The notes under the pieces are model-generated. The model was not told the DNA's origin. It made no database searches and saw only the letters and a program-made list of their open reading frames with translations. A program made the position numbers and the translations under genes. Below, one piece after another: positions 1 to 59,389 of a stretch of 59,389 bases of DNA. Numbering within the stretch: the stretch's first letter is position 1; each line of letters starts with the position of its first letter. Origin of the DNA: Alphaproteobacteria bacterium (lineage in GTDB: Bacteria; Pseudomonadota; Alphaproteobacteria; Geminicoccales; Geminicoccaceae); the NCBI GenBank assembly GCA_026982705.1, contig JALSGP010000024.1, forward strand, positions 1-59,389, read 5' to 3'.

Positions 1-90
1 GGTTCCGATCCGAGGCGGATGTCCCCGACGGCGGGCCCCTGCTGGGGCGGAATCGCTCGCAGGGGGCGCCCAGGTCCGCGGCGCCGCGCC

Positions 91-127
91 GCCTCGACGC
101 CTTCTTCATCAGGGCAAGTGGCTAGAG
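91..127 (-). repeat. Degenerate terminal CRISPR repeat
   Basis: This copy matches the consensus in its last 27 bases, but its first ten (91-100) match at only about five positions. Terminal degeneration is normally seen at the leader-distal end, which supports leftward transcription. Confidence 0.85.
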
Positions 128-1593
128 GTAGCGCGGCGCCTCGGCCTGCACCCCTCCACGGTAGTCTTAATCCCTTCTTCATCAGGGCAAGTGGCTAGAG
201 GCGGGCGCAGCGGCGGACCATTCGTGTCCGCCGCGTCTTAATCCCTTCTTCATCAGGGCAAGTGGCTAGAGCACCTACCCCGGCGACCGTCTGCTCGGGT
301 CAGGTGGGGTGTCTTAATCCCTTCTTCATCAGGGCAAGTGGCTAGAGGAGGCCACCCCCGCTACAGCGGCGGCGGTGGCCGCCCGTCTTAATCCCTTCTT
401 CATCAGGGCAAATGGCTAGAGGCGTGGGCGGGATCGCCGAGGTGGAGGGGGCCGGTCGTCTTAATCCCTTCTTCATCAGGGCAAGTGGCTAGAGTCGGGA
501 TCGCCTTATGGCGATGCTTGACGAAGCCGAGTCTTAATCCCTTCTTCATCAGGGCAAGTGGCTAGAGGGCATGGATTAAGGTGTCCGTCGATGTGTTCGG
601 CGACAGTCTTAATCCCTTCTTCATCAGGGCAAGTGGCTAGAGACGACATCTCCGACGATGAGCGTGTATCCCACGGTGGGTCTTAATCCCTTCTTCATCA
701 GGGCAAGTGGCTAGAGATACGAAGGGGCGGGTATTCCTCCACCGTCTCGCGTCTTAATCCCTTCTTCATCAGGGCAAGTGGCTAGAGCTTTTTCGCGCGC
801 GCTTTTTCTATGCCATTACACGCGTCTTAATCCCTTCTTCACCAGGGCAAGTGGCTAGAGGAGGGGGCGAGGGCGGGCCTCGCCCGCGCAGACGAGGTCT
901 TAATCCCTTCTTCATCAGGGCAAGTGGCTAGAGTTCACCTTCGTTCCGAAGAACAGGGGGGTGAGGGCGGGTCTTAATCCCTTCTTCATCAGGGCAAGTG
1001 GCTAGAGCTTGAGACCATGCTGTCTCCGCCCAGCCGCGGATGCAGTCTTAATCCCTTCTTCATCAGGGCAAGTGGCTAGAGGGTGGGACCCCAGAATTGC
1101 CCGGGCCCTCCGTCGCGCGTCTTAATCCCTTCTTCATCAGGGCAAGTGGCTAGAGTCACTTTCGTTCCGAAGAATAATAGGGGGGTGAGGGGTCTTAATC
1201 CCTTCTTCATCAGGGCAAGTGGCTAGAGGGCGTCACGATCAAAAAGGAGAAGGTGATGCTCTATGTCTTAATCCCTTCTTCATCAGGGCAAGTGGCTAGA
1301 GGCGCCCGCGCCGCTGAGGGCGGCGGCCTCTGGGAGGTGTCTTAATCCCTTCTTCATCAGGGCAAGTGGCTAGAGGAAGCGCCGCAACCGCATTCCTCCG
1401 CAGTTCTGGAGTCTTAATCCCTTCTTCATCAGGGCAAGTGGCTAGAGTCGTTCTCGTGCCATGAGGTACGCGGACGTGATCTGTCTTAATCCCTTCTTCA
1501 TCAGGGCAAGTGGCTAGAGCGCCGCTGAGGGCGGCGGGCTTTGGGAGGTGCGCCTGGTCTTAATCCCTTCTTCATCAGGGCAAGTGGCTAGAG

Positions 1594-1776
1594 GACGCGC
1601 GTGGGCGCACCTTCCTCCACCTCCTCGCGGTCTTAATCCCTTCTTCATCAGGGCAAGTGGCTAGAGGGACCGGGCGTGGAGCACCGTGCTCCGCGCCCTT
1701 GCCGTCTTAATCCCTTCTTCATCAGGGCAAGTGGCTAGAGGACGCGCGTGGGCGCACCTTCCTCCACCTCCTCGCG
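1594..1776. repeat. Identical CRISPR spacer present twice (1594-1629 and 1741-1776)
   Basis: The 36-bp spacers at 1594-1629 and 1741-1776 are identical, while the spacer between them (1667-1703) is different and not duplicated. This is either repeated acquisition of one protospacer or recombination within the array. Confidence 0.95.
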
Positions 1777-2107
1777 GTCTTAATCCCTTCTTCATCAGGG
1801 CAAGTGGCTAGAGGGTCAGAGGCGCGCGCGAGCACGTGGCCTCCCTGATGTCTTAATCCCTTCTTCATCAGGGCAAGTGGCTAGAGCCCGTGCCGGGCGT
1901 CCATATGATGGGGCACGAGGGCGTCTTAATCCCTTCTTCATCAGGGCAAGTGGCTAGAGTCGGAGAGCAGGGCGATGGCCTCCGCCACCGCCTGCGTCTT
2001 AATCCCTTCTTCATCAGGGCAAGTGGCTAGAGGCGAGCACATACCCGGGATGCCGCATTCTCGGCGCCGGGTCTTAATCCCTTCTTCATCAGGGCAAGTG
2101 GCTAGAG

Positions 2108-2367
2108 TCAGCGCCACCCTTCCCCACCCGTTCTGCATTCTCCTCGTCTTAATCCCTTCTTCATCAGGGCAAGTGGCTAGAGCCATCCCCGCGCCAGCGG
2201 TATGCGGCGCGGGGATTTGTCTTAATCCCTTCTTCATCAGGGCAAGTGGCTAGAGGCCGCGGGGGGACCATAAGAATATGATGCGGCCCGAGGTCTTAAT
2301 CCCTTCTTCATCAGGGCAAGTGGCTAGAGTCAGCGCCACCCTTCCCCACCCGTTCTGCATTCTCCTC
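2108..2367. repeat. Second identical spacer pair (2108-2145 and 2330-2367)
   Basis: The 38-bp spacers at 2108-2145 and 2330-2367 are identical and are separated by two unrelated spacers, so this is not a simple tandem duplication of a multi-unit block. Confidence 0.95.
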
Positions 2368-3369
2368 GTCTTAATCCCTTCTTCATCAGGGCAAGTGGCT
2401 AGAGGAGGCCATCGCCCTGCTCGAAAAGCAGGGCGTCCCGCGTCTTAATCCCTTCTTCATCAGGGCAAGTGGCTAGAGGGGACGGGGAGGGAGGAGAGAG
2501 GCAATGGCTGAGTTCCTGTCTTAATCCCTTCTTCATCAGGGCAAGTGGCTAGAGCTGTCCCGTGCTCAGACGACCCCGAGCAGGACGCCGCGGTCTTAAT
2601 CCCTTCTTCATCAGGGCAAGTGGCTAGAGGCCCTCGAGCGGGCGCGGGCCGAAATCCGTGCCTGCGGTCTTAATCCCTTCTTCATCAGGGCAAGTGGCTA
2701 GAGGGCCCCCGTCCCGCGCACTATCGGGGAGCTCGCCGCGTCTTAATCCCTTCTTCATCAGGGCAAGTGGCTAGAGCGGTGCGGGCATCTGGGAGGCCCG
2801 CACCGACACGAAGTCTTAATCCCTTCTTCATCAGGGCAAGTGGCTAGAGCATCTTTTCCGCTCGCTGGGTGGCGGAGACCGCCCAGCGGTCTTAATCCCT
2901 TCTTCATCAGGGCAAGTGGCTAGAGGCCCGGCCGCCTGGCGCAACCAGCCCTCCCCGGGCGTCTTAATCCCTTCTTCATCAGGGCAAGTGGCTAGAGCCG
3001 CTGGGTGGCGGGGAACGCCCAGCGGGCTTGGCGCCTGTCTTAATCCCTTCTTCATCAGGGCAAGTGGCTAGAGGGGGAGGTGATCCCCGCCGAAGAGGCC
3101 CTGCGGGAGGTGTCTTAATCCCTTCTTCATCAGGGCAAGTGGCTAGAGGCGGGACGAGGCGCTGCCCGCGCGGCGGCACCTCCTGTCTTAATCCCTTCTT
3201 CATCAGGGCAAGTGGCTAGAGGCAGCGGGCGGACCATCTTTTCCGCTCGCTGGGTGGTCTTAATCCCTTCTTCATCAGGGCAAGTGGCTAGAGCGACCTC
3301 CCGCAGCGGGCGGACCATCTTTTCCGCTCGCTGTCTTAATCCCTTCTTCATCAGGGCAAGTGGCTAGAG

Positions 3370-3408
3370 GGGGCCCTTTCTGCCGGCGTAGCTCAGCCGG
3401 AAGAGCGC
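3370..3408 (+). other. CRISPR spacer containing the 5' part of a tRNA
   Basis: Bases 3382-3408 of this 39-bp spacer read as the start of a tRNA: a 7-base acceptor strand GCCGGCG, then TA at positions 8-9, then a D-arm with perfect GCTC/GAGC stem and an AG..GG loop, then GC. The 12 bases before it would be upstream flank. It resembles alphaproteobacterial tRNA-Thr starts but the isotype is uncertain. It is a spacer, not a tRNA gene. The source could be a phage tRNA, an element next to a tRNA, or the host's own gene. Confidence 0.8.
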
Positions 3409-5966
3409 GTCTTAATCCCTTCTTCATCAGGGCAAGTGGCTAGAGGCGATCCGGGCGGTGGCCCCCGAGGTGCTCTCCGGGTCTTAATCCCTTCTTCATC
3501 AGGGCAAGTGGCTAGAGAAGGAGAGAGCTGTGTCAGAATACCTCTCCCCAGGGTCTTAATCCCTTCTTCATCAGGGCAAGTGGCTAGAGCGTGGCCGCGC
3601 TGGCATCATGGGCACGCTGGTCAGCTATGTCTTAATCCCTTCTTCATCAGGGCAAGTGGCTAGAGACATACCGCGCCGGCGCATCCGATATCAGCCTCGC
3701 GTCTTAATCCCTTCTTCATCAGGGCAAGTGGCTAGAGGCCATCCAGATCCCGCCCTCCTTGGCGCGGGCACGGAAGTCTTAATCCCTTCTTCATCAGGGC
3801 AAGTGGCTAGAGGCTCCACCAGATCGCAAGCCATGCGTTACGCGCATGGCGTCTTAATCCCTTCTTCATCAGGGCAAGTGGCTAGAGTCTCGAGGAGGGG
3901 GTGTATACCCTCCTCGGGGCGGATGGGTCTTAATCCCTTCTTCATCAGGGCAAGTGGCTAGAGCTGAGCCCCCCTCCCCGCGCCAGCGGTATGCGGCGCG
4001 TCTTAATCCCTTCTTCATCAGGGCAAGTGGCTAGAGCCGTGCCCGCGCCGTCGAGGGCGCGGGCATCTGGGTCTTAATCCCTTCTTCATCAGGGCAAGTG
4101 GCTAGAGCGTCGAGGGCGCGGGCATCTGGGAGGTCCGCCCCGACGTCTTAATCCCTTCTTCATCAGGGCAAGTGGCTAGAGGCGCCGCAGGGGGAGCGGC
4201 CCTTTGGGAGGTCCGCCTCGTCTTAATCCCTTCTTCATCAGGGCAAGTGGCTAGAGAGAGGCATCGCGCCGCGGGTGGCGCTGCTCCCCGCCAGGTCTTA
4301 ATCCCTTCTTCATCAGGGCAAGTGGCTAGAGCCTCCGCCTCCGCGAGGAGGTTCATCTTCGCCCCGTCCCCGTCTTAATCCCTTCTTCATCAGGGCAAGT
4401 GGCTAGAGCGCCGTCGAGGGCGCGGGCCTCTGGGAGGTCCGCACCGGTCTTAATCCCTTCTTCATCAGGGCAAGTGGCTAGAGGGGTGGGACCACCGGGT
4501 CGCTCGGGCCCTCCGCCGCGGTCTTAATCCCTTCTTCATCAGGGCAAGTGGCTAGAGGCGCTGCTCCCCGTCCACCCCGCCCCCGCCGTCGAGGTCTTAA
4601 TCCCTTCTTCATCAGGGCAAGTGGCTAGAGAGGGCGGTGGGAGGACGACATGGAGCGTGCGGGCGTCCCGTCTTAATCCCTTCTTCATCAGGGCAAGTGG
4701 CTAGAGGCATTCCGCGGCTGGGCTGTGGGCGGGGACGTGGTCCGTCTTAATCCCTTCTTCATCAGGGCAAGTGGCTAGAGACCACCCTCCGGTGGTCCCC
4801 TGTCCGGGGGCGGTGGGTCTTAATCCCTTCTTCATCAGGGCAAGTGGCTAGAGGGGCTGTGGGCGGGGACGTGGTCCCCGCCCTCTCGGTGCTGTCTTAA
4901 TCCCTTCTTCATCAGGGCAAGTGGCTAGAGGCCTCCCGCCGGAGGAGATCCCGGCGGGGGGATGACGTCTTAATCCCTTCTTCATCAGGGCAAGTGGCTA
5001 GAGGTGGGCTCCCGCCCCGCGCTCCATCGGGGAGCTCGCCGCGTCTTAATCCCTTCTTCATCAGGGCAAGTGGCTAGAGGCGCATCGCGCCGCGGGTGGC
5101 GGTGCTCCCCGTCCGGTCTTAATCCCTTCTTCATCAGGGCAAGTGGCTAGAGCCGCTCCCTCGACTGGGGCGAGCTCGCCGCCCGAGCGGTGCGTCTTAA
5201 TCCCTTCTTCATCAGGGCAAGTGGCTAGAGCGCCGCAGAAGGCGTGGGGATTTGGGAGGTCCGCCTCGTCTTAATCCCTTCTTCATCAGGGCAAGTGGCT
5301 AGAGTTGAGCTTCGGCGCCACGTACCAGAACAGCACGTCGCGGTCTTAATCCCTTCTTCATCAGGGCAAGTGGCTAGAGAGATCACGCTGGCCGACACGG
5401 TCAGAGACGCGCGCAAGTCTTAATCCCTTCTTCATCAGGGCAAGTGGCTAGAGGGTGGCGGCTCACCATCTTCCCCCGCCGCCCCGCGGGTCTTAATCCC
5501 TTCTTCATCAGGGCAAGTGGCTAGAGCGGGGCCTCGGGGGTGGATGTCTTCACCCCCGAGGCGTCTTAATCCCTTCTTCATCAGGGCAAGTGGCTAGAGT
5601 TTGTCGAGCTTTCTGATGTCTCTCTTTTGATAATCCGCGTCTTAATCCCTTCTTCATCAGGGCAAGTGGCTAGAGGGCAGCGGTGAAGTACAACTTCGAC
5701 GTAGAATTCCAAGTCTTAATCCCTTCTTCATCAGGGCAAGTGGCTAGAGACTGTGGTGCTGTTATGCCATTATACGCGGATACGTCTTAATCCCTTCTTC
5801 ATCAGGGCAAGTGGCTAGAGTCTGGGGCCCCGCCGGATGGCGGGGCTACTTCTTATATGTCTTAATCCCTTCTTCATCAGGGCAAGTGGCTAGAGGGGCG
5901 CGGGACGAAATCCGCGCCCGCGCCGCCAAGTCTTAATCCCTTCTTCATCAGGGCAAGTGGCTAGAG

Positions 5967-6427
5967 GGACCCCCGTCGGAAAAAGGCCGAACCGCAAGGG
6001 GTTGCGCGGACGGTTGGCCAGAAACGAAACTACAGCAAAAGTTTGGCAAAATCCGCTCCGTCCTCATGCCCTCGCCCGACCGGAGACCGGTCGTCCCTGC
6101 CGGTGATGCACGCTGTCACAGAGCGCCGCTCGTCATTCCCGAACCAAGCGAACCTTAGCGCCCGGCGCCGATCGGGACAAGTCCCCGCGCGGACGCGGCC
6201 CCGGTCGGATCCGGGGGTGGCGGCCCCTCGCGTCTCGCGACGATCCGCGCGGGCACGAGGTCGGGCCGGCGGCAGGAGGATCGGGGACGCCCGGGTGGTG
6301 GCCGCGGGACGTCACATCGCCGGCCCCTCGCACCTCGGTACGGCTCCGTGGAGATCCCCGCCGCGCAAGCTCGCGGGCCCGGCGGCCCGTGGCCACCCGC
6401 TGCGGACGGGACCGCCGCCGGGGCGGC
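5967..6427 (-). promoter_or_regulatory. Probable CRISPR leader and otherwise empty region
   Basis: The 460 bp between the last repeat and the next gene holds no convincing gene. The part next to the array (about 6015-6060) is A/T-richer than its surroundings, with runs such as AAAAGTTTGG, which is typical of leaders and of the promoter that drives the array. No consensus promoter could be assigned with confidence. The remaining part (6150-6427) is G+C-rich, with only low-complexity Arg/Pro-rich frames that I treat as chance ORFs. Confidence 0.55.
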
Positions 6428-7018
6428 TCACCCGCCGGCGACGGTGAAGGGAAGGAGCACCTCGTCGGCCTCGTCGCTGCCGGCATCCCGCACGCGCACG
6501 GCGAGCCGATAGTCGCCGACCGGCAGCCCCTCCAGCTCGAGCCGCAGGAAAACGAAACTCGCCGTATTGGGCGTGCGGGCCCGGAATTCCCATCGGCCGA
6601 AGTCGCGCTGACCACCCAGCACCTCCCCGTCGGCCGAGAGGATGGCCACGTCGGCGGCGAAGCCGTAGACGACGGTCCCGTCCCCGGCGTCCCGGAAGGC
6701 GTAGCCCACCGGCTCCAGATAGACCAGCAGCGGCTCGCCCGGCCGGAAGGTGTGGTCGGGTCGGGGTTCGTAGCTTCCGAAGCTCGCCGGCTCCTCCGCC
6801 ACGAAGGTGGCCTTGCGGATGGCGAGGGGCATGCGGGCGAAGGTCTCGAGATAGGCCGGCTCCAGCGCCGCGAAGGCCTCCCGCCAGTCGCCCGCCGCCA
6901 CCGCCTTTCCGGCGCGTTCCAGCAGGGCCGCCACCTCCTCCTCCCCGGCCCGCGCCGGCATCGCCGCGAGCGCGAGGGCCCCCGCGAGCAGCAGTCCACC
7001 CATGCTCCGCACGATCAT
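6428..7018 (-). CDS. Hypothetical secreted protein
   Basis: A 196-aa protein with an N-terminal signal peptide (about residues 1-24, hydrophobic core LLLAGALALAA, cleavage after PARA). The mature part has a helical segment (25-70) and then a beta-rich region ending in a VGDYRLAVRVRDAGS-like stretch, which looks like an immunoglobulin-like or periplasmic domain. I chose the ATG at 7018 because a strong purine-rich ribosome site (GGAGGGAAGGAG) precedes it and the signal peptide starts there; longer frames upstream have no such support. It lies 62 bp downstream of the BMP-type binding protein on the same strand and may be co-transcribed. I do not recognise the family and assign no function. Confidence 0.8.
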   Translation of the reverse strand: MIVRSMGGLLLAGALALAAMPARAGEEEVAALLERAGKAVAAGDWREAFAALEPAYLETFARMPLAIRKATFVAEEPASFGSYEPRPDHTFRPGEPLLVYLEPVGYAFRDAGDGTVVYGFAADVAILSADGEVLGGQRDFGRWEFRARTPNTASFVFLRLELEGLPVGDYRLAVRVRDAGSDEADEVLLPFTVAGG

Positions 7019-7080
7019 CTCCTTCCCTCCTGCGTCCATCACCGGGAACGGGGCGGACCGTCTCCGTTCCGCCCGGCGTC

Positions 7081-8163
7081 TCACGCCTGCACGCCCTCCA
7101 CGTACCAGTCCATCTTCAGCAGCTCCCCGTCGGAGAGCACCTCCCCCTCCTTCACCCGGAGTCGGCCCTCCCGATCCCGGATGGGACCCGTGAAGGGATG
7201 GAAGCGGCCCTCGAGGATTCCCTCGCGCACCCGCTCCGCCGCCGCGACCACCTCCGCCGGCAGGCGCGGATTGTAGGGGGCGATGCGGATCATGCCCTCC
7301 CTCATGCCCCACCAGATGTCGTGGCTCCGCCAGCTTCCCTCGAGCACCGCCCGGACCCGCTGCACGTAGTAGGGACCCCAGTCGTCGACGATGGCGGTGA
7401 GATGGGCGTTGGGCGCGAATTTCCGCATGTCCGAGGCCTGACCGAAGCCCACCACGCCGCGCTGTTCCGCCACCTGCAGCGGGGCGGCGCTGTCCGTGTG
7501 CTGGGTGATCACGTCGGCGCCCTGGTCGATGAGCGCCTTGGCGGCGTCGGCCTCCTTGGCGGGATCGTACCAGCTGTCCACCCAGACCACCTTGATGCGG
7601 GCATCGGGACGCACCCGCCGCATGGCGAGGGTGAAGGCGTTGATGCCGCGCACCACCTCGGGGATGGGGAAGGAGCCCACGTAGCCGACGATGCCGGTCC
7701 GGGTGACGTGGCCGGCGATGGTGCCGATCACCGCCCGACCCTCGTAGAAGCGGGCGTTGTAGACGGCCACGTTGGGCGCGGTCTTGTAGCCGGTGGCATG
7801 CTCGAACTTCACCTGCGGGAAACGGCGGGCGACGCGGATCACGGCGTTCATGAAGCCGAAGGAGGTGGCGAAGACGATGTCGTGGCCGCCCGCCGCCATC
7901 CGCTGCAGGACGCGCTCGGCATCGGCCCCCTCCCGGACGCTCTCCACATAGCTGGTCTCCACGCGATCTCCCAGTGCCGCCTCCACCTCGCGGCGTCCCA
8001 CATCGTGGCGATAGGTCCAGCCGTGGTCGCCGACGGGACCGACATAGATCCAGCCCGCCCGGACCCGGTCCCGGCCGGCGCGGGCGAGGCCGGGAGCGAG
8101 GGCGAGGGTGCCCGCCGCGGTGGCGGTTCCCAGGAGACGACGGCGCGTGATGGACCAGGACAT
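7081..8163 (-). CDS. BMP-family ABC transporter substrate-binding protein
   Basis: A 360-aa periplasmic binding protein of the basic membrane protein (Bmp/PnrA/Med) family, whose members bind nucleosides, purines or related compounds for ABC import. The N-terminus has a twin-arginine-like motif (TRRRLLGTA) and a hydrophobic stretch ending ARA, so export before binding is expected. Family features visible are GPVGDHGWTYRHDVGR near the start, the ATSFGFMNAV segment, and the ITQHTDSAAP region in the ligand pocket. It starts 13 bp after the stop of the permease gene, so the two form an operon. No ATP-binding subunit and no second permease are adjacent, which is unusual for this class. Confidence 0.93.
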   Translation of the reverse strand: MSWSITRRRLLGTATAAGTLALAPGLARAGRDRVRAGWIYVGPVGDHGWTYRHDVGRREVEAALGDRVETSYVESVREGADAERVLQRMAAGGHDIVFATSFGFMNAVIRVARRFPQVKFEHATGYKTAPNVAVYNARFYEGRAVIGTIAGHVTRTGIVGYVGSFPIPEVVRGINAFTLAMRRVRPDARIKVVWVDSWYDPAKEADAAKALIDQGADVITQHTDSAAPLQVAEQRGVVGFGQASDMRKFAPNAHLTAIVDDWGPYYVQRVRAVLEGSWRSHDIWWGMREGMIRIAPYNPRLPAEVVAAAERVREGILEGRFHPFTGPIRDREGRLRVKEGEVLSDGELLKMDWYVEGVQA

Positions 8164-8176
8164 GGCGTTCCTCCTC

Positions 8177-9103
8177 TCAGGACGGGGGCAGGAAGGGTCT
8201 GCCGAGACAGGCGGGTGCCTCCAGCCGGCGCCGCCACGGCCCGGCGTGGATCAGCACCAGCACCAGGATCGTGGCGAGATAGGGGAGCATGGAGAGATAC
8301 TGGGAGGGAATGGCCACCAGCCCCAGTCCCTGGGCGTGGAGCTGGAGGATGCCGACGCCGCCGAACAGCAGGGCGCCGGCCAGCACCCGCCACGGCCGCC
8401 AGGCGGCGAACACCACCAGCGCCAGCGCGATCCAGCCGCGGCCGGCGGTCATGCCCTCCACCCACATGGGGGTGTAGACCAGCGACAGGAAGCCGCCGGC
8501 GAGACCGGCCGTCGCACCGCCGAACAGCACCGCCAGCAGGCGCACCCGCCGCACCGGATGGCCCAGGGCATGCGCCGCCTCGTGGTTCTCGCCGCAGGCC
8601 CGCAGCACCGTGCCGGCGCGGGTGCGGAAGAGGAAGAGCGCGGTGGCCGGTACCAGCAGCCAGGCGAGATAGACCAGCGGGTCGTGGCCGAAGAGGAGCG
8701 GCCCCACCACCGGCAGCTCCCGCAGGCCCTCGGGGAAGAGGGGCGCCAGTCGGGAGACGCTCCGCCCCACCAGCGGCTGGCCCGCGAGGGCCGTGAGACC
8801 GGTGCCGAAGATGGTGAGGGCCAGTCCCGTGGCCACCTGGTTGGCCAGCAGGAACAGGGCGAGCAGCGCGAAGACCAGGGCGAGCCCCATGCCGGCCAGG
8901 GCCGCCGCCAGCACGCCGGCGAGGGGCGTGCCGGTCGCGAGGGCGGCGGCGAAACCGGCCACCGCCCCGGCCAGCATCATCCCCTCCACCCCGAGGTTGA
9001 GCACGCCCGCCCGCTCCACCACCAGCTCTCCGATGGCCGCCAGCAGGAGCGGCGTCGCCGCCATGACGACGCTCACCGCCGTGGCCACCACCATCTCCGA
9101 CAC
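8177..9103 (-). CDS. ABC transporter permease (BMP/nucleoside type)
   Basis: About 308 aa and strongly hydrophobic, with roughly eight to ten membrane segments. The GELVVERAGVLNLGVEGMML region near residue 25 is the hallmark of the inner-membrane permeases (YufQ/NupC-like, BPD_transp_2 fold) that work with BMP binding proteins. I prefer the GTG at 9103 (GGGAC ribosome-site-like sequence 7 bp upstream); an ATG at 9094 is the alternative. Normally two such permeases and one ATPase accompany the binding protein; only this one is here, so either the missing parts are encoded elsewhere or the transporter is incomplete. Confidence 0.9.
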   Translation of the reverse strand: MSEMVVATAVSVVMAATPLLLAAIGELVVERAGVLNLGVEGMMLAGAVAGFAAALATGTPLAGVLAAALAGMGLALVFALLALFLLANQVATGLALTIFGTGLTALAGQPLVGRSVSRLAPLFPEGLRELPVVGPLLFGHDPLVYLAWLLVPATALFLFRTRAGTVLRACGENHEAAHALGHPVRRVRLLAVLFGGATAGLAGGFLSLVYTPMWVEGMTAGRGWIALALVVFAAWRPWRVLAGALLFGGVGILQLHAQGLGLVAIPSQYLSMLPYLATILVLVLIHAGPWRRRLEAPACLGRPFLPPS

Positions 9104-9295
9104 CGCTGCGTCCCGCCGTGCTCCCTGCGCGCCGCGATCCAAGCACCGGGGCGCGCGTCCGACAACCACCGCCGGCGCCCGGTCGCACATCCGTCGCCAT
9201 CCGTGGCACGGCGCGCGCGTTGACGCTCGCCGGAGCCGCTGCTAGCGGGGGCCCACCGTCCGGGCGACGGCGGGCCGAAAGGGGAGGATCGGCCG

Positions 9296-10345
9296 ATGGG
9301 CGCACACGTCACCCTGTCCTGCTTCTCGGTGGTGGACCACTATCCGTCCGGGCGCCATCCCGGACACACGCGCACCGTCGAGCGGTTCTATCGCCAGCTC
9401 CTGGACGAGTGCCTTCTCGCCGAGCGCCTCGGCTACGACACCTTCTTCGTCGCCGAGCACCACTTCCACGAGTACGGCGCCATCCCCAACCCGGCCGTGT
9501 GGATGGCCGCCGCCGCCGTCCTCACCTCCCGCATCCGCCTCGGCCCCGCCGTCTCGGTCCTGCCCTTCCACGATCCGCGCGTCGTCGCCGAGGACTACGC
9601 CATGGTGGACCAGCTCTCGCGCGGACGGGTCGTCTTCGGCGCCGGCTCCGGCTATCTCGCCCACGAGTTCCAGGGGTTCGGCGTGGATCCCGCGACCAAG
9701 CGCGCCCGTTTCGACGAGGCCCTCGAGATCGTCCGCCGGCTCTGGCGCGGCGAGCGGCTGACCCTGGCCGGCACCCACCACGGCCTGTGCGGGGTGGAGC
9801 TCAACGTGCGGCCCTGGCGGGACCGCGAGATCCCGGTCTACGTGGCGGCGCTGCGCCGGGAGGTCCTCTACTGGATCGGTCGCAACGGGCTCGATGCCAT
9901 GATCGTGCCCTATGCCACCGTCGACCGCTTCGAGGAGATCGGCGATCTGGTGGCCGAGTTCCGGCGCGGACGTGCCGACGGCGGCCACGACGGAGGCGAG
10001 GTGATCGTGGCCCTCCACACCCACGTGGCGGAGAGCGACGAGGCGGCCCGGGCCGAGGCCGCCGCCGCCTTCGACCTCTACGTGGACACGCGTCTCTACG
10101 CCAGGCGCCAGACCTACGAGGACATCCAGCGGAGCGGGCTGTCGCTGATGGGAGGCGTCGAGACGGTGGCGGAGAAGCTGCGACGGCTCGCCGAGATGGG
10201 CGTGCGCCACGTGGCGGCCCTCTACAATTTCGGCGATCTCCCCACCGCCCTCGCCCGCCGGTCGCTCGAACGGCTGATGGGCGAGGCGGCGCCGCGCTCC
10301 GGCGTCGTCGCCCCGCCCGCCGGGGCCGATGCGGGAGCCCCATGA
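9296..10345 (+). CDS. LLM-class flavin-dependent oxidoreductase
   Basis: A 349-aa luciferase-like monooxygenase (TIM-barrel, FMN-using family). Visible family features are the N-terminal strand with YPSGRHPGH, the YDTFFVAEHHFHEYG motif (residues about 46-60), the RIRLGPAVSVLPFHDPRVVAED segment and VDQLSRGRVVFGAGSGY. Enzymes of this class oxidise diverse substrates, including pyrimidine rings (RutA), alkanesulfonates and nitrilotriacetate; the substrate here cannot be read from sequence. It is the first gene of a plus-strand operon and its stop overlaps the start of the next gene (ATGA at 10342). It is divergent from the BMP transporter, with a 192-bp gap that should hold both promoters. Confidence 0.92.
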   Translation: MGAHVTLSCFSVVDHYPSGRHPGHTRTVERFYRQLLDECLLAERLGYDTFFVAEHHFHEYGAIPNPAVWMAAAAVLTSRIRLGPAVSVLPFHDPRVVAEDYAMVDQLSRGRVVFGAGSGYLAHEFQGFGVDPATKRARFDEALEIVRRLWRGERLTLAGTHHGLCGVELNVRPWRDREIPVYVAALRREVLYWIGRNGLDAMIVPYATVDRFEEIGDLVAEFRRGRADGGHDGGEVIVALHTHVAESDEAARAEAAAAFDLYVDTRLYARRQTYEDIQRSGLSLMGGVETVAEKLRRLAEMGVRHVAALYNFGDLPTALARRSLERLMGEAAPRSGVVAPPAGADAGAP

Positions 10346-11106
10346 CACGGGAGGACGAGGTCCCCGAATTCGGTCCCGACACGCTGCCGCTCACCCGCGA
10401 GGCGGTGCGGCGGGGGCTCGTGCGGCGCATGATCGCTCGCGCCGGCATCCCGGTGCGGCTGCTGCCGGAGGCGGAGATCGAGCGGCGGCTGGAGGAGGCC
10501 CTGGCGACCCGGCCCGAGGCCGGTGACGTCTGGCTCTTCGCCTATGGCTCCCTCATCTGGAACCCCACCGTCGAGGTGGTCGGCCGGTCCCGGGCCCGCG
10601 TCCACGGGTATCATCGCCGCTTCTGCCTGGAGACGGTGGTGGGTCGGGGCACGCCGGAGCGCCCGGGTCTCATGCTCGGCCTCGACCGCGGCGGCAGCTG
10701 CGTGGGCGTGGCCCTCCGCGTCCCGGCGGTGCGGGTGCGGGAGGAGCTCGCCGTCGTCTTCCACCGCGAGATGGTGACCGGCGCCTATCGGGCCCGCTGG
10801 CTGCGCGCCCGCGGCGAGGCGGGCTCCCTTCCCGTGCTGGCCTTCGTCATCGATCGGCGTCACGAACGCTACGTGCGGGCGCTCCCGCGCGCGCGTCTCG
10901 TGGAGATCCTCGCCACCGCCCATGGCCCCCTCGGCTCCGCCGCCGCCTATCTCCACGACACGGTGGTCCATCTGCGCATGCACGGCATCCGCGACCGCGA
11001 GCTCGAGCCGCTGTTCCGGGCGGTGGCGGCACACCGGCGGGCGCTGGGCCTGCCTTGGCCGCCGGCGGACGCGCGGGCGACGGGGGCACACGGGATCCGG
11101 AACTGA
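10342..11106 (+). CDS. Gamma-glutamylcyclotransferase (ChaC-like)
   Basis: 254 aa with the gamma-glutamylcyclotransferase fold. The YGSLIWNP motif at residues 68-75 is the conserved substrate loop of the ChaC/GCG family, and REMVTGAYR supplies the expected catalytic Glu region. ChaC enzymes release 5-oxoproline from gamma-glutamyl peptides such as glutathione. An N-terminal helical extension of about 60 residues precedes the fold. It overlaps the monooxygenase stop by four bases, which implies translational coupling. A related role on gamma-glutamyl intermediates within the operon is possible but not shown. Confidence 0.9.
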   Translation: MTREDEVPEFGPDTLPLTREAVRRGLVRRMIARAGIPVRLLPEAEIERRLEEALATRPEAGDVWLFAYGSLIWNPTVEVVGRSRARVHGYHRRFCLETVVGRGTPERPGLMLGLDRGGSCVGVALRVPAVRVREELAVVFHREMVTGAYRARWLRARGEAGSLPVLAFVIDRRHERYVRALPRARLVEILATAHGPLGSAAAYLHDTVVHLRMHGIRDRELEPLFRAVAAHRRALGLPWPPADARATGAHGIRN

Positions 11107-11170
11107 GGTGCCGCTTGCGGCCGCCCGCCGCCGTGGCAGACTGGGACGGGCTGCGGGGGAGGTGGCGACG

Positions 11171-12409
11171 GTGGATGGCGTACCGCGCATCGACGGCGAG
11201 CGGTTGTGGCGCTCGCTCATGGAGATGGCCGCCATCGGCGCCACGCCGGCCGGCGGCTGCGACCGCCAGGCCCTCACCGACGCCGACCGGGCCGGCCGCG
11301 ATCTGTTCCGGCGTTGGTGCGAGGAGGCGGGGCTCGCGGTCACGGTGGACGAGATGGGCTGCATGATGGCCCGGCGCCCCGGCCGCGAGGACCATCTGCC
11401 ACCGGTGGCCATGGGCAGCCATCTCGACACCCAGCCCACCGGCGGCCGCTTCGACGGACCGCTGGGCGTGCTGGCGGGTCTCGAGGTGATGCGGGCCCTG
11501 AACGATGCCGGCCTCACCACCCGACGCCCCCTGGTGCTGGTCAACTGGACCAACGAGGAGGGCTGCCGCTTCGCCCCGGCCATGCTGGCCTCGGGGGTGT
11601 TCGCCGGCGTCTTCGACCGCGACTGGGCCTGGGCGCGGACGGATGCCGCGGGCCGCCGCTTCGGCGACGAGCTCGCCCGTATCGGCTATCGCGGCACCGT
11701 GCCCTGCCGGGCGCGGCCCTGGCATTGCCACTTCGAGCTCCACATCGAACAGGGACCGATTCTGGAGCGCGAGGGCAAGGTGATCGGCGTGGTCACCGGC
11801 GCCCAGGGCACGCGCTGGTACGACGCGGAACTGCGGGGCCGTGCCGCCCACGCCGGGACCACCCCCATGGACGCCCGCCGCGACGCCCTCGCCGGCGCCG
11901 CCGAGGCCGTCCTCGCCCTGGAGCGGCTGGCCCGGGAGACGGAGGGGGCGGTGGCGACGGCGGGGATCCTCGAGGTGGTCCGCGGCGCCCGCAACATCGT
12001 CCCCGGCCAGGTGCGTCTGTCGGTGGATCTCCGGCATCCCGACGACGGGGCGGCGGACGCCCTCGAGGCCCGCTTCGCGGCCGAGCTCGCCGCCATCGCC
12101 GCACGTCGTGGCCTCGAACACGCCTTCACGCGGATCTGGGCGTTCCCGGCACTGCGCTTCGACGAGGGATGCATCGCCGCGGTGCGGCGTGCCGCCGAGG
12201 CGGAGGGACTGCCGTGGCGGGCGATGGTGAGCGGGGCGGGCCACGATTCCTGCTACGTGGCGCGGGTGGTCCCCACCGCCATGATCTTCGTGCCCTGCCG
12301 CGACGGTCTCTCCCACAACGAGGCCGAGTGGTGCGAGCCCGAACACTGCGCCGCCGGCTGTCGGGTGCTGCTGCGGGCGGTGCTGGAGATGGCGGAGGAC
12401 GGCGCGTGA
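11171..12409 (+). CDS. Zn-dependent N-carbamoyl-amino-acid hydrolase / allantoate amidohydrolase family
   Basis: 412 aa from a GTG at 11171, chosen because GGGGGA lies about 10 bp upstream and the length then equals that of the M20-like amidase/hydantoinase/carbamoylase family. Metal-ligand motifs are present: GSHLDTQPTGGRFDG (His84, Asp95), NWTNEEGCRF (Glu129/130), the HIEQG motif near residue 193, GRAAHAGTTPM, GAGHDSCYVA and LSHNEAE. The family hydrolyses N-carbamoyl bonds in ureido compounds, for example beta-ureidopropionate, N-carbamoyl amino acids or allantoate. With a ring-opening type oxygenase upstream and a formamidase-like enzyme after it, breakdown of a nitrogen heterocycle is a reasonable inference. 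Confidence 0.93.
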   Translation: MDGVPRIDGERLWRSLMEMAAIGATPAGGCDRQALTDADRAGRDLFRRWCEEAGLAVTVDEMGCMMARRPGREDHLPPVAMGSHLDTQPTGGRFDGPLGVLAGLEVMRALNDAGLTTRRPLVLVNWTNEEGCRFAPAMLASGVFAGVFDRDWAWARTDAAGRRFGDELARIGYRGTVPCRARPWHCHFELHIEQGPILEREGKVIGVVTGAQGTRWYDAELRGRAAHAGTTPMDARRDALAGAAEAVLALERLARETEGAVATAGILEVVRGARNIVPGQVRLSVDLRHPDDGAADALEARFAAELAAIAARRGLEHAFTRIWAFPALRFDEGCIAAVRRAAEAEGLPWRAMVSGAGHDSCYVARVVPTAMIFVPCRDGLSHNEAEWCEPEHCAAGCRVLLRAVLEMAEDGA

Positions 12410-13269
12410 AACTGTATCGGGAGTTCGAGAGCCAGGAGGCGATCGACCGCGAGTACGACCCGGTGCGGCGGGTCGCCGACGCCCAGGCGGTGATCGAGGG
12501 CTGGCTCGCCCGCAGCCGTCGGGTGCTGGATCGCGTGGAAGCCCGCCTCGGCATCCCCTTCGGCCCCACCCGCGCCGAATATCTCGACGTCTATCCGGCC
12601 GGATCCGGCGCCCCGGTCCACGTCTTCTTCCACGGCGGCTACTGGCGGCGCTTCTCCGCCCGTGACTTCGCCTTCCTCGCCCCGGCCTTCCGCGAGGCCG
12701 GCATCACCCTGGTGATCCCCAACTACGCCCTCTGCCCCTCGGTGCGCCTCACCGAGATCGTGCGACAGGCGCGGGCGGCGGTGGCGTGGGTGGCGCGTCA
12801 CGCCGCGGACTTCGGCGGCGATGCCCGGCGGCTCACCGTCTCGGGCCATTCCGCCGGCGGTCATCTCACCGCCATGGTGGCCGCCACCGACTGGCCCGGC
12901 GACTACGGCCTGCCGGCGGAGACGGTGCGGGCCGGTCTCGCGGTGAGCGGCCTGTTCGACCTGCGCCCCTTCCCCTTCAGCTGGCTGCAGCCGACCCTCC
13001 AGCTGGACTGGCGGGAGGTGTGGGAACTGAGCCCGCTGCTGAGGCTGCCCGACGGGGGTCCGCCCCTCACGGTGGCGGTGGGTGGTGCGGAGAGCGACGA
13101 GTTCCGCCGCCAGAGCCGCGCGTTCCACGAGGCGCGGCGGGCGCGGGGTCTCGCGGGCCGGTTGCTGGAGCTGCCCGGCCTCGACCACTTCCGGGTGCTG
13201 GAGGAGCTGGAGCGGCCGGATTCGGTGCTGTTCCGGACGGTGGCGGAGGCGGCCTTCGGCGGCGCCTGA
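12406..13269 (+). CDS. Alpha/beta hydrolase, arylformamidase-like
   Basis: 287 aa starting at a GTG that overlaps the preceding stop (GTGA at 12406). It has the HGGYW oxyanion motif (residues 76-80) typical of kynurenine formamidase-like hydrolases and the nucleophile elbow GHSAGG with Ser149. A later Asp in GGAESDEF and His in LDHFRV complete the likely triad. Members hydrolyse N-formyl or other small amide or ester bonds; the true substrate is unknown. It is the last gene of the operon, which ends close to a convergent CorC gene. Confidence 0.9.
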   Translation: MKLYREFESQEAIDREYDPVRRVADAQAVIEGWLARSRRVLDRVEARLGIPFGPTRAEYLDVYPAGSGAPVHVFFHGGYWRRFSARDFAFLAPAFREAGITLVIPNYALCPSVRLTEIVRQARAAVAWVARHAADFGGDARRLTVSGHSAGGHLTAMVAATDWPGDYGLPAETVRAGLAVSGLFDLRPFPFSWLQPTLQLDWREVWELSPLLRLPDGGPPLTVAVGGAESDEFRRQSRAFHEARRARGLAGRLLELPGLDHFRVLEELERPDSVLFRTVAEAAFGGA

Positions 13270-13272
13270 GCC

Positions 13273-14553
13273 TCAGGAGACGGGCTCCGGCTCCCGCGGC
13301 GGGCGGATGCGCACGCGTCCGATGCGCGCACCTTCCCGGGCCACCACCTCGAAACACCAGCCGCGCCAGCGCACCGCCTCGCCCACCTCGGGCAGGCGGC
13401 CGGCCACCTCCATCACCAGCCCCCCCACCGTCAGCGGCTCCAGCGGCAGATCGAGCCCGCAGCGGCGCGCCAGTTCCGCGAGCGGCATGTGTCCCGGCAC
13501 CACCAGGGTCCCGTCCGGCAGCCGCTCCACCGGCTCCACCGGCGTCTCCTTCTCGTCGGCGATCTCGCCCACCACCTCCTCCAGCACGTCCTCCAGCGTC
13601 ACCAGCCCCTGCACGCTGCCGTACTCGTCGGTGACGATGGCCATGTGGCGCCCGCGGCGGCGGAAGGCCCGGAGCTGGGCCACCAGCCGCGTGGTCTCGG
13701 GGACGAACCACGCCGGATCCATCACCTGGGCCACCGTCACGCCGGCGGGCAACCGTCCCGCTTCGTCGACGCACGCCAGCAGGCGGCGGACGTGGAGGAT
13801 TCCCACCACGTCGTCGCCGCCCTCGCCGGTGACGGGGAAGCGGCTGTAGGGGGTGGTGCGGATGCGGGCGAGCGCCTCGGCGAGGCCGCAGCCTGCGGGC
13901 AGGGTCACCATGGCGGTGCGATGGACCATGACGTGGCGCACCTCCAGCTCGTCCAGCCGCACCGCCCGCTCCAGCAGCTCCCGCAGCAGCGGGCTCACCA
14001 GCCCCCGTTCGGCCCAGCTCGCGATGGTGGCGCGCAGATAGCGGGCCGGCGGCACCAGGGCGAAGACCCGTCGCCCGTCACCGGCGAGCCGCCCGACGCG
14101 TCGGGCCAGCACCAGGAGGGCGGCGGTGAAGGGGGCGGTGGCGAGCAGCAGCAGGCGCAGGAGCGGCGCCACCAGCAGCGCCGCCGGCTCGGGGCGGCGG
14201 ATGGCCCAGGTCTTGGGCAGCACCTCGCCGAAGACCACCAGCACCACCGTCATCACCGCGGTGGCGATGGCCACCGCCTCGCCGCCGCCGAGGCGGTCGG
14301 TGAGCCAGGCGGTGGCGAGGGAGGTGGCGAGGATGTTGACCAGATTGTTGCCCACGAGGATGGCGGTCACCAGCCGTTCGCGGTCGCGCAGCATGGCGGC
14401 CAGGCGGCGGGCGCGGGCCACGCCGCGGCGACCCGCCTCCTCCATCCAGGCCCGGGAAGCGGCGGTGACGGCGGTCTCGCTCCCCGAGACCAGGGCGGAG
14501 AGCAGCACGAGGACGGCGATGGCCGCGGGGATGAAGAGATCGACGGTGGCCAT
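13273..14553 (-). CDS. HlyC/CorC-family membrane protein with CBS domains (copy 1)
   Basis: 426 aa: an N-terminal CNNM-type membrane domain (three or four membrane segments in the first 170 residues, including SALVSGSETAVTAASRAW), a pair of CBS domains (around 190-330, with MVHRTAMVTLP and EYGSVQGLVTLEDVLEEVVGEI) and a C-terminal CorC/HlyC domain. The family is associated with magnesium or cobalt transport and resistance. The ATG at 14553 is preceded by GGGAGA; the longer frame to 14586 lacks a ribosome site. It follows a paralog by 20 bp, and both sit downstream of aroB in one operon. It ends three bases from the convergent hydrolase. Confidence 0.93.
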   Translation of the reverse strand: MATVDLFIPAAIAVLVLLSALVSGSETAVTAASRAWMEEAGRRGVARARRLAAMLRDRERLVTAILVGNNLVNILATSLATAWLTDRLGGGEAVAIATAVMTVVLVVFGEVLPKTWAIRRPEPAALLVAPLLRLLLLATAPFTAALLVLARRVGRLAGDGRRVFALVPPARYLRATIASWAERGLVSPLLRELLERAVRLDELEVRHVMVHRTAMVTLPAGCGLAEALARIRTTPYSRFPVTGEGGDDVVGILHVRRLLACVDEAGRLPAGVTVAQVMDPAWFVPETTRLVAQLRAFRRRGRHMAIVTDEYGSVQGLVTLEDVLEEVVGEIADEKETPVEPVERLPDGTLVVPGHMPLAELARRCGLDLPLEPLTVGGLVMEVAGRLPEVGEAVRWRGWCFEVVAREGARIGRVRIRPPREPEPVS

Positions 14554-14573
14554 GCGGATCTCCCGACGGGATC

Positions 14574-15887
14574 TCAGGCGGCGCAAATCTCGCCGGCCGG
14601 CGGCACCACCCGCAGGCGGGCGAGCCGGTGGCCGCGCCGCTCCAGCACCTCGAAGCGGAAGCCGTCGATCTCGCGGACCTCGCCGGCCTCCGGGATGCGC
14701 TCGGCGCGGGCGATCACGAGACCGGCCACCGTCACCGCCTCGTCCTCCGGCAGTTCCCAGTCCATGTGACGGTTGAGGTCGCGCACCGACACGTCCCCCT
14801 CCACCACGACGCTGCCGTCGGGCGCCGGATGGATGCCCGGCATCTCCAGATCTTTCTCGTCGACGATGTCGCCCACGATCTCCTCCAACACGTCCTCGAG
14901 GGTGACGAGGCCGAGGAGCGTGCCGTACTCGTCCACCACCAGCGCCATGTGCTGACCCCGGCGGCGAAAGGCCACCAGCTGGGCCAAAAGCGGTCGGGTC
15001 TCGGGGACGAACCAGGGTTCCATGGCGAGCGCCCTGAGGTCGAAGCCCGCGGCATCGCCGCCGCGCCGGCGCCAGGCCTCCAGTAGGACGTCACGGGCGT
15101 GGACGATGCCGACGATGCGCTCCGGCTGGCCCTGCCAGACGGGATAGCGGGAGAAGGGCCGGCGCTCGATCTCGCGGACCGCCTCCTCGAGGGTGAGGTG
15201 GGCGGCGAGGGAGACCATGCGGGCGCGGTGGGTCATCACCTCCCCCACCTCCACCTCGTCCAGCTCGAGGATGGCGGCCAGCATGTCCCGCTCCTGCCGG
15301 CGCATCTTGCCGTGACGATGGGCGAGGCGCACGAGCGCCAGCAGCTCCTCCGGCGTGTAGACGTCGCCATGGCCGCCGGCACGCACGCCGAGCGCGTCGA
15401 GGACGCCGCGGGTGGAGAGATCCAGCAGCCGGTTGAGGGGCCAGACGGCGAAGTAGAAGGCCCTGAGTGGCGGCGCCACCCACATGGCCACCGGCGTCGC
15501 CTCGCGGATGGCGAGGATCTTCGGGACCTGCTCGCCGAGGACGATGTGGAGGGAGGAGAAACCGAGGAAGCCGGTGAGGAAGGCGCTCGCCCGCAGCACC
15601 TCCTCCGGCAGACCCAGCAGCGCGAAGGCCGGCTCCAGCAGGGCCGCCACGAAGGGCTCGCCCACCCAGCCGAGGCCCAGCGAGGCCATGGTGATGCCGA
15701 GCTGGCAGGCGGCGAGATGGGCGTCGATGTCCCCGAGGATGCGCAGGGTCAGGCGGGCGAGGCGGGAGCCCTCGCGGGCGAGGCGTTCGAGACGCACCGG
15801 CCGCGCCTTCACCAGGGCGAATTCGGCGGCCACGAAGAAGCCGTTGGCCGCCAGCAGCAGCACCACGAGCAGGAGGGTGATCCCCAT
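14574..15887 (-). CDS. HlyC/CorC-family membrane protein with CBS domains (copy 2)
   Basis: 437 aa with the same layout as its downstream neighbour: CNNM membrane domain (LLLAANGFFVAAEFALVKAR at the start, QLGITMASLGLGWVGEP, HIVLGEQVPKILAIR), a CBS pair with VGEVMTHRARMVSL and DEYGTLLGLVTLEDVLEEI, and a C-terminal CorC domain with an acidic VAGLVIARAERIPE stretch. The pair is probably an old duplication, since the sequences differ substantially. It starts 19 bp after aroB. A CBS/CorC gene directly after aroB is a common alphaproteobacterial order. Role in metal efflux or ion homeostasis is inferred from the family. Confidence 0.94.
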   Translation of the reverse strand: MGITLLLVVLLLAANGFFVAAEFALVKARPVRLERLAREGSRLARLTLRILGDIDAHLAACQLGITMASLGLGWVGEPFVAALLEPAFALLGLPEEVLRASAFLTGFLGFSSLHIVLGEQVPKILAIREATPVAMWVAPPLRAFYFAVWPLNRLLDLSTRGVLDALGVRAGGHGDVYTPEELLALVRLAHRHGKMRRQERDMLAAILELDEVEVGEVMTHRARMVSLAAHLTLEEAVREIERRPFSRYPVWQGQPERIVGIVHARDVLLEAWRRRGGDAAGFDLRALAMEPWFVPETRPLLAQLVAFRRRGQHMALVVDEYGTLLGLVTLEDVLEEIVGDIVDEKDLEMPGIHPAPDGSVVVEGDVSVRDLNRHMDWELPEDEAVTVAGLVIARAERIPEAGEVREIDGFRFEVLERRGHRLARLRVVPPAGEICAA

Positions 15888-15906
15888 GGCGGCGACGCCG
15901 GTGTCG

Positions 15907-17013
15907 TCAGTCGGCGCGGAGCACGTCGCGCACCGCCGCCTCGGGTACGCCGTCGGCGACGAAGGCCGCACCGGGGCCGTGCCAGAGCACGAAGCGCAGG
16001 GCGCCGTGCCGCACCTTCTTGTCGTGACGCATGGCCTCGACCACCGCATCCGGCGGGAACGTCAGTCCGGCCTCGCGGGGCGTGACGGGCAGCTCCGCCC
16101 GCCGCAGGATCGCCTCCAGCCGCCGCCGCACCGCCGCATCGGCGTGGCCCAGCCGCTCCGACAGCCGGGCCGCCAGCACCATGCCGAAGGCCACCGCCTC
16201 GCCGTGGAGCAGTCGGCCGTCGTAGCCGGCGAGCGCCTCGTAGGCATGGGCGAAGGTGTGGCCGAAATTGAGCAGTGCCCGCTCGCCCCGCTCCCGTTCG
16301 TCGCGGGCGACGATCCCGGCCTTGATCTCGAGGGAGCGGCGCACCGCCCGCCGCCGCGCCGCCTCGTCGCCGGCGAGGATTCCTTCCCCCGTACGCTCCA
16401 GCCAGGCGAAGAAGTCGGCGTCGCGGATGCAGCCGTACTTCACCACCTCGGCGAAGCCCGCGCGCAGCTCGCGGGCCGGCAGGGTGTCGAGGGTGGCAAG
16501 ATCCACCAGCACCAGATCCGGCTGCTTGAAGGCGCCCACCAGATTCTTGCCGTGGCGGGTGTCGATCCCGGTCTTGCCGCCCACCGCCGAATCCACCTGG
16601 GCGAGGAGGGTGGTGGGGATCTGCACCAGGGACACCCCACGCAGCAGCAGCGCCGCGGCGAGGCCGGCGAGATCCCCCACCACGCCGCCGCCCAGCGCCA
16701 CCACCGTGTCGTCGCGCTCGGGGCGCCGGTCCAGGAGCCGCTCCAGCAACTCCTGCAGCCAGGCGAAGCTCTTGGTGGCCTCACCGGCCGGCACCACCAC
16801 CGGCATCACCTGGACGCCGGCGGTGGCGAGCGACCTCGAGAGCCGCTCCAGATGTCCCGCCGCCACCACCCGCTCGTCGCTCACCACGAAGACGCGGCGG
16901 CGGACGAGGTGGGGGGCGAGATGGTGGTCGGCCCGATCCAGGAGGCGGGATCCGATCAGGATCGGGTAGCTGCGCGGGCCGAGCTCGACCCGCAGACGGT
17001 CGATCGTGTTCAT
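15907..17013 (-). CDS. aroB: 3-dehydroquinate synthase
   Basis: 368 aa, the usual length. AroB converts DAHP to 3-dehydroquinate, the second step of the shikimate pathway, using NAD+ and a divalent metal in the cytoplasm. Characteristic segments are DDTVVALGGGVVGDLAG (NAD site), PTTLLAQVDSAVGGKTGID, the metal-ligand regions FAEVVKYG, NFGHTFAHAYE and HGEAVAFGMV, and the C-terminal DKKVRHGALRFVL. The start overlaps the aroK stop (ATGA at 17010-17013), so translation is coupled. Confidence 0.98.
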   Translation of the reverse strand: MNTIDRLRVELGPRSYPILIGSRLLDRADHHLAPHLVRRRVFVVSDERVVAAGHLERLSRSLATAGVQVMPVVVPAGEATKSFAWLQELLERLLDRRPERDDTVVALGGGVVGDLAGLAAALLLRGVSLVQIPTTLLAQVDSAVGGKTGIDTRHGKNLVGAFKQPDLVLVDLATLDTLPARELRAGFAEVVKYGCIRDADFFAWLERTGEGILAGDEAARRRAVRRSLEIKAGIVARDERERGERALLNFGHTFAHAYEALAGYDGRLLHGEAVAFGMVLAARLSERLGHADAAVRRRLEAILRRAELPVTPREAGLTFPPDAVVEAMRHDKKVRHGALRFVLWHGPGAAFVADGVPEAAVRDVLRAD

Positions 17014-17555
17014 CGCGCCCGTTCGCTGACGGCGAGCCGGTCCAGCACCTGCCGGACCACCTGCTCGACGGGGCCGGGGCCGGTGTCGACCACGAGATCG
17101 GCCTCGGCGTAGACGGGGTAGCGCCGTTCCATGAGCTCCCGCAAGATCTCGCGGGGATCGCCGCGCATCAAGAGGGGCCGTTTGCCGGGCCTGCGGGCGG
17201 TGCGCTCCACCAGCGTGTCGAGATCGGCGCGCAGCCACACCGACACCGCCCGCCGCTTGACCTCCCGTCGGATCTCCGCATCGAGGAAGGCGCCGCCGCC
17301 CAGGGCGATCACTCCGTGTTCCCCGGCCAGGAGCCGCAGCACCACCCGCCGCTCCAGATCGCGGAAGGCCGGCTCGCCGTAGACCTCGAAGATGTCCGGG
17401 ATGGACATGCCGGCGGCGGCCACGATGGCGTCGTCGGCGTCCACGAAGTCGCGGCCGAGGGCGACGGCGAGACGGCGGCCGACGCTGCTCTTGCCGGCTC
17501 CCATCAGCCCCACCAGCACCACCGGCCGGGGCTGCGCCTTCCCGCACGCGCCCAC
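17010..17555 (-). CDS. aroK: Shikimate kinase
   Basis: 181 aa from a GTG at 17555, preceded at the right distance by AAGGAGG; much longer open frames upstream lack this signal and are chance extensions. The P-loop GLMGAGKSS lies near residue 16, followed by DADDAI (Mg/shikimate site), FRDLERRV, the GGGAFL loop and the RPLL lid. It phosphorylates shikimate with ATP. It is the first gene of the aroK-aroB-CorC-CorC operon and is divergent from the 46-aa membrane protein gene. Confidence 0.97.
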   Translation of the reverse strand: MGACGKAQPRPVVLVGLMGAGKSSVGRRLAVALGRDFVDADDAIVAAAGMSIPDIFEVYGEPAFRDLERRVVLRLLAGEHGVIALGGGAFLDAEIRREVKRRAVSVWLRADLDTLVERTARRPGKRPLLMRGDPREILRELMERRYPVYAEADLVVDTGPGPVEQVVRQVLDRLAVSERAR

Positions 17556-17688
17556 CGCTCGCCTCCTTCCGCCGCCGTTGCCCGTGGGCGGCCGCGGCGA
17601 TATAAGCCGGTGCGGTCGCCATCGCGCAAGTCCGGCGCCGGCGCGCGGCGGCAGGATCCGGCGCCTGTCTCCAGCTGGGCCGCACTCC

Positions 17689-17829
17689 ATGGGCACGTTC
17701 GGGCGCGCGCTTCTGCTCATCCTCGTCGTCGTCGTGCTGGGCGGGCTGATCTTCGTCATCACCTGGGACATTCCCCCGCCCACCCGCGAGATCGAGGTGG
17801 TGATCCCCGACGAACGCCTGCCCAAGTGA
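17689..17829 (+). CDS. Small single-pass membrane protein
   Basis: 46 aa: one hydrophobic segment (about residues 7-25, LLLILVVVVLGGLIFVIT) followed by WDIPPPTREIEVVIPDERL. A short protein of this kind with a WDIP(A/P)PT motif between aroK and xerD is conserved in many alphaproteobacteria. Its stop overlaps the GTG start of xerD (GTGA at 17826), so it is very likely translated. Function unknown. Confidence 0.85.
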   Translation: MGTFGRALLLILVVVVLGGLIFVITWDIPPPTREIEVVIPDERLPK

Positions 17830-18815
17830 CCGGGGACGGGGTGATCGAGCGTTTCCTCGAGATGCTGCTGGTGGAGCGGGGGGCGAGCCCGCACACCCTC
17901 GACGCCTACCGCCGCGACCTCGCCGACTTCGCGGGCTTCCTCGCCCGCCGCCGCGGCGGCGTCCGGCCGGAAGCGGCCTCCGCCGACGACATCCGGGCCT
18001 GGCTCGCCGATCTGGATGCCCGCGGCCTCGCCGCCGCCACCGTCGCCCGCCGCCTCTCCGCCCTGCGTCACTGGTTCCGCTTCCTCTATCTGGAGGGGGT
18101 GCGGCGGGACGATCCCGGTCTCGCCGTCGACCGGCCGCGTCCGCGCCGTCCGCTGCCGAAGTATCTCACCGAGGAGGAAGTGACGGCGCTGCTGGAGGCC
18201 GCCCGCCGGCGCCCGGGGACGGAAGGGGTGCGGCTGGTGGCGCTGCTGGAACTCCTCTACGCCACCGGGCTCCGGGTGAGCGAGGCGGTGGCCCTGCCGC
18301 TCTCCGCCCTCGCCGCCGATCTCTCCCACCTGCGCGTCCTCGGCAAGGGGGGGCGCGAACGGGTGGTGCCGCTCCATGCCGCCGCCCGCGGTGCCCTCCG
18401 CCGCTGGCTGGAGCTGCGGGCCGGCCTCGACCTCGACGCGCGCCGACGCCCGTGGCTGTTCCCCTCCCGCGGACGCCGCGGCCATCTCACCCGCCAGCGG
18501 GTGCTGCAGCTGCTCAAGGCGCTGGCGGTGGAGGCCGGGATCGACCCGGCGCGGGTCTCGCCCCACGTGCTGCGCCACGCCTTCGCGAGCCACCTCCTCC
18601 ACCATGGCGCCGATCTGCGGGTGGTGCAGACGCTGCTGGGCCACGCCGACATCGCCACCACCGAGATCTACACCCACCTGCAGCCGGAGCGGCTCGCCAC
18701 CGTGGTGACGACCCTCCATCCGCTTGCTAGAGAGGCGGCCGCCGCGTCGGGGGAGGACCGGCGAACCGGCACCGCAGCGGACGACGAGCCCAACGAAAGG
18801 GAGAAATCGCCGTGA
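17826..18815 (+). CDS. xerD: Site-specific tyrosine recombinase XerD
   Basis: 329 aa with an N-terminal SAM-like core-binding domain (about 5-95) and the C-terminal catalytic domain. All catalytic residues of the tyrosine recombinase family are visible: Arg150 (ATGLRVSE), Lys174 (LGKGGRERV), His247 and Arg250 (HVLRHAFASH), His273 (LLGHADI) and the nucleophile Tyr282 (EIYTHL). XerD works with XerC at dif to resolve chromosome dimers. The GTG at 17826 overlaps the previous stop; a GTG at 17841 is an alternative. About 40 low-complexity acidic and Ala-rich residues follow the catalytic domain and overlap the next gene's start. The housekeeping context argues against a mobile-element integrase. 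Confidence 0.95.
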   Translation: MTGDGVIERFLEMLLVERGASPHTLDAYRRDLADFAGFLARRRGGVRPEAASADDIRAWLADLDARGLAAATVARRLSALRHWFRFLYLEGVRRDDPGLAVDRPRPRRPLPKYLTEEEVTALLEAARRRPGTEGVRLVALLELLYATGLRVSEAVALPLSALAADLSHLRVLGKGGRERVVPLHAAARGALRRWLELRAGLDLDARRRPWLFPSRGRRGHLTRQRVLQLLKALAVEAGIDPARVSPHVLRHAFASHLLHHGADLRVVQTLLGHADIATTEIYTHLQPERLATVVTTLHPLAREAAAASGEDRRTGTAADDEPNEREKSP

Positions 18816-19801
18816 GCTTCAAGCAGGTCGTGGAGGCCACGCCCCGGGTCAACCGCTCGGAGCTGGCCGTGCCCGGATCCAGCCCGCACATGTTCGAGAA
18901 GGCCGCGAGGTCGGCCGCGGACGTCGTGTTCCTCGACCTCGAGGACGCCGTCGCGCCCGACATGAAGGAAGAGGCGCGCCGCAACGTCATCGAGGCCATC
19001 AACGACATCGACTGGGGCGACAAGACCCTGTCGGTGCGCATCAACGGCCTCGACACGCCCTACATGTACCGCGACGTGGTCGACCTGCTCGAGCGCTGCA
19101 GCGAGCGGCTCGACCTCATCATGATCCCCAAGGTGGGCACCGCCGCCGACGTCTACACCGTCGACTGTCTCGTGACCCAGATCGAGACCGCCAAGGGCCG
19201 GAAGAAGCGCGTCGGCTTCGAGCTCATCATCGAGACGGCCCTCGGCATGCAGAACGTGCACGAGATCGCCGCCGCGAGCCCGCGCAACGAATCCCTCCAC
19301 TTCGGCGTCGCCGACTACGCCGCTTCGGTGCGTGCCCGCACCGTCAAGATCGGCGGCGTCCATCCCGACTACGGCGTGCTCACCGACCCGGACGCCCAGG
19401 GCGAGCGCGCCTTCTTCTGGGCCGATCCCTGGCACTATGCCATCGCCCGCATGGTGGTGGCGGCCCGCGCCAACGGTCTGCGACCGGTGGACGGTCCCTT
19501 CGGCGACATCCGGGATCCGGACGGCTATCGGGCGGCGGCGAAGCGGGCGGCGGTGCTGGGCTGTGAGGGCAAGTGGGCCATCCATCCCTCGCAGATCGCC
19601 CTCGCCAACGAGGTGTTCAGCCCCTCGCCGCAGGAGGTGGAGCGGGCGCGCCGGATCCTCGAGGCGATGGAGCAGGCCAAGCGCGAGGGCAAGGGGGCGG
19701 TGAGCCTCGACGGCCGTCTCATCGACATCGCCTCCATCCGCCAGGCCCAGGCGCTGGTGGCCAAGGCCGAACAGATCGCCCGTCTCGAGGGAGGCGACTG
19801 A
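18812..19801 (+). CDS. mcl1: L-malyl-CoA / beta-methylmalyl-CoA lyase
   Basis: 329 aa of the HpcH/HpaI citrate-lyase-beta family and closely similar to Rhodobacter Mcl1 as I remember it: DVVFLDLEDAVAPD (acidic active-site loop), VRINGLDTPYMYRD, MIPKVG, FELIIETALGMQNV, FGVADYAAS and CEGKWAIHPSQ. The enzyme cleaves malyl-CoA to acetyl-CoA and glyoxylate and beta-methylmalyl-CoA to propionyl-CoA and glyoxylate, as in the ethylmalonyl-CoA pathway. The start is a GTG overlapping the xerD stop by four bases, with AGGGAGA about 8 bp upstream. Linkage to xerD looks accidental in function but coupled in translation. A strong hairpin follows. Confidence 0.95.
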   Translation: MSFKQVVEATPRVNRSELAVPGSSPHMFEKAARSAADVVFLDLEDAVAPDMKEEARRNVIEAINDIDWGDKTLSVRINGLDTPYMYRDVVDLLERCSERLDLIMIPKVGTAADVYTVDCLVTQIETAKGRKKRVGFELIIETALGMQNVHEIAAASPRNESLHFGVADYAASVRARTVKIGGVHPDYGVLTDPDAQGERAFFWADPWHYAIARMVVAARANGLRPVDGPFGDIRDPDGYRAAAKRAAVLGCEGKWAIHPSQIALANEVFSPSPQEVERARRILEAMEQAKREGKGAVSLDGRLIDIASIRQAQALVAKAEQIARLEGGD

Positions 19802-19823
19802 ACCGCCCCGCAGGAGCGTGGAC

Positions 19824-19845
19824 GGGGCGGCGCCGGCGCCGCCCC
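19824..19845. terminator. Hairpin between convergent genes
   Basis: A perfect 11-bp inverted repeat (GGGGCGGCGCC / GGCGCCGCCCC) lies 22 bp after mcl1 and 27 bp after the stop of the convergent cytochrome P460 gene. It could end transcription from both sides. There is no T-tract, as is common in very G+C-rich genomes. Confidence 0.6.
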
Positions 19846-19872
19846 GCACGCATTCCGGGCCGGCCGAAGCCG

Positions 19873-20889
19873 TCAGCTCCCGCGCCGGCGATATTTTTCC
19901 GGCATGAAGAACAGGCTGTCGGTGTCGGCCGCGCTCATGTGACAGTCGGCGCAGAAGCGAACCTGCCGGGGCTCGTCCACGAGCCGCCCGTCCGGGGTCA
20001 CCATGGCGTACTTCCAGTCGCCGGTGGCCGGGCTGGTGCCGGCGGGGAGCTTCTCCATGAGGAACAGCGGACCCGGCCGCGCCCGACCTCCCTGCACCAC
20101 GAAACTGTCCTTGGCGAGGATGGCCCCGGCCGGCATCCTTCCCACCTTCTCGAAGCGACCGTAAGCTTCGGCCCCGTCGGGACTGGCGTAGTTCTGGACG
20201 TAGCGTCCGCCGTGGGTGGCCGAGACGTAGGGGCCGGTCGAAAAGCGCGGCCAGCTCCGATAGATCCTGGCGATCTCCAGGCCCGAGCGGGCGTAGGCCT
20301 GCTGCATCGCCTCGTGCAGCCGCTCGTAGAGCGCCTTGGCCTGCGCGTCCGAGAGGGGCGCGGCCTGCGAGCGCGGCGCGCAGGGATTGCACGGACTGGC
20401 CGCGGGCGCACACGGGTTCGCGGCACACGGGTTGCACGGGTTCGTCGCCGGTGCGCAGGGATTGGCCGCGGCGCACGGGTTCATCTTCGGCGCACACGGA
20501 TTGCAGGGGTTCATGGCCGGTGCGCAGGGGTTCACGGCCGCGCACGGATTTGCCCCGGGTGCACAGGGGTTGGCGGCGGCACACGGCGTGCACGGGTTGT
20601 AGCCCTTCGGCCACTTCTTCTTGCGGGGCTTGGCCGCCGCACACGGGTTGCACGGGTTCATCGCCGGCGTGCAGGGATTGGCCGCGGCGCACGGGTTCAT
20701 CTTCGGCGCACACGGATTGCAGGGGTTCATGGCCGGTGCGCAGGGGTTGGCCTGGGCCAGGTTCAGCGGTGCCGCCGTGGCGCTAGGCGACGCCGGTGGG
20801 ATCACGGCGGCCCCCAGGGCCAGCATGCCCGCCCCCAGCACGGTGCGGGTGGCGGTGCTGGCGAGCAGTCTCGTCCGGTATCCACGCAT
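19873..20889 (-). CDS. Cytochrome P460 protein with long Cys-rich NPC-repeat region
   Basis: 338 aa. Residues 1-40 form a signal peptide. Residues 48-172 are low-complexity repeats of the type NPC(A/N)P, holding 21 cysteines (50, 57, 60, 67, 73, 80, 83, 100, 103, 109, 115, 122, 129, 132, 139, 145, 152, 155, 160, 167, 170) and interrupted by a basic KPRKKKWPKG segment at 87-96. A block of about 35 residues is nearly duplicated inside this region. Residues 180-335 form a cytochrome P460 domain with FSTGPYVSATHGGRYVQNY, KDSFVV, GPLFLMEK and a heme motif CADCH (Cys313, Cys316, His317). P460 proteins are periplasmic heme proteins tied to hydroxylamine or NO chemistry. The repeat region may bind metal or carry disulfides; its role is unknown. 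Confidence 0.88.
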   Translation of the reverse strand: MRGYRTRLLASTATRTVLGAGMLALGAAVIPPASPSATAAPLNLAQANPCAPAMNPCNPCAPKMNPCAAANPCTPAMNPCNPCAAAKPRKKKWPKGYNPCTPCAAANPCAPGANPCAAVNPCAPAMNPCNPCAPKMNPCAAANPCAPATNPCNPCAANPCAPAASPCNPCAPRSQAAPLSDAQAKALYERLHEAMQQAYARSGLEIARIYRSWPRFSTGPYVSATHGGRYVQNYASPDGAEAYGRFEKVGRMPAGAILAKDSFVVQGGRARPGPLFLMEKLPAGTSPATGDWKYAMVTPDGRLVDEPRQVRFCADCHMSAADTDSLFFMPEKYRRRGS

Positions 20890-21049
20890 CCTTCCCTCTT
20901 CCCTCGTCTCGCCCCGCCCGTCGCGGGCGCGGCCGGGACCGATGCTAGCGACGGTCGGATGCGACGCGAGTCACGGGGCTTCACGAAGCTTTGACCGCGC
21001 GGCGATCTCGCCCGTGGCATGTTCGCCGCGGTCGGCGGAGCCCTCGGCC

Positions 21050-21901
21050 GTGCCCACCCGTCGCCTCGTGATCGCCGCGCCCGCCCTGCTCGTGCCGTCG
21101 GTGCGTGCGGCCCGCGCACGTCTCGACCCGCCGACGGTGATCGTGCCGGCCGGCTCCTTCCTCGAGGGGTCGGACCGGGCCGAGCGCGAGCTCGCCTATG
21201 CGCTGGACGAGGCCGCCTATGGTTCGGACATCACCCGCCGGCAGCGGTGGTACGAGAACGAACCACCCCTGCGACGCGCCACCACCGGTGCCTTCCGCAT
21301 CCTCCGCGATCCCGTCACCAACCGTCTCTACGCCCGTTTCGTCGCCGCCACCGGTCACCGGGCGCCCGCGGTGGATCCGGAGACCTGGCGGCGCCAGCGG
21401 CTGATCCACCCCTTCGAGGCGACCCTGCGCTTCCAGTGGCATGGCGGCCGCCCGCCGCCCGGGCGCCTGGATCATCCGGTGGTGCTGGTGTCCTGGGACG
21501 ACGCGGTGGCCTTCGCCCGCTGGCTGTCGGCGGAGACCGGCCGGAGCTGGCGGCTGCCCCGTGAGCGCGAGTGGGAGAAGGCGGCGCGCGGGACCGACGG
21601 CCGGCCGTTCCCCTGGGGTCGGCGCTTCGATCCGACCCGCCTCAATTCGGCGGACGCCGGTCCCTTCGACACCGTGCCGGTGGGGAGCCACCCGGAGGGC
21701 GCGAGTCCCTTCGGCATGCGCGATGCCGCCGGACAGGTGTACGAATGGACCGCCACGCCCGCCGGCCCCGGTCGCTTCGTGGTCAAGGGCGGATCGTGGG
21801 ACGACCGTGGCTGCGGCGTGTGCCGGCCCGCCGCCCGCCATGGGCGACCGCGGGATCTGCGCCATATCCTGGTGGGATTCCGCCTGGTGGAGGCGCCATG
21901 A
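21050..21901 (+). CDS. Formylglycine-generating-enzyme-like (SUMF1 domain) secreted protein
   Basis: 283 aa from a GTG at 21050, with a basic, hydrophobic N-terminus (RRLVIAAPALLVPSVRAARA) that reads as a signal peptide. The FGE-sulfatase domain follows: IVPAGSFLEGS (near 31-41), HPVVLVSWDDAVAFARWLS, RLPREREWEKAARG, PFPWG, VGSHPEGASPFGMRDAAGQVYEW and KGGSWDDRGCGVCRPAARHG through HILVGFRLV. Aligning the CxxxxCAAR active site of true FGEs to this region keeps the first Cys (Cys255) but puts Pro where the second should be, so classical sulfatase activation is doubtful. It overlaps the next gene by four bases and is divergent from the P460 gene. The start codon choice is moderate. Confidence 0.82.
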   Translation: MPTRRLVIAAPALLVPSVRAARARLDPPTVIVPAGSFLEGSDRAERELAYALDEAAYGSDITRRQRWYENEPPLRRATTGAFRILRDPVTNRLYARFVAATGHRAPAVDPETWRRQRLIHPFEATLRFQWHGGRPPPGRLDHPVVLVSWDDAVAFARWLSAETGRSWRLPREREWEKAARGTDGRPFPWGRRFDPTRLNSADAGPFDTVPVGSHPEGASPFGMRDAAGQVYEWTATPAGPGRFVVKGGSWDDRGCGVCRPAARHGRPRDLRHILVGFRLVEAP

Positions 21902-22629
21902 CCGCGGTCGAACCGCCACCGCTGGAGATCGCCGATCCCCTGGCCGGTCTCTCCCGCGAGGAGCTGGAGACCATGCTCGCCGCCGGCTACGAGGCGCGCG
22001 AGTGCATGCGGGTGCTGCACAAGGTGGGGCGCAATCTCGTCGGCGAGATCCTCGAGGGCCAGGGGCCCTTCGTCCAGTACGAGCACTATCCGAAGGGCGA
22101 CGTCTACGACCCGGAGACCCACGGCCAGTACTACTATCACGCCCACCGGCCGGGCGAGCACGGCCACTTCCACACCTTTCTGCGCGCCCCCGGCATGCCG
22201 CCCGGGGTGGAACCGGCCCCCTACGAGGGCGACGCCCCCCGCCCGCTGGGCCGCGAGGCGGTGGCCCACATCGTCGCCATCTCCATGGATGCCTGGGGCC
22301 GTCCCCTCGCCCTCTTCACCACCAACCGCTGGGTGACGGCCGAGACCTGGTACCGGGCCGAGGACGTGGCCCGCATGATCGACCGCTTCGAGATCGACCA
22401 CGCCTGGCCCTCCTGGCCCACCAACCGCTGGCTCGGCGCCATGCTGCGCCTGTTCCGCCCCCAGATCGTGCGGCTGCTCGAGGCGCGGGACCGGATGGTG
22501 GCGGAATGGCAGGCCCGCCACCCCGATCGCGACGTGTACGAGGATCGGGAGCTGGAGGTGACGAGCTGGCTTCCCGTCTCCCTCGACGATCAGATCCGCG
22601 CCCTCGAGGCGCGGCTGGGACTGCGCTGA
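21898..22629 (+). CDS. Conserved hypothetical protein with His-rich motif
   Basis: 243 aa, no signal peptide, starting inside the stop of the FGE-like gene (ATGA). The most striking part is residues 61-93, with His at 63, 75, 81, 83, 88, 90 and 92 among Tyr and Gly residues (GQYYYHAHRPGEHGHFHTF), a plausible metal-binding site. The rest is mixed helix and strand, with WPTNRWLGAMLRLFRPQI and DVYEDRELEV near the end. It may be one of the alphaproteobacterial families known only as a DUF (possibly DUF6969), but I am not sure. Coupling to the FGE-like protein suggests a shared task, perhaps metal-dependent maturation. Confidence 0.8.
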   Translation: MTAVEPPPLEIADPLAGLSREELETMLAAGYEARECMRVLHKVGRNLVGEILEGQGPFVQYEHYPKGDVYDPETHGQYYYHAHRPGEHGHFHTFLRAPGMPPGVEPAPYEGDAPRPLGREAVAHIVAISMDAWGRPLALFTTNRWVTAETWYRAEDVARMIDRFEIDHAWPSWPTNRWLGAMLRLFRPQIVRLLEARDRMVAEWQARHPDRDVYEDRELEVTSWLPVSLDDQIRALEARLGLR

Positions 22630-22633
22630 GGAC

Positions 22634-24007
22634 TCAGCGTCGCCGGCGCCGCTTCGCCTCGCTGCGGGCGCGCTCCAGTTCCGCCCGCAGGTCCGCGAGC
22701 CTGAGCGCCAGCTCGCCGCCGGCCCCCGCCGCCTCCGCCCGCTCCAGATAGAGCGCGACATCGTCGAGCCGGCCGCGGCGCAGCGCCCATTCGGCGAGCT
22801 CCACGTAGGAGGCGGCGGTCTCGCCGAGGCGGCCCAGCACCACCCCCAGCAGCCGGTGCGCCGGCGCCGCGTCCGGATCCCCGCGCACCGCCACGGCGAG
22901 ATGCCGCCGTGCCTCCTCCAGCCGCGCACGGCCGCCCCGCTCCACCAGCACCCGGGCGAGTCCCAGCCGCAGCAGCGGTGCATCCGGCACCAGATCCACC
23001 GCCCGCCGCCAAGGCGCCTCCGCGCCGGCCAGATCGCCGCTCTCGAAGCGGAACTGGCCCAGCAGTTCGTGGAGATAGGGATCGTCGGGCCGATCGGCGA
23101 GCAGCGCCTCGATGCGGGCGAAGGCCTCGCCCGTGCGCCCGGCGCGGAAGAGGGCGATGGCGCAGGCGTAGGCGTCGGCGAAATCGGCGCCCGCACAACG
23201 GCGGGCGATCACGGTGGACGGATCGCGGGCGAGGAAGCCTTCGAGCTTGGCCCGCATCCGCGCGTGGCGCCGGTGCATCGCTCCGGAGAGTCGCCGGCCG
23301 CGGGCGGGTGAACGCTCCACCCGCTGGCGCAGCCGGGCGATGCGTTCGTCGGTGAGGGGATGCGTGCGCAGATAGACGTCACCGCCGGCGCCCATCGCGG
23401 CCTCGTGGCGCCGCATGACGACGAGAAAGCGCACCAGCGCTCCGGGATCGATGCCGGCGCGCTCCAGCGCCGTGGCCGCCGCCTGATCGGCCAGGCTCTC
23501 CTGGGTGCGGGTGAAGCTCAGGAACTCGCGCCGGGCCACGTCCTGTCCGCCGAGGACGAGCGCGGTCCCCACCTCCGGGGCGCCCGCCGCCGCCGCGGCC
23601 GCGCCCAGCACCGCCCCCAGCAGGCTCCGCACCGCCGCCCGCCGCACCTCGTCGGCCAGCCGCACCAGATGCCCCCCGGCCATGTGACCGGCCTCGTGGG
23701 CGAGGACGCCGGCGAGCTGCTCCGGCGTCTCCGTCGCCGCCAGCAGTCCGGTGTGCACGAACAGCCGCCGGCCGCCGGCGACGAAGGCGTTGATGGCGGG
23801 ATCGCGCAGGATCACGATCTCGACCCCGTCCGGAGCGAGCCCCGCCGCCTCCAACACCGGACGCGCGAGATCGCGGAGATAGCGCTCGATCTCGGTGTCG
23901 CGGACGACCACCGCGCCGCCGGCCGGCGCCGGCGCGAGGGCGAGGAGCGCGAGGAGCGGGAACAGGAAGGCCGCGAGGCGGCGCGGGAAGAGGGACGTGA
24001 GAGGCAT
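22634..24007 (-). CDS. M48-family metalloprotease with C-terminal TPR repeats
   Basis: 457 aa. A signal peptide (residues 1-31, RRLAAFLFPLLALLALAPAPAGG) is followed by a peptidase M48 domain with HEAGH at 104-108 and the third zinc ligand Glu170 in TQESLADQAA. The second half (about 265-450) is helical tetratricopeptide-like repeats. This layout is that of BepA/YfgC, a periplasmic chaperone-protease for outer-membrane protein assembly. I chose the ATG at 24007 for the signal peptide; an upstream in-frame ATG (24097) would run into the divergent aminotransferase. It converges with the His-rich protein gene, with only four bases between the stops. Confidence 0.92.
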   Translation of the reverse strand: MPLTSLFPRRLAAFLFPLLALLALAPAPAGGAVVVRDTEIERYLRDLARPVLEAAGLAPDGVEIVILRDPAINAFVAGGRRLFVHTGLLAATETPEQLAGVLAHEAGHMAGGHLVRLADEVRRAAVRSLLGAVLGAAAAAAGAPEVGTALVLGGQDVARREFLSFTRTQESLADQAAATALERAGIDPGALVRFLVVMRRHEAAMGAGGDVYLRTHPLTDERIARLRQRVERSPARGRRLSGAMHRRHARMRAKLEGFLARDPSTVIARRCAGADFADAYACAIALFRAGRTGEAFARIEALLADRPDDPYLHELLGQFRFESGDLAGAEAPWRRAVDLVPDAPLLRLGLARVLVERGGRARLEEARRHLAVAVRGDPDAAPAHRLLGVVLGRLGETAASYVELAEWALRRGRLDDVALYLERAEAAGAGGELALRLADLRAELERARSEAKRRRRR

Positions 24008-24084
24008 GCGGCCGCTTGGCGTGGCGGGGTGCCCTCCGCCATATGGACCCGGGCCGCGGACGCGGAAAGGGGAGACGGCAGGCC

Positions 24085-25263
24085 ATGAAACGATCACGGC
24101 GCAGCACCATCGCGCCCTTCATGGTGATGGAGGTGCTGGAGGCGGCCAACGCCCGGGCGGCGGCGGGCGCCGACGTGCTGCACCTGGAGCTGGGCGAGCC
24201 CGGCGAGGGAACGCCCCCCTCGGCGCTGGCGGCGGCCCGCCGGGCCCTCGACGAGGCCTTCATGGGTTACACGGAGGCCTTCGGTCTGCCCGACCTGCGC
24301 CGGCGCATCGCCCGACACTATCGGGAGACCTACGGGGTGGAGGTGGATCCCCGACGGATCCTCGTCACCGTCGGGGCCTCCGGCGCCTTCGTCCTCGGGT
24401 TCCTCGCCGCCTTCGACGCCGGCGACCGGGTGGCCCTGGCCGAGCCCGGCTATCCCGCCTATCGCAACATCCTCCGCGCCCTCGACATCGAGGTGGTGCG
24501 GCTGGACGTGGGCTTCGCCGAGGGATTCCAGCCCACCGTCGAGAGTCTGGAGCGGGCGCTGCCGCTGGACGGGCTGGTGCTGGCGAGTCCCGCCAATCCC
24601 ACCGGCAGCATGCTTACGCCGGCACGGCTGGAAGCGCTGCGCCGCTTCTGTACCGAGACGGGCATCCGCATCGTCTCCGACGAGATCTATCACGGCATCA
24701 CCTACGGCACCCCGGCCCGCACCCTCGCCGCCGATGCCGATGCCCTGGTGGTCAACAGCTTCTCCAAGTACTTCTGCATGACCGGATGGCGGCTGGGCTG
24801 GATGGTGGTGCCGGAGGACCTGCTGGAGTCGGTGGCCCGTCTCGCCCAGAACCTGTTCATCGCCCCGCCCACCATCGCCCAGCACGCCGCCCTCGGTGCC
24901 TTCCGCGACCGCGCGCTGCTGGATCGCCGGGTGGAGGCCTACCGCCGCAACCGCGACCGGCTGCTGGCGGCGCTGCGCGAGGGCGGCGTCACCCGCGTCG
25001 CCCCGCCGGAGGGCGCCTTCTATCTCTATGCCGACGTGGGCGATCTCACCGACGACTCGCCGGCCTTCTGCCGCGCCCTCCTCGAGGAGACGGGAATCGC
25101 CGCCACGCCCGGTCTCGACTTCGACCCGGCCCACGGCCACCGCTACGTGCGCTTCTCCTTCGCCGCCGCCGAGGAGGTGGTGGCGGAGGCGTGCCGGCGG
25201 CTGGTGCCGTGGCTGCGGGCGCGGGCCGACCGGGGCGCCGACCCTTCCGCCGGCGTCAGCTGA
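24085..25263 (+). CDS. Class I/II pyridoxal-phosphate aminotransferase
   Basis: 392 aa of fold-type I. Motifs are LELGEPGEGTPP at the N-terminus, GYTEAFGLPDLR, VTVGASGAFVLGFLA, ASPANPTGSML, VSDEIYHGITYG and the PLP-lysine motif NSFSKYFCMTGWRLGW, with RFSF near the C-terminus. It is an aspartate/aromatic aminotransferase-like enzyme; which amino acid it handles cannot be told. The ATG at 24085 has GGGGAGA upstream. It is divergent from the protease gene with only 77 bp between starts, and its stop overlaps the end of rne by 8 bp tail to tail. Confidence 0.94.
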   Translation: MKRSRRSTIAPFMVMEVLEAANARAAAGADVLHLELGEPGEGTPPSALAAARRALDEAFMGYTEAFGLPDLRRRIARHYRETYGVEVDPRRILVTVGASGAFVLGFLAAFDAGDRVALAEPGYPAYRNILRALDIEVVRLDVGFAEGFQPTVESLERALPLDGLVLASPANPTGSMLTPARLEALRRFCTETGIRIVSDEIYHGITYGTPARTLAADADALVVNSFSKYFCMTGWRLGWMVVPEDLLESVARLAQNLFIAPPTIAQHAALGAFRDRALLDRRVEAYRRNRDRLLAALREGGVTRVAPPEGAFYLYADVGDLTDDSPAFCRALLEETGIAATPGLDFDPAHGHRYVRFSFAAAEEVVAEACRRLVPWLRARADRGADPSAGVS

Positions 25264-27802
25264 GCCAGCGGCTCCACCAGCCGGTGCGGCGGGGGCGGCC
25301 CCGCTCCTCGGTCGCACCCGCGGTTTCGCGGGCGGGCGCCCCGCCGGCCTCCGCCGACTCCCCGGCATCCGCCGGTGTCGTCGGTGCCGGCCCCGCCGTC
25401 TCGGCCGGCGCGCTTTCCCCGTCTCCGGCCGTCACCCTCGTCCCGGCCCCGGCCACCTCGCGATGGTCGCCGTTGGGACCACCGCCGCCGGCGGGCCGTG
25501 CCTCCATGGCTCCGGGCGCCGCCAGCTCCGCGGTCACCGTCGCCCCGGCCGCACCGTCACGGGAGCCCTCCTCTTCGGCCCGATCCGGTGGGGCCGTACG
25601 CTCCTCCGCCGGCGACCGCGGCGGTCGGCTCCCGCCGCCCGCCTCTCCGTCCCCGTGGACGGCCGCGGTGTCGGCGGTCTCCGCGGGCGCGGCCGCGGGT
25701 TCGGCCGGGGCGGCCACGGGTCCGGGGACCCCGGATGCGGCCACATCCTCCATCGGCTCCATCGCCCCCTCTCCCACCGCGGGCTCCGCCGGCGTCTCGG
25801 CCGCGGGGCGGGCCTCCTCCACCGCCTTCTCGCCGCCGCGACGACGGCGACGACGCCGGCGACGACGGCGTCCGCCGCCCTCGCGCCCGGCCTCCTCGAT
25901 CGCTGCCTCGGCGGTCTCCTCCCCGGCCGCGGCCGGGGCGGGCGCGGGTGGAGAGGCTTCGGCCGGCGCGGCCGCCTCGGTGCCGTCTCCTTCCTCCGCC
26001 ACCGCGGGCTCCGCCGGCGTCTCGGCCGCGGGGCGGGCCTCCTCCACCGCCTTCTCGCCACCGCGACGACGGCGACGACGCCGGCGACGACGGCGCCCGC
26101 CGCCCTCGCGCCCGGCCTCCTCGACCGCCGCCTCGGTGGTCTCCTCCCCGGCCGGGGCGGCCGCCGGTTTCTCGCGCCGCTCCAGGATCTCCAGGGTCAG
26201 CGGCTCGGGGCCCGGCTGGTCGTCCACGGCGATGCGCACCCGCATGTCGTAGCGCGCCTCGAGGCGGGAGAGGGCATCGCGCTTGTGGTTGAGGAGATAG
26301 AGGGCGACCTCGGTGGGGACCCGGAGCTGGATCAGCGCCGCCTCGTTCTTGATGCCCTCCTCCTGCACCCGCCGCAGGGCGTGGAGGGCGAGGCTCTCGG
26401 TGGAGCGGACGAGGCCGCTGCCGGCACAGGTGGGGCAGGTGCGGGTGGAGAGCTCGAGGATGCTCGGGCGCAGACGCTGGCGCGAGAGTTCCAAGAGGCC
26501 GAAGCCGGAGATGCGGCCCATCTGGATGCGGGCGCGGTCGGCCTTGAGGGCGGCCTTGAGCCGCTTCTCCACCTGCCGCTGGTGGCGCGAATCGCCCATG
26601 TCGATGAAGTCGATCACCACCAGCCCGGCGATGTCGCGCAGCCTGAGCTGACGGGCGATCTCGTCGGCCGCCTCGAGATTGGTCTTGAGGGCGGTCTCGT
26701 CGATGTGCCGCTCGCGGGTCGCCTTGCCCGAATTGACATCGATGGCGGTGAGCGCCTCGGTGGCATGGATGACGATGGAGCCGCCGGAGGGGAGCGGCAC
26801 CTCCGGGCTCATCATGGCATCGAGCTGATCCTCGATGCCGTAGCGGGCGAACAGCGGCACCTCGTCCTGGTAGGCGCGCACCAGCTTCACCTTGCTGGGG
26901 CTCATGAGGCGCATGATCTCGCGCGCACGGCGGTAGGCCTCCTCGCCCTCCACCAGGATCTCCTCGATGTCGCGGGTGTAGAGATCCCGGAGCGCCCGCT
27001 TGACCAGGTCGCCCTCCTCGTAGACGAGGCAGGGGGCGATGCTCTCCAGCACCTTCTGGCGGATCTCGTTCCACAGGCGCACCAGGTATTCGTAGTCGCG
27101 CCGGATCTCCGCCTTGGTGCGGGCCTGGCCGGCCGTGCGGATGATCAGCCCCATCCCCTCCGGCACGCCGAGTTCCTCGGCGATCTTCTTGAGCCGGCGG
27201 CGGTCGGCCGGATCGGTGATCTTGCGGGAGATGCCGCCGCCCTTGGGGGTGTTGGGCATCAGCACGCAGTAGCGGCCGGGCAGGGAGATGTAGGTGGTGA
27301 GCGCCGCGCCCTTGTTGCCGCGCTCCTCCTTGACCACCTGCACCAGCATGATCTGCCGGCGCTTGATCACCTCCTGGATCTTGTAGGAGCGCAGGATCTG
27401 GGCGCGCCGCCGGCGGATCTCCTCGAGGACGTCGGCGGTCTCCTCCTCGGCGTCCTGGGTGACGGCGGTCCCGTTGCCCTCTTCCGCCACCGCCTCGGCG
27501 TTGGCCCGCGCCTCCAGCTCCCGCTCCAGCCGCTCCAGCTCCTCGCGGTCGGCCTGCGGGATCTGATAGTAGTCGGGATGGATCTCGCTGAAGGGCAGGA
27601 AGCCGTGGCGGTTACCGCCGTAGTCGACGAAGGCCGCCTGCAGCGACGGTTCCACCCGGGTGACCTTGGCGAGATAGATGTTGCCCTTGAGCTGGCGCCT
27701 GCTGGCGATCTCGATGTCGAAGTCCACCAGCCGGTCGTCTTCGGCCACCACCACCCGGGTCTCCTCCGGGTGGGTGGCGTCGATGAGCATGCGTTTGGTC
27801 AT
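25256..27802 (-). CDS. rne: Ribonuclease E
   Basis: 848 aa. The N-terminal catalytic half (1-550) has the S1 domain (about 35-160, with an acidic insert at 100-130 usual in alphaproteobacteria), the DNase I-like site with Asp355 (AIDVNSG) and Asp398 (VVIDFIDMGD), and the zinc-link CPTC at 456-459. The C-terminal third is low-complexity Ala/Pro/Glu-rich sequence with two runs of 11 arginines, each in a duplicated block, and ends GWWSRWLS. RNase E cleaves mRNA and rRNA precursors and scaffolds the degradosome; the Arg runs probably bind RNA. The start at 27802 (MTKRMLIDATHPEETRVVV) matches the family. Confidence 0.97.
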   Translation of the reverse strand: MTKRMLIDATHPEETRVVVAEDDRLVDFDIEIASRRQLKGNIYLAKVTRVEPSLQAAFVDYGGNRHGFLPFSEIHPDYYQIPQADREELERLERELEARANAEAVAEEGNGTAVTQDAEEETADVLEEIRRRRAQILRSYKIQEVIKRRQIMLVQVVKEERGNKGAALTTYISLPGRYCVLMPNTPKGGGISRKITDPADRRRLKKIAEELGVPEGMGLIIRTAGQARTKAEIRRDYEYLVRLWNEIRQKVLESIAPCLVYEEGDLVKRALRDLYTRDIEEILVEGEEAYRRAREIMRLMSPSKVKLVRAYQDEVPLFARYGIEDQLDAMMSPEVPLPSGGSIVIHATEALTAIDVNSGKATRERHIDETALKTNLEAADEIARQLRLRDIAGLVVIDFIDMGDSRHQRQVEKRLKAALKADRARIQMGRISGFGLLELSRQRLRPSILELSTRTCPTCAGSGLVRSTESLALHALRRVQEEGIKNEAALIQLRVPTEVALYLLNHKRDALSRLEARYDMRVRIAVDDQPGPEPLTLEILERREKPAAAPAGEETTEAAVEEAGREGGGRRRRRRRRRRRGGEKAVEEARPAAETPAEPAVAEEGDGTEAAAPAEASPPAPAPAAAGEETAEAAIEEAGREGGGRRRRRRRRRRRGGEKAVEEARPAAETPAEPAVGEGAMEPMEDVAASGVPGPVAAPAEPAAAPAETADTAAVHGDGEAGGGSRPPRSPAEERTAPPDRAEEEGSRDGAAGATVTAELAAPGAMEARPAGGGGPNGDHREVAGAGTRVTAGDGESAPAETAGPAPTTPADAGESAEAGGAPARETAGATEERGRPRRTGWWSRWLS
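25776..26154. repeat. Direct repeat of about 154 bp inside rne
   Basis: Positions 25776-25929 and 26001-26154 are about 95% identical with an offset of 225 bp. Each encodes an EEAGREGGG segment, 11 arginines and GGEKAVEEARPAAETPAEPA. The Arg runs use mixed CGN codons, so this is a duplicated unit and not a simple trinucleotide expansion. Confidence 0.85.
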
Positions 27803-28107
27803 CGCGTCGATACTCCGACGGCCGGACGGGCAGCGCCACCGCGGGCGCGCGCACGGCCCGGCCCCGCTGTCCGGGTTGCCTTCCATTCACCTTTACGCGC
27901 GGACGAGGTTCCGGGATCTCCGGATCGGAACCCGACGTCCGTGCCGGTCGGGTGTCCACGGGCCGCCGGCCTCCCCGCAGCGTCCCCCGCACCCGGCGCC
28001 GGCGGCCGTGCGCCGCGGTCCCGGCTGTCGCCGTGGGACGCTTTCGGCTATCACGGTCGGCGGCGAGCCGCGCGCCGTACGGACCTGCGTCGTGGAGAGC
28101 GGACCCT

Positions 28108-29451
28108 GTGAGACCGAGCTCGAGGACACGGGACGGGCGGGAGAGACGAACGTCGGCGAGGAGGCCGCGGTCCGCGGCATCTGTGATCGGCTGGCTCGGG
28201 AGATGGCTGCTGCCGACGATCGTCCTTCTCCTCGCGATGGGAGCCGGCGATTCCGTCCGCGCCGCGGAACATGCGACCGTGCGGGGAATCCGCTTCGGCG
28301 TACAGGAAACCCGTACCCGCATCGTTATCGATATCACCCGCCGGGTGGATTTCAAGGCGAGGCTCCTCGAGGGCCCGCCACGGCTGGTGATCGATCTGCC
28401 GGAGGTCCGCTTCCGCCCGCGCCCCCATCCCCTGGGCCGCCCGCGCGGCCTCGCCACCGGCCACCGCTTCGGCCGGCTCGAGCCGGGACGTTCGCGCATC
28501 ATCGTCGACCTCGCCCGGCCGGCCCGCCTCGCCCGCGCCTTCTGGATCCCCCCCACCCGCGAGCTGCCCTTCTGGCGCAGGGTGCTGGACCTGGAGCCGC
28601 GCGGGCGGACCCGGTCCACCCCGCCCGCCGCGACGGCCGCGCCGGCCCCGGCCATGTCGCCGGCGACGCCCGGCACCGGCGCGCGGCCGGCCGCCGTCGC
28701 CCGCGCCGCGGGCCCGCGGATACCGCCGCCGCCCGCACCCCGCCCCGCGGTGCCGCCGGATGCCCGGCCCGTGGTGGTGATCGATCCCGGCCACGGCGGC
28801 GTCGATCCGGGGACCATCGGCGTGGGCGGGCTGCGGGAGAAGGACCTGACCCTGGCCATGGCGCGGGCGCTGGCGACGGAACTGCGGCGGACCGGCCGCT
28901 ACCGGGTCCGTCTCACCCGCGAGGACGACCGCTTCCTGCCGCTGCGCGAGCGCGTGCGCATCGCCCGCCGTCTCGGCGCCGACCTCTTCATCTCGCTGCA
29001 CATGGACAGCCTCGCCGACCGGCGGGTGCGGGGGGCCTCCGTCTACACCCTCTCGGAGGAGGCGTCGGACGCGGAGGCGGCCCGCCTCGCCGCCAAGGAG
29101 AACCTGGCCGACGTGCTGGCCGGGCTCGAGACGCCGGTCGAGGATCCCACCGTCGCCCAGATCCTCATCGATCTCGCCCAGCGCGACACCCTCAACAAGT
29201 CCATCGTCTTCGCCGAGGCCCTGGTGCGGGAGATCGGCCGGGTCCAGCCGCTCCTCAAACGCACCCGCCGCTATGCCGGTTTCGCCGTCCTCAAGGCGCC
29301 GGACACCCCTTCCGTTCTGCTGGAGCTGGGCTATCTCTCCAATCCACGGGACGCGGCCCGTCTCGCCGACCCGGCCTTCCGCCGGCGCCTGGCCGTCGCC
29401 ATCCGTCGGGCCGTCGACGCCTATTTCGCCGCACCGGTGCGGCCGCTCTGA
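28108..29451 (+). CDS. N-acetylmuramoyl-L-alanine amidase (AmiC-like)
   Basis: About 447 aa from the GTG at 28108 (GGAGAG 8 bp upstream); a GTG at 28183 just before the hydrophobic segment is the main alternative. The sequence shows a basic N-terminus, a signal-type segment (WLLPTIVLLLAMG), an AMIN domain (about 50-145), a Pro/Ala linker and an Amidase_3 domain. Amidase_3 zinc motifs are VVVIDPGHGGVDPGTIG (His), the LREKDLTL Glu, SLHMDS and the catalytic VLLELGYLSN Glu near the end. It cleaves the stem peptide from MurNAc in the periplasm, mainly at division. It sits just upstream of PBP1a, a common pairing, and is divergent from rne. Confidence 0.93.
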   Translation: MRPSSRTRDGRERRTSARRPRSAASVIGWLGRWLLPTIVLLLAMGAGDSVRAAEHATVRGIRFGVQETRTRIVIDITRRVDFKARLLEGPPRLVIDLPEVRFRPRPHPLGRPRGLATGHRFGRLEPGRSRIIVDLARPARLARAFWIPPTRELPFWRRVLDLEPRGRTRSTPPAATAAPAPAMSPATPGTGARPAAVARAAGPRIPPPPAPRPAVPPDARPVVVIDPGHGGVDPGTIGVGGLREKDLTLAMARALATELRRTGRYRVRLTREDDRFLPLRERVRIARRLGADLFISLHMDSLADRRVRGASVYTLSEEASDAEAARLAAKENLADVLAGLETPVEDPTVAQILIDLAQRDTLNKSIVFAEALVREIGRVQPLLKRTRRYAGFAVLKAPDTPSVLLELGYLSNPRDAARLADPAFRRRLAVAIRRAVDAYFAAPVRPL

Positions 29452-29484
29452 GGCACCGGAGCCGGAGGAACCCGCCCGAGGACC

Positions 29485-31896
29485 ATGCGTCGCGTCGTCC
29501 GCCTCCTCCTCGCCCTCGTGCGCCTCGGCGCCCTCGCCCTGGTGGCCGGCCTCGCCGGCGTGGCGTGGCTGTTCTGGTCCTACGGTCGCGACCTGCCGGA
29601 CTACCGGGTGCTGGCCCGCTACGAACCGCCGACGGTGACGCGGATCTATGCCGGCGACGGCTCGCTTCTGGCAGAATACGCCCGCGAGAAGCGCATCTTC
29701 GTGCCCATCGACGCCATTCCCGAGCGGGTCAAGCAGGCCTTCGTGGCGGCCGAGGATCGGAACTTCTACCGGCACTTCGGCCTCGATCCCGTCGGCATCC
29801 TGCGCGCCCTCTGGCAGAACCTCGACCGCGTGCGGCGCGGGCTCAGACCGGTGGGCGGCTCCACCATCACCCAGCAGGTGGCCAAGAACTTCCTCCTCTC
29901 CAACGAGGTCTCGCTGGAGCGCAAGATCAAGGAGGCGATCCTCGCGATCCGCATCGAACGGACCTTCTCCAAGGACAAGATCCTCGAACTCTATCTCAAC
30001 GAGATCTACCTGGGACGGCGCTCCTACGGCGTCGCCATGGCGGCGCTCAACTATTTCGACAAGTCCCTCGACGAGCTGACCCTCGGCGAGATCGCGTTCC
30101 TCGCCGGCCTGCCCAAGGCGCCCTCCCGCTACGATCCGGAGAAGAACCCGGAGGCCGCCTACGCCCGCCGCGACTACGTGCTCGACCGCATGGTGGAGGA
30201 CGGCTACGTGACCGCCGCCGAGGCCGCGGCGGCCAAGGCCGAACCGCTGGTGGTGGGGCGGGACACCACCACCTTCGCCCGCGCCCCCTTCTTCGTGGAG
30301 GAGGTGCGCCGCCGGCTGGTAGCACGGCTGGGCGAGGCCGGCTTCTACGAGGGCGGGCTGGCGGTGCGCACCACCGTGGACGTGACGCTGCAGCGTCACG
30401 CCGAGCGCGCCGTGCGGGAGGGGCTCGCCGCCTACGATCGCCGCCGTGGCGGCTGGCGCGGTCCGCTGGGCCGCATCGATCCCGCGGGGCCCGACGCGGC
30501 GGTGCGGCTCGCCGCCTTCGATCCCGGCTTCGAGCTCGGCGACTGGCGGCTGGCGCTGGTGGCGGACGTCGCGGATCGGGCGGCGGAGCTGCTCTTTCCG
30601 GACGGAAGCAGGGGTCTCCTCGATCTCGCCGGGGTCGCGTGGGCGCGGCCGCGGCTTCCCGACGGCGGGCTCGGGCCGGCGCCGCGGCGGGTGTCGGAGG
30701 TGGTGCGGCCCGGCGACGTGATCGTGGTGGCGGCCCGCGAGGGGATGGAGGATCACTACGATCTGCGCCAGCGGCCGGAGGTGGAGGGCGCCCTCGTCGC
30801 CATGGACCCCCACACCGGCCGCGTGCTGGCGCTGGTGGGCGGCTTCAGCTTCCGCCAGAGCCAGTTCAACCGCGCCACCCAGGCCCGCCGACAGCCCGGC
30901 TCCGCCTTCAAGCCTTTCGTCTATCTGGCCGCCCTCGAACACGGTTACACGCCCGCCTCCATCGTGCTCGACGCCCCCATCGTGGTGGACCAGGGGCCGG
31001 GACTGCCGCCGTGGAAGCCGGCCAACTACAGCGAGCGCTTCTACGGTCCCTCGACGCTGCGGCTGGGGCTCGAGAAGTCGCGCAATCTCATGACGGTGCG
31101 CCTCGCCCTCGCCATCGGCATGGAGCCCGTCATCGACGTGGCGCGCCGCTTCGGCATCGGCGAGGGCCTCACGCCCTATCCCTCCTCCGCCCTCGGCGCC
31201 CAGGAGGTGACGCTGCTGGAGCTCACCACCGCCTACGCCATGCTGGTCAACGGCGGCCGCCGCATCCGGCCGGTGTTCGTGGACCGGCTGCAGGATCGCT
31301 ACGGTCGCACGGTGATGGCCGCCGACACCCGGCCGTGCCCGGCCTGTCGCGCCGAGACGTGGGACGGGCGAGCGCCGCCGGAGCTGCCGGATCCCCGCGC
31401 GCAGGTGGTGGATCCCCGCATCGCCTATCAGGTGGTGCACATGCTGGAAGGGGTGATCCAGCGCGGCACCGGCCGCCGTGCCCGCGATCTCGGCCGGCCG
31501 CTGGCCGGCAAGACCGGCACCACCAACGACAGCCGCGATGCCTGGTTCGTCGGCTTCTCGCCGGATCTGGTGGCGGGGGTGTGGGTGGGCTTCGACCAGC
31601 CGCGGAGTCTCGGCCGGCGCGAGACCGGCGCCAGCGTGGCGCTGCCCATCTGGAAGGCCTTCGTGGCGAAGGCGCTGGAGGGACGGCCGCCGGTCCCCTT
31701 CCGCACGCCGCCCGGCGTGCTGCTGGTGCGGATCGACGCCGATTCGGGTCTGCTGCCGGGGCCCGCGACGGAGCGCACCATCGTCGAGGCCTTCCTTCCC
31801 GGCACCGTACCCACTAGAAGGGCCGTCGCGGCCCGGACCCCGGCGGGAGCCGGCACGGGCGCCGGGGCGGCGCCGGAGCCCGGCGGGCTCTACTGA
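29485..31896 (+). CDS. mrcA: Penicillin-binding protein 1A
   Basis: 803 aa, a class A bifunctional peptidoglycan synthase. One membrane anchor (residues 8-32) is followed by a GT51 glycosyltransferase domain with catalytic Glu90 in VAAEDRNFYRHFG, GGSTITQQVAKNFLL, and LELYLNEIYLG. The transpeptidase domain has the SxxK motif at Ser473-Lys476 (GSAFKPF), the SRN-like motif in EKSRNLM, and KTGTTNDSRDAWF starting at Lys676. It acts at the outer face of the inner membrane. It lies 33 bp after the amidase gene, in a likely cell-wall operon that ends 58 bp before prfB. Confidence 0.97.
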   Translation: MRRVVRLLLALVRLGALALVAGLAGVAWLFWSYGRDLPDYRVLARYEPPTVTRIYAGDGSLLAEYAREKRIFVPIDAIPERVKQAFVAAEDRNFYRHFGLDPVGILRALWQNLDRVRRGLRPVGGSTITQQVAKNFLLSNEVSLERKIKEAILAIRIERTFSKDKILELYLNEIYLGRRSYGVAMAALNYFDKSLDELTLGEIAFLAGLPKAPSRYDPEKNPEAAYARRDYVLDRMVEDGYVTAAEAAAAKAEPLVVGRDTTTFARAPFFVEEVRRRLVARLGEAGFYEGGLAVRTTVDVTLQRHAERAVREGLAAYDRRRGGWRGPLGRIDPAGPDAAVRLAAFDPGFELGDWRLALVADVADRAAELLFPDGSRGLLDLAGVAWARPRLPDGGLGPAPRRVSEVVRPGDVIVVAAREGMEDHYDLRQRPEVEGALVAMDPHTGRVLALVGGFSFRQSQFNRATQARRQPGSAFKPFVYLAALEHGYTPASIVLDAPIVVDQGPGLPPWKPANYSERFYGPSTLRLGLEKSRNLMTVRLALAIGMEPVIDVARRFGIGEGLTPYPSSALGAQEVTLLELTTAYAMLVNGGRRIRPVFVDRLQDRYGRTVMAADTRPCPACRAETWDGRAPPELPDPRAQVVDPRIAYQVVHMLEGVIQRGTGRRARDLGRPLAGKTGTTNDSRDAWFVGFSPDLVAGVWVGFDQPRSLGRRETGASVALPIWKAFVAKALEGRPPVPFRTPPGVLLVRIDADSGLLPGPATERTIVEAFLPGTVPTRRAVAARTPAGAGTGAGAAPEPGGLY

Positions 31897-31954
31897 GGGG
31901 TGATCCGCCCGCCGGCCGTCCCCGTAGAGAGCCGTGGCAACGGGAGGTTCGTCC

Positions 31955-33095
31955 ATGCGGAGCGAACACGCGGAGACCATCGCCAGGATCGAGCAGGGGC
32001 TGGCCCTGCTGAGGAGGCATCTTTGACTGGGACCGGGCGCTGGCGCGGCTGGACGAGCTCGATCATCTGATCGAGGACCCGGATCTCTGGAACGATCGCG
32101 CGCGGGCCGAACGGCTCATGCGCGAGCGCGGCCGGTTGGCCGAGGCGATCGAGCGCCAGCGGCGGCTGGAGCGGCAGCTCGCCGATCTGCGCGAGCTCGC
32201 CGAGCTGGCCGACGACGAGGACGACGCCGAGACGCTGGAGGAGGTCTCGCGTGAGCTGGGCGAGCTCGCCGCCACCGTGGAGCGGCTGGAGCTGGAGAGC
32301 CTGCTGTCGGGCGAGGCCGATCGCAACGACGCCTATCTGCAGGTCAACGCCGGTGCCGGCGGCACCGAGTCCCAGGACTGGGCCGAGATGCTGCTGCGCA
32401 TGTACGTGCGCTGGGCGGAGGCTCACGGCTACGAGGTGGAGTGGGTGGAGGAGACGCCGGGCGAGGAGGCCGGCATCAAGTCCGCCACCGTCAAGATCAA
32501 GGGCGAGAACGCCTATGGCTGGCTCAAGACGGAATCGGGCGTGCACCGTCTGGTGCGGATCTCGCCCTTCGACGCCCAGGCGCGGCGCCACACCAGTTTC
32601 GCCAGTGTGTGGGTCTATCCGGTGGTGGACGAGGACTTCGAGATCGAGATCGATCCGAAGGACCTGCGCATCGACACCTACCGCGCCTCGGGGGCCGGCG
32701 GCCAGCACGTCAACCGGACCGATTCGGCGGTGCGCATCACCCACATCCCCACCGGCATCGTGGTCCAGTGCCAGAACGACCGCTCCCAGCACCGCAACCG
32801 GGCCCAGGCCATGGCCATGCTCAAGGCGCGGCTCTACGAGCTGGAGCTGCAGAAGCGGCGCGCCGAGCAGCAGAAGCTGGAGGAGCAGAAGACGGACATC
32901 GGCTGGGGGCACCAGATCCGCAGCTACGTCCTCCACCCCTACAAGCTGGTGAAGGATTTGCGGACGGGGGTGGAGACGGGCAACGCCCAGGCGGTGCTGG
33001 ACGGCGACATCGACCGCTTCCTCGAGGCGGCCCTCGCCCAGGGCGTCACCAACAAGCGCCCCGAGGAGCTGGCGGCGGAGGGCAAAAAGGGATAG
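31955..33095 (+). CDS. prfB: Peptide chain release factor 2, with programmed +1 frameshift
   Basis: 379 aa after frameshifting. The ATG at 31955 opens a 23-codon frame that ends at CTT TGA (32021-32026); reading continues +1 as GAC from 32025 to the stop at 33095. Downstream are RF2 features: the SPF recognition tripeptide ([16 protein letters not shown]), GGQ in [13 protein letters not shown], and the C-terminal helical part. RF2 releases peptides at UGA and UAA. The in-frame UGA is the site of autoregulation: when RF2 is low the ribosome pauses and shifts. Conventional gene callers would start this gene late (around 32118) and lose the N-terminus. Confidence 0.97.
32012..32027 (+). promoter_or_regulatory. 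prfB programmed frameshift site
   Basis: A Shine-Dalgarno-like AGGAGG (32012-32017), a 3-nt spacer CAT, then the slip codon CTT, in-frame TGA and C. This matches the canonical RF2 recoding signal (AGGGGG-TAT-CTTTGAC) in order and spacing. Confidence 0.97.
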
Positions 33096-33121
33096 GTCCC
33101 CCTCCCGCCATCTCCCTCTCT

Positions 33122-33150
33122 CGCCGGGGACCGCGACGCGGTCCCCGGCG
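33122..33150 (+). terminator. Rho-independent-type terminator after prfB
   Basis: A perfect 13-bp stem (33122-33134 with 33138-33150) closes a GAC loop 26 bp after the prfB stop and is followed by CGTCTTCC. It is a strong hairpin with a weak T-rich tail. Confidence 0.75.
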
Positions 33151-33545
33151 CGTCTTCCGCCGCACGATGGCGACGGCCGGATCGGAACTGCCGGAGCGTC
33201 GGGGAGATCGGGGGAGGACGGGACCCTGCGCCCCACGGGCAGCATGAGGGTCCCCCTCGCCGCGGTCCCTCGGCGTCGCCTTCCCGGCCGCCCGCGCTGC
33301 CGGGTCGTCCCGTGGGACTCCGGCTCGCACGCGAGGGGCGGGCGGAGCGGGCGGAGCCGGGACGGTGTCGGGTCGCGGCAGGATCGCCGGCCGGAGGCCC
33401 GTTCCGGCGAACGGGCGGGCGGCCGCGGGCGGACCGGGAAGGCCGGAGAGGCGGTGTCGATCCGATCGGAGGCCGGAAGGCGTTCCCGCCGTCGCGCGTC
33501 CCCCGGGCCGTCCCGGAGTGCCCGCGGACGAGGGCCGATCGGCCG
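33151..33545. other. Non-coding stretch between prfB terminator and gloA
   Basis: About 395 bp of G+C-rich sequence. The open frames here are Arg/Gly-rich in every frame and have no recognisable domain or good ribosome site. I see no tRNA, repeat or other structure. Confidence 0.5.
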
Positions 33546-33986
33546 CTACCAGCTGCCCACATTGGGCATGGAGACCCAGGGCTCCTCGGGGGGCAGCGGC
33601 TCGCCCCGCTGCAGGAGCTCGATGGAGATGCCGTCGGGCGAACGGATAAAGGCCATGCGCCCGTCCCGCGGCGGCCGGTTGATGGTGACGCCCGCATCCA
33701 TCAGCCGCCGGCAGAGGGCATAGATGTCCTCCACCTCGAAGGCGAGATGCCCGAAGGCGCGGCCGGTGGTGTAGTCCTCCGGATCCCAGTTGTAGGTCAG
33801 CTCCAGGAGCGGCGCCCGCGTCTCCCGCGCCCGCGCGACATCCTCCGGCGCGGCCAGGAACACCAGCGTATAGCGCCCCTCCGGCCGCTCCACCCGCCGC
33901 ACCTCCACGAGCCCCAGCTTGTGGCAGTAGAAGTCCAGGCTCTCCTCGAGATCGCGGACCCGCACCATGGTGTGGAGATAGCGCAC
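33546..33986 (-). CDS. gloA: Lactoylglutathione lyase (glyoxalase I)
   Basis: 146 aa from a GTG at 33986 with GGGAGGAGG upstream. The vicinal-oxygen-chelate fold is clear, and all four metal ligands of bacterial GloA are present: His5 (YLHTMVRV), Glu62 (LLELTYNWD), His80 (FGHLAFEV) and Glu123 (GISIELLQ). It isomerises the methylglyoxal-glutathione hemithioacetal to S-lactoylglutathione in the cytosol. A short extra tail ([11 protein letters not shown]) follows the domain. It is divergent from the TRAP permease genes. Confidence 0.95.
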
Positions 33987-34126
33987 GGCCCCTCCTCCCG
34001 CGCTGGCGACCGCTCGGAGTCTAGCGACCGCCGCCGCACGGCGGCAAGCGTGCCCTTCCAAGGGACCGGAACGACGTGTAAGCAGGCCGCGCCGCGGTCG
34101 CCTTCGGTCTCCCTGGCGGGGCGTTC

Positions 34127-34672
34127 ATGGGTATGCTCGAATCCTTCGTGCGCTTCGTCGACACCCTCAACGAGCGGATCGGGCGGGCGGTGAGCTGGCT
34201 CACCCTCGCCATGGTGGCGGTCACCTTCCTGGTCGCCGTCATGCGCTACGGATTCACCTGGGGGCGGGTGTGGATCCAGGAGAGCTACGTGTGGATGCAC
34301 GGCATCGTCTTCATGCTCGGTGCCGGCTACACCCTCCTCCACGACGGCCACGTGCGGGTGGACGTCTTCTACCGCCCGGCCCCCCTGCGCCGGCGGGCGC
34401 TGGTGGATCTGCTGGGCGCCCTGCTGCTGGCGCTGCCCATGGTGGCGACGGTCTTCGTGGTGAGCTGGCCCTACGTGCTGGAGTCCTGGCTCAAGCTGGA
34501 GACCTCGCGGGAGGCCGGCGGGCTGCCCGGCCTGTTCCTGCTCAAGACGGTGATCCTGCTGTTCTGCCTGCTGGTGGGCCTGCAGGCCCTCTCCCTCGCC
34601 GCCAAGGCGTGGCTGGCCCTGCGCGGACGGCCGGAGCTCTATGCCCGGAGCCGGGCCGGGGGGGCCGGATGA
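34127..34672 (+). CDS. TRAP transporter small permease (DctQ-like)
   Basis: 181 aa with four predicted membrane segments (about 20-40, 60-80, 100-120 and 145-165) and the family pattern VWIQESYVWMHGIVFMLG and GHVRVDVFY in the first half. It stabilises the large permease in the inner membrane. Its stop overlaps the DctM start (ATGA at 34669). No periplasmic DctP-type binding protein is beside it. Confidence 0.9.
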   Translation: MGMLESFVRFVDTLNERIGRAVSWLTLAMVAVTFLVAVMRYGFTWGRVWIQESYVWMHGIVFMLGAGYTLLHDGHVRVDVFYRPAPLRRRALVDLLGALLLALPMVATVFVVSWPYVLESWLKLETSREAGGLPGLFLLKTVILLFCLLVGLQALSLAAKAWLALRGRPELYARSRAGGAG

Positions 34673-36054
34673 TCGTGACGCCGGAGATCCTCGCCCTCCT
34701 CATGTTCGTCGGGGTCTGCGCCGTCCTGCTGGCGGGCTTCCCCGTGGCCTTCTCGCTGGGCGGCACCGCCCTCGCCTTCGCCTTCCTGGGCGATCTGCTG
34801 GGCGTCTTCGATCTCCGGCTGCTGGGCGGTCTGCCGTCGCGCTACTTCGGCGTGATGGTCAACGAGGTGCTGGTGGCGGTGCCGCTGTTCGTCTTCATGG
34901 GCGTGGTGCTGGAACGCTCCGGAATCGCCGAGCAGCTCCTGGAGACCATGGGCCTGTTGTTCGGGCGGCTGCGGGGCGGCCTCGCCTATTCCGTCACCAT
35001 CGTGGGCATGCTGCTGGCCGCCGCCACCGGCATCGTCGGCGCCACGGTGGTGACCATGGGGCTGCTGAGCCTGCCGGCGATGCTCAAGGCCGGCTACGAT
35101 CGCCGCCTCGCCTGCGGGGCCATCTGCGCCTCCGGGACCCTCGGCCAGATCATCCCGCCTTCCATCGTGCTGGTGATCCTCGGCGACATCCTCCAGGGTG
35201 CCAACACCGAGGCTCAGCTGGCGCTGGGGAACTTCGCGCCGGAACCGGTCTCGGTGGTGGACCTGTTCGCCGGCGCCATGATCCCGGGGCTGCTGCTGGT
35301 GGGGCTCTATCTGGCCTGGGAGGCCGGGGTGGCGTGGCTGCGGCCGGACGCGGCGCCGCCTCTGGTGGAGGCGGGGGAGCGGGTGGAGAGACTGGGCCGG
35401 CGGGTGCTGGTGGCGCTGCTGCCGGCGGGGCTGCTCATCGTCGCCGTCCTCGGCTCCATCCTGGTGGGGCTCGCCACCCCCACCGAGTCCGCCGCCATCG
35501 GCTCGGTGGGCGCACTGCTGCTGGCGGCGGCGCGGCGCCGGCTCGACCTCGCCATCCTGCGCGCGGTGATGGCGGAGACCACCCGGATCAGTTCCATGGT
35601 GTTCGTCATCCTCCTCGGCGCTTCCATCTTCTCGCTGGTCTTCCGCGGCTTCGGCGGCGACCAGATGGTGCGCGAGCTGCTGCACCAGCTCCCCGGCGGC
35701 GGCGTCGGCGCGATGGTGTCGGTGATGCTGCTGATGTTCGTGCTGGGGTTCTTCCTCGACTTCATCGAGATCGTCTTCGTGGTGGTCCCCATCGTGGGGC
35801 CGCCGCTGATCATGCTCGGCTACGATCCCGTCTGGCTGGGGGTGATGATCGGCATCAACCTCCAGACCAGCTTCCTCACGCCGCCCTTCGGCTTCGCGCT
35901 GTTCTACCTGCGGGGCGTGGCGCCGCCGGAGGTGTCCACCGGCGACATCTACCGCGGCATCGTCCCCTTCGTCGGTCTCCAGCTGGTGGGACTGCTGCTG
36001 ACGGGGCTGTTCCCGGGACTCGCCACCTGGCTGCCGCGGGTGCTGTTCGGCTGA
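34669..36054 (+). CDS. TRAP transporter large permease (DctM-like)
   Basis: 461 aa, about 11-12 membrane segments, slightly longer than the common 425-430 aa DctM and more like the subfamily associated with mannitol/chloroaromatic-type systems. Family motifs are MGVVLERSGIAEQLLE, the GATVVTMGLLSLPAML region, CASGTLGQIIPPSIVLVI and NLQTSFLTPPFGFALFYLRG near the end. It moves an organic acid with sodium or proton after delivery by a binding protein. Its partner binding protein must be encoded elsewhere. The stop is 6 bp from the convergent thioesterase gene. Confidence 0.93.
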   Translation: MIVTPEILALLMFVGVCAVLLAGFPVAFSLGGTALAFAFLGDLLGVFDLRLLGGLPSRYFGVMVNEVLVAVPLFVFMGVVLERSGIAEQLLETMGLLFGRLRGGLAYSVTIVGMLLAAATGIVGATVVTMGLLSLPAMLKAGYDRRLACGAICASGTLGQIIPPSIVLVILGDILQGANTEAQLALGNFAPEPVSVVDLFAGAMIPGLLLVGLYLAWEAGVAWLRPDAAPPLVEAGERVERLGRRVLVALLPAGLLIVAVLGSILVGLATPTESAAIGSVGALLLAAARRRLDLAILRAVMAETTRISSMVFVILLGASIFSLVFRGFGGDQMVRELLHQLPGGGVGAMVSVMLLMFVLGFFLDFIEIVFVVVPIVGPPLIMLGYDPVWLGVMIGINLQTSFLTPPFGFALFYLRGVAPPEVSTGDIYRGIVPFVGLQLVGLLLTGLFPGLATWLPRVLFG

Positions 36055-36060
36055 GGGGGT

Positions 36061-36450
36061 TCAGTCCGCTTCCGGCGGGACCGGCCGCGGACGGCGCCGG
36101 TCGTCGATGGCCACGCAGGTGAAGGTGCCCTCGGTGACCTTGACGCTCTCGCCGGTGCGGCCGCGCTCCACCCACACCTCCACCCGCAGGCGGATGGAGG
36201 TGCGGCCCACCCGCACCACGCGGGCATAGCAGCTCACCACGTCGCCCACGAACACCGGCTGGTGGAAACTCATGGCGTCCACGGCCACGGTGGCGACGCG
36301 GCCGCGGGCGCGGCGGGCGGCGACGATGCCGGCGGCGATGTCCATCTGCGCCAGCAGCCAGCCGCCGAAGATGTCGCCGGCGGGATTGGTGTCGGCCGGC
36401 ATGGCGAGGGTGCGCACCGCCGGCTCCTCGCGGGGCCGCTCCGTCGTCAC
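36061..36450 (-). CDS. Acyl-CoA thioesterase, YciA-type hotdog protein
   Basis: 129 aa. The single hotdog domain shows TNPAGDIFGGWLLAQMD with the family Asp/Gly signature, then VAVDAMSFHQPVFVGDVV and GRTSIRLRVEVWVERG. YciA-type enzymes hydrolyse short- to medium-chain acyl-CoAs in the cytoplasm. It stands alone between the TRAP genes and irr; 84 bp separate it from irr on the same strand. Confidence 0.92.
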   Translation of the reverse strand: MTTERPREEPAVRTLAMPADTNPAGDIFGGWLLAQMDIAAGIVAARRARGRVATVAVDAMSFHQPVFVGDVVSCYARVVRVGRTSIRLRVEVWVERGRTGESVKVTEGTFTCVAIDDRRRPRPVPPEAD

Positions 36451-36534
36451 CGCGCTCCTCCTCCCCCATGCGGCGACGGGCCGACCTCCGGCCCGTCGTC
36501 CACCGTCCGTCCGGTTCCGCCCGCGGTCCCCGCC

Positions 36535-36999
36535 TCAGTCCTCGCGGCCGAGGGGCTGTTCCGGCACCGGTTCCGCCCGCCGCACCCGGATCACCACGTC
36601 GATGCGGTCGATCACCTTGCCCGGCGGCGGGTCCGGCAGGCGGGCGAAGGCGATGGCGTCGTCGGGGATGTCGACGATCTCGCCGGTGGACTTGTCGAAA
36701 TAGTGCCAGTGGGAGGTGACGTTGGTGTCGAAGTAGCTCTGGCCGCTGCCCACCACCACCTCGCTGAGGAGGCCGGCGCGGGTGAACTGATGGAGGGTGT
36801 TGTAGACCGTCGCCAGCGACACCGAGATCCCGGCCTGGCGCGCCTCCTGATACAGTTCCTCCGCCGCCACGTGGCGATGCCCCTTGCCGAAGAGCAGCTT
36901 CGCCAGCGCCAGCCGCTGACGCGTGGGCCTGAGCCCGCGCGCCTTGAGCTGACGCGCGAGGCGCTCTTCCTCCTCGTCCCTGCGCACCTCGTCCACCAT
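36535..36999 (-). CDS. irr: Iron response regulator Irr (Fur family)
   Basis: 154 aa. The N-terminal winged helix has LRPTRQRLALAKLLFGKGHRHVAAEELY and SVSLATVYNTLHQFTRAGLL. The following YFDTNVTSHWHYFD and EIVDIPDDAIAF segments and the C-terminal IDRIDVVIRVRR match Irr, not Fur. Irr represses heme synthesis and other iron-dependent genes under iron limitation and is controlled by heme. The HHH heme-binding run known from Bradyrhizobium is here H-W-H, and no N-terminal heme regulatory motif is visible. The start at 36999 follows GGGAGGTGCGAG. Confidence 0.93.
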   Translation of the reverse strand: MVDEVRRDEEEERLARQLKARGLRPTRQRLALAKLLFGKGHRHVAAEELYQEARQAGISVSLATVYNTLHQFTRAGLLSEVVVGSGQSYFDTNVTSHWHYFDKSTGEIVDIPDDAIAFARLPDPPPGKVIDRIDVVIRVRRAEPVPEQPLGRED

Positions 37000-37076
37000 C
37001 GGCTCGCACCTCCCGCTGGGGGGCCGAACTGGGACCGAATTCGTCCCTTTTCGACCCGGCGTCAAGGGTCCCGGCC

Positions 37077-38486
37077 TCAGCGGCCGCTCAGGATGCGCTG
37101 GACAAGCTGTCGCACGGTGGGCACGAAACCGTTCGCGTAGAAGGGATCTTGGGCGAAGCGGTAGACATTGTGGCCGGCGAACATGAGCTCGTGCTCCACG
37201 TCGTTGCGACCGTGGGCGATGTTCTGCAGCGTCTTCTGGATGCAGAAGCTGCGGGGGTCCGGCGGCCGTCCGGTGGTCCAGGGTTCGCTGTGCTTCCAGC
37301 CGCTGAACAGACAGTGGGAGAGGCAGCCCATGCAGTCGGCCTGATCGCGCCGGATCTCCCGCGCCTTCTCGGGGGTCACGAAGATCAGGGTGCGGTCGGG
37401 GGTGCGCATGGGCTGGGTGTGGCCGTCACGCCGCCACCGCTCCACCTGCCGCAGGTCCTCCGGACGCAGCCATACCCCGCGGCCACGGCGGGCCAGTGGC
37501 AGGAATTCCGTGAACCCCTCTTCCGGTGCCGCCTCCTCGCGGAAGGGCACCTGCCGCTCGGAACGGGCGTAGAGCTCGCGCAGGAAATGATTGGCCACCG
37601 CCGAGGAGTAGAAGCCGGTGGGACTGAAACGGTGGAGGTGGACGTCGCCCGGCTTCAGCTCCAGGAGCTTGCGCTTCCAGGCCTCGGGAATGGGACTCTC
37701 GCGGGTGAGCAACGGACGGGTGCCGAACTGGAAGGCGATGGGACCGAGTTCGGGATTGTCGATCCAGTCCTTCCACTCGTCGAGCCGCCACACGCCGCCG
37801 GCCATGACGATGGGCAGATCCGGCAGACCGATCTCGCGCAGGAAGTCGCGGATGGCCTTGACCCGCGGATACGGGTCCTCGGGCCGGCGCGGGTCCTCGG
37901 CGTTGGAGAGGCCGTTGTGGCCGCCGGCCCGCCACGGATCCTCGTAGACCACCGCCCCCAGCCATTCGGCGAAGCGGCGATAGGCCCGTTTCCACAGGGC
38001 CCGGAAGGCGCGCACCGAGGAGACGATGGGATAGTAGTAGACCCTGTAGCGGGCGCAGATCTCGGCGAGACGGTACGGCATGCCGGCGCCGCAGGTGACG
38101 CCGTGGATGAGTCCCCTGGCCCCCTCGAGGGCGCCCACCAGCACCCGCTCGCAGGCCGCCATCTCCCACAGCACGTTCATGTGGATGCGGCCCTCGCCGC
38201 CGCGGATGTCGTGGGCGCGGCGGGCCTGGCTGATGGCCCCGCGGATGGAGTAGCGGATCAGCTCCTCGTGGCGCTCGCGGCGATCGCGCCCGCGGAAGAC
38301 CAGCGGTACGTATTCGCCGTTGTCGTCCAGCACGTCGGCATTGACGCCGGAGAAGGTGCCGACGCCGCCGGCGCGCGCCCAGGCCCCGGCGCTGCGGCCG
38401 TTGGAGACGGCGACTCCCTTGCCGCCCTCCACCAGCGGCCAGACTTCGGCGCCGGAAAGGCGCATCGGCTGCACGCAGATGGTCAT
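37077..38486 (-). CDS. Nitronate monooxygenase / 2-nitropropane dioxygenase-like protein with C-terminal Cys cluster
   Basis: 469 aa. The FMN-binding TIM-barrel features include NGRSAGAWARAGGVGTFSG, a GVTCGAGMPYRLAEI stretch near 129-143, LPIVMAGGVWR and FQFGTRPLLT. It is 100 or more residues longer than ordinary nitronate monooxygenases. The extra C-terminal part holds four cysteines, Cys385, Cys388, Cys392 and Cys415 (CMGCLSHC then FCIQK), a possible iron-sulfur or zinc site. A plausible role is flavin-dependent oxidation of a nitro compound or an unknown oxidoreduction; the true substrate is unclear. Confidence 0.85.
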   Translation of the reverse strand: MTICVQPMRLSGAEVWPLVEGGKGVAVSNGRSAGAWARAGGVGTFSGVNADVLDDNGEYVPLVFRGRDRRERHEELIRYSIRGAISQARRAHDIRGGEGRIHMNVLWEMAACERVLVGALEGARGLIHGVTCGAGMPYRLAEICARYRVYYYPIVSSVRAFRALWKRAYRRFAEWLGAVVYEDPWRAGGHNGLSNAEDPRRPEDPYPRVKAIRDFLREIGLPDLPIVMAGGVWRLDEWKDWIDNPELGPIAFQFGTRPLLTRESPIPEAWKRKLLELKPGDVHLHRFSPTGFYSSAVANHFLRELYARSERQVPFREEAAPEEGFTEFLPLARRGRGVWLRPEDLRQVERWRRDGHTQPMRTPDRTLIFVTPEKAREIRRDQADCMGCLSHCLFSGWKHSEPWTTGRPPDPRSFCIQKTLQNIAHGRNDVEHELMFAGHNVYRFAQDPFYANGFVPTVRQLVQRILSGR

Positions 38487-38546
38487 GGTCGGATCCGGTT
38501 CTCCGCGCTCGACGGGCACGTCGCCCGCATTCCAGGAGCAGAGCGA

Positions 38547-38578
38547 GGGCGGACGACGCCCCGGGACCCCGTCCGCCC
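38547..38578 (-). terminator. Hairpin after pnp
   Basis: A 9-bp perfect stem (GGGCGGACG / CGTCCGCCC) with a 14-nt loop lies 26 bp downstream of the pnp stop on the minus strand. It is a likely 3' end of the rimP-to-pnp operon. Confidence 0.6.
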
Positions 38579-38604
38579 GCGAGGGGCCGCAGCGGGGCGA
38601 CCGC

Positions 38605-40773
38605 TCATCCGGTGCGACGCCGTCGTCCACCGGCGGGTTGGCCCCGGGCCGGCTGCGACTTCCGCTCCACCTTCCGCTCCTCGCCGGTGGCCTGGTCCAC
38701 GGCACGCAGGCTCAGGCGGATGCGGCCGCTGCGGTCGTCGAACTCCAGCACCTTCACCTTCACCGCATCGCCCGGCTGCACCACGTCCGCCACCTTGTCC
38801 ACGCGGCGGTCGGCCAGCTCGGAGATGTGGATCAGCCCCTCGTAGCTGCCCCACAGTTTGACGAAGGCGCCGAAGTCGGCGAGGCGGGTGACCGTACCCT
38901 CGTAGATGCGCCCCACCTCCGGCGTGGCGGTGAGGGAGAGGACCCAGTCGGCCGCCCGGCGGGCGCTCTCCTGGTCGGCGGAGGCGATGCGCACGGTGCC
39001 GTCGTCCTCGATGTCGATGCGGGTGCCGGTGCGCTCGGTGATCTCGCGGATGGTCTTGCCGCCGGGGCCGATGACCGTGCCGATCTTGTCCGGCGGGATG
39101 TGGACGACGGTGATGCGCGGCACCGTCTCCCGCATCTCCGGCCGCGGCATGCCCAGCGCCTTGGCCATCTCGGCGAGGATGTGGAGGCGGCCGCGGCGCG
39201 CCTGCATCAGCGCGTCCCGCATGATCTCCTCGGTGATGCCGGCGATCTTGATGTCCATCTGCAGGGCGGTGACGCCCACCTCGGTGCCGGCCACCTTGAA
39301 GTCCATGTCGCCGAGATGGTCCTCGTCGCCGAGGATGTCGGAGAGAACGGCGTAGCGGTCGCCCTCCTTGATGAGGCCCATGGCGATGCCGGCCACCGGC
39401 CGCTTGATGGGCACGCCCGCGTCCATCAGCGCCAGCGAGGTCCCGCACACCGTGGCCATGGAACTGGAGCCGTTGGATTCGGTGATCTCCGAGACCACGC
39501 GGATGGTGTAGGGGAACTCGTCCTTGGAGGGGAGCAGCGGGTGGGTGGCCCGCCAGGCGAGCTTGCCGTGGCCGATCTCGCGCCGTCCGGGCGGTCCCAT
39601 GCGGCCCACCTCGCCGACACAGTAGGGCGGGAAGTTGTAGTGAAGGAGGTAGTGTTCCCGCAGATCACCCTCGAGGGCGTCGATGATCTGCTCGTCCTGG
39701 CCGGTACCGAGGGTGGTGACCACCAAGGCCTGGGTCTCGCCGCGGGTGAAGAGGGCGCTGCCGTGGACCCGGGGCAGGATGCCCACCTCCGCGCGGATGG
39801 GACGGATGTCCTCAAGGCCACGGCCGTCGATGCGACGGCCGGTCTCCACGATACGGCCGCGCACCACCTCCTTTTCCAGCTTCTTGAAGAGTTCCGCCAC
39901 CGCCGCCGCCTTCTCCAGATCCTCGCCGGCCAGCTCGGCGACGGCCTCGTAGCGGATCTCCTGGATGCGGTCGTGGCGGACCTTCTTCTGCGGCTCCTCG
40001 TAGGCCTCGGCCACCCGGTCGCGGTAGCGGGTCCGCAGCGCCTCGTAGAGCTCAGACCAGTCCGGCACCTCCAGCGGCCAGGGTTCTCGCGCGGCCTCCT
40101 GCGCCAGTTCGAGGATCAGGTCGATCACCGGCTGGAAGGCGCGGTGGCCGAACAGCACCGCCGCCAGCATGGTCTCCTCGGGCAGTTCGTGGGCCTCGGA
40201 TTCGACCATCATCACGGCATCGCGGGTGCCCGCCACCACCAGATCGAGCCTGGAGACGGTCTTGACCTGTTCGATGGTGGGGTTGAGGACGAACTCGCCG
40301 TCCACGTAGCCGACCCGGCAGGCCCCGATGGGGCCGAGGAAGGGGATGCCGCTCAGGGTGAGGGCGGCGGAGGCGCCGATCATGGCCACCACATCCGGGT
40401 CGGTCTCGCCGTCGTGGGCGAGGACCGTACAGATGACCTGGGTCTCGTTCTTGAACCCCGGGGCGAACAGCGGCCGGATCGGCCGGTCAATGAGGCGCGA
40501 GGTGAGGGTCTCCTTTTCGGTGGGGCGACCCTCGCGCTTGAAGAAGCCGCCCGGGATCTTGCCGGCGGCGAAGTACTTCTCCTGATAGTTGACCGTCAGC
40601 GGGAAGAAGTCGATCCCCGGCCGCGGAGTCTTGGCGGCGACGGCCGTGCACAGCACCACCGTCTCGCCCAGCGAGGCCAGCACCGCGCCGTCGGCCTGCC
40701 GGGCGATGTGCCCGGTCTCCAGCACCAGCCGCTTGCCGCCCCAGTCGAGTTCCTTGCGCTTGATGTCGAACAT
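38605..40773 (-). CDS. pnp: Polyribonucleotide nucleotidyltransferase (PNPase)
   Basis: 722 aa with two RNase PH-like domains, an intervening helical domain, and C-terminal KH ([20 protein letters not shown]) and S1 ([21 protein letters not shown]) RNA-binding domains. Family motifs are [20 protein letters not shown] and [21 protein letters not shown]. It degrades RNA 3' to 5' by phosphorolysis and is a degradosome partner of RNase E. The gene order rpsO-pnp is conserved across bacteria. Confidence 0.98.
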
Positions 40774-40796
40774 CTCCTCTTGCCTTTCCGTTCTCG

Positions 40797-40845
40797 GGAC
40801 GGCGGGTCCGCCGTGCGGCGGGCGCGGCGGACCGCGCGGCCGTCC
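40797..40845 (-). promoter_or_regulatory. Long hairpin in the rpsO-pnp gap
   Basis: In the 75-bp gap a two-part stem forms: outer GGACGGC/GCCGTCC and inner GGTCCGCCG/CGGCGGACC. In E. coli a leader hairpin at the same place is cut by RNase III and used by PNPase to control its own synthesis. A similar role here is inference; it could also act as a partial terminator after rpsO. Confidence 0.55.
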
Positions 40846-40848
40846 GGT

Positions 40849-41118
40849 TCAGCGACGCAGGCCGAGACGCTCGACCAGCCGGCGGTAGCGCTGTTCGTCC
40901 GTGCGCCGCAGATAGTCGAGCAGACGCCGGCGTTGGCCGACCATCATGAGCAGCCCGCGTCGCGAGTGAAAGTCCTTGCGATGCGTTTTCAGGTGTTCAC
41001 TTAGGTTGTTGATCCGTTCGGTCAAAATCGCGATCTGGACCTCGGGCGAGCCGGTGTCGCCCTCGTGGATCGCGAACTCGCGGATGATCTCCTGCTTGCG
41101 CTCAGCGGTAATCGACAT
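40849..41118 (-). CDS. rpsO: 30S ribosomal protein S15
   Basis: 89 aa, the standard length, with the family segments [48 protein letters not shown] and the C-terminal RLGLRR. It binds 16S rRNA early in 30S assembly. The first 17 bases overlap the end of truB, so it is embedded in the operon. Confidence 0.98.
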
Positions 41119-42067
41119 CGATCGCTCCCTTCGGCATCCGACTGGCCTTCGGACGGAACACCCGCAGCGGGCGCAGGAGCGAATCCTCCAGCCGGGCGAG
41201 CGCCACCAGCTCACCCCCACGCATCACCCGGACGGTCGCCCCCTCCTCCACGCCCTCCGGCCAGAGGGCCGGAGGCACGCGGACGGGCTGGCCCGAGCGC
41301 ATGCGCAGCGCCTGCGGTTCGGTGACGGCGAGCGCCGGGATGCCGACCAGCGCCGTCGCCACCGGAATCAGGACCTGGGGCAGGGTCTCGTCGGCCACGA
41401 TCCGCTCCAGGGCCTCGAGGGTGATGGCCTCCTCGAGGGTGAAGGGGCCCACCGCCAGCCGCCGGAGGGCGGCCACGTGGCCGTGGCAGCCGAGGGCCTC
41501 GCCGAGGTCGCGGGCCAGCGCCCGCACGTAGGCCCCCTTGCCGCACACCACCTCGAAGACGGCGTGATCCGGATCGGGCCGCGCCACCAGTTCGAAACGG
41601 GCGATGTGGACACGCCGCGGCGGCAGCTCCACCGTCTCGCCGCGGCGGGCCAGCTCGTAGGCCCGTTCGCCGCGGATCTTGATGGCGGCATAGCGCGGCG
41701 GCACCTGTTCGATGTCGCCGACGAAGCGCGGCAGCAGGGCACGGATTTCCTCGTCGGCGGGGCGCCGGTCGCTGGTGGCCACCGGACGTCCCTCGGCGTC
41801 GTCGGTGTCGGTGGCGATGCCGAAGCGGACCGTGAAGCGGTAGCGCTTGGGCGCCTCCATCACGTACCGGACGGTCTTGGTGGCCTCGCCCAGGGCCACC
41901 GGCAGCACGCCGGTGGCGATGGGATCGAGGGTGCCGCCGTGGCCCACCTTCTCGGCGCGGGTGACACGCTTGACCCGCTCCACCACCGCCGTCGAGGTCG
42001 CCCCCTGCGGCTTGTCGATGACGAGCCAGCCGTCGATGCGCAGGCCCCGTCGTCGCTTGCGGCTCAT
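41102..42067 (-). CDS. truB: tRNA pseudouridine-55 synthase
   Basis: 321 aa. The catalytic Asp48 lies in [15 protein letters not shown], preceded by [27 protein letters not shown] and [16 protein letters not shown] are further TruB motifs, and the C-terminal part has a PUA-like domain. It modifies U55 in the T-loop of tRNAs. The start overlaps rbfA by four bases (ATGA). Confidence 0.98.
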
Positions 42068-42471
42068 GCCTCTCCGTCCTCCGTGGCGGCGGGGGTGGCA
42101 CGGCGCGTGCGCGCCTCGCGCAGCAGACGCTCGATGCGGTCGGCCACCTCGAAGCGTTCGTCGGCGACGAAGCGCAGTCGCGGGGCGTATTTGAGGTGCA
42201 GGTCGCGGGCGAGCCGGCCGGCGAGGCGTCCGGCGGCGGCGGTGAGCGCCCGCCGCGCCTCCTCCGACAGCGGCCGGCCGAGCTCGGCGACGTACACGGT
42301 TGCGTGGCGCAGGTCCGGACTCACCCGCACCTCCGCCACGGTGAGACTGCGCCCGTCGAGGCGCGGATCGTGGACCTCGCCGCGCACCAGATAGTCGGCG
42401 AGGCGGTGGCGCATCGCCTCGGCCACCCGGAACCGGCGCGGGGAGGAGGTGTCGCCGTGCCGTCTCGCCAT
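42064..42471 (-). CDS. rbfA: Ribosome-binding factor A
   Basis: 135 aa with a KH-like fold: FRVAEAMRHRLADYL, VSPDLRHATVYVAELG and RFVADERFEVADRIERLL. It assists late 30S maturation at the 16S 5' end. It lies between infB and truB, with 48 bp to infB. Confidence 0.97.
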   Translation of the reverse strand: MARRHGDTSSPRRFRVAEAMRHRLADYLVRGEVHDPRLDGRSLTVAEVRVSPDLRHATVYVAELGRPLSEEARRALTAAAGRLAGRLARDLHLKYAPRLRFVADERFEVADRIERLLREARTRRATPAATEDGEA

Positions 42472-42519
42472 GGTGGTGTTCCTCCCGGTCCGGGATCGAC
42501 GACGGATCTCACGGCGACC

Positions 42520-45177
42520 TCACGCCTCGAGGGTGCGCGCGACTTCCTGCACCTCGTAGACCTCCAGCACGTCGCCCTCGCGGATGTCCTGGAAGCCCTC
42601 GAGACCGATGCCGCACTCGTAGCCCTCGCGCACCTCGCGCACGTCCTCCTTGAAGCGGCGCAGGGAGGCGATGGTCCCGTCGTGGATCACCACCCCGTCG
42701 CGCACCACCCGCACCCGGGCACTGCGCCGCACCACACCGTCGGTGACCATGCAGCCGGCCACCCGCCCCACCTTCGGCACGCTGAAGACCTGGCGCACCT
42801 CGGCGTGACCCAGCACCGTCTCCCGCTCCTCGGGCGCGAGCAGGCTCTCCAGCATCTGCTTCACGTCGTCGAGGAGCTGGTAGATCACGGCATAGTAGCG
42901 GATCTCCACGCCCTCGCGCTTGGCGAGCTCGCGCACCGCCGCCGGCGCCCGCACGTTGAAGCCGATGATCAGGGCCCTGGAGGCCTTGGCGAGATGGATG
43001 TCGCTCTCGGTAATGGCCCCGACGCCCGCATGGATCACCACCGGCTTCACCTCCGCGACCTTCTTCTCGACCAGCTTCTCGATGCCGCCGCGGATGGCCT
43101 CCAGCGAGCCGTGGACGTCGGCCTTGAGGAGGATGGGCAGTTCGCGGGTCTCGCCGGCCTTGAGTCTGCCGAAGATTTCCTCGAGGGTGCTGCCGGGCCC
43201 GGCGGCGCGGCGCCGCTGTTCCTCCTCGCGCCGCTTGCGCCGGCGGTAGTCCGCCACCTCGCGGGCGCGATCCTCGTCCGCCACCGCCACCAGCCGGTCG
43301 CCCGGCTCGGGCACGCCGTCGAGGCCGAGGATCTCCACCGGCATGGCGGGCCCCGCCTCCCTCACCCGCCGACCGCGGTCGTCCATCATGGCGCGGACGC
43401 GGCCCCAGTGGCAGCCCGCCACCACCACGTCGCCCACCCGCAGCGTGCCGTTCTGGACCAGCACCGTGGCGACGGGACCGCGGCCCCTCTCGAGCTTGGC
43501 CTCGAGAATGGTCCCGAGGGCACGGCGGTTCGGATTGGCCTTGAGGTCCAGGAGCTCGGCCTGGAGCTGGATGGCCTCGACCAGCTCCTCGAGACCGATG
43601 CGCTCCTTCGCGCTCACCTCGACGGCCAGGACGTCGCCGCCGAATTCCTCCACCACCACGCCGTAGTTGAGGAGATCGTTCTTGACCCGCTGCGGGTCGG
43701 CCTCGGGCTTGTCGATCTTGTTGATGGCGACGATGAGGGGCACGCCGGCCGCCTGGGCGTGCCGGATCGCCTCCACCGTCTGGGGCATGACGCCGTCGTC
43801 GGCGGCCACCACCAGCACCACGATGTCGGTGACCCGGGCGCCGCGGGCGCGCATCTGGGTGAAGGCCTCGTGGCCCGGGGTGTCGATGAAGGTGACGGGC
43901 ACGCCGCGGCCGATGTCCACCCGGTAGGCGCCGATGTGCTGGGTGATGCCGCCGGCCTCGCGGGCCGCCACGTCGGTGTGACGCAGGGCGTCCAGTAGCG
44001 AGGTCTTGCCGTGGTCCACGTGGCCCATGACAGTGACCACCGGCGGCCGCGGCACCAGCTCCTCCTCGCGATCCGGCGGACCCTCCAGTCCCTCCTCCAC
44101 CGCCGCCTCGGAGACCCGCTTGGGGACGTGGCCGAGTTCCGTCACCACCAGTTCGGCGGTGTCGGCATCGATGGTCTGGTTGATGCTGGCCATCACCCCC
44201 AGCTTCATGAGGGTCTTCATCACCTCCGTCGCCCGCACGGCCATGCGCTCGGCCAGATCCCGCACGGTGATCTCGTCCGGGATCACCACCTCCCGCACCA
44301 CCCGGGTGGGCCGCGCCGGTGCCGCCTTCTTCTTCTTCTTCTCGCGGCGGGGCGGCGGCGTGGGTCGCGGCGGCGCCTCGGCCTCCTCCTCTTCCGCCAG
44401 CTCCTCGCTCACCACCAGCTTGAGGGGCTTCTTCTCCTTGACCTCGCCCTTGCGCAGCGAGGGGCGCTTCTCCTTGCCCTTCCTGCGCTCGCGTTCCTCC
44501 TCTTCCTCGCGGGCGAGCTTCTTGAGGGTTTCCGGCCGGACCTCCACCCGTCCCGGGCGGGCCGTCTCCGGCGCCCGGATCCCCTCGCCCACCGCCGGCG
44601 CGGCCGCCGGCGCCGCGGCGGGCGCGGTCCCGGCCGCCCGGGCACGGCGCTGCTCCTCCTCGAGCTGGCGCCGCGCCATCTCCTCGGCCCGGCGACGGGC
44701 CTCCTCCTCGGCCCGCCGGCGCGCCTCCTCCTCCTCGCGGCGGCGGCGGGCCTCCTCCTCCTCGCGGCGCCGCCGTTCCTCCTCCTCGGCCCGCCGGCGC
44801 GCCTCCTCCTCGGCCCGCCGCCGTTCCTCCTCCTCGCGCCGTCTGGCCTCGGCCAGCGCCCGCAGCCGCGCCTGCCGCTCCTCCTCGGTCAGGGTCTTGA
44901 GGGTGACGGAACGACGGGTCGGGGCGGCCGGCGTCTCGGCGGCGGTCGGCTTCGTCGCCGGTTCGGCGGGCTTCGCGGCGGGGGCCTCGGTCGGCCGGCG
45001 GGTGCCGGGACGGCCGCGGCGGCGTTTCACCTCCACCGCCACCTGGCGGCTGCGCCCGTGCGGGAACGTCTGGCGGACGACGCCGGTCTCCACCGTCTTG
45101 GCCTTGAGCTCGAGGCGCGAAGACGCGCGCGTCGCCCCCACCCTGGGCTTGTCTTCCCGACCTTCCGCGTCACTCAT
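42520..45177 (-). CDS. infB: Translation initiation factor IF-2
   Basis: 885 aa. A long N-terminal region (to about 300) is low-complexity and very rich in Glu, Arg and Ala; coiled-coil [10 protein letters not shown]-type repeats occupy about 95-190. The IF2_N domain ([15 protein letters not shown]) follows, then the G domain with GHVDHGKTS at 385-393, DTPGHEAF and NKIDK, and the beta-barrel domains that bind fMet-tRNA. It is a GTPase that places initiator tRNA on the 30S subunit. The start overlaps the ylxR stop by four bases. Confidence 0.98.
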
Positions 45178-45818
45178 GTCCCGTTCGCATCCTCTCGTTC
45201 ACGTCCGGTCCCCGGTGCCGGTGCCATCTCCACCTCGCGGAAACCGGCGAGCCGCTCCAGTTCCCGCTGGAGCCTGCGCGCGAGCCTGCCGCGGAAGACC
45301 GCGACGAACACCGCCTCGTCGCGCCCCAGCGCCCGCCCGAGCCGCCCGCGGTCGAAGGCGACGACGCGTCGGGCCCCCTCCGGCAGGCGGTGGAAGGCGG
45401 TGCGGGCGTCGCGACCGGCGTCGCGGGCCACGAACAGGAGCGCCACCTTGCCGCGGGCGACCGCCTCCTTGACCTTCTCGTAGCCGGCGACCGCCTGGCG
45501 GGCACGCCGTGCGAGACCGAGGAGGTCGAGACAGCGGTGCTCCAGCGCCGCCGCGATCTCCTCGGCCAGCCGCTCCGGATCGTCGATCCGGGCCCCGCTG
45601 CGGGCGAGCGCTCTCCGCGTGTTCCGATCCACAAGTAGATCGCGACGCGCCTCCAGCCAGAGGCCGCGGCCCGGCAGTCGCTCCAGCACGTCCGGCACCA
45701 GCCGTCCCTGCGGATCCACCACGAAGCGGATCATCCCCGCCCGCGGCTGCACCCGCCGGGTGGCCACGGAGCGCCGCCGCCCCGTCCGCGCGGTCTCCGG
45801 TTCCAGCTCCGGGATCAC
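45174..45818 (-). CDS. YlxR-like RNA-binding protein (DUF448 plus L7Ae-like part)
   Basis: 214 aa from a GTG at 45818 that overlaps the nusA stop (GTGA). Residues 15-95 carry the YlxR/DUF448 domain (RMIRF-like GMIRFVVDPQGRLVPD, GRGLWLEARRDLL). Residues 100-170 look like an L7Ae/L30e-type RNA-binding fold (LLGLARRARQAVAGYEKVKEAV, ALLFVARDAG). This fusion between nusA and infB is usual in alphaproteobacteria. The YlxR family is linked to RNA binding and transcription-associated processes; the exact role is unclear. Confidence 0.92.
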   Translation of the reverse strand: MIPELEPETARTGRRRSVATRRVQPRAGMIRFVVDPQGRLVPDVLERLPGRGLWLEARRDLLVDRNTRRALARSGARIDDPERLAEEIAAALEHRCLDLLGLARRARQAVAGYEKVKEAVARGKVALLFVARDAGRDARTAFHRLPEGARRVVAFDRGRLGRALGRDEAVFVAVFRGRLARRLQRELERLAGFREVEMAPAPGTGREREDANGT

Positions 45819-47386
45819 CTCTCGCCCGCGGCCTCCTCCGTCCGGTCCGCCTCACCCGCGGCCGGTTTCACCTCGGGCGCGATCCAGCCCAGCTGGATCC
45901 GCGCCCGCATGACGATCTCGCCCGCCTCCTCCGCCGACAGCTCCAGCTCCGGCAGCAGTTCCTGCAGCTCGTCGGCGGCGAGCCCGGCCAGGTCCTCCAG
46001 GGTCTTCACGCCCTTGCGGGCGAGCTCGACGATGGAGGGCAGGTCCAGCTCCTCGAAGGCGAGGAGATCGGCGTCCACGCCCAGCGTCTCCGCCTCCTCC
46101 CGCAGCCGCGCGTCACGGCGCTCCAGCCACTCCAGCGCCCGCTCCTTGAGGGCGCGCGCGACCTCCTCGTCGAAGCCCTGGATGGCGGCCAGTTCGTCCA
46201 CCTCCGCATAGGCCACGTCCTCGACGGTGAGAAAGCCCTCGGCGGCGAGGAGCTGGGCGATCATCTCGTCCACGTCCAGCTCCTGCTTGAAGAGGCGGGT
46301 GGCCTCCTGGAAGGTGCGGGTGCGGCGCTCCGCCTCCTCGCTCTCGGAGACCAGATCGATCTCCCAGCCGGTGAGCTGGGCGGCGAGGCGCACGTTCTGA
46401 CCGCGGCGACCGATGGCGATGTGGAGCTGCTCGTCCGGCACCACCACCTCGATGCGGTGGGCGTCGGGATCCAGCACCACCTTGGTCACCTCCGCCGGGG
46501 CCAGGGCGTTGACCACGAAGGTGGCGGGATCCTGCGACCAGGGGATGATGTCGATCTTCTCGCCGCGCAGCTCCTGCACCACCGCCTGCACCCGCGAGCC
46601 GCGCATCCCCACGCAGGCGCCCACCGGGTCGATGGAGCCGTCGTGGCTGTAGACGGCCATCTTGGCGCGGGAGCCGGGATCGCGGGCCACCGCCTTGATC
46701 TCGATGATGCCCTCGTAGATCTCCGGCACCTCCTGCTCGAAGAGCTTCACGAGGAAGCCCGGATGGGTGCGGGAGAGCAGGATCATGGGGCCGCGCGCAT
46801 CCTTGCGGACGTCGTAGATGTAGGCCCGCACCCGGTCCTTGGGCCGGAAGCTCTCGCGCGGGATCATGTCCTCGCGCCGCAGATAGGCCTCGGCACGGCC
46901 GAGGTCGACGAGGATGCCGCCGCGTTCCACCCGCTTGACCTCACCCACGACGATCTCGCCCACCCGGTCCTTGTACTCGGCGTAGATGCGCTCGCGCTCG
47001 GCCTCGCGGACCCGCTGGACGATCACCTGCTTGGCGCTCTGGGCGGCGATGCGGCCGAGATCGATGGGCGGCAGCGGATCGAGGATGCGATCGCCCACCT
47101 GGGCCAGCGGATTGCGCCGGTGGGCCTCGTCGAGGCCGATCTGGCGGTCCGGATCCTCCACCTCCTCCACCACCTGCAGCACGCGGTAGAGCCTCACCTC
47201 GCCGCTGCGGCGGTCGATCTCGGCGACGATCTCGTGCTCGTGGCCGTACTTGCGGCGGGCCGCGGTCTGGATCGCCTGCTCCATGGCCCGGATCACCGCG
47301 TCCACCGGGATGCCCTTCTCCTGGGCCACCGAGTCGGCGATGCGCAGGAGTTCCGGTTTGCCGAGTGCCGTCGTGGTATCCGCCAA
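45815..47386 (-). CDS. nusA: Transcription termination/antitermination protein NusA
   Basis: 523 aa. An N-terminal RNA-polymerase-binding domain (1-125) is followed by S1 (VGEIVVGEVKRVERGGILVDLG), two KH domains (VGACVGMRGSRVQAVVQELRGEKIDI and HIAIGRRGQNVRLAAQLTGW) and a C-terminal pair of helix-hairpin-helix AR-type repeats rich in acidic residues. It controls pausing, termination and rRNA antitermination. It follows rimP by 16 bp. Confidence 0.98.
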   Translation of the reverse strand: MADTTTALGKPELLRIADSVAQEKGIPVDAVIRAMEQAIQTAARRKYGHEHEIVAEIDRRSGEVRLYRVLQVVEEVEDPDRQIGLDEAHRRNPLAQVGDRILDPLPPIDLGRIAAQSAKQVIVQRVREAERERIYAEYKDRVGEIVVGEVKRVERGGILVDLGRAEAYLRREDMIPRESFRPKDRVRAYIYDVRKDARGPMILLSRTHPGFLVKLFEQEVPEIYEGIIEIKAVARDPGSRAKMAVYSHDGSIDPVGACVGMRGSRVQAVVQELRGEKIDIIPWSQDPATFVVNALAPAEVTKVVLDPDAHRIEVVVPDEQLHIAIGRRGQNVRLAAQLTGWEIDLVSESEEAERRTRTFQEATRLFKQELDVDEMIAQLLAAEGFLTVEDVAYAEVDELAAIQGFDEEVARALKERALEWLERRDARLREEAETLGVDADLLAFEELDLPSIVELARKGVKTLEDLAGLAADELQELLPELELSAEEAGEIVMRARIQLGWIAPEVKPAAGEADRTEEAAGER

Positions 47387-47402
47387 GGCTCGCGTCCCTC
47401 GT

Positions 47403-47939
47403 TCAGTGGCGATCCCGCCGGCGCCGCCGCCAGGCCTCCATCCGCCGCCGCTCCGCCGCGATCAGCTCGTCGGTGAGCACCAGCTTGGCGCGGTGGATGG
47501 CCGAGAGCGGCACCGCGAAACGCTCCCCCGCCATCTCCACCACCACCCGCTCCCCGGCCTCCAGTCCCAGAAGACGGCCGCGGAAGCGGCGACGCCCCGC
47601 CACCGGCTCCGCGGTCTCGATGCGGGCCTCGAAACCGGCGAAGCGTTCGAAGTCGCGCGGGCGCACCAGCGGCCGGTCGATGCCCGGCGAGCTGATCTCG
47701 AGATGGTAGCTGCCGGGGATCGGATCGGCCACGTCCAGGAGCGCCGAGACGGCGTGGGAGATTTCGGCGCAGTCGTCGACCGTCATGGGCCGATCCTCCT
47801 CGCGCGGTTCGGCCATGATCTGCAGCGTCGGCCGCCGGCCGCCGAGCAAGCGGATCTGGACGATCTCGTAGCCCAGCGCCGTGACGGTCGGCTCGATGAG
47901 CCGGCGGATCTCCTCCAGGTCGACGACTCCGCTGTTCAT
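47403..47939 (-). CDS. rimP: Ribosome maturation factor RimP
   Basis: 178 aa from ATG 47939. The N-terminal alpha/beta domain has IRRLIEPTVTALGYEIVQIRLLG and DDCAEISHAVSALLDV; SYHLEISSPGIDRPLVRPRDFERFAG is the family signature; and a C-terminal SH3-like domain follows with an Arg-rich tail. It is needed for 30S assembly. An upstream in-frame ATG (47969) lies inside the leader hairpin and is unlikely to be used. First gene of the operon. Confidence 0.96.
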   Translation of the reverse strand: MNSGVVDLEEIRRLIEPTVTALGYEIVQIRLLGGRRPTLQIMAEPREEDRPMTVDDCAEISHAVSALLDVADPIPGSYHLEISSPGIDRPLVRPRDFERFAGFEARIETAEPVAGRRRFRGRLLGLEAGERVVVEMAGERFAVPLSAIHRAKLVLTDELIAAERRRMEAWRRRRRDRH

Positions 47940-47950
47940 GCAGCACAAAG

Positions 47951-47972
47951 GGTGTGAGCCGAAGCCCACACC
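47951..47972 (-). promoter_or_regulatory. Leader hairpin upstream of rimP
   Basis: On the minus strand GGTGTGGGC-TTCG-GCTCACACC forms a 9-bp stem (one G-T pair) closed by a stable TTCG tetraloop and followed by CTTTGTG, ending 11 bp before the rimP start. It looks like a small attenuator or stabilising 5' structure. Confidence 0.7.
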
Positions 47973-48002
47973 GCGATCCTCCGGGGTTGCGGTCGCACGC
48001 CC

Positions 48003-48031
48003 ATATATGCGCCGGCCACCGGGGGAGGCAA
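48003..48031 (-). promoter_or_regulatory. Promoter of the rimP-nusA-infB-pnp operon
   Basis: On the minus strand TTGCCT (48031-48026) and ATATAT (48008-48003) are separated by 17 bp, a good sigma-70-type arrangement and the only such A/T-rich pair in the gap. Transcription would start near 47996, giving a leader of about 57 nt that contains the hairpin at 47951-47972. Confidence 0.65.
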
Positions 48032-48057
48032 GCGGCGAGGCCCGCCGCCGGACCGCC

Positions 48058-48240
48058 TCAGCCGCGGCGGATGCTGGCCTCGCGCCTCTGGAACTCGGTC
48101 TGGACGAGATCCACCAGCGCCAGCAGCACCGTGCCGCCGGTGATCAGCAGCAACGGGAGCTCGAACACCTTCCAGGCGAGAAAGCCCACATAGGCGAACC
48201 AGATGGCGAAGGCGAGGATGCCGCCGATCTTGCCGCTCAT
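48058..48240 (-). CDS. Small membrane protein
   Basis: 60 aa with two hydrophobic segments (about 5-24 and 28-46) and a charged C-terminus (VQTEFQRREASIRRG). The start overlaps the amidase stop by four bases, so it is probably the last gene of the TRAP-amidase operon. I do not recognise it; co-translation with the amidase is the only hint of function. Confidence 0.75.
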   Translation of the reverse strand: MSGKIGGILAFAIWFAYVGFLAWKVFELPLLLITGGTVLLALVDLVQTEFQRREASIRRG

Positions 48241-49592
48241 GCTCCCTCCTCCGTCGTCCCGGGGCCGGCCACCGTGCGCGCGAGCCAGCGGGCCGTCCGC
48301 AGCAGCCGGGCGTCGTCACCGGGCGCCCCCACCAGCTGCACCCCCACCGGCAGACCGTGCTCGCCCTCCAGCAGCGGCAGGGTGACGGCCGGCACGCCCG
48401 CCAGCGTCCACAGGGTGCAGCAGATGGGATCGCCCGTGGTCTCCCGGCCGGGCGCCTCGCCGAGGGCGGCCGGGGTCAGGATGGCGTCGAAGTCGCGGAA
48501 CACCTCCTCCAGGATGCGCCGCAGCCGTCGCCGACGGTCGAGGGCCTCGCGATAGGCGAAGGCGGTGATCGCCCGCCCCTCCTCGATCATGGCGGCGAGC
48601 CCCGGGCTCAGCTTCTCGCGTCCCCGCCGCCACTCCCGGCGCAGCGCGAAGGCCAGCTCCGGCAGCCAGATCCGGCGGTGGGCCTCGACGAAGAGCCCGT
48701 CCCGCTCCGGCAGCTCGATGGCCACTAGCGCCTCGCCCAGCACCTCCGCCAGCTCCCGGAAGCCCTCGCGCACGCAGGCCTCGGCCCGTTCCCAGCCGGG
48801 CCCGGGCACGAAGGCGAGACGCGGCGGCACCGGCGGCTCGCGCCCCACCTCGGCCACCAGTCCGGGCGGCCCCTCGATGCGCGTGGCCTCGTCCTCCGGA
48901 TCGAAACCCGTCAGCACCTCGGTGAGGAGCGCCAGATCCTCCATGTGGCGGGCGAAGGTGCCCACGTGATCGAGGGTGGGCGACTGCAGCAGCATGCCGC
49001 GGCGGGAGATGCGCCCGAAGCTCGGCTTGAAGCCGAGGACGCCGCAGAAGCTGGCCGGTCGGATCACCGAGCCGTTGGTCTGGGACCCCACGGCGAGGGG
49101 CAGCATGCCCGCCGCCACCGCCGCCGCCGAGCCGCTGGAGGAGCCGCCGGGGGTGCGTTCGGGATCGTGGGGGTTGCGGGTCCCGGCCGGGGTGAGGACG
49201 GCGAACTCGGTGGTCACCGTCTTGCCCACCACCACCGCCCCGGCCGCCCGCAGCCGCGCCACCACCGTCGCATCGGCCAGCGGCCGCCGCCCCTCGTGGA
49301 CGGGCGAGCCGAAGGCGGTGGGCATGTCGGCGGTGTCGAAGATGTCCTTGACGCCCACGGGGACGCCGAAGAGGGGTCCCTTGGCCCGGCCCAGCCGCCG
49401 CTCCAGCTCCAGCTCCTCGTAGCGGCGGCGGATCAGATCGGCGTCCACGAAGGCGAAGGCGCGGATCTCCGGCTCCAGCCGGGTGAGCCGCGCCAGCACC
49501 GCATCGCGCACCTCCTCGAGCCCCACCTTCCCCTCGGCGATCCAGCCGGCGAGGGTGGTGGCGGGGAGGTCCAGCAGTTCCTCGCGGGCCAT
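48237..49592 (-). CDS. Amidase-signature-family amidase
   Basis: 451 aa. The Ser-cisSer-Lys site is visible: Lys in GVPVGVKDIFDT (near residue 80), GGSSSGSAAAVAAG (near 150) and the nucleophile Ser in VGSQTNGSVIRPASF. It hydrolyses an amide to acid and ammonia in the cytoplasm; the substrate is unknown. It begins three bases after the DctM stop, inside a dctP-dctQ-dctM-amidase operon, so the transporter probably brings in the amide or its precursor. Confidence 0.94.
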   Translation of the reverse strand: MAREELLDLPATTLAGWIAEGKVGLEEVRDAVLARLTRLEPEIRAFAFVDADLIRRRYEELELERRLGRAKGPLFGVPVGVKDIFDTADMPTAFGSPVHEGRRPLADATVVARLRAAGAVVVGKTVTTEFAVLTPAGTRNPHDPERTPGGSSSGSAAAVAAGMLPLAVGSQTNGSVIRPASFCGVLGFKPSFGRISRRGMLLQSPTLDHVGTFARHMEDLALLTEVLTGFDPEDEATRIEGPPGLVAEVGREPPVPPRLAFVPGPGWERAEACVREGFRELAEVLGEALVAIELPERDGLFVEAHRRIWLPELAFALRREWRRGREKLSPGLAAMIEEGRAITAFAYREALDRRRRLRRILEEVFRDFDAILTPAALGEAPGRETTGDPICCTLWTLAGVPAVTLPLLEGEHGLPVGVQLVGAPGDDARLLRTARWLARTVAGPGTTEEGA

Positions 49593-49595
49593 GGC

Positions 49596-50918
49596 TCAGC
49601 GCCCGTAGATCAGGGTGGGGAGATAGAGGGCGATGTCCGGGAAAATGTAAAGCGAGGCCATGGCGATGAAGACCATGACGAGGAACGGCATGGAGCCGCG
49701 GAAGATGTCCACCAGCTCCACCTCCGGCGGGGCCACGCCCTTGAGGTAGTACGCCGACATGGCCATGGGCGGCGTCAGGAAGGAGGTCTGGAGATTGAGC
49801 GCCACGAGCAGACCGAAGATGATGGGATCGATGTCGAAGTGCGGCAGCAACGGCAGGAAGATGGGTACGAAGATGATGATGATCTCGGTCCACTCCAGCG
49901 GCCAGCCCAGCAGGAAGATGATCGCCTGGGCCAGCAGGAGGAAGGTGACGGGCGAGAGATCCAGGGACAGGACCCAGCTCTCGATCAGCTTGTCGCCGCC
50001 GAGATAGGAGAAGACGCTCGAGAAGGTCCAGGAGCCGATGAACAGATAGCACACCATCGCCGTGGTGCGGGCGGTGAGGAACACCGATTCCCGCAGCCGG
50101 TCCCAGGTGAGCGCCCGGTAGGCGGCGGCCAGCACCAGCGCGCCGAGCGCGCCCACCGCCGCCGCTTCCGACGGGGTGGCGAGACCGAAGAGGATGGCGC
50201 CCAGCACCGCGCTGATGAGAATGGCGAGTGGGAAGAAGCTGGTGAGCAGGCGACGGAAGATCTCCAGCACCGACACCTGCATGTCCGCCTCGCTCACCCG
50301 CGGCGCCACATGGGGCTGCACGATCGCCCGGCCGACCACGTAGAGGACGTAGAGGCCGGCCAGCAGGAAACCGGGAAAGAGGGCGGCGGCGTACAGCCGC
50401 ACCACCGAGATGCCGCTGGTGGCGGCATAGACGATGAGCATGATGGAGGGCGGGATCAGGATGCCGAGGGTGCCGCCGGCGCAGATGACGCCGGAGGCGA
50501 GACGGCGGTCGTAGCCCACCTTCAGCATGGGCGGCAGCGCCAGCAGCCCCATGAGGGTGACCACGGCACCGACGATGCCGGTGGCGGTGGCGAAGAGCGC
50601 ACAGGTGATCAGCGCCGCCACCGCCATGGAACCGGGGACGCGGCGGGCGGCGAGCTGGATGGAGTAGAAGAGACGGTCGAGGATGTCGGCGCGTTCGACG
50701 ATGTAGCCCATGAACAGGAACAAGGGCACCGCCACCAGCACGTCGTTGGCCATGATGTCGTAGGTGTTCTGGACGAGCAGGTTGAACAGCCGCTCGCCCA
50801 TGGCGTAGTAGCCGAAGAACACCCCCATGGCGATCAGCGTGAAGGCGACGGGAAAGCCCAGCAGGATCATGAAGATGAAGATCACCAGCTGGGCGATGGC
50901 GAGTCCGGCGTCGGTCAT
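49596..50918 (-). CDS. TRAP transporter large permease (DctM)
   Basis: 440 aa with about 12 membrane segments and the family motifs MGYIVERADILDRLFYS, GAVVTLMGLLALPPML, CAGGTLGILIPPSIMLIVYA and NLQTSFLTPPMAMSAYYLKG. Its start overlaps the small permease stop (ATGA at 50915). With dctQ and dctP it makes a complete three-part transporter, unlike the pair at 34127-36054. Confidence 0.95.
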   Translation of the reverse strand: MTDAGLAIAQLVIFIFMILLGFPVAFTLIAMGVFFGYYAMGERLFNLLVQNTYDIMANDVLVAVPLFLFMGYIVERADILDRLFYSIQLAARRVPGSMAVAALITCALFATATGIVGAVVTLMGLLALPPMLKVGYDRRLASGVICAGGTLGILIPPSIMLIVYAATSGISVVRLYAAALFPGFLLAGLYVLYVVGRAIVQPHVAPRVSEADMQVSVLEIFRRLLTSFFPLAILISAVLGAILFGLATPSEAAAVGALGALVLAAAYRALTWDRLRESVFLTARTTAMVCYLFIGSWTFSSVFSYLGGDKLIESWVLSLDLSPVTFLLLAQAIIFLLGWPLEWTEIIIIFVPIFLPLLPHFDIDPIIFGLLVALNLQTSFLTPPMAMSAYYLKGVAPPEVELVDIFRGSMPFLVMVFIAMASLYIFPDIALYLPTLIYGR

Positions 50919-51508
50919 CCCCGGACCTCCCGGTCGGTGGCGCTCCCGCGCTCCTGCTCGTGGAGGATCTTCTCCTCCAGTTCCTCGACGTCGTGGGGGC
51001 GGGGCGGCCAGGCGCCGTCACGGATGCAGCGGATGCAGCGGACCACCTCGAAGATCCCCTGCAGGAACAGGAGCACGCCGGCGGTGGGAATGAGCATCTT
51101 CATGGGATAGATGGGAATGGAAATGGGACTGAAGATGCTGGTCTCACCGAACCGCCAGGCGAGACTGGCGAAATTGTAGCCGGCGTAGATGAGCGCCGTG
51201 ACGCCGGGAAAATAGAACAGCAGATAGAGGGTGAGGTCGACGATCGCCTGGGTGCGGGGACGCCACAGGCGATAGATGAAATCGCCCCGGACCATCGCGT
51301 CGCGGGAGACGGTGTAGGGTCCCGCCATCAGGAACAGGCCCCCGTACATCATGTACATGATGTCGTACGACCATGTGGTGGGGCTGTTGAGCCCATAGCG
51401 CATGAAGACTTCGTAGCTGACCCCGAAGGTCAGAATCAGGATCGACCAGCCGAAGGCCTTCCCCACCCACGTACTGAGGGTGTTGATGAACTCGAGGACG
51501 CGGTCCAC
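50915..51508 (-). CDS. TRAP transporter small permease (DctQ)
   Basis: 197 aa, four membrane segments, with NSPTTWSYDIMYMMYGGLFLMAGPYTVSRDAMVRGDF in the first half as expected for DctQ. The cytoplasmic C-terminus is charged (VEELEEKILHEQERG). It is separated from dctP by 75 bp that contain a strong hairpin. Confidence 0.93.
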   Translation of the reverse strand: MDRVLEFINTLSTWVGKAFGWSILILTFGVSYEVFMRYGLNSPTTWSYDIMYMMYGGLFLMAGPYTVSRDAMVRGDFIYRLWRPRTQAIVDLTLYLLFYFPGVTALIYAGYNFASLAWRFGETSIFSPISIPIYPMKMLIPTAGVLLFLQGIFEVVRCIRCIRDGAWPPRPHDVEELEEKILHEQERGSATDREVRG

Positions 51509-51536
51509 CTCGCCTCTCCCGACATCCGACGCGATG

Positions 51537-51560
51537 GCGGGGCGGCCGGAGCCGCCCCGC
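51537..51560 (-). terminator. Intercistronic hairpin between dctP and dctQ
   Basis: A 10-bp perfect stem (GCGGGGCGGC / GCCGCCCCGC) with a CGGA loop lies between the binding-protein gene and the permease genes. Such partial terminators or RNA-stabilising hairpins commonly give more binding protein than permease. Confidence 0.65.
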
Positions 51561-51583
51561 GGGTCGTTGGCCGATGCGATGCC

Positions 51584-52747
51584 TCAGAACGGCAGCTTGC
51601 CGAAGTAGTGCTCGTAGGCGAGCTTGTAGTCCGCCTGGTTGTAGAACAGATAGCCCATGACGCGCTTGGCCCAGGCCATCTGCGAATCGGCGACCTTCTT
51701 GAAGAAGGGATCCTGGGTGAGCTCCTTGAGGACCTCGTCCCAGGCCTTGAGCTGCGCCTCGAACACCTCCTTCGGCGTGCGATAGACCTTGACGCCGTGC
51801 TGCTCCTGCAGCGCGATGAAGTCCTTCGAATACTGATCCATGGCCGTGGCGTAGTTGGCCGTGTTGGCCGCCTCGGCCGCATGGCGCAGGATGGCCTTGT
51901 GCTCGTCCGGAAGGCTGTTGAACTTGTCACGATTGAAGATGATCTCGAAATATTCCTGCGCCTGGTGATAGGAGCCCATCATGTAGACCTTGCGTACGTC
52001 GGGCGCACCGAAGCGCAGGTCGGAAGTGGGATTGTTGTACTCGAAGGCGTCGATCACGCCGCGCTCCAGGGCCGGCACGATCTCGCCACCGGGCAGCTGC
52101 ACCACCGACATGCCCAGCTTCTGCATCACCTTGGTGGCGAGACCGACGGTGCGGTACTTGAGCCCCTTGAGGTCGCCTGCGCTCTCCACGGGCTTCGAGA
52201 ACCAGCCCAGCGGCTGGGTGGGCATGGGCATGGCGAAGAAGCCGGTGATGTTGAGGCCGAGCATGTCGAGGAGCTCGTGATAGAGCTCGAGGCCGCCGCC
52301 CTTGTACATCCAGGCGATGCCCTCGTGGGCGGTGAAGCCGAACACCGGGCCGGTGCCGAACAGCGAGGCGGCGGGATGCTTGCCGTACCAGTAGGCCGCC
52401 ACCGTGTGGCCGGCGTCGAGAATGCCGTCGTGGACGGCGTCGTGGATGGAGAAGGGCTTCACCACCGAGCCGGCCACCAGATACTCGATGCGCAGGCGCC
52501 CGCCCGCCATGGCGTTGACGCGGTCCACGTACTCCTTGGCGAAGTCGTTGAAGATGTCGGCCGCGCCCCAGGCACCCTGCATCTTGAGCACCACCGTCTG
52601 CGCGCGGCTCACCTGCGGCATGGCGACGGTGGCGGCCCCCGCCGCCGCGGCGGTGGCGGCGGTGCGACGGAGGAAGCGCCGGCGGCTCACCAGCTCCCCG
52701 TTCTCGATCACGTGCTCCTTGACACGTACCTTGGTGTGAGCGGTCAT
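51584..52747 (-). CDS. TRAP transporter substrate-binding protein (DctP)
   Basis: 387 aa from ATG 52747. A Tat-type signal (SRRRFLRRTAATAAAAGAATVAM, residues about 21-43) precedes the mature protein. DctP features include LKMQGAWGAADIFNDFAKEYVDRV, AAYWYGKHPA, LKGLKYRTVGLATKVMQKLG and ERGVIDAFEYNNPTSDLRFG. This type resembles binding proteins of the 2-oxo acid/TakP-like group. It captures the substrate in the periplasm for the downstream DctQM. It is divergent from the class III aminotransferase, with about 190 bp between. Confidence 0.95.
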   Translation of the reverse strand: MTAHTKVRVKEHVIENGELVSRRRFLRRTAATAAAAGAATVAMPQVSRAQTVVLKMQGAWGAADIFNDFAKEYVDRVNAMAGGRLRIEYLVAGSVVKPFSIHDAVHDGILDAGHTVAAYWYGKHPAASLFGTGPVFGFTAHEGIAWMYKGGGLELYHELLDMLGLNITGFFAMPMPTQPLGWFSKPVESAGDLKGLKYRTVGLATKVMQKLGMSVVQLPGGEIVPALERGVIDAFEYNNPTSDLRFGAPDVRKVYMMGSYHQAQEYFEIIFNRDKFNSLPDEHKAILRHAAEAANTANYATAMDQYSKDFIALQEQHGVKVYRTPKEVFEAQLKAWDEVLKELTQDPFFKKVADSQMAWAKRVMGYLFYNQADYKLAYEHYFGKLPF

Positions 52748-52940
52748 GTCCGCCTCCCTCAGACTGGCCGGAGACGTCGGCCCCATACCACAAAAACCGT
52801 CCGTTGGAACCCCGTCCCGCATGACGGATTCCGCATGGCGGATCGCGCCGCCGCCCCCTCCGTCTTCCCCGACCCGCACCGCCTTCCGGCGCCGCCGGCG
52901 GGCTGATAGGGAGGAACCGGAACCGCACCGGAGTGACGCC

Positions 52941-54326
52941 GTGTCCACCTTCGCCCCCAACTCGCCGGAAGCCCGCGACGTGGCCTATCTGGTGCATCCC
53001 TACGTGGATCTCCGGGCCCACGAACGCGACGGGCCGCTGGTGATCACCGAGGGCCACGGGGTCTGGGTGCGCGACAACCGGGGGCGCGAGTATCTGGAGG
53101 GGCTCGCCGGCCTCTGGTGCGTCGCCCTCGGCTTCGGGGAACGGCGACTGGTGGAGGCGGCGCGCCGGCAGATGGAACGCCTGCCCTACACCCACACCTT
53201 CGCCGGCCGCTCCAGCGAGCCGGTCATCGACCTCGCCGAGCGGCTGGTGCGACTCGCCCCGGCGCCGCTCGCCAAGGTGTTCTTCGTCAATTCCGGCTCG
53301 GAGGCGGTGGACACCGCCATCAAGCTGGTCTGGTACTACAACAACGCCCGCGGGCGACCGGAGAAGAAGCGCATCATCGCCCGCCGCCGCGCCTATCACG
53401 GCGTCACCGTCGCCGCCGGCCATCTCACCGGCCTGCCCTATGTCCGCGAGGGCTTCGACCTGCCCATGAGTCACCTCTTCTTCCACGTGACGCCGCCCAG
53501 TCTCTACCGCGAGGGGCGTCCCGGCGAGAGCCCGGCCGCCTTCGCCGCCCGCCTCGCCGGAGAGCTGGACGCCCTGATCCGCGCGCTGGGACCGGAGACG
53601 GTGGCGGCCTTCGTGGCGGAGCCGGTGATGGGCGCGGGCGGCGTGATCGTGCCGCCGGCGGAGTACTTCCCGGCGGTGCAGGAGGTCCTGCACGCCCACG
53701 ACGTGCTGATGATCGCCGACGAGGTGATCACCGGCTTCGGCCGCACCGGCCGCATGTGGGGCTCGGAGACCTTCGGCATCCGTCCCGATCTCATGACCGT
53801 GGCGAAGCAGCTCAGCTCCGGCTACCAGCCCATCGCCGCCGTGCTCATGAGCGAGGAGATCTACCGGGTGCTCGCCGACCGTTCCCACGAACTCGGGACC
53901 TTCGGCACCGGCTTCACCTGGGGCGGCCATCCGGTGCCGGCGGCGGTGGCGCTGGAGACGCTGCGCATCTACGAGGAGGACCGCATCCTCGACCATGTGC
54001 GGGCGGTGGCGCCGCGCTTCCGCGCCCGTCTCGAGCGCCTGGCCGATCATCCGCTGGTGGGCGAGGCCCGCGGCGTGGGCCTGCTAGGGGCGGTGGAACT
54101 CGTCCGCGACAAGGCCGACGGGACGCCCTTCGCACCGGAGGTGAAGGCGGCGGTCCGCGCGGTGGGCCACTGCCTCGCCCACGGCCTGATCCTGCGGCCG
54201 CTGCCGGGTGACGCCGTGGGCATCTGTCCGCCGCTCGTGATCACGGAAGACGAGATCGACACCCTCTTCGACCGGCTGGAGGCGGCGCTGGACGACACGG
54301 CGCGGACGCTCGCCGCCGGCCACTGA
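52941..54326 (+). CDS. Class III aminotransferase (omega-amino acid:pyruvate type)
   Basis: 461 aa from a GTG at 52941 with GGAG 7 bp upstream. The fold-type I class III family is clear: YLEGLAGLWCVALGFGERRL, FFVNSGSEAVDTAIKLVWYYNNARG, RRRAYHGVTVAAGHLTG, ADEVITGFGRTGRMWG and the PLP lysine in MTVAKQLSSGYQPI. Substrates of such enzymes include beta-alanine, taurine, polyamines and other primary amines. Divergent placement beside a TRAP transporter-amidase operon suggests a shared nitrogen substrate. Confidence 0.93.
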   Translation: MSTFAPNSPEARDVAYLVHPYVDLRAHERDGPLVITEGHGVWVRDNRGREYLEGLAGLWCVALGFGERRLVEAARRQMERLPYTHTFAGRSSEPVIDLAERLVRLAPAPLAKVFFVNSGSEAVDTAIKLVWYYNNARGRPEKKRIIARRRAYHGVTVAAGHLTGLPYVREGFDLPMSHLFFHVTPPSLYREGRPGESPAAFAARLAGELDALIRALGPETVAAFVAEPVMGAGGVIVPPAEYFPAVQEVLHAHDVLMIADEVITGFGRTGRMWGSETFGIRPDLMTVAKQLSSGYQPIAAVLMSEEIYRVLADRSHELGTFGTGFTWGGHPVPAAVALETLRIYEEDRILDHVRAVAPRFRARLERLADHPLVGEARGVGLLGAVELVRDKADGTPFAPEVKAAVRAVGHCLAHGLILRPLPGDAVGICPPLVITEDEIDTLFDRLEAALDDTARTLAAGH

Positions 54327-54337
54327 CCCCGACGACG

Positions 54338-54361
54338 CGGGGCCGCCCTCGGGCGGCCCCG
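54338..54361. terminator. Hairpin between convergent aminotransferase and DsrE-like gene
   Basis: A 10-bp stem (CGGGGCCGCC / GGCGGCCCCG) with a CTCG loop lies 11 bp after the aminotransferase stop and 22 bp from the stop of the opposite gene. It can serve both directions and is followed by TT on the plus strand. Confidence 0.7.
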
Positions 54362-54383
54362 TTCCGCGAGAGACGGCGCCGAT

Positions 54384-54836
54384 TCAGGGCCGCACGTAGG
54401 TCCAGCCCTGCCGCTGCAGCTCCACCAGCTCCACCACCCCGGAGGGAACGATCTCCACCTCCTCGAGGAGCGGCGGCTCCTTCCCCTCGCGCTTCCCCAT
54501 CGCCCTCATGGTGTTGGCGCAGGCGGCGAAGGACAGTTCCGGCAGCTCCAGCGCCATGGCGGCGACGCGATCCTTCACCGGGCTGGTGTCGGCGCGCAGC
54601 ATGTGGAGCCCGGGGCCGTAGGCGACCACGCGGGTGCGCACCGGAATCCCCTGCTGCCGGTAATAGGCGACGATGTTGCGCGCATTGTTGAGCACGAGGT
54701 TCATCCGCTTCGGATCGTTCTCGTCCACGTGGAGGACGATGCGTCGCTCCTCGGCGCCGGCGCGGGCGGCACCGGTGCCCAGCAGCAGGCCCAGTCCCAG
54801 GAGACCGGGGACGAGACGGCGTCGGCTCAGCTCCAT
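54384..54836 (-). CDS. DsrE-family secreted protein
   Basis: 150 aa from ATG 54836, with GGGAGGGAG upstream. A signal peptide (SRRRLVPGLLGLGLLLGTGAARA) is followed by a DsrE-like alpha/beta fold: RRIVLHVDENDPKRMNLVLNNARNIVAYY, VRVVAYGPGLHML-like (RTRVVAYGPGLHM), and the FAACANTMRAMG segment with one Cys. Related periplasmic proteins are linked to sulfur metabolism, but no sulfur genes are nearby. Function unassigned. Confidence 0.88.
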   Translation of the reverse strand: MELSRRRLVPGLLGLGLLLGTGAARAGAEERRIVLHVDENDPKRMNLVLNNARNIVAYYRQQGIPVRTRVVAYGPGLHMLRADTSPVKDRVAAMALELPELSFAACANTMRAMGKREGKEPPLLEEVEIVPSGVVELVELQRQGWTYVRP

Positions 54837-54936
54837 GATCGACTCCCTCCCTCGCGGGGTGATCGGCCCGTATCCGAAGGATGGCACGCCTCGCGCGGCC
54901 CGCGCAAGTTCCGATCCCGCGGCAAGAGGGCGTCCC

Positions 54937-55389
54937 TCAGCGCCGGTAGGCGCGCTCGCGCCGCTCGCGTCGCTCCTGCGCCTCCACCGAGAGGGTGGCG
55001 ACGGGCCGCGCCTCCAGCCGGGCGAGACCGATGGGTTCGCCCGTCTCCTCGCAGAAGCCGTAGGTCCCCTCCTCGATGCGCCGCAGCGCCGCGTCGATCT
55101 TGGCGAGGAGCTTGCGCTCGCGATCGCGGGTGCGCAGCTCGTAGTAGCGCTCCGCCTCGGCCGAGGCCCAGTCGGCGGGATCGGTGGGCCGCTCCGAATC
55201 CTCCTGCAGACGCCGCAGGGTGAGGTCGGACCCGCGCAGGATCTCCTCCCGCCAGCGCAGGAGCTTGCGGCGGAAGTACTCGAGCTGGCGCGGGTTCATG
55301 TAGGGTTCGTCGTCGCTCGGCCGATAGCCCTCCGGCAGATCGGCGATCTTGCCCCGTTCGAAGAGATCGTCCGGCTCTCCCACCAGCAT
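54937..55389 (-). CDS. dksA: RNA polymerase-binding transcription factor DksA
   Basis: 150 aa. Coiled-coil residues 35-110 (YFRRKLLRWREEILRGS, ERYYELRTRDRERKLLAKIDAALRRIEEG) are followed by the zinc-finger region YGFCEETGEPIGLARLEARPVATL. Only one Cys (in FCEETGE) remains of the classical four, as in other alphaproteobacterial DksAs, so zinc is unlikely. It binds the RNA polymerase secondary channel and modulates rRNA and amino-acid promoters with ppGpp. It lies 30 bp from moeB on the same strand. Confidence 0.96.
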   Translation of the reverse strand: MLVGEPDDLFERGKIADLPEGYRPSDDEPYMNPRQLEYFRRKLLRWREEILRGSDLTLRRLQEDSERPTDPADWASAEAERYYELRTRDRERKLLAKIDAALRRIEEGTYGFCEETGEPIGLARLEARPVATLSVEAQERRERRERAYRR

Positions 55390-55419
55390 CGCGAGCTTCC
55401 GGCTTCCCCGGCCGGCGCT

Positions 55420-56217
55420 TTAGCCGACGGTCGGCGGGCCCGCAATGTGGATTCCCGGCCTCGTACCGCCGCAGACGGGGCAGTCGGGGCGGCGAGCGAA
55501 GGCGAGGCGGGTGAACTCGGCGCTGCGGGCGTCGTAGAGCAGCAGGGTGCCGGAGAGGCTCGGAAAGCCGCCCACCAGCTCCTTGACCACCTCCACCGCC
55601 TGCAGTGTCCCCATCACGCCCGCGGCCGGTCCCAACACGCCGCCCTGGGCACAGCTCGGCAGCGCCCCCGCCTCCGGATCGTCGGGGAAGAGGCAGCGCA
55701 GACAGGGATGGGGCGGGCCCTCGTGGGCCCGGAAGACGGTGAGCTGGCCGTCGAAGCCCTGGACCGCCGCGCTCACCAGCACCCGCCCGGCGGCGAGACA
55801 GGCGGCGTGGACGGCGAGGCGCGTCTCCAGATTGTCGCTGCCGTCGGCGACGATGTCGAAGCGGGGCACCAGTGCCCGCGCCCGCTCCGCATCCAGCCGC
55901 TCACCGAAGGCCTCCACCACCAGATCCGCCCGCAGCGCCCGGAGCCGCGCCGCCGCCGCCCGAGCCTTGGGCCGGCCCACGTCCGTCTCGTCGAACAGCA
56001 CCTGCCGGTGGAGGTTGCTCTCGTCCACCCGGTCGCCGTCGACGATGCCGATGCGGCCGATGCCGGCGGCGGCGAGATAGAGCAGCAGCGGCGAGCCGAG
56101 GCCGCCCGCGCCCACCACCAGCACCGACGCCTCCGAAAGCCGCCGCTGGCCGCGGCCGCCGATCTCCGGCAGCACCAGATGGCGGGCGTAGCGACGCAGG
56201 CCGCGTTCGTCGAACAT
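55420..56217 (-). CDS. moeB: ThiF/MoeB-family adenylyltransferase
   Basis: 265 aa. The nucleotide-binding loop VLVVGAGGLGSP (33-43), DGDRVDESNLHRQVLF, Lys84 in GRPKARAAA, and ADGSDNLETR are the E1-like signature. Two zinc pairs, CLRC (172-175) and CPVC (246-249), and SCAQGGVLGP are present. It activates the C-terminal glycine of MoaD or ThiS by adenylation for molybdopterin or thiamine sulfur transfer; which partner is used cannot be decided. It is divergent from the flagellar genes. Confidence 0.93.
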   Translation of the reverse strand: MFDERGLRRYARHLVLPEIGGRGQRRLSEASVLVVGAGGLGSPLLLYLAAAGIGRIGIVDGDRVDESNLHRQVLFDETDVGRPKARAAAARLRALRADLVVEAFGERLDAERARALVPRFDIVADGSDNLETRLAVHAACLAAGRVLVSAAVQGFDGQLTVFRAHEGPPHPCLRCLFPDDPEAGALPSCAQGGVLGPAAGVMGTLQAVEVVKELVGGFPSLSGTLLLYDARSAEFTRLAFARRPDCPVCGGTRPGIHIAGPPTVG

Positions 56218-56300
56218 GCGCTCCTCCGCGTCACCGTTAGCGAGATGTTAACCTCGTCGTGGCACGGTCCAGGGTGGATGCGGGCCGCGCGGAGGTGGTC

Positions 56301-56666
56301 ATGCGACGCCCGGTGGACGTGCACGCGGTGGAACGGATCCCTCCCGACCTGGTGGCGGTGGAGCGGCGGTTCGACGCCCTCTTCGCGCGGCTGCAGCGGG
56401 CGCGGGCCGAGCTGGCGGCGGGCGGGGCGCCGGAGCTGGAGGAGGCCTCCCGCGAGCTCGACCGGTTGTGCCGGGAGATGGCGGCGCTGCCGGCGGAGGC
56501 GGTGCGGGTCCTGGAGCCGCGCCTGCTGGCGCTGGTGCACGAGGTGCGGGCGCTGTTCGCCGCCACCGCCCGCGCCCTGCGGGAGACGGGCGACGAGTTG
56601 GGGCGCAGCCTGCGCCGGGCCGAGGCGGTGCGCGCCTATGCCCGCACCGCCGGGGGGCGGCGATGA
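56301..56666 (+). CDS. Small helical protein upstream of fliO, possible flagellar chaperone
   Basis: 121 aa from ATG 56301 with GGAGG 5 bp upstream. It is almost entirely helical and rich in Ala, Arg, Glu and Leu (LARLQRARAELAAGG, REMAALPAEAVRVL, LVHEVRALFAATARALRETGDEL), with coiled-coil character. Its stop overlaps fliO (ATGA). Size, helical content and position would suit a flagellar export chaperone of the FlgN/FliT kind, but I see no decisive motif. Confidence 0.75.
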   Translation: MRRPVDVHAVERIPPDLVAVERRFDALFARLQRARAELAAGGAPELEEASRELDRLCREMAALPAEAVRVLEPRLLALVHEVRALFAATARALRETGDELGRSLRRAEAVRAYARTAGGRR

Positions 56667-56941
56667 CGGGCTCGGTGCTGGCGGCCCTGCCGGCGCTGCT
56701 GGCCGTCCTCGGCCTCGTGCTGCTGGCGGCGGTGGCGCTGCGGGGCGGCCTCGCCGGCGATCTCCTGGCGCGGCTCGGCGGGCGCGGCGGCGGGCGGCTG
56801 CGGGTGGTGGAGCGGCGCGCCGTCGACCCGCGCAGCGTGCTGCTGCTGGTGGCGGTGGACGGGGTGGAGTACGCGGTGCTGAGCACCCCCGGCGGTCCCC
56901 TGCTGCTGGCGCGCCGGCCGGTGCGGGAGACGGAGGCATGA
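56663..56941 (+). CDS. fliO: Flagellar biosynthetic protein FliO
   Basis: 92 aa. One N-terminal membrane segment (residues 7-27, LLAVLGLVLLAAVAL) is followed by GRLRVVERRAVDPRSVLLLVAVDGVEYAVL, the FliO pattern. FliO helps assemble the FliP-FliQ-FliR export gate. The stop overlaps an ATG that opens the frame leading into fliP (ATGA at 56938). Confidence 0.88.
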   Translation: MTGSVLAALPALLAVLGLVLLAAVALRGGLAGDLLARLGGRGGGRLRVVERRAVDPRSVLLLVAVDGVEYAVLSTPGGPLLLARRPVRETEA

Positions 56942-57855
56942 GCCGGCCGCCGGATCCCTCCGGCTCCGCCGGGCCCTTCCGCCGCGGATCCGGGCGGGGG
57001 CGGACGGCCGTGCGCGTGGCCGCGGGCGCAGTATCGCCGACCCGCCGTGCCGCCGTCGCGCCGGGCCTCCTCCCGCCGTTCCTTCCGGAGAGGCTCCTGC
57101 CGGCGCTGCCGGGGGCGGACGGAGGGGTCGCGCGCCGCATGGCCCGAAGGCCGGATCCCGGGTGGCCGGCGGAGGGGGACGGTGGTCGCGCGCGCCCGGC
57201 GGACCGCCCCCCGCGGGCCACGGCCGCCCGCCCCCTCGCGACGGCCCCGGGGGGGATCGCGGCCGGGCGCACGGCCGGGGATGGCGATGCGGACGGGAGC
57301 CCGGCCGCGGAGGCGGGCGCCGTTCCGCCGACGCCGGCCGCCTTCCCGTCGTCCGGACGGTTCCACGACCCTGTGCCGATCGCGGCATCGCACGCGCCCG
57401 CGGACGGCGAGGCCGGCGCCGTCGTCCGGGATCCGTTTCTCGCTCCTCCCCTTCCCGCCATGTGTGGTGCGGGGGAGACCACCGGCGCGGCTCCCGCGGG
57501 GGCCCGGTACACGGTGGGCGAGGCGCCGCCTGCCCCTCGGACCCGGGCGACGGTCCCATCCGCCCCCCGCCATCCCGGCATCTCGCCCGCCGGGCCCTTG
57601 GGTCCGTTCCGGCGCGGTCCCGGGAGCCGTGCGGGAAGCCGTCCGGCCGTCGTCCCGAGGTCGACGGCGGGGGCGGCGGACGACGCCGGGACGATGTCCG
57701 GGACCGTGGGAGAGGCCGGTCGATGCGCCGCGTCACCGAGGGACCCGGCCGGCGCCCGCGGTGCGGTGTCGCCGGCCCGGCGGTCCGCGGGCGGCGGCCC
57801 GCGCCGGGACGAGGGCGGCGGAGGTCACGGGCCCCGGCGGCTGCGGGCGGCGGTG
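56942..57855 (+). other. Open frame between fliO and the FliP core; possible N-terminal extension
   Basis: From the ATG at 56938 the frame stays open for 306 codons and runs into FliP. It encodes Pro/Ala/Arg/Gly-rich low-complexity sequence with no domain or membrane segment. Third codon positions are mostly G or C, as in coding DNA here, but other frames and the opposite strand are also open, so chance cannot be excluded. Because FliP should begin with a signal peptide, a 300-residue extension would be odd. It may be a linker, a separate small gene, or non-coding. Confidence 0.4.
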
Positions 57856-58572
57856 ATGGCGATGGCGGTGGCGCTCGCGGGCCTGGCCGGGACGGTGCGG
57901 GCCGAGACCCTGGTGCTGGATCTCGGCGAGGGGACCGCCAGCGCCCAGCTCGTCCGTCTGTTCCTGCTGATCACGGCGCTGGCGCTGGCCCCGTCGCTGC
58001 TGGTGATGGTGACCGCCTTCACCCGCATCGTCATCGCCCTCTCGCTGCTGCGCAGCGCGCTGGGGCTGCAGCAGTCACCTCCCAACATGGTGCTGGTGGG
58101 AATCGCCCTCTTCGCCACCTTCTTCGTGATGGCGCCCCAGTTCGAGCGCGCCTGGCAGGCGGGGATCCTGCCGCTCCTGGAGGAACGGATCGGACCGGAA
58201 GAGGCGCTGGTGCGGGCGGCCGAGCCCTTCCGGACCTTCATGCTGCGGCAGGCGCGGGAGGAGGATCTGGCCCTCTTCTTCGATCTCGCCGGGCTGGAGC
58301 CGCCCGCGGAGCCGGCGGCCACGCCCTGGCGGGTGCTGGTGCCGGCCTTCGTCGTCGGCGAGCTCCGCCGCGCCTTCGAGATCGGTTTCCTCCTGTTCCT
58401 GCCCTTCGTGGTGATCGATCTGGTGGTGGCGTCGCTGCTGATGGGCATGGGGATGATGATGCTGCCGCCGGTGATGGTGTCGATGCCCTTCAAGCTGATC
58501 TTCTTCGTGCTGGTGGACGGCTGGCGGCTGGTGATGGGGGGGCTGGTGGCGAGCTTCGGCCCGCTGCCGTGA
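57856..58572 (+). CDS. fliP: Flagellar biosynthetic protein FliP
   Basis: 238 aa from ATG 57856 (signal peptide MAMAVALAGLAGTVRA); a GTG one codon earlier or a far upstream ATG at 56938 are alternatives. FliP features are LFLLITALALAPSLLVMVTAFTRIVIALSLLRSALG, QSPPNMVLVGIALFATFFVM, AFVVGELRRAFEIGFLLFLPFVVIDLVVASLLMGMGMMMLPPVMVSMPFKLIFFVLVDGW. It forms the core of the flagellar type III export gate. Length is close to the family's 245 residues if this start is right. Confidence 0.95.
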   Translation: MAMAVALAGLAGTVRAETLVLDLGEGTASAQLVRLFLLITALALAPSLLVMVTAFTRIVIALSLLRSALGLQQSPPNMVLVGIALFATFFVMAPQFERAWQAGILPLLEERIGPEEALVRAAEPFRTFMLRQAREEDLALFFDLAGLEPPAEPAATPWRVLVPAFVVGELRRAFEIGFLLFLPFVVIDLVVASLLMGMGMMMLPPVMVSMPFKLIFFVLVDGWRLVMGGLVASFGPLP

Positions 58573-58739
58573 GGCGTCGGCCGCCCGTGGATCGGCGCTT
58601 CCCGAATCCGCGGCCCCGTGACCGTTCCGTCGGGCGGCACCTCGACCCCGGCGCCCGGAGGCGTCGGAACGGGTCCACCTGGACGTTGCGGGCGGCGTGG
58701 AGTGTGCCACGGTCCCGGCCCGGAATATCCCGATCATCG

Positions 58740-59160
58740 CCTTTCATGACGCTCAGAGAGGACCGCATTTCGCTGAAAAAAAAACTTTTTTCGAATTCCA
58801 ACTTTATGCATTCGATGCAAAAATAATTTATAACATTGCGACTCAGGGAAATCCTCATCTTCTTCATTCTACACCGGGAATACAATAGCATTCATAATGA
58901 AATTGATATCCAAAAAACATTTTTCAATATACTAAACTGACGTTTCTATGCAATGCGGCCCAACTCGAATATATCAGATTATGATTTTAAGCGTCAAAAC
59001 GAAATATAGAAAATATTAATTTATTTTCCAACCTGGTTTGATATATAAACTTGTTCCAGAACTGAAAAGAGAAGAATGTCCTGAATGCCTCCTCATGAGA
59101 ATAATTTAAACAATGCTTTAAATTTTCAATTCTACTAAAATGTTCAACCAATTCTCACCT
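58740..59160. other. A/T-rich island with no convincing gene
   Basis: About 420 bp with roughly 30% G+C by eye, in a genome near 70%. It contains poly-A/poly-T (a run of nine A beside six T at 58776-58791), TTTATTTTCC, ATATAAACTTG and many AAT runs. Open frames here (63 and 133 aa, on opposite strands) have no ribosome site or recognisable motif. The edges are sharp, within 20-30 bp on each side. Confidence 0.8.
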
Positions 59161-59303
59161 CCCCTCTCGCCCCCTTTTGTCGTCGGCGTCGTGCCCTTCG
59201 CGGAGTCCGCGTCGAATGCGAGGAGGCGGGGGTTCCGGGGCGCGTCGGTGGTGAGAATGGGCGGCGGGATTTTGCGGGCCTGTTTGTGCCACATGATGCG
59301 CAT
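59118..59303 (-). CDS. Possible small or partial ORF at the window edge
   Basis: A 61-aa frame beginning MRIMWHKQARKIPPPILTT and ending in A/T-rich sequence (LNILVELKI). Composition changes from G+C-rich to A/T-rich along its length, so it may be a real gene fragment truncated by the island, or chance. I do not recognise it. Confidence 0.2.
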   Translation of the reverse strand: MRIMWHKQARKIPPPILTTDAPRNPRLLAFDADSAKGTTPTTKGGERGGENWLNILVELKI

Positions 59304-59389
59304 GATGGGGGCGCGAGGACGTTCCGGACGGATGGACGGGCCGTGGATCGGGAGGCGTCGGAGGCGGTGGGTGCAGGGGTGGACGCGGC

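What the first reader, a model, noticed from the sequence alone, without database searches (positions are those of the whole stretch)
91..5966. CRISPR spacers strongly enriched in internal hairpins
By eye, 13 of 79 spacers contain perfect Watson-Crick stems of at least 8 bp with short loops: 201-234 (9 bp), 861-896 (8), 2183-2218 (11), 2405-2441 (9), 2777-2812 (10), 3813-3850 (8), 3888-3926 (9), 4037-4070 (10), 4854-4893 (10), 4931-4966 (8), 5527-5562 (12), 5821-5858 (8), 5896-5929 (8). Three more (1667-1703, 2850-2888, 2998-3036) reach 10-12 bp with a G-T pair. A rough base-composition estimate predicts about one. Either the adaptation machinery prefers foldable nucleic acid (structured RNA via a reverse transcriptase-Cas1, or cruciform or terminator DNA), or the targeted element is full of terminators. 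Self-folding crRNAs would normally be poor guides, which makes the bias puzzling.
Basis: partly seen in the sequence, partly recalled or inferred. Interest (0 to 1): 0.8.

Follow-up and report, generated by a model that had tools for sequence, protein, structure and literature searches.

The report
Hairpin-rich spacers in type III CRISPR
A bacterial immune memory bank holds far more self-folding snippets than chance gives, and so do related banks in relatives, which fits an immune system that prefers to copy folded single-stranded DNA from its invaders.

Summary
Observation confirmed: 14 of 79 spacers hold a perfect stem of 8 bp or more, against 0.80 in dinucleotide shuffles and about 1 in host DNA. 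It recurs in the genome's second type III array (12 of 70), in two arrays of another genus of the family (22 of 170; 6 of 136) and in a same-genus relative (3 of 26), with no or almost no shared spacers. 978 spacers near other Cas1 genes of the class give 5 against 2.15. No reverse transcriptase was found. The repeats match a type III-A locus with Cas1-Cas2 and a second Cas1 lacking the catalytic block. Overlapping spacers are mostly of one sense, and the target strand is enriched for start-codon motifs. Best explanation: the preference of RT-free type III-A adaptation for structured single-stranded DNA, reported from the laboratory (review PMC9048733), imprinted in natural arrays. Main rival: hairpin-rich targets. 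The type I arrays of the same hosts are enriched too (3 of 43; 7 of 106), and within hot spots spacers are placed randomly relative to hairpins. Only 4 kb of target DNA was found, so the two are not separated.

The parts
91..5966 (-). CRISPR array, 80 repeats x 37 bp, 79 spacers; crRNA strand is minus (repeat read as ...GAAGAAGGGATTAAGAC, then spacer)
   Evidence: same repeat family as the array beside type III-A cas genes on contig C18
91..127 (-). degenerate, leader-distal repeat (5 mismatches)
5967..6060 (-). leader-like flank, similar to the flank between cas genes and array on C18
   Evidence: compared by eye
2183..2218 (+). spacer with 11-bp stem; overlaps 3964-3999, a C18 spacer and a type I-G spacer that carries the stem on into TTTTTTTT: an intrinsic terminator of the target
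3964..3999 (+). second spacer from the same terminator site (stem cut by the spacer end)
5527..5562 (+). spacer with the longest perfect stem of the array, 12 bp
2998..3036 (+). 14th spacer with a perfect 8-bp stem; overlaps spacer 2850-2888 of the same target site
2777..2812 (+). spacer with 10-bp stem from a site, open in one frame by my reading, sampled by at least nine spacers of the two arrays
4037..4070 (+). spacer with 10-bp stem from the same site, another allele and register
3518..3552 (+). spacer over a ribosome-binding site and start codon (AAGGAGAGAGCTGTGTCAGAATACCTC); overlaps a C18 spacer of a similar start
   Evidence: sequence; cluster A47/B30; motif count
2479..2517 (+). spacer over a ribosome-binding site and start codon (GGAGAGAGGCAATGGCTGAG)
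   Evidence: sequence; cluster A33/B28/B34
3446..3480 (+). spacer identical over 35 nt to a recT-like gene on a prophage-like contig of a same-genus genome (G001:C124); crRNA antisense to the gene (gene name from recall of the sequence)
3370..3408 (+). spacer with a tRNA-like 5' motif (not tested with a tRNA finder)
   Evidence: motif scan

Best explanation
This is the spacer store of a reverse-transcriptase-free type III-A CRISPR system whose adaptation step favours structured single strands. Most likely, while invader genes are transcribed (or replicated), the displaced coding strand folds into hairpins; these local duplexes are good substrates for Cas1-Cas2, which inserts about 37 nt containing or bordering them, without a PAM. 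The spacers kept are those whose crRNA is antisense to the mRNA. Shown here: the hairpin excess, its recurrence in related type III arrays with other spacers, its weakness in arrays near other Cas1 genes of the class, one-sidedness of overlapping spacers, excess of start-codon sites on the target strand, no RT found. Inferred: that the substrate is single-stranded DNA, that Cas1-Cas2 (perhaps with the second, catalytically dead Cas1) recognises it, that it needs no PAM here, and that the bias acts at acquisition. Target populations that are themselves hairpin-rich probably add to the effect.
For: Stems >=8, distinct spacers, observed vs shuffled: window 14 of 77 vs 0.81; C18 12 of 70 vs 0.85; G008 (Geminicoccaceae KatS3mg117) 22 of 170 vs 1.46 and 6 of 136 vs 0.57; G002 3 of 26 vs 0.20; the same repeat family in other taxa 16 of 1065 vs 3.17; arrays near other Cas1 genes of the class 5 of 978 vs 2.15. 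Between these genomes spacers are hardly shared: G000-G008 1, G002-G000 0, G002-G008 0 cross matches at score >=32. The C18 system is III-A by family models, with HD and GGDD motifs in Cas10; no RT. Overlapping spacer pairs of one sense vs the other in this genome: 57 vs 2 at score >=40, 94 vs 10 at >=34, 145 vs 44 at >=26; in G008 111 vs 6 at >=30. Ribosome-site-plus-start motif on the target strand: 13 of 147 vs 5.1 here, 5 of 26 vs 1.1 in G002, 21 of 306 vs 13.8 in G008, 56 of 1065 vs 32.6 in other taxa, against 23 of 978 vs 18.1 near other Cas1 genes, 0 of 43 vs 1.1 in I-G and 1 of 106 vs 2.1 in I-C. G-T against A-C at stem edges on the target strand: 26 vs 9 here (p 0.026), 38 vs 25 in other taxa (p 0.043), 18 vs 20 in non-type-III. 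Review PMC9048733 reports that S. thermophilus III-A, without RT, acquires preferentially from hairpin-forming sites, tRNA/rRNA genes, attenuators and 10-50 bp after start codons, on the coding strand.
Against: Type I arrays of the same genomes are enriched too: I-G 3 of 43 vs 0.29, I-C-like 7 of 106 vs 1.33; type III vs type I within host gives odds ratio 1.84, p 0.12 for >=8 and 0.048 for >=7. At >=9 the arrays near other Cas1 genes also exceed shuffles, 3 of 978 vs 0.33, two of the three in one array, L071. Inside recurrent sites spacers are not placed to include hairpins: 18 observed vs 15.7 expected of 125; overlapping pairs with hairpins are not more tightly placed than pairs without; stem ends do not coincide with spacer ends clearly beyond chance. 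Folding energy shows no strand difference at p < 0.05 in any set (C18 p 0.056). The G-T excess is absent in G008 (23 vs 17, p 1.0). The strength varies with position within the first G008 array (p 0.0005), which points to target identity. tRNA-like spacers are rare: 1 of 147.
Confidence: 0.5

Rival explanations
1. The targets are unusual: phages of these Alphaproteobacteria carry many conserved hairpins (terminators, regulatory stems, GC-rich coding palindromes), and any CRISPR system that samples them collects hairpins.
For: Type I arrays in the same two hosts are enriched 10- and 5-fold over shuffles and above host DNA, p 0.02 and 0.0003. One site is a stem plus T8 terminator sampled by three arrays. 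In G008 two alleles of one site keep a stem through a G-C to C-G exchange, by eye in the listing. Placement inside hot spots is random relative to hairpins.
Against: Three genomes with no or almost no shared spacers, one of them with 55% GC spacers, show the same excess. The only target DNA found, the 4-kb prophage-like contig G001:C124, has 0.8% of windows with stems >=8, no more than host DNA, but it is short and its two protospacers are not hairpin spacers. The wider type III repeat family in other taxa is enriched.
Confidence: 0.33
2. Acquisition is unbiased but interference filters: only spacers against abundant or accessible transcript regions are kept, and those regions (gene starts, ends, regulatory leaders) are hairpin-rich.
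For: One-sidedness of overlapping spacers and start-codon excess are what such a filter would leave; the review attributes strand bias in Thermus type III to selection.
Against: Structured target RNA should be harder to bind (general knowledge). Some recurrent hairpins lie in open frames rather than at gene ends (my reading). Type I spacers in the same hosts are also enriched.
Confidence: 0.1
3. Spacers are copied from folded RNA by a reverse transcriptase fused to or working with Cas1.
For: One-sidedness, start-codon sites, one tRNA-like spacer; G-T excess on the mRNA-sense strand.
Against: No RVT_1 match at E <= 0.001 in a genome given as 99.66% complete; Cas1 is a separate 325-aa ORF in the III-A locus and a Cas4-Cas1 fusion in the I-G locus.
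Confidence: 0.04
4. Chance or base composition.
For: Spacer GC is 71%, which raises the background.
Against: Shuffles and host windows keep composition and give about 1 per 79; replicated in separate arrays.
Confidence: 0.01

Closest known systems
RT-free type III-A adaptation of Streptococcus thermophilus and Staphylococcus epidermidis (Zhang et al. 2021, Aviram et al. 2022; known to me here only through review PMC9048733, passages and section 11 seen)
   Same: No RT, type III-A, preference for stem-loop-forming sites and sites near start codons, coding-strand orientation
   Different: Those are laboratory acquisitions in Firmicutes; this is an imprint in natural arrays of Alphaproteobacteria, with a duplicated Cas1/Cas2 module; tRNA-like spacers are rare here, and the co-resident type I arrays share part of the bias
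RT-Cas1 type III systems (Marinomonas mediterranea type)
   Same: Type III interference, orientation towards transcripts
   Different: No RT found in this genome
PADLOC model PDLC01185 'Cas1, diverged variant, second in the loci'
   Same: Second Cas1-like gene directly after cas1
   Different: Nothing known to me links it to spacer choice; in 8 of 8 aligned members the stretch with the catalytic Glu is missing

Membership tests
type III-A CRISPR-Cas | Cas10/Csm1 with Palm GGDD (and HD) | tested here: met
   TIGR02578 514.7 bits vs cut-off 170; HDIGK and GGDD in the frame; locus on contig C18, not in the window
type III-A CRISPR-Cas | csm2, csm3, csm4, csm5 | tested here: met
   four NCBIfam models over cut-off, on contig C18
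type III-A CRISPR-Cas | the window's array is served by that locus | tested here: inconclusive
   repeats differ from C18 repeats at 2 or more positions and flanks look alike; no expression data
type III-A CRISPR-Cas | PAM-independence | not testable with these tools
   only two protospacers found
RT-Cas1 adaptation | reverse transcriptase gene | tested here: not met
   no match in the genome; the control set rings in 3 of 14
RT-free type III-A structure-preferring adaptation | excess of stem-forming spacers | tested here: met
RT-free type III-A structure-preferring adaptation | coding-strand orientation | tested here: met
   94 vs 10 same-sense pairs at score >=34; crRNA antisense to recT-like gene
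RT-free type III-A structure-preferring adaptation | sites near start codons | tested here: met
   13 of 147 vs 5.1 expected
RT-free type III-A structure-preferring adaptation | preference for tRNA/rRNA genes | tested here: inconclusive
   tRNA-like motif in 1 of 147 spacers here, 0 of 304 in G008, 1 of 1065 elsewhere, 0 of 1092 non-III; rRNA not tested
RT-free type III-A structure-preferring adaptation | absent from other CRISPR types in the same host | tested here: inconclusive
   type I arrays enriched, less than type III; odds ratio 1.84, p 0.12 / 0.048
RT-free type III-A structure-preferring adaptation | requires only Cas1-Cas2 | not testable with these tools
   needs an acquisition assay

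The most novel reading that the evidence does not exclude
The second, catalytically dead Cas1 and second Cas2 of these type III-A loci form a dedicated reader of folded single-stranded DNA that hands hairpins to the active Cas1-Cas2, so that these systems have evolved structure-guided rather than PAM-guided spacer choice.
Probability: 0.1. Interest if true: 0.85.

Novelty: new member of a known kind. Interest (0 to 1): 0.52.

Why it matters
Whether type III Cas1-Cas2 itself recognises secondary structure is named as an open question in the review (passage). Natural arrays with a 10- to 17-fold excess, shared across genera, some beside a dead Cas1 paralogue, give a concrete system in which to test it. 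The excess also warns that type III spacers may be poor random samples of a virus genome.

Tried and rejected
Protospacers: no convincing match in 50,697 phage records for the window array or the C18 array (only weak 80-85% pieces) or for part of a G008 array (first 7977 bases only); four pattern scans of IMG/VR gave nothing. The RecT-like protein of G001:C124 found 4 distant relatives in IMG/VR, not followed. Peptides read from spacers matched no PHROG and only weakly 4 phage records. Plasmid records were not searched.

Hairpin-protected or hairpin-centred capture was tested three ways and not supported: pair offsets, stem ends against spacer ends, placement in hot spots. Age trend inconsistent: C24 p 0.16, C18 p 0.82, first G008 array p 0.0005. 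Presence of the second Cas1 was not shown to track strength: G019 showed no match and G002 only a weak one in a 580-aa Cas1-type frame, yet G002 is enriched, and of non-Geminicoccaceae loci with it L246, L253, L211, L179 and L207 show no stem >=8 while L222 shows 2 of 72.

Rows dropped or not typed: identical spacers counted once from then on; one 802-bp interval of C18 and one 115-bp interval of C9 excluded. In one search the group 'other alphaproteobacteria, other systems' (51 arrays) was not typed array by array; it leaves out L067 and L074 (G008) and L069, L077, L090, L145, whose counts of stems >=8 are 0 of 3, 0 of 5, 1 of 48, 0 of 5. Csm1/3/4 matches at 1e-5 near those Cas1 genes were seen only in L145. 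'I-C' for the G008 array L074 is from its repeat, by recall. One search aligned 8 of the second-Cas1 frames; L163 and duplicates were left out.
Full report
WHAT IS THERE. The array has 80 repeats of 37 bp and 79 spacers. The window is a whole contig, C24, of a 2.66-Mb genome in 48 contigs. The degenerate repeat is at the left end, and the right flank resembles the flank between cas genes and array on contig C18 (by eye), so the leader is on the right and crRNA is read from the minus strand. Cas1 matches in the genome lie only on C9 and C18. C18 carries csm1-5, a Csx1/Csx20-like protein, cas2, cas1, a second diverged cas1 and a second cas2, followed by a second array of the same repeat family, 72 repeats. 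C9 has a type I-G locus with a Cas4-Cas1 fusion, Csb1 and Csb2 and a third array with another repeat. No RVT_1 domain is found in the genome. I did not annotate the other genes of the window.

THE OBSERVATION. 14 of 79 spacers have a perfect stem of 8 bp or more, against a mean of 0.80 in 200 shuffled sets, and all 13 listed stems are exact. Host windows give 0.99 per 79. The C18 array is a replicate: 12 of 70 against 0.86.

IS IT ONE ODD TARGET? Clustering shows that the two arrays sample the same sites again and again in different alleles, mostly in one sense: 57 pairs against 2 at score >=40, 94 against 10 at >=34, 145 against 44 at >=26. Recurrent sites include a terminator (stem, then T8 in a C9 spacer), sites that read as open frames, and ribosome-binding sites with start codons. 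Two spacers map to one 4-kb prophage-like contig of a same-genus genome: one identical in a recT-like gene, one about 95% in the neighbouring gene; for the first the crRNA is antisense to the gene, and the second lies on the same strand. Gene names there are from recall. Repeated sampling inflates the counts, but the 14 hairpin spacers of the window fall into about a dozen separate sites (my reading).

COMPARISON WITH OTHER ARRAYS. Cas1 was found 82 times in 64 of 385 genomes of the class, the window's own two included. I fetched stretches around the other 80 (79 stretches and one extra) and found 57 arrays with 1315 spacers, distinct within each array. One stood out: G008, which one search identifies as Geminicoccaceae KatS3mg117 (AP024683.1) by its repeat and identical length, with 22 of 170. 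With the window's own genome it is one of two of 385 that match the second-Cas1 model at E <= 1e-5; a search with the protein itself found it also in G025, G028, G029 and G030 of the same family. The final table (distinct spacers, stems >=8, observed vs shuffled): window 14 of 77 vs 0.81; C18 12 of 70 vs 0.85; G008 22 of 170 vs 1.46 and 6 of 136 vs 0.57; G002 3 of 26 vs 0.20; G019 1 of 16 vs 0.11; G025+G030 2 of 13 vs 0.13; same repeat family elsewhere 16 of 1065 vs 3.17; arrays near other Cas1 genes of the class 5 of 978 vs 2.15 (at >=9, 3 vs 0.33); I-G of this genome 3 of 43 vs 0.29; I-C-like array of G008 7 of 106 vs 1.33. Spacers are hardly shared between G000, G002 and G008. So the effect belongs to a lineage of type III systems, strongest in Geminicoccaceae, and partly also to the type I arrays of the same hosts. 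Host DNA of both genomes gives 1.2-1.3% of windows.

WHAT DISTINGUISHES THE EXPLANATIONS. For a structure preference acting on the coding strand: one-sidedness; start-codon motif excess on the target strand in type III but not in the other arrays; G-T over A-C at stem edges on the target strand, 26:9 here and 38:25 elsewhere, but 23:17 in G008, 3:1 in G002 and 18:20 in non-type-III (pooling the four type III sets gives 90:52 against about 73 expected, my arithmetic). Against it, or neutral: no strand difference in folding energy at p < 0.05; random placement relative to hairpins within hot spots, 18 vs 15.7 of 125, a test with little power because the pieces are short; no clear edge signature, 22 of 60 stems >=8 touch a spacer end against about 30% in host windows; hairpin pairs not tighter; type III against type I in the same host only 1.84-fold, p 0.12 or 0.048. 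The only target DNA in hand, 4 kb, is not hairpin-rich (0.8%), but it is too short to decide.

LITERATURE. The review PMC9048733 (passages; section 11) reports that RT-free type III-A systems in the laboratory acquire preferentially from hairpin-forming single-strand origins, tRNA and rRNA genes, riboswitch attenuators and 10-50 bp after start codons, on the coding strand, with only Cas1 and Cas2 needed, and asks whether Cas1-Cas2 itself recognises structure. The primary paper by Zhang et al. was not held, and that by Aviram et al. was not looked up. My searches listed no paper on hairpin excess in natural arrays; they cover only the open library, several lists were cut, and only listings were seen.

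THE SECOND CAS1. Eight members aligned with the active Cas1 lack the block with the catalytic glutamate and the later His/Asp motifs (which residues are catalytic is recalled). Further copies occur in other genera with this repeat family, some on weak matches. No link to hairpin strength is shown.

VERDICT. Real, replicated and most simply read as a natural imprint of a known property of RT-free type III-A adaptation, with target composition as an unresolved contributor.

Noticed in passing
L014 14941-15742 (G000:C18): An 802-bp AT-rich insertion with a Lys-rich open frame interrupts the C18 CRISPR array between two repeats.
   Followed up: no
L014 8870-9655 (G000:C18): Second Cas1-like gene directly after cas1, with its own cas2; the catalytic block is missing in 8 of 8 relatives aligned.
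   Followed up: partly
window 1594-1629 and 1741-1776; 2108-2145 and 2330-2367: Two spacers occur twice in the array, letter for letter.
   Followed up: no
L014 10082-16154: The C18 repeats fall into blocks with three different ends (AAGTC, AAGAG, AAGAC) from the leader side outwards.
   Followed up: no
window 2479-2517 and 3518-3552; C18 spacers B28, B30, B34: Five spacers of the two arrays cover start-codon regions with similar beginnings; the reading M-x-EYLSPG in three of them recalls tail sheath proteins (recall; a pattern scan of IMG/VR found nothing).
   Followed up: partly
L067/L235 (KatS3mg117, AP024683.1): Two very large arrays of the same repeat family (178 and 141 repeat matches); hairpins concentrate towards one end of the first.
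   Followed up: partly
G003:C41:5668-5711 (L030): A single degenerate copy of the repeat next to a leader-like stretch in a same-genus genome in which no array of this repeat was found, perhaps a lost array.
   Followed up: no
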